Source: Deltaproteobacteria bacterium
GTDB lineage: Bacteria; Desulfobacterota; DSM-4660; Desulfatiglandales; Desulfatiglandaceae
Direction of reading: 5' to 3'
NCBI GenBank assembly: GCA_018644785.1
Contig: JABGPV010000163.1
Coordinates: 1-10,511, forward strand
DNA length: 10,511 nt
Every line of letters begins with the position of its first letter. The first letter of the stretch is position 1. The notes under the pieces were generated by a model. It had not been told where the DNA came from, made no database searches, and saw only the letters and a list, made by a program, of their open reading frames with translations. Shown here one piece after another: positions 1-10,511 of the stretch. The position numbers were made by a program, and so were the translations under genes.

Positions 1-530
1 AGGTGGAAAGGCTGGGCATTCACCTCACCCGGCAGAAAACCGCCGAAGCGGACCTTTTGTTGATCGTCATTGACCGAAGTCGTCCACTCAATCGGGACGA
101 CAGGGATATTCTGGCCCAATGCGAAAACAAGAAAGCCTTGGTGGTCATCAACAAAGTTGATCTGCCTCCGGCCGAAGATTACACCGAAAAAGCGGATGTT
201 CTGAATCACTTTACCACGGCCGAAATCTCGGCACTGACGGGCCAGGGCATTGACCACCTCAAAAAGGCCATTTACGATGCCATCCTTTCAGACGACGTAC
301 TTGCGGTTACAACCTCCCATGCAGTCCCGAACCTGAGACATCGGGAAGCCCTTAAAGCAGCGAGAGAATGCTTTCTAAACGCGAGCCTCAAGGCGAAAAA
401 CAATGCCCCCATGGAAATCGTTGCCTTTGAACTCAGAAGCGGTCTGGAGCACTTAGGGGAAATCACAGGCCAAACCATCGACGATGAAATACTGGACAGT
501 ATTTTCAGCCAGTTCTGTCTCGGGAAATAA
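1..530 (+). CDS. mnmE: tRNA modification GTPase MnmE, C-terminal part (5' end outside the window)
   Basis: This is the last 175 or so residues of MnmE (TrmE), the cytoplasmic GTPase that with MnmG adds the (carboxymethyl)aminomethyl group to wobble U34 of certain tRNAs. The reading frame is already open at the window edge, and the first visible residues (VERLGIHLTRQ) match the segment just after the G3 switch, so the N-terminal folate-binding domain and G1-G3 motifs lie upstream. Visible are the G4 guanine-specificity motif NKVD (in VVINKVDLP), a G5-like SALTG, and the helical C-terminal domain ending in FCLGK, the family's C-terminal CxGK signature that carries the conserved cysteine. The stop codon is at 528-530. 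The next gene starts 26 bases later on the same strand, so the two may be co-transcribed. The family call is firm; completeness cannot be judged. Confidence 0.96.
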   Translation, partial: VERLGIHLTRQKTAEADLLLIVIDRSRPLNRDDRDILAQCENKKALVVINKVDLPPAEDYTEKADVLNHFTTAEISALTGQGIDHLKKAIYDAILSDDVLAVTTSHAVPNLRHREALKAARECFLNASLKAKNNAPMEIVAFELRSGLEHLGEITGQTIDDEILDSIFSQFCLGK

Positions 531-538
531 TTGGTAAC

Positions 539-546
539 AAGGAGGA
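539..546 (+). promoter_or_regulatory. ribosome binding site of the YhhN-family gene
   Basis: AAGGAGGA, nearly the full anti-Shine-Dalgarno complement, ends ten bases before ATG 557. It fixes the start of the frameshifted gene and shows that translation initiation is intact despite the downstream frame break. Confidence 0.8.
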
Positions 547-556
547 TTCTTTCAAA

Positions 557-1203
557 ATGGCAACGACAACGATCATTCTGGCCTGTATCCTGATGCCTGT
601 CCTGCTCTACTATGAGAGCAAAGAAATCCCGAAAGGCATCCTGCCCGTTAAGACCGCCATTTCCCTTCTGTTCGTTCTGGCCGCCTTAGTCCAGCCCAGG
701 CCCGTCCCGCCCTATTTCGCATGGCTCCTGCCCGGTTTGATATTATGCCTGGGGGGGGATGTTTTTCTCGCACTGCCCCAGAAAAAGATGTTTTTCCCGG
801 GACTGGTGTCATTCCTCGTGGGTCATGTCTTTTACGTGATCTGTTTTTTTTACACAGCCCCCCTACGGCATTGGTCTTATGGGGTGCGCTACCGGTCTCA
901 ATTGCCAGTCTGTGGATTTTCTTTCGACTCAAGCCCCACCTGGGCGACATGATGATTCCGGTACTGGCCTACATTGTCGTCATCACCATCATGGTCTATG
1001 GCGCCTTTTCACTCCTTCTGGAACCCGGGCTCGGTCTCTCGGGGCGCATCCTCGCTTTTTGCGGGGCCCTCAGCTTTTATATATCGGACCTTTTCGTGGC
1101 CAGGGACCGCTTTATCAAGAAAGAGCCCATCAACCGTATCCTGGGTCTCCCCCTCTATTTTGGAGGTCAATTTTTACTGGCCTTTTCCATCGGCTATCTC
1201 TGA
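557..1203 (+). pseudogene. YhhN/TMEM86-family lysoplasmalogenase-like membrane protein, interrupted by a -1 frameshift
   Basis: Two overlapping reading frames together encode one YhhN-family integral membrane protein of about 215 residues, a normal family length. Members hydrolyse the vinyl-ether bond of lysoplasmalogens or are uncharacterised. The first frame starts at ATG 557, ten bases after AAGGAGGA (539-546), and gives hydrophobic segments with the family-like LCLGGDVFLALP and FLVGHVFY. The second frame, one base back, carries LVLWGALPVSIASL, then CGALSFYISDLFVARDRF and a terminal YFGGQFLLAFS, which match the family's second half; it stops at 1201-1203. The join lies around 844-863, where there is a run of eight T and then six C. 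Left alone, the first frame runs on to a stop at 950-952 with non-family sequence. A lost homopolymer base (sequencing error or real mutation) is the simplest cause. The T tract also fits a T TTT TTT slippery heptamer in the right register. Family assignment is good; functionality is undecided. Confidence 0.78.
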
Positions 1204-1402
1204 TTCAGCCGCTTCGATTTTCATCAAAGATAAGTAAAGTATCCCCAGGCTGGTTCATTTCACATTTACCTCACTTGATGGTCAATGTTATAAGGTCTTT
1301 CTGAAATCCTATTCTGATCGGTTTTCACGGGAAGGACCATAGAGAAATGCTCCATTGTGAGTCAAGTGTTTAGGAGATCTCGGATCATCCTTCTTCCATT
1401 CC

Positions 1403-1425
1403 GACAATTTTTGTCAAGTTTTGAC
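1403..1425. repeat. two overlapping inverted repeats, possible operator
   Basis: GACAA-TTT-TTGTC (1403-1415) and GTCAA-GTT-TTGAC (1413-1425) are both perfect 5-bp-arm inverted repeats with 3-base centres, overlapping by three bases. The middle TTGTC/GTCAA stretch can pair either way. The site is about 205 bases upstream of the beta-helix gene start. It could be a tandem operator for a dimeric regulator; the arms are short enough that chance is possible. Confidence 0.35.
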
Positions 1426-1498
1426 GCCTTTTGTTACGCCCCCTCCCCACAAGGCAAAGAAAAATAATGGCAAAGCACTAAAATTATTTAAAAAATTT

Positions 1499-1528
1499 TT
1501 GCATCAATCGCTTGCATGTTTTTTGCAT
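1499..1528. repeat. three TTGCAT direct repeats
   Basis: TTGCAT occurs at 1499-1504, 1512-1517 and 1523-1528, spaced 13 and 11 bases, the outer two each preceded by a T run. The cluster lies about 100-130 bases upstream of the chosen start of the beta-helix gene, in its likely leader or promoter. A regulatory role is only a suggestion. Confidence 0.3.
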
Positions 1529-1618
1529 TACTCAAAAAAAAGGGTTCCGGAATCAGAAATACATGTTTATCATGGGACTTAAAAACCCGGAAACAGCCAA
1601 TAGTTTTTTCGATCGGGG

Positions 1619-1624
1619 GGGAGG
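1619..1624 (+). promoter_or_regulatory. ribosome binding site that decides the beta-helix start
   Basis: A G-rich run ending in GGAGG lies five bases before ATG 1630. The earlier in-frame ATG at 1516 has no such sequence. Starting at 1630 also places a proper signal peptide at the N-terminus. Confidence 0.65.
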
Positions 1625-1629
1625 ACCTC

Positions 1630-4293
1630 ATGGAAAGCAGTCGAAAAACAGTTTATGGGATCATGATTCACACGGCCCTGATCTGCTGTTTATGCCTGAC
1701 CGGGCCTTGCCTTACGGACGCCGCCACCTTCCATATCCGTACGGACGGCGGCACCTCCCTTCAATGTACCGGAATGGCTGACGCACCCTATCCCGGCGCC
1801 GGCGCCGCACAAGCCTGTGCCTGGTCACACCCCTTCTGGGCGCTGGATGCCGAAGGAAAGTGGCACATCAAGGGCGGCGATACGCTGATGATCCATTCCG
1901 GAAGTTACCGGATGGGCGTCGGTGCGCCCAATACCGGCTGGTGTGAGGCGGCCTGGTCATATGAATGTCATCTGCCGCCGCTGCCATCCGGGCCCGATCC
2001 CCAACACACCACGCGCATTCTGGGATCATCCTGGGACATGGGTTGTGTTGATCCGCCTCAATTGTGGGGCACTGAAAGGGCATGGCAGATCATCAGCCTG
2101 GACGGGACAAACCATGCCGTTGTCAGTTGTCTTGAGCTGACCGATCACTCCGGTTGCGTGGAGGGCCATTCCAATACTTTCGTGAGATGCCAAAGAGACA
2201 CGCCGCCCTATGGAGACTGGGCCGCCGCGGGGATCCATGCATCGGATTCCTCCCATGTTACGCTCTCTCACCTTAACATACACGGCATGGCTGATCGGGG
2301 CATCTATGCCGGACGCATTTCCCAATGGACCATTGAGGATGTTCGGATCGCCGGAAATGGATGGGCGGGATGGGATGGGGATATATTCGGGGACGACGCC
2401 AACAGCGGGACCCTTCATTTTAAGAACTGGCTCGTGGAATGGAACGGCTGTGCGGAAAGCTACCCCGACGGGGAGCCCAATAACTGCTGGGCCCAGACCG
2501 CTGGGGGCTATGGAGATGGCGTCGGCACAGGGGCCACGGGAGGCGACTGGATCATCGAGGATTCCACCTTTCGATACAATACCTCCGATGGTCTTGACCT
2601 GCTTTACGCGCGTCTTGACACCCACATTGACATCAAGCGAATCCGAGCATACGGGAATGCGGGGAACCAGATCAAGGTCAATGGGCCCACGGCCATTGAA
2701 AACGCCCTTCTGGTGGGTAACTGCGGGTACTTTCAAGGGAAGGATCTGACCTACCAGGTGGATCACTGTCGCGGCGCAGGGGCCGCAGTCTCTCTGAATA
2801 TGAGGCGCGGAAACCGGGTTTCGCTCATCAATTCGACCATTGCCGGAGAGGGTGATTGCCTGGGGACCATCGAATGTTCGGACCCGGCCGGATGCGATGG
2901 TTCCGAAACAGTCATCATTTTGAACAACATATTCATGGGATACAAGGAATTTCTTTCCCCAACGGACACCAGCTGCTACCTCTGGTTTGATCAAAACAAT
3001 TTTTATAACACCCGGATCGATTACAATGTGGTCTTCGGCGCGAAAATCGGGGCTTTCGGTTTGGCCGCAAACGATATCAGCCGGGATCCTCTGCTGATGA
3101 ACGCAGATCTGGCAACTTTTGACGGGCATCTTCAAAGCAACAGCCCGGCCCTGGAGAGTGGTCTTCCCGCAGGGGGACTGAATGGTCTGGTGCCCGCGGA
3201 AGATCTGGAGGAGACCCTAAGGCCCCAGGGTAGTGCGGTGGATCGCGGGGCCTATGAAAAAAGATCGGAACGATCAGGGCCCATTATTATCGATCATACC
3301 TGCACGGACATTTCGCAGATTCCCGATTACTGGATCGATCAGGCCAAACAGTTGACCCTTCATTACGCCCATACCTCCCACGGCGGCCAGATATGGCAGG
3401 GGAGCAACAATCTTGAGAGTCTGAATTCAACCTATGGCTTTGCAAGGCGTGAAAGCGGCTCGGAAGGCCTTCCGCCGGTGGAAGTCCCGCCGGCCCTTCG
3501 TATGTACGACGGCAATCCGCCCCATACCTACATCACCCCCGAGCTTTACTGGGATTCCAACGCGGGAAAGGACAGCACCCGATCGGTCGCTGATACCGGA
3601 GATTACGACTTCTCCATGTGGGCCTGGTGCGGCCAGGTGTCGGACGCTTCACAAGTCTACATTGAGCGCTACCTTGCGGCTATGAACCAGTTCGAAACGG
3701 AATATCCCGGCATGGGGTTTATCTATATGACCGGCCATCTGGACGGCGGCGGCCCATCGGGGAATCTTAATATCCGCAATGAGCAGATCCGAACCTACTG
3801 CAGGGCCAACAACAAGATCCTTTTTGATTTCGCCGATATTGAGCGATACAACCCGGACGGCGATGATTTCCTGGATGCGGGCGCCAATGACGAATGCTAT
3901 TATAACGATTGGGGAAACAACTGGGCCGATGAATGGTGTGCCGAAAATCCGGGTTCCGCCCTGTGCGATACATGCGAAGACGGCTGCAATCATTCAAGAA
4001 ACCTGAACTGCAATCTGAAGGCAAGGGCTTTCTGGTGGATGATGGCCCGACTGGCGGGCTGGAACCCTTCGCCCACCCAATGTCCGGAATTTCCTGGCCC
4101 TTCGCCGGTCATTCGGGACGTGGATTTTCCCGCCGGTTCCGATTGTACCTATAGGGACGATACCGCCATTACCATCGGCCCCAACATCAACATCCTGTCA
4201 AACGCCACTCTCATCCTGGAAGCGCCCAGGATTGTCACCCGAAGTCCGTTTCACGCCGCCACGGGGGCAACCGTGCGATACGTGGCAAAATAG
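1630..4293 (+). CDS. secreted right-handed beta-helix protein with a choice-of-anchor-Q-like module and a second uncharacterised domain
   Basis: An 887-residue exported protein. Residues 1-31 are a signal peptide: basic MESSRK, a hydrophobic core, and TDA/DAA for signal peptidase I. No lipobox is seen. Residues from about 35 to 545 read as a parallel beta-helix, with repeated short strands such as VTLSHLNIHG, WTIEDVRIAGNG, WIIEDSTFRYN and VSLINSTIAG. The module closes with SNSPALESG, then LRP-G and DRGAYE (538-543), the usual end of 'choice-of-anchor Q' proteins. Residues about 552-815 are a separate domain with HTSHGGQ (581-587), a Trp/Cys patch near DFSMWAWCGQ, TGHLDG (701-706) and FDFADIE (732-738). 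Its Ser, Asp and His clusters recall SGNH-type esterases, but I cannot assign a function. The last 70 or so residues form beta strands ending FHAATGATVRYVAK. Many cysteines suggest disulfides outside the cytoplasm. It stands alone, followed by a hairpin. Beta-helix identity is fairly sure; the substrate (polysaccharide or surface partner) is unknown. Confidence 0.8.
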   Translation: MESSRKTVYGIMIHTALICCLCLTGPCLTDAATFHIRTDGGTSLQCTGMADAPYPGAGAAQACAWSHPFWALDAEGKWHIKGGDTLMIHSGSYRMGVGAPNTGWCEAAWSYECHLPPLPSGPDPQHTTRILGSSWDMGCVDPPQLWGTERAWQIISLDGTNHAVVSCLELTDHSGCVEGHSNTFVRCQRDTPPYGDWAAAGIHASDSSHVTLSHLNIHGMADRGIYAGRISQWTIEDVRIAGNGWAGWDGDIFGDDANSGTLHFKNWLVEWNGCAESYPDGEPNNCWAQTAGGYGDGVGTGATGGDWIIEDSTFRYNTSDGLDLLYARLDTHIDIKRIRAYGNAGNQIKVNGPTAIENALLVGNCGYFQGKDLTYQVDHCRGAGAAVSLNMRRGNRVSLINSTIAGEGDCLGTIECSDPAGCDGSETVIILNNIFMGYKEFLSPTDTSCYLWFDQNNFYNTRIDYNVVFGAKIGAFGLAANDISRDPLLMNADLATFDGHLQSNSPALESGLPAGGLNGLVPAEDLEETLRPQGSAVDRGAYEKRSERSGPIIIDHTCTDISQIPDYWIDQAKQLTLHYAHTSHGGQIWQGSNNLESLNSTYGFARRESGSEGLPPVEVPPALRMYDGNPPHTYITPELYWDSNAGKDSTRSVADTGDYDFSMWAWCGQVSDASQVYIERYLAAMNQFETEYPGMGFIYMTGHLDGGGPSGNLNIRNEQIRTYCRANNKILFDFADIERYNPDGDDFLDAGANDECYYNDWGNNWADEWCAENPGSALCDTCEDGCNHSRNLNCNLKARAFWWMMARLAGWNPSPTQCPEFPGPSPVIRDVDFPAGSDCTYRDDTAITIGPNINILSNATLILEAPRIVTRSPFHAATGATVRYVAK

Positions 4294-4323
4294 GATCGGA
4301 ACACCCTATTTTCCCTCTATCGT

Positions 4324-4350
4324 GCTACCCGGCAGAAGCGGGTTTTTAGC
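4324..4350 (+). terminator. possible Rho-independent terminator after the beta-helix gene
   Basis: About 30 bases after the stop, ACCCG and CGGGT pair around a 7-base loop and run directly into TTTTT. Outer GCTA/TAGC arms could extend the pairing around the T run. The short stem makes this a weak to moderate terminator. It separates the beta-helix gene from the kinase gene. Confidence 0.5.
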
Positions 4351-4443
4351 ATCTTCCAACCGAATAATGTTGAAAAAAAAACTAATTTGTGCTTAGTGAT
4401 GCTTTAGCCTCTATATTTTCAACAAATGCCCACGAAATGTCTT

Positions 4444-4447
4444 GAGG
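4444..4447 (+). promoter_or_regulatory. ribosome binding site that decides the kinase start
   Basis: GAGG is six bases before ATG 4454. The only earlier in-frame candidate, TTG 4442, would lie on top of this site and has no ribosome binding site of its own, so ATG 4454 is preferred. Confidence 0.6.
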
Positions 4448-4453
4448 TTAATC

Positions 4454-7030
4454 ATGAGCCGATTAAACCACGTCTTGGCTACGGATTTCCGTAATCAGGA
4501 CAGCCTGTTACATGTCTGGCGTGAGCGTATTTTCTTCGCAGTTTTCTTAAGCGGGGTCCTCATTGGGGTTGTGAGTTACGTCTCAACTCTCAGCTACGCC
4601 ATAGCCAGAGGGCACCTGTCCAATAGCGCAATCTTCTATACCGCGATTTATGTCTGTGCAATTATCATCTTATTGGTGCGACGTATTCCTTTCTTCGTTC
4701 GTGTCGGAATTGGGCTCTTTATTTTTTATATCCTTGGATTAGCCACTTTACTGACCGTAGGCCCAACGGGAAATGGCAGCATCTGGCTCTTCGCCTTCGC
4801 GGTAACAGCCACTCTTCTACTAGGACTCAGGGCCGGACTCATGGCTTTGGCCTTAAATGTGGGAACTCTATTGATTCTGGGACAGCAAATGAATGCAGGC
4901 CACTTACCGTGGCTATTGAGCGTGCCCTACACGTCAAAGACCTGGAACACCACTTTGATAACCTTTGCGTTTCTCAGTTGTGTAATCGTGATTTCCCTGG
5001 CCGTGCTGCTTCGAAACTTAGAGAAGGCCCTGCAAAAAGAGCAAGCCCTCACCTCGAGGCTGACCTCCATCAATGAACAACTTGAGCAAGAAATCACTGA
5101 GCGGAAACGCGCCACAAACAATCTTGCTGAATCTGAGCAGAAATACAGGACCTTATTTCACGATTCCTTGGAAGCGATGAGTCTGACGCTGGAGGGAAAA
5201 ATCATCGATGTAAATACAGCATGGCTCCAGATGCATGGATTCGAATCCAAGGGAGATGTGGTGGGGATGAATATAACGGATATCATACACGAAGAAGACA
5301 GGAAAATGCTTTTTGACCGTCGAGAAAAATGGCCACATTATGAAGATCGCCTATACGAATTGAGAGACGTCCGACGTGACGGCTCTATCGTAAATGTAGA
5401 GGTTTATTCAAGTAAGATCTCCTTAGAGAACAAATGTTTTATCCTTGCGACAATCCGTGACATCTTGACGCGCAAACAGGCTGAAGAGGTTCTGCGGGAG
5501 AGTGAAGAAAAATACCGAGCCATTCTCGAAAACATCGAAGAAGGCTACTATGAGGTTGACCTTGAAGGAAATTTTACTCTTTTTAATGACGCATTGTGTA
5601 ACATCACCGGGTATTCCAGAGATGAACTGATGGGGATGAAGAGCAGAGACCACATAAATCCGGAGGATATGGAAAAAACATTTCAGGCATTCAACAAAGT
5701 CCACACTACAGGGGAATCGGCAAAAAACGTGGCATGGAAAACTTTGAGGCCGGATGGTTCCGAAAGAGATATAGAAGCTTCTGCATCTCTCGTTAAGAAG
5801 ATAGAAGATCAGCCAATCGGATTTCGAGGTATCATACGGGATGTGACTGAAAGAAAGCTTGCAGAGGAAAACAAAAAGAGGCTCGAAGTCCAAATCGAGG
5901 CCGCCCAAAGGCTGGAGTCTTTAGGCACATTAGCCGGGGGTATCGCCCATGACTTCAACAATCTCCTCATGGGAATCCAGGGACGGACCTCCTTGATGCT
6001 AATGAATATTCATGACGCCCATCATCATTTCGAGCATCTCAAAATCGTAGAAGACTACGTTAAAAATGCCGCAGATCTTACCAAACAGCTTTTGGGTCTT
6101 GCCAGAGGTGGAAAATATGATGTGAATCCCGTGAACCTGAATAAACTTGTCTCGAGGAGCTCCGGGATGTTCGGAAGGACAAAGAAAGAGATCATCATCC
6201 ACTCAAAATATCACAAAGACATTTGGATTGTAGAGGCGGATCAGAGGCAAATAGAACAGGTGTTGTTGAATATCTATGTGAACGCCTGGCAAGCAATGCC
6301 TGGCGGTGGGGAACTCTATCTTGAAACAAAAAATGTCGAAATTGATGAAGATTCCAGCATATCTTATCAGGTGGACCCCGGGAGGTATGTCAAAATATCT
6401 ATCAGGGATGTCGGCGTTGGTATGGATGAAGCGACCCTGCAGAGGATATTTGACCCGTTCTTTACCACCAAAGATATGGGGAGGGGAACAGGGTTAGGGC
6501 TGGCTTCTGCCTATGGGATAATCAAAAATCATGGCGGCTTCATTAATGTCCATAGTAGGAAGGGGCATGGAACCACCTTCGATATTTATCTGCAGGCGAC
6601 TGAAAAGGTGGCAACAGAAGAGAAAGAACAGGATTTGGGAATACAAAAAGGATCTGAAACGATTCTTCTGATAGATGATGAGAAAATGATCATTGACGTC
6701 GTCAACGAGTTGTTAGAGAGATTGGGTTATACGGTTTTTTTGGCCCACAACGGCATTGAAGCCATAGAAACGTACAAAAAAAATTGGGAGAAAATCAATT
6801 TGGTCATCCTTGACATGATCATGCCGGGCATGAGCGGCAGTGATACATTTGACAGTTTGAAGGAGATCAACCCCCATATAAAAGTCGTTCTCTCAAGCGG
6901 CTATAGCATTAATGGTCATGTCAATGAAATATTGAATCGAGGGTGTGTTGGCTTTATTCAAAAACCAATCAAGATGCCCGACCTATCCCAAAAGCTACGG
7001 GAGATCCTGGATGATCGACATAGGGCGTAA
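4454..7030 (+). CDS. membrane-bound hybrid histidine kinase: six TM segments, two PAS domains, kinase core, receiver
   Basis: An 858-residue sensor kinase. Residues 27-187 hold about six hydrophobic helices (near 27-50, 58-76, 83-102, 110-124, 127-143, 167-187) forming an integral-membrane sensor with little periplasmic sequence. A coiled coil (about 188-225) leads to PAS1 (about 226-345) and PAS2 (about 349-470), each opened by an ESE-KYR motif. The dimerisation domain has GGIAHDFNN with phospho-acceptor His499, the type common in PAS hybrid kinases. The ATPase domain shows an N box (N606, N610), G1 DVGVG (652-656), an F box FDPFFTTK and G2 GTGLG (678-682). The C-terminal receiver (about 737-855) has acidic pocket D741/D742, phospho-acceptor D787 in [10 protein letters not shown], and K837. 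All catalytic residues look intact. There is no output domain and no adjacent response regulator with its own receiver, so the partner is unknown. The gene is monocistronic and convergent with the next one. The signal sensed is unknown. Confidence 0.93.
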
Positions 7031-7042
7031 GCAAAGCACAAA

Positions 7043-7065
7043 GGGGGCCAAAGGGATTGCGCCCC
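7043..7065. terminator. inverted repeat between convergent genes, weak terminator candidate
   Basis: GGGGC (7044-7048) and GCCCC (7061-7065) pair around a 12-base loop in the 65-base gap between the two convergent stop codons. On the minus strand it is preceded by TTTT and followed by CTTTG; on the plus strand there is no T tract. It could weakly end transcription of the minus-strand regulator gene, but the evidence is thin. Confidence 0.25.
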
Positions 7066-7095
7066 AAAACCACAGACAGTTTGTCTATGAGCTTT

Positions 7096-8661
7096 TCAGG
7101 GTTCATGATCCTTTCGAGCGTTCCAGCTTTGAGCAGCGTCTTTTCGAATACCCAGACGCTTCATGCGGGAATCAAAGGTGGAACGGTTCAGGGCCGCCTC
7201 GGCTGCCGCCCGAGTGATATTCCATCTGTTTTTTTCAAGCAAGAATAGAATATAGGCTTTCTCAAGGGACTTGAACGTGTGGCCGGAAAACCCGTCGTGT
7301 GGCAACTTGCTTATTTCACTTGGAACCGGTGTATCAATATTCCATTCACGGTCATGTGCCAAAGGATCCTTTTTCGCAGCTGGTTCCTGAATCAGCCATG
7401 GGGGCAGGTCTTCCATTTCCACGGTGTCCCGTGCAGCGGTTACCATCACATTTCGAACCGCATTTTCCAGCTCCCTGATATTCCCTTTCCACGGGTATCG
7501 AACAATATAGTCTAAGGCAGCCGGTGAAAGACGTTTCTGCCTGATATTCAACTTTCTTGCTTCTACTGCAATGAACTGCTTGAGCAGCAACGGGATGTCT
7601 TCCCTTCTTTCCCTCAGCGGCGGAATATGAAGAGAGAGCACATTCAGCCGGTAAAACAAATCTTCCCGAAACCTTTTTTCTTGAATTGCTTTGGTAAGAT
7701 CAACATTTGTGGCCGAAATTATCCTCACATTGGTGCTTTTCTGTGTCGTACTTCCCACAGGCTTTATTTCACCATTCTGCAGCACGCGCAGAATCCTGGA
7801 CTGCAATCCGTAGGGCATATCACCGATCTCATCCAGAAACAGCGTTCCCCCGTCAGACGCCTCAAAAAGCCCCTTTTTGTCGCGATCAGCCCCTGTAAAA
7901 GCACCTTTCATGTAACCGAAAAGCTCACTTTCAAGAAGCGTTTCAGGTATGGCGCTGCAGTTCTGGGTCAGAAACGGCCCGTCCCTGCGCGAACTCTGGA
8001 GATGGAGTTCTCTTGCAAAAAGTTCTTTTCCCGTACCACTCTCACCGGTAATGAGGACAGGATAGTCCGCTCGTGCAAAAACTTTCGTCTTTGCCAGTGC
8101 ACTCTGAATGGGTTCGGCCTGTCCGATTATGGGCGGCTGCGCTTGAAATCCATTGATGATATCTCTTAATGCCTTGTTCTCTTCGACCTGCTTTGTGTAA
8201 GCGGTATAGTTGCCAAGAGCAATGGAACCGACCGAAACAATGTTTTCCAGAAGACCAAGGTAGTCTTTGTCCAGATTGATATCGCTTCCCATATTCGTGG
8301 TATCAATCAGTTCAAGAGCACCGTAGACTTCCCCGGTGTCAAATATCAGGGGAAAACAGACGATAAGGCTGCTCTTGACTTTAACGTCTTTTTCTGCCTC
8401 ACCAAAATGTCGATTGTCCTCCCCCACCCTGCTGATTGTCATACGGCCGTTTTCAATGACCCATCCCACGATGCTCGGTTTTTCATTTCCAATTGAAAGC
8501 CCAAGGACCTTGTCGCTGTCATCACCGATGGCTTCGATGCACGTATATACATTGTCCTGTTTAACCCATATGGAACCCCGTTCAACGTTTTGGAGTTTAA
8601 GAAGGCTCCCCAAGAAAACTTCCAGAATTTTTTCCTTATCAAAACCCGTCTTTTTGCCCAT
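7096..8661 (-). CDS. sigma-54-dependent transcriptional activator, GAF-AAA+-Fis type
   Basis: A 521-residue bacterial enhancer-binding protein that remodels sigma-54 RNA polymerase by ATP hydrolysis. Residues about 5-155 form a GAF domain (GSIWVKQDNVYTCIEAIG, then FDTGEVYGALELID) in place of a receiver, so control is expected through a bound small molecule, gas, redox cofactor or protein rather than phosphorylation. The AAA+ domain (about 175-410) has Walker A GESGTGKE (206-213), the sigma-54 contact loop GAFTGA (253-258), Walker B GGTLFLDE (271-278) and the arginine-finger region FREDLFYRL (331-339). After a linker, residues about 464-505 are a Fis-type helix-turn-helix (ITRAAAEAALNRSTFDSRMKRLGI in part). 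All functional motifs are intact. ATG 8661 is preceded by AGGAGG (8673-8678 on the complement). It is divergent from the small membrane-protein gene, whose promoter is of the sigma-54 type, making that gene the obvious target. Confidence 0.95.
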   Translation of the reverse strand: MGKKTGFDKEKILEVFLGSLLKLQNVERGSIWVKQDNVYTCIEAIGDDSDKVLGLSIGNEKPSIVGWVIENGRMTISRVGEDNRHFGEAEKDVKVKSSLIVCFPLIFDTGEVYGALELIDTTNMGSDINLDKDYLGLLENIVSVGSIALGNYTAYTKQVEENKALRDIINGFQAQPPIIGQAEPIQSALAKTKVFARADYPVLITGESGTGKELFARELHLQSSRRDGPFLTQNCSAIPETLLESELFGYMKGAFTGADRDKKGLFEASDGGTLFLDEIGDMPYGLQSRILRVLQNGEIKPVGSTTQKSTNVRIISATNVDLTKAIQEKRFREDLFYRLNVLSLHIPPLRERREDIPLLLKQFIAVEARKLNIRQKRLSPAALDYIVRYPWKGNIRELENAVRNVMVTAARDTVEMEDLPPWLIQEPAAKKDPLAHDREWNIDTPVPSEISKLPHDGFSGHTFKSLEKAYILFLLEKNRWNITRAAAEAALNRSTFDSRMKRLGIRKDAAQSWNARKDHEP

Positions 8662-8828
8662 TTTGACCCTCTCCTCCTGCTTTGCGGGTTATGAATATCC
8701 TTTTCAAAATAGATAGGAAGATTGAAAGCACGCTTGAAAGATGTTTGCCTTTCATATTCTTTCGGAATTAGACGCAAAACCATGTTCTAAGCTTATACAT
8801 AATACCCCAAAACCACTAGATTCACCTC

Positions 8829-8849
8829 ATATCATAAATTTTACGATAT
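8829..8849. promoter_or_regulatory. 21-bp near-perfect palindrome, candidate enhancer (UAS) for the sigma-54 activator
   Basis: ATATCATAAA (8829-8838) and TTTACGATAT (8840-8849) are inverted copies around a single T, with nine of ten positions pairing. The centre is about 172 bases upstream of the -24 element at 9011, within the usual range for enhancer sites bound by Fis-type domains of sigma-54 activators. It lies between the activator gene and its presumed target. The AT-rich context raises the chance of coincidence. Confidence 0.45.
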
Positions 8850-8945
8850 TTCAACTTTATTCACAGAATAAAATCGGTCTCTCCAGGCCAGTTCACATCA
8901 TTTGAAAAATCTATCTACAGAATCGACGCTACCAAGAAGGCAAAT

Positions 8946-8971
8946 GGTCAGCGCCGGCAGCAAGAATGACC
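8946..8971. repeat. GGTCA/TGACC inverted repeat upstream of the sigma-54 promoter
   Basis: GGTCA (8946-8950) and TGACC (8967-8971) are perfect 5-bp inverted arms 21 bases apart, about two helical turns, 40-65 bases upstream of the -24 element. A second regulator site is possible, but arms this short occur by chance. Confidence 0.2.
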
Positions 8972-9009
8972 CGTACTTATGGACTGGACGTCTCATTCAT
9001 TCTCCTGTC

Positions 9010-9025
9010 TGGCATGTCTTTTGCT
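9010..9025 (+). promoter_or_regulatory. sigma-54 (-24/-12) promoter of the small membrane-protein gene
   Basis: TGGCATG-N4-TTGCT matches the sigma-54 consensus at every defined position, with the invariant GG (9011-9012) and GC (9023-9024) separated by exactly ten bases. Transcription would start near 9036, giving a leader of about 50 bases that contains the ribosome binding site at 9071. The facing sigma-54 activator gene supports it. Confidence 0.8.
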
Positions 9026-9070
9026 CAAACCAAGTCATAACAGCAGTGGCACTTTCCGAAAAAAAAGTAG

Positions 9071-9076
9071 AGGAGG
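9071..9076 (+). promoter_or_regulatory. ribosome binding site of the small membrane-protein gene
   Basis: AGGAGG, followed by nine bases and ATG 9086. This consensus site is the main evidence that this frame, and not the longer overlapping open frame beginning at 8902, is translated. Confidence 0.75.
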
Positions 9077-9085
9077 GTTGCAGTC

Positions 9086-9358
9086 ATGAAAACGAGAACA
9101 GCTATTATCATCAGGATTATCGGGGTTTTGTTGAGTATGTTGGGTGCAGCAATTTTTTGTCTTCTTTTCGTTTTATGGAGTGTGGAAGAATATTCCAGTT
9201 ATTCGGTACCCATTTGGCCCATGGTTCTCGGTATCGGAATCACATTCCTTGGCCTCATATGCGTCAAAACAGGATCAACATCAAACTATGGCCCGCCGGC
9301 TGGAAGCCCGGACCTCAACTCGTCAACCCGTCATCGGATCAAATTCCTCCTTTTCTGA
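9086..9358 (+). CDS. small two-TM membrane protein under a sigma-54 promoter
   Basis: A 90-residue protein that I do not recognise. A short basic N-terminus (MKTRT) is followed by a hydrophobic helix at about 6-31. A short loop with two acidic residues and several Ser/Tyr (32-42) leads to a second helix at about 43-61, then a polar tail of about 30 residues with PPAGSPDLNSS and a basic TRHRIK near the end. By the positive-inside rule both termini should be cytoplasmic, with the loop in the periplasm. There is no enzymatic motif. The gene has a consensus ribosome binding site and a perfect -24/-12 promoter, and it faces the GAF-type sigma-54 activator, so it is probably made only when that activator senses its signal. 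A stress-response or membrane-accessory role is guesswork. Reality of the gene is likely; function unknown. Confidence 0.72.
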   Translation: MKTRTAIIIRIIGVLLSMLGAAIFCLLFVLWSVEEYSSYSVPIWPMVLGIGITFLGLICVKTGSTSNYGPPAGSPDLNSSTRHRIKFLLF

Positions 9359-9482
9359 ATCGATCCGGTCCTACCCCTTGACACCCCCTTGGAAGCCTGC
9401 CTAAATTCACTTAATGTGGAGCAGATGTGACCTCGTTTTCCCTGCCTGTGGGCTACCGATGATATGCCTCCGTGCCCCCAGT

Positions 9483-10511
9483 TTACAACCGTTGAATCAA
9501 ATAAACAAAGACCGGCAACCTGCTTTCCTCCTTGAGTTGATAAAACTGGGGCAAGAGTTCTCTTTTATTGGGACTGTCTTTTAGCGGTGATAAATATATG
9601 GTGCCCTTTGACTTGTTTTTCACATCCGCATTCTTTAAGAGCTCCGCCAGGGACAAATAATGATCAGAGGGTAAATTAGCCCCCATAATAAAATTTCCGG
9701 TGACCTCTATGCGGTTGTACCCGGCATTGATTTCCATCATTTTGCTGAAGGCCTCTTTAACCTGTTCGACGGTCACCGGTTTGCCGATCCCCACAAGCGT
9801 ATTGGCATCAATGGATTCAAACCCGATATTGATATAGGTGTCAAAAGGCAATTCATTCAATTTTTCAAACAGCGTTTCCCCTGCCCCCAAAAAAGAGCCC
9901 ACACTGCCAAAAAGATATAAAAATGGATCTTGTTTCAATCGCTGCTTGAACCCGAATTCTTTATATGCCTGTTGGGCGGCAAAACAGATTAAGTCATCCC
10001 CTGCGGCAAGGGCATCGTGGTTTCCGAGAAACAGGGCATGGTAGTTGGTCCGGTCTGCTCCGAAATGATCTTTCAAGGCCGTGATCTGATCCAGCACACT
10101 CTCTTTCGACCTTTTTCGAAATTTTTGATCTGATTTGACGCAGCAGAATTTACAATGATAAAGACATCCATCGGCAATGGTGACAGGGATAATGTCATAA
10201 TTCACATGCCGCGTGTCAGGGGGGAGTACGGAAATCCTGCCGCCGATGATGTCGTTCAGCCGCTGGAACCGTTCATGAAGCGTTTGGTCATCATTAGCCA
10301 GTATCCGTTTTATGAGATCCTTTGCCCGGGGGTAGAGACCCTTGGAATCCGCCATATACAGATTGGCATATAATTGGGACCATTCGGCCAACGCCATCAT
10401 GACATGGGGATTTGAAAAACATTTAACGTCCCAGACCGGGTTACTGACATACGGCAGACAGGGGAGATAATACTCTCCCATCCAGGAAACAACCCCGTCG
10501 CTGCCGCTTTT
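9483..10511 (-). CDS. radical SAM protein, 5' end outside the window
   Basis: At least 342 residues are visible. The first ATG in the frame is at 10481, but the frame stays open to the window edge and no ribosome binding site precedes that ATG, so the true start is probably beyond 10511. Numbering from that ATG, DGCLYHCKFCCVKS carries the radical SAM CxxxCxxC cluster motif (C106, C110, C113) binding the [4Fe-4S] cluster that cleaves S-adenosylmethionine; C114 is an extra adjacent cysteine. Downstream, ALFLGNHDAL, YINIGFESIDANTL and the GKPVTVEQVKEAF segment match the later strands of the radical SAM barrel in the COG1032/Elp3-like group. The upstream 100 residues show no clear B12-binding motif. 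I see no C-terminal cysteine cluster for a second Fe-S centre. Substrate and pathway are unknown; the gene is convergent with the small membrane-protein gene. Confidence 0.85.
   Translation of the reverse strand, partial: KSGSDGVVSWMGEYYLPCLPYVSNPVWDVKCFSNPHVMMALAEWSQLYANLYMADSKGLYPRAKDLIKRILANDDQTLHERFQRLNDIIGGRISVLPPDTRHVNYDIIPVTIADGCLYHCKFCCVKSDQKFRKRSKESVLDQITALKDHFGADRTNYHALFLGNHDALAAGDDLICFAAQQAYKEFGFKQRLKQDPFLYLFGSVGSFLGAGETLFEKLNELPFDTYINIGFESIDANTLVGIGKPVTVEQVKEAFSKMMEINAGYNRIEVTGNFIMGANLPSDHYLSLAELLKNADVKNKSKGTIYLSPLKDSPNKRELLPQFYQLKEESRLPVFVYLIQRL

Follow-up and report, generated by a model that had tools for sequence, protein, structure and literature searches.

A probable local sigma-54 regulon with a small two-helix membrane protein as a predicted output

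In the stretch of DNA analysed here (10,511 nucleotides, hereafter the window), a sigma-54 activator gene lies divergent from a small ORF for a predicted membrane protein, which raises the question of what drives the small gene. An earlier note on this DNA had proposed the neighbouring activator. We consider a reading of this kind likely, although well short of certain: the locus would be a local sigma-54 system in which the activator, bound at a palindrome, drives the small gene, and the small protein would be the output of a small local regulon. The features that bear on this reading are given below, where L001 denotes a related locus from a scan of GTDB genome contigs (MAG Desulfobacteraceae bacterium isolate BH30).

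7096..8661, minus strand: GAF/AAA+/Fis-HTH sigma-54 activator, 521 aa (Pfam matches, GAFTGA, dN/dS against L001)
8709, no strand: junction; about 3.57 kb present in L001 is missing from the window (blastn of the window against the loci)
8829..8849, no strand: palindrome ATATCATAAATTTTACGATAT, probable operator of the activator (10-base arms; 21/21 in L001, and a 17/21 copy in L001)
9010..9025, plus strand: sigma-54 promoter TGGCATGTCTTTTGCT (pattern match without mismatch; 15/16 in L001)
9071..9076, plus strand: AGGAGG ribosome-binding site (within a 60-base run, 9061-9120, identical to L001)
9086..9358, plus strand: 90-aa small protein with two predicted membrane helices (hydropathy, AlphaFold2, alignment)
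9483..10511, minus strand: convergent radical SAM protein gene that runs off the window (Pfam Radical_SAM, 43.3 bits; common to L001)

The activator proved to be the GAF-AAA+-Fis protein that had been described, on the minus strand and divergent from the small ORF, with all three domains above their Pfam cut-offs. Its AAA+ domain matched Sigma54_activat (PF00158; 230.8 bits, 9.4e-69) as well as AAA_lid_14, and reading of the translation revealed the GAFTGA motif of sigma-54 interaction. The N-terminal sensor matched GAF (PF01590; 24.4 bits, cut-off 22.4), and the C-terminus carries a Fis-type HTH (HTH_8, PF02954; 25.4 bits, cut-off 22), for which the L001 orthologue scored 21.4, slightly under the cut-off. 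Comparison of the activator with this orthologue gave a dN of 0.028 and a dS of 0.118. At E<=1e-150 the activator was found in one of the 85 genomes from the relative's order. The plasmid matches comprised 98 records, and among the best 20 of these the matching was restricted to the interior of the activator gene.

The promoter, TGGCAT-N5-TTGCT, fits the sigma-54 pattern TGGCAY-N5-TTGCW with both the GG and the GC present (the -12 GC at 9023-9024), and its position predicts a transcript start at 9035-9036. The usual sigma-54 consensus has a C at base 6 of the -24 element. The description of this promoter as perfect holds with respect to the pattern, which is matched without mismatch, but is a slight overstatement because the window has T where that consensus has C. 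A matching site arose on the plus strand in 13 of 20,000 dinucleotide shuffles of the gap between the two genes (8662-9085), and for the complete window 1000 shuffles, scored on both strands, put the expected number at 0.029 sites per shuffle; the match exceeds chance. The single difference from L001 falls in the spacer, and both elements are kept. A scan of the relative's genome (6.1 Mb) gave 43 exact matches to the pattern, compared with 7 for the reversed control. Loci were fetched for 30 of the 43 places, and 18 of these 30 have an ORF of at least 40 codons and a ribosome-site-like string within 300 bases downstream, by a loose criterion applied without a control; one of the 18 begins in a manner that we take to be that of PII/GlnB. 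An identical exact sigma-54-like site, TGGCATTTATCTTGCT, was seen in each of five G001 contigs (C7, C25, C97, C105 and C116), and in three of them it lies no more than about 120 bases into the contig, which suggests a repeated element. In the window itself, a weak sigma-54-like site with one mismatch in the GG (TTGCATGTTTTTTGCA, 1512-1527) lies near the start of an ORF for a 925-aa beta-helix protein.

The near-perfect palindrome reported some 170 bases before the promoter is present, with 10-base arms around one base, one arm mismatch and 171 bases from its centre to the promoter. Its score was equalled in 91 of 300 shuffles, so the palindrome by itself is not beyond chance. The intact palindrome in L001 is weak evidence as well, because 48 of the 357 21-base windows of 8709-9085 are also free of mismatches. 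Identity to L001 is 85.8% over 8709-8828, 84.4% over 8850-9009, 91.7% over 9026-9085 and 93.0% in the ORF. A second inverted repeat, at 8856-8872, scores level with the palindrome, but L001 retains only four of its seven pairs. One-mismatch IHF-like sites between palindrome and promoter were absent from the window and from L001, and one was present at L017, a paralogous locus in the relative's genome.

Comparison with L001 changed the picture of the spacer. By blastn, window 7054-8709 corresponds to L001 4407-6062 and window 8709-10511 to L001 9628-11426, the latter at 92% identity; the window left of 7054 had no blastn match to the L001/L019 stretch. The comparative DNA evidence across the gap comes essentially from this one relative genome, in which palindrome, promoter and ORF are all kept. 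The approximately 3.57 kb of extra DNA in L001 holds two genes on the activator's strand. One product, of 674 aa, has a CARDB domain, and the other, of 398 aa, matched no Pfam family; both look like secreted proteins, judging by N-termini that resemble signal peptides. Upstream of the first gene is CGGCATACTCCTTGCT, one mismatch from the sigma-54 pattern, which places the L001 palindrome between two divergent sigma-54-like promoters. Since this operon with its own sigma-54-like promoter shares the gap, the view of the locus as a self-contained module with the small protein as its sole apparent target is not supported. A separate observation in L001 is a 66-base second copy of the 3' end of the activator gene (246-311, 94% identical), located past a gene whose product matches prismane/CO-dehydrogenase.

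The best evidence that the palindrome may be the operator is a second copy, ATATCATAAATTTAATGACTT (L001 6099-6119), which matches it at 17 of 21 positions and lies in the 189-base stretch preceding the activator gene of L001. A match of this quality was equalled in 1 of 2000 shuffles, in a test run after the copy had been spotted by eye. The same test on the gaps of L017 and of another locus in this genome, L015, found nothing (126 and 128 of 500 shuffles as good), and the flanks of the two copies in L001 showed no obvious similarity by eye. Assignment of 8829-8849 to the activator as its operator is plausible. At up to three mismatches the window palindrome was found in the relative's genome at its own place only. 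A degenerate pattern derived from the two copies, which it is thus bound to match, occurred in the 6.1 Mb without mismatch only at these two places, and at three mismatches at five more places versus one control match. At one of the five, a one-mismatch sigma-54-like site lies no more than 150 bases away and falls inside an ORF; the other four had no such site in loci of about 3 kb.

The relative's genome also contains paralogues of both genes. At L017, an activator 63-64% identical diverges from a two-gene operon with a one-mismatch promoter, TGGCACGAATATTGCC, and the second product of this operon is 69% identical to the 398-aa protein of L001. That protein has exactly two matches in this genome at E<=1e-10, one beside each close activator; it was found in 4 of 85 genomes at this threshold and was nearly full-length in G001 only. 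The L017 gap holds a palindrome, TGTTATTTAAT-N10-ATTAAATAACA, equalled in none of 300 shuffles and different from that of the window, to which the best L017 match was 14/21. The HTH regions of the two activators are nearly identical, which, together with the unlike palindromes, argues against any simple reading with a single motif. No common motif emerged when the gap of the window was compared with those of L017 and L015, the best 16-, 20- and 24-base matches being reached by 131-200 of 200 shuffles. Of three small-protein paralogues (L015, L016 and L025), the one at L015 precedes an acyl-CoA ligase-like gene and has a one-mismatch sigma-54-like promoter at 6536-6551 that ends 44 bases before the ATG; the other two had no sigma-54-like site nearby upstream. 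Within L015 6222-6551, two divergent one-mismatch sigma-54-like sites surround an inverted repeat between a CBS-domain gene and the paralogue; this repeat was equalled in 52 of 300 shuffles and was set aside.

The small ORF begins with an ATG at 9086, comprises 90 codons and, as the earlier note had it, follows an AGGAGG. It encodes two hydrophobic stretches, with hydropathy maxima at residues 11-29 and 42-60. AlphaFold2 placed helices at 2-33, 44-65 and 81-89 (mean pLDDT 65.8, with residues 68-83 below 50), and a reading of the charges suggests that both ends are probably in the cytoplasm. Against the one relative available the ORF looks to be under selection beyond chance (dN 0.050, dS 0.157, dN/dS about 0.32). 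Homology search identified 12 homologues among 23 candidates, and a profile search related 49 of 1405 candidates to the small protein at E<=0.01; 37 of these 49 were aligned with the window ORF and the L015 paralogue. The protein matched no Pfam family at or above cut-off and no NCBIfam model at E<=0.001, in keeping with its description as unrecognised. It resembles COPI_assoc (PF08507) weakly, at 20.7 bits under a cut-off of 30, and was not assigned to that family; weak matches at E<=0.01 among the 39 aligned members went to COPI_assoc (3), SNF (11) and SLAC1 (6). Aquaporin, the best of four PDB profile matches at E<=1 (E 0.0094), was judged to be chance. In literature lying largely outside subscription journals, no title pointed to the small protein.

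Among the genomes examined its distribution appears narrow. Within the relative's family 2 of 46 genomes had it, as did 2 of 85 in the order (the set for the class being the same 85), and a wider profile found it in 1 of 395 genomes drawn from the phylum. One of the two genomes, G018, has a truncated match (E 7.1e-5). This relative lies at a contig start (L018 1-120), and the ORF after it, of 344 aa, matched no Pfam family; the ORF beside the truncated gene scored 18.9 bits (E 0.22) and was considered unrelated to it. None of 68 candidate viral stretches encoded a relative, and PHROGs gave one weak match (E 0.003) to a family of unknown function. The radical SAM gene (dN 0.026 and dS 0.154 against L001) lies outside the small gene's transcript because it is on the opposite strand. 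Farther off, two overlapping ORFs in different frames (557-1203) match two halves of one YhhN-family profile, so that this gene looks frameshifted. No Rfam match was found in the window.

Could the small gene be sigma-54 dependent but served by another enhancer-binding protein, with the neighbour mainly serving the secreted-protein operon and the palindrome incidental? The relative has 23 DNA matches to an activator/small-gene query, mostly in the AAA+ stretch, the L015 paralogue has its sigma-54-like promoter while a scan of eight L015 proteins showed no such activator, and both the shuffles of the palindrome alone and its dissimilarity at L017 fit this explanation. The copy upstream of the L001 activator gene argues against it, however, as do metagenome clusters. 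In 3 of 13 activator clusters at >=74% identity (P0013-P0025) the longest contig matches in length the longest one of a small-protein cluster (59350, 2784 and 3393705), which suggests linkage as judged from equal longest-contig sizes only; the longest contigs of P0011 and P0022 are both 2784, leaving no room for the 3.57 kb there if they are one contig. On balance we regard another activator as doubtful.

That the palindrome is instead an autoregulatory site of the activator gene seems distinctly unlikely, and one site could have both roles. The 17/21 copy, in front of the activator gene in L001, overlaps a weak sigma-70-like match on the activator's strand (9/12, scored without a shuffle control, with a second such match at 6075), but the same scan found none on the minus strand of window 8662-9000, and the better, 21/21 copy in L001 is found beside the small gene, with about 3.6 kb separating it from the activator. 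Least probable by far is a fortuitous sigma-54 match, with the small ORF transcribed otherwise or not at all. The reversed control shows that such matches do occur by chance, but the rarity of the site in shuffles, the retention of both elements in L001, the dN/dS of the ORF and the lack of any sigma-70-like match on the plus strand of 8600-9086 all speak against it. For control of the small gene by its neighbour, then, the features kept in L001 and the 17/21 copy stand in favour, whereas the palindrome alone is not beyond chance.

We return to the neighbouring activator, for which we infer the following course. The protein encoded at 7096-8661 would bind 8829-8849, hydrolyse ATP when its GAF domain meets a signal, and open sigma-54 RNA polymerase at 9010-9025 from about 170 bases away; the product would be a short transcript for the two-helix membrane protein. 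The secreted-protein operon of the relative is probably under this regulator as well, so that the small protein is likely to be one output, related to the envelope, of a small local regulon. A more ambitious and rather improbable version is an undescribed, lineage-restricted envelope module, in which a GAF activator subfamily, acting through divergent sigma-54 promoters around one operator, would govern both the two-helix protein of an unnamed family and exported proteins, the small protein assisting or monitoring their export. If the regulon is real, it provides regulation and a likely envelope role for an unnamed small membrane protein family found in relatives of sulfate reducers, along with the prediction of one operator open to direct testing.

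In the phage-shock system, the sigma-54 activator PspF acts with the psp operon and the output is membrane-associated. The AAA+ domain of the window activator matches PspF chains, but the activator differs in having a GAF domain, and scans of five proteins from the window and eight from L001 gave no match to PspA or PspC.

More generally, the available part of PMC3162934 links sigma-54 to the cell exterior, and that of PMC12316311 reports many activators in Desulfobacteria. For Desulfovibrio vulgaris Hildenborough, the available part of PMC4641369 describes single-component enhancer-binding proteins often co-localised with a sigma-54 promoter, regulons of mostly one to four operons, and three GAF-containing members. 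The largest fraction of promoters there lies within 100 bases of the activator site, unlike the roughly 170 in the window, and the regulons described in that part include no small two-helix membrane protein target. The architecture is otherwise of the same kind: DVU2275 has a predicted palindromic site that is AT-rich, DVU3142 and DVU2956 are divergent activators, and GAF members occur as in the window (PMC4641369, same part). This regulatory architecture is itself already established, and the locus most likely represents a local regulon in which a GAF enhancer-binding protein acts with sigma-54, with an ordinary layout and an undescribed target.
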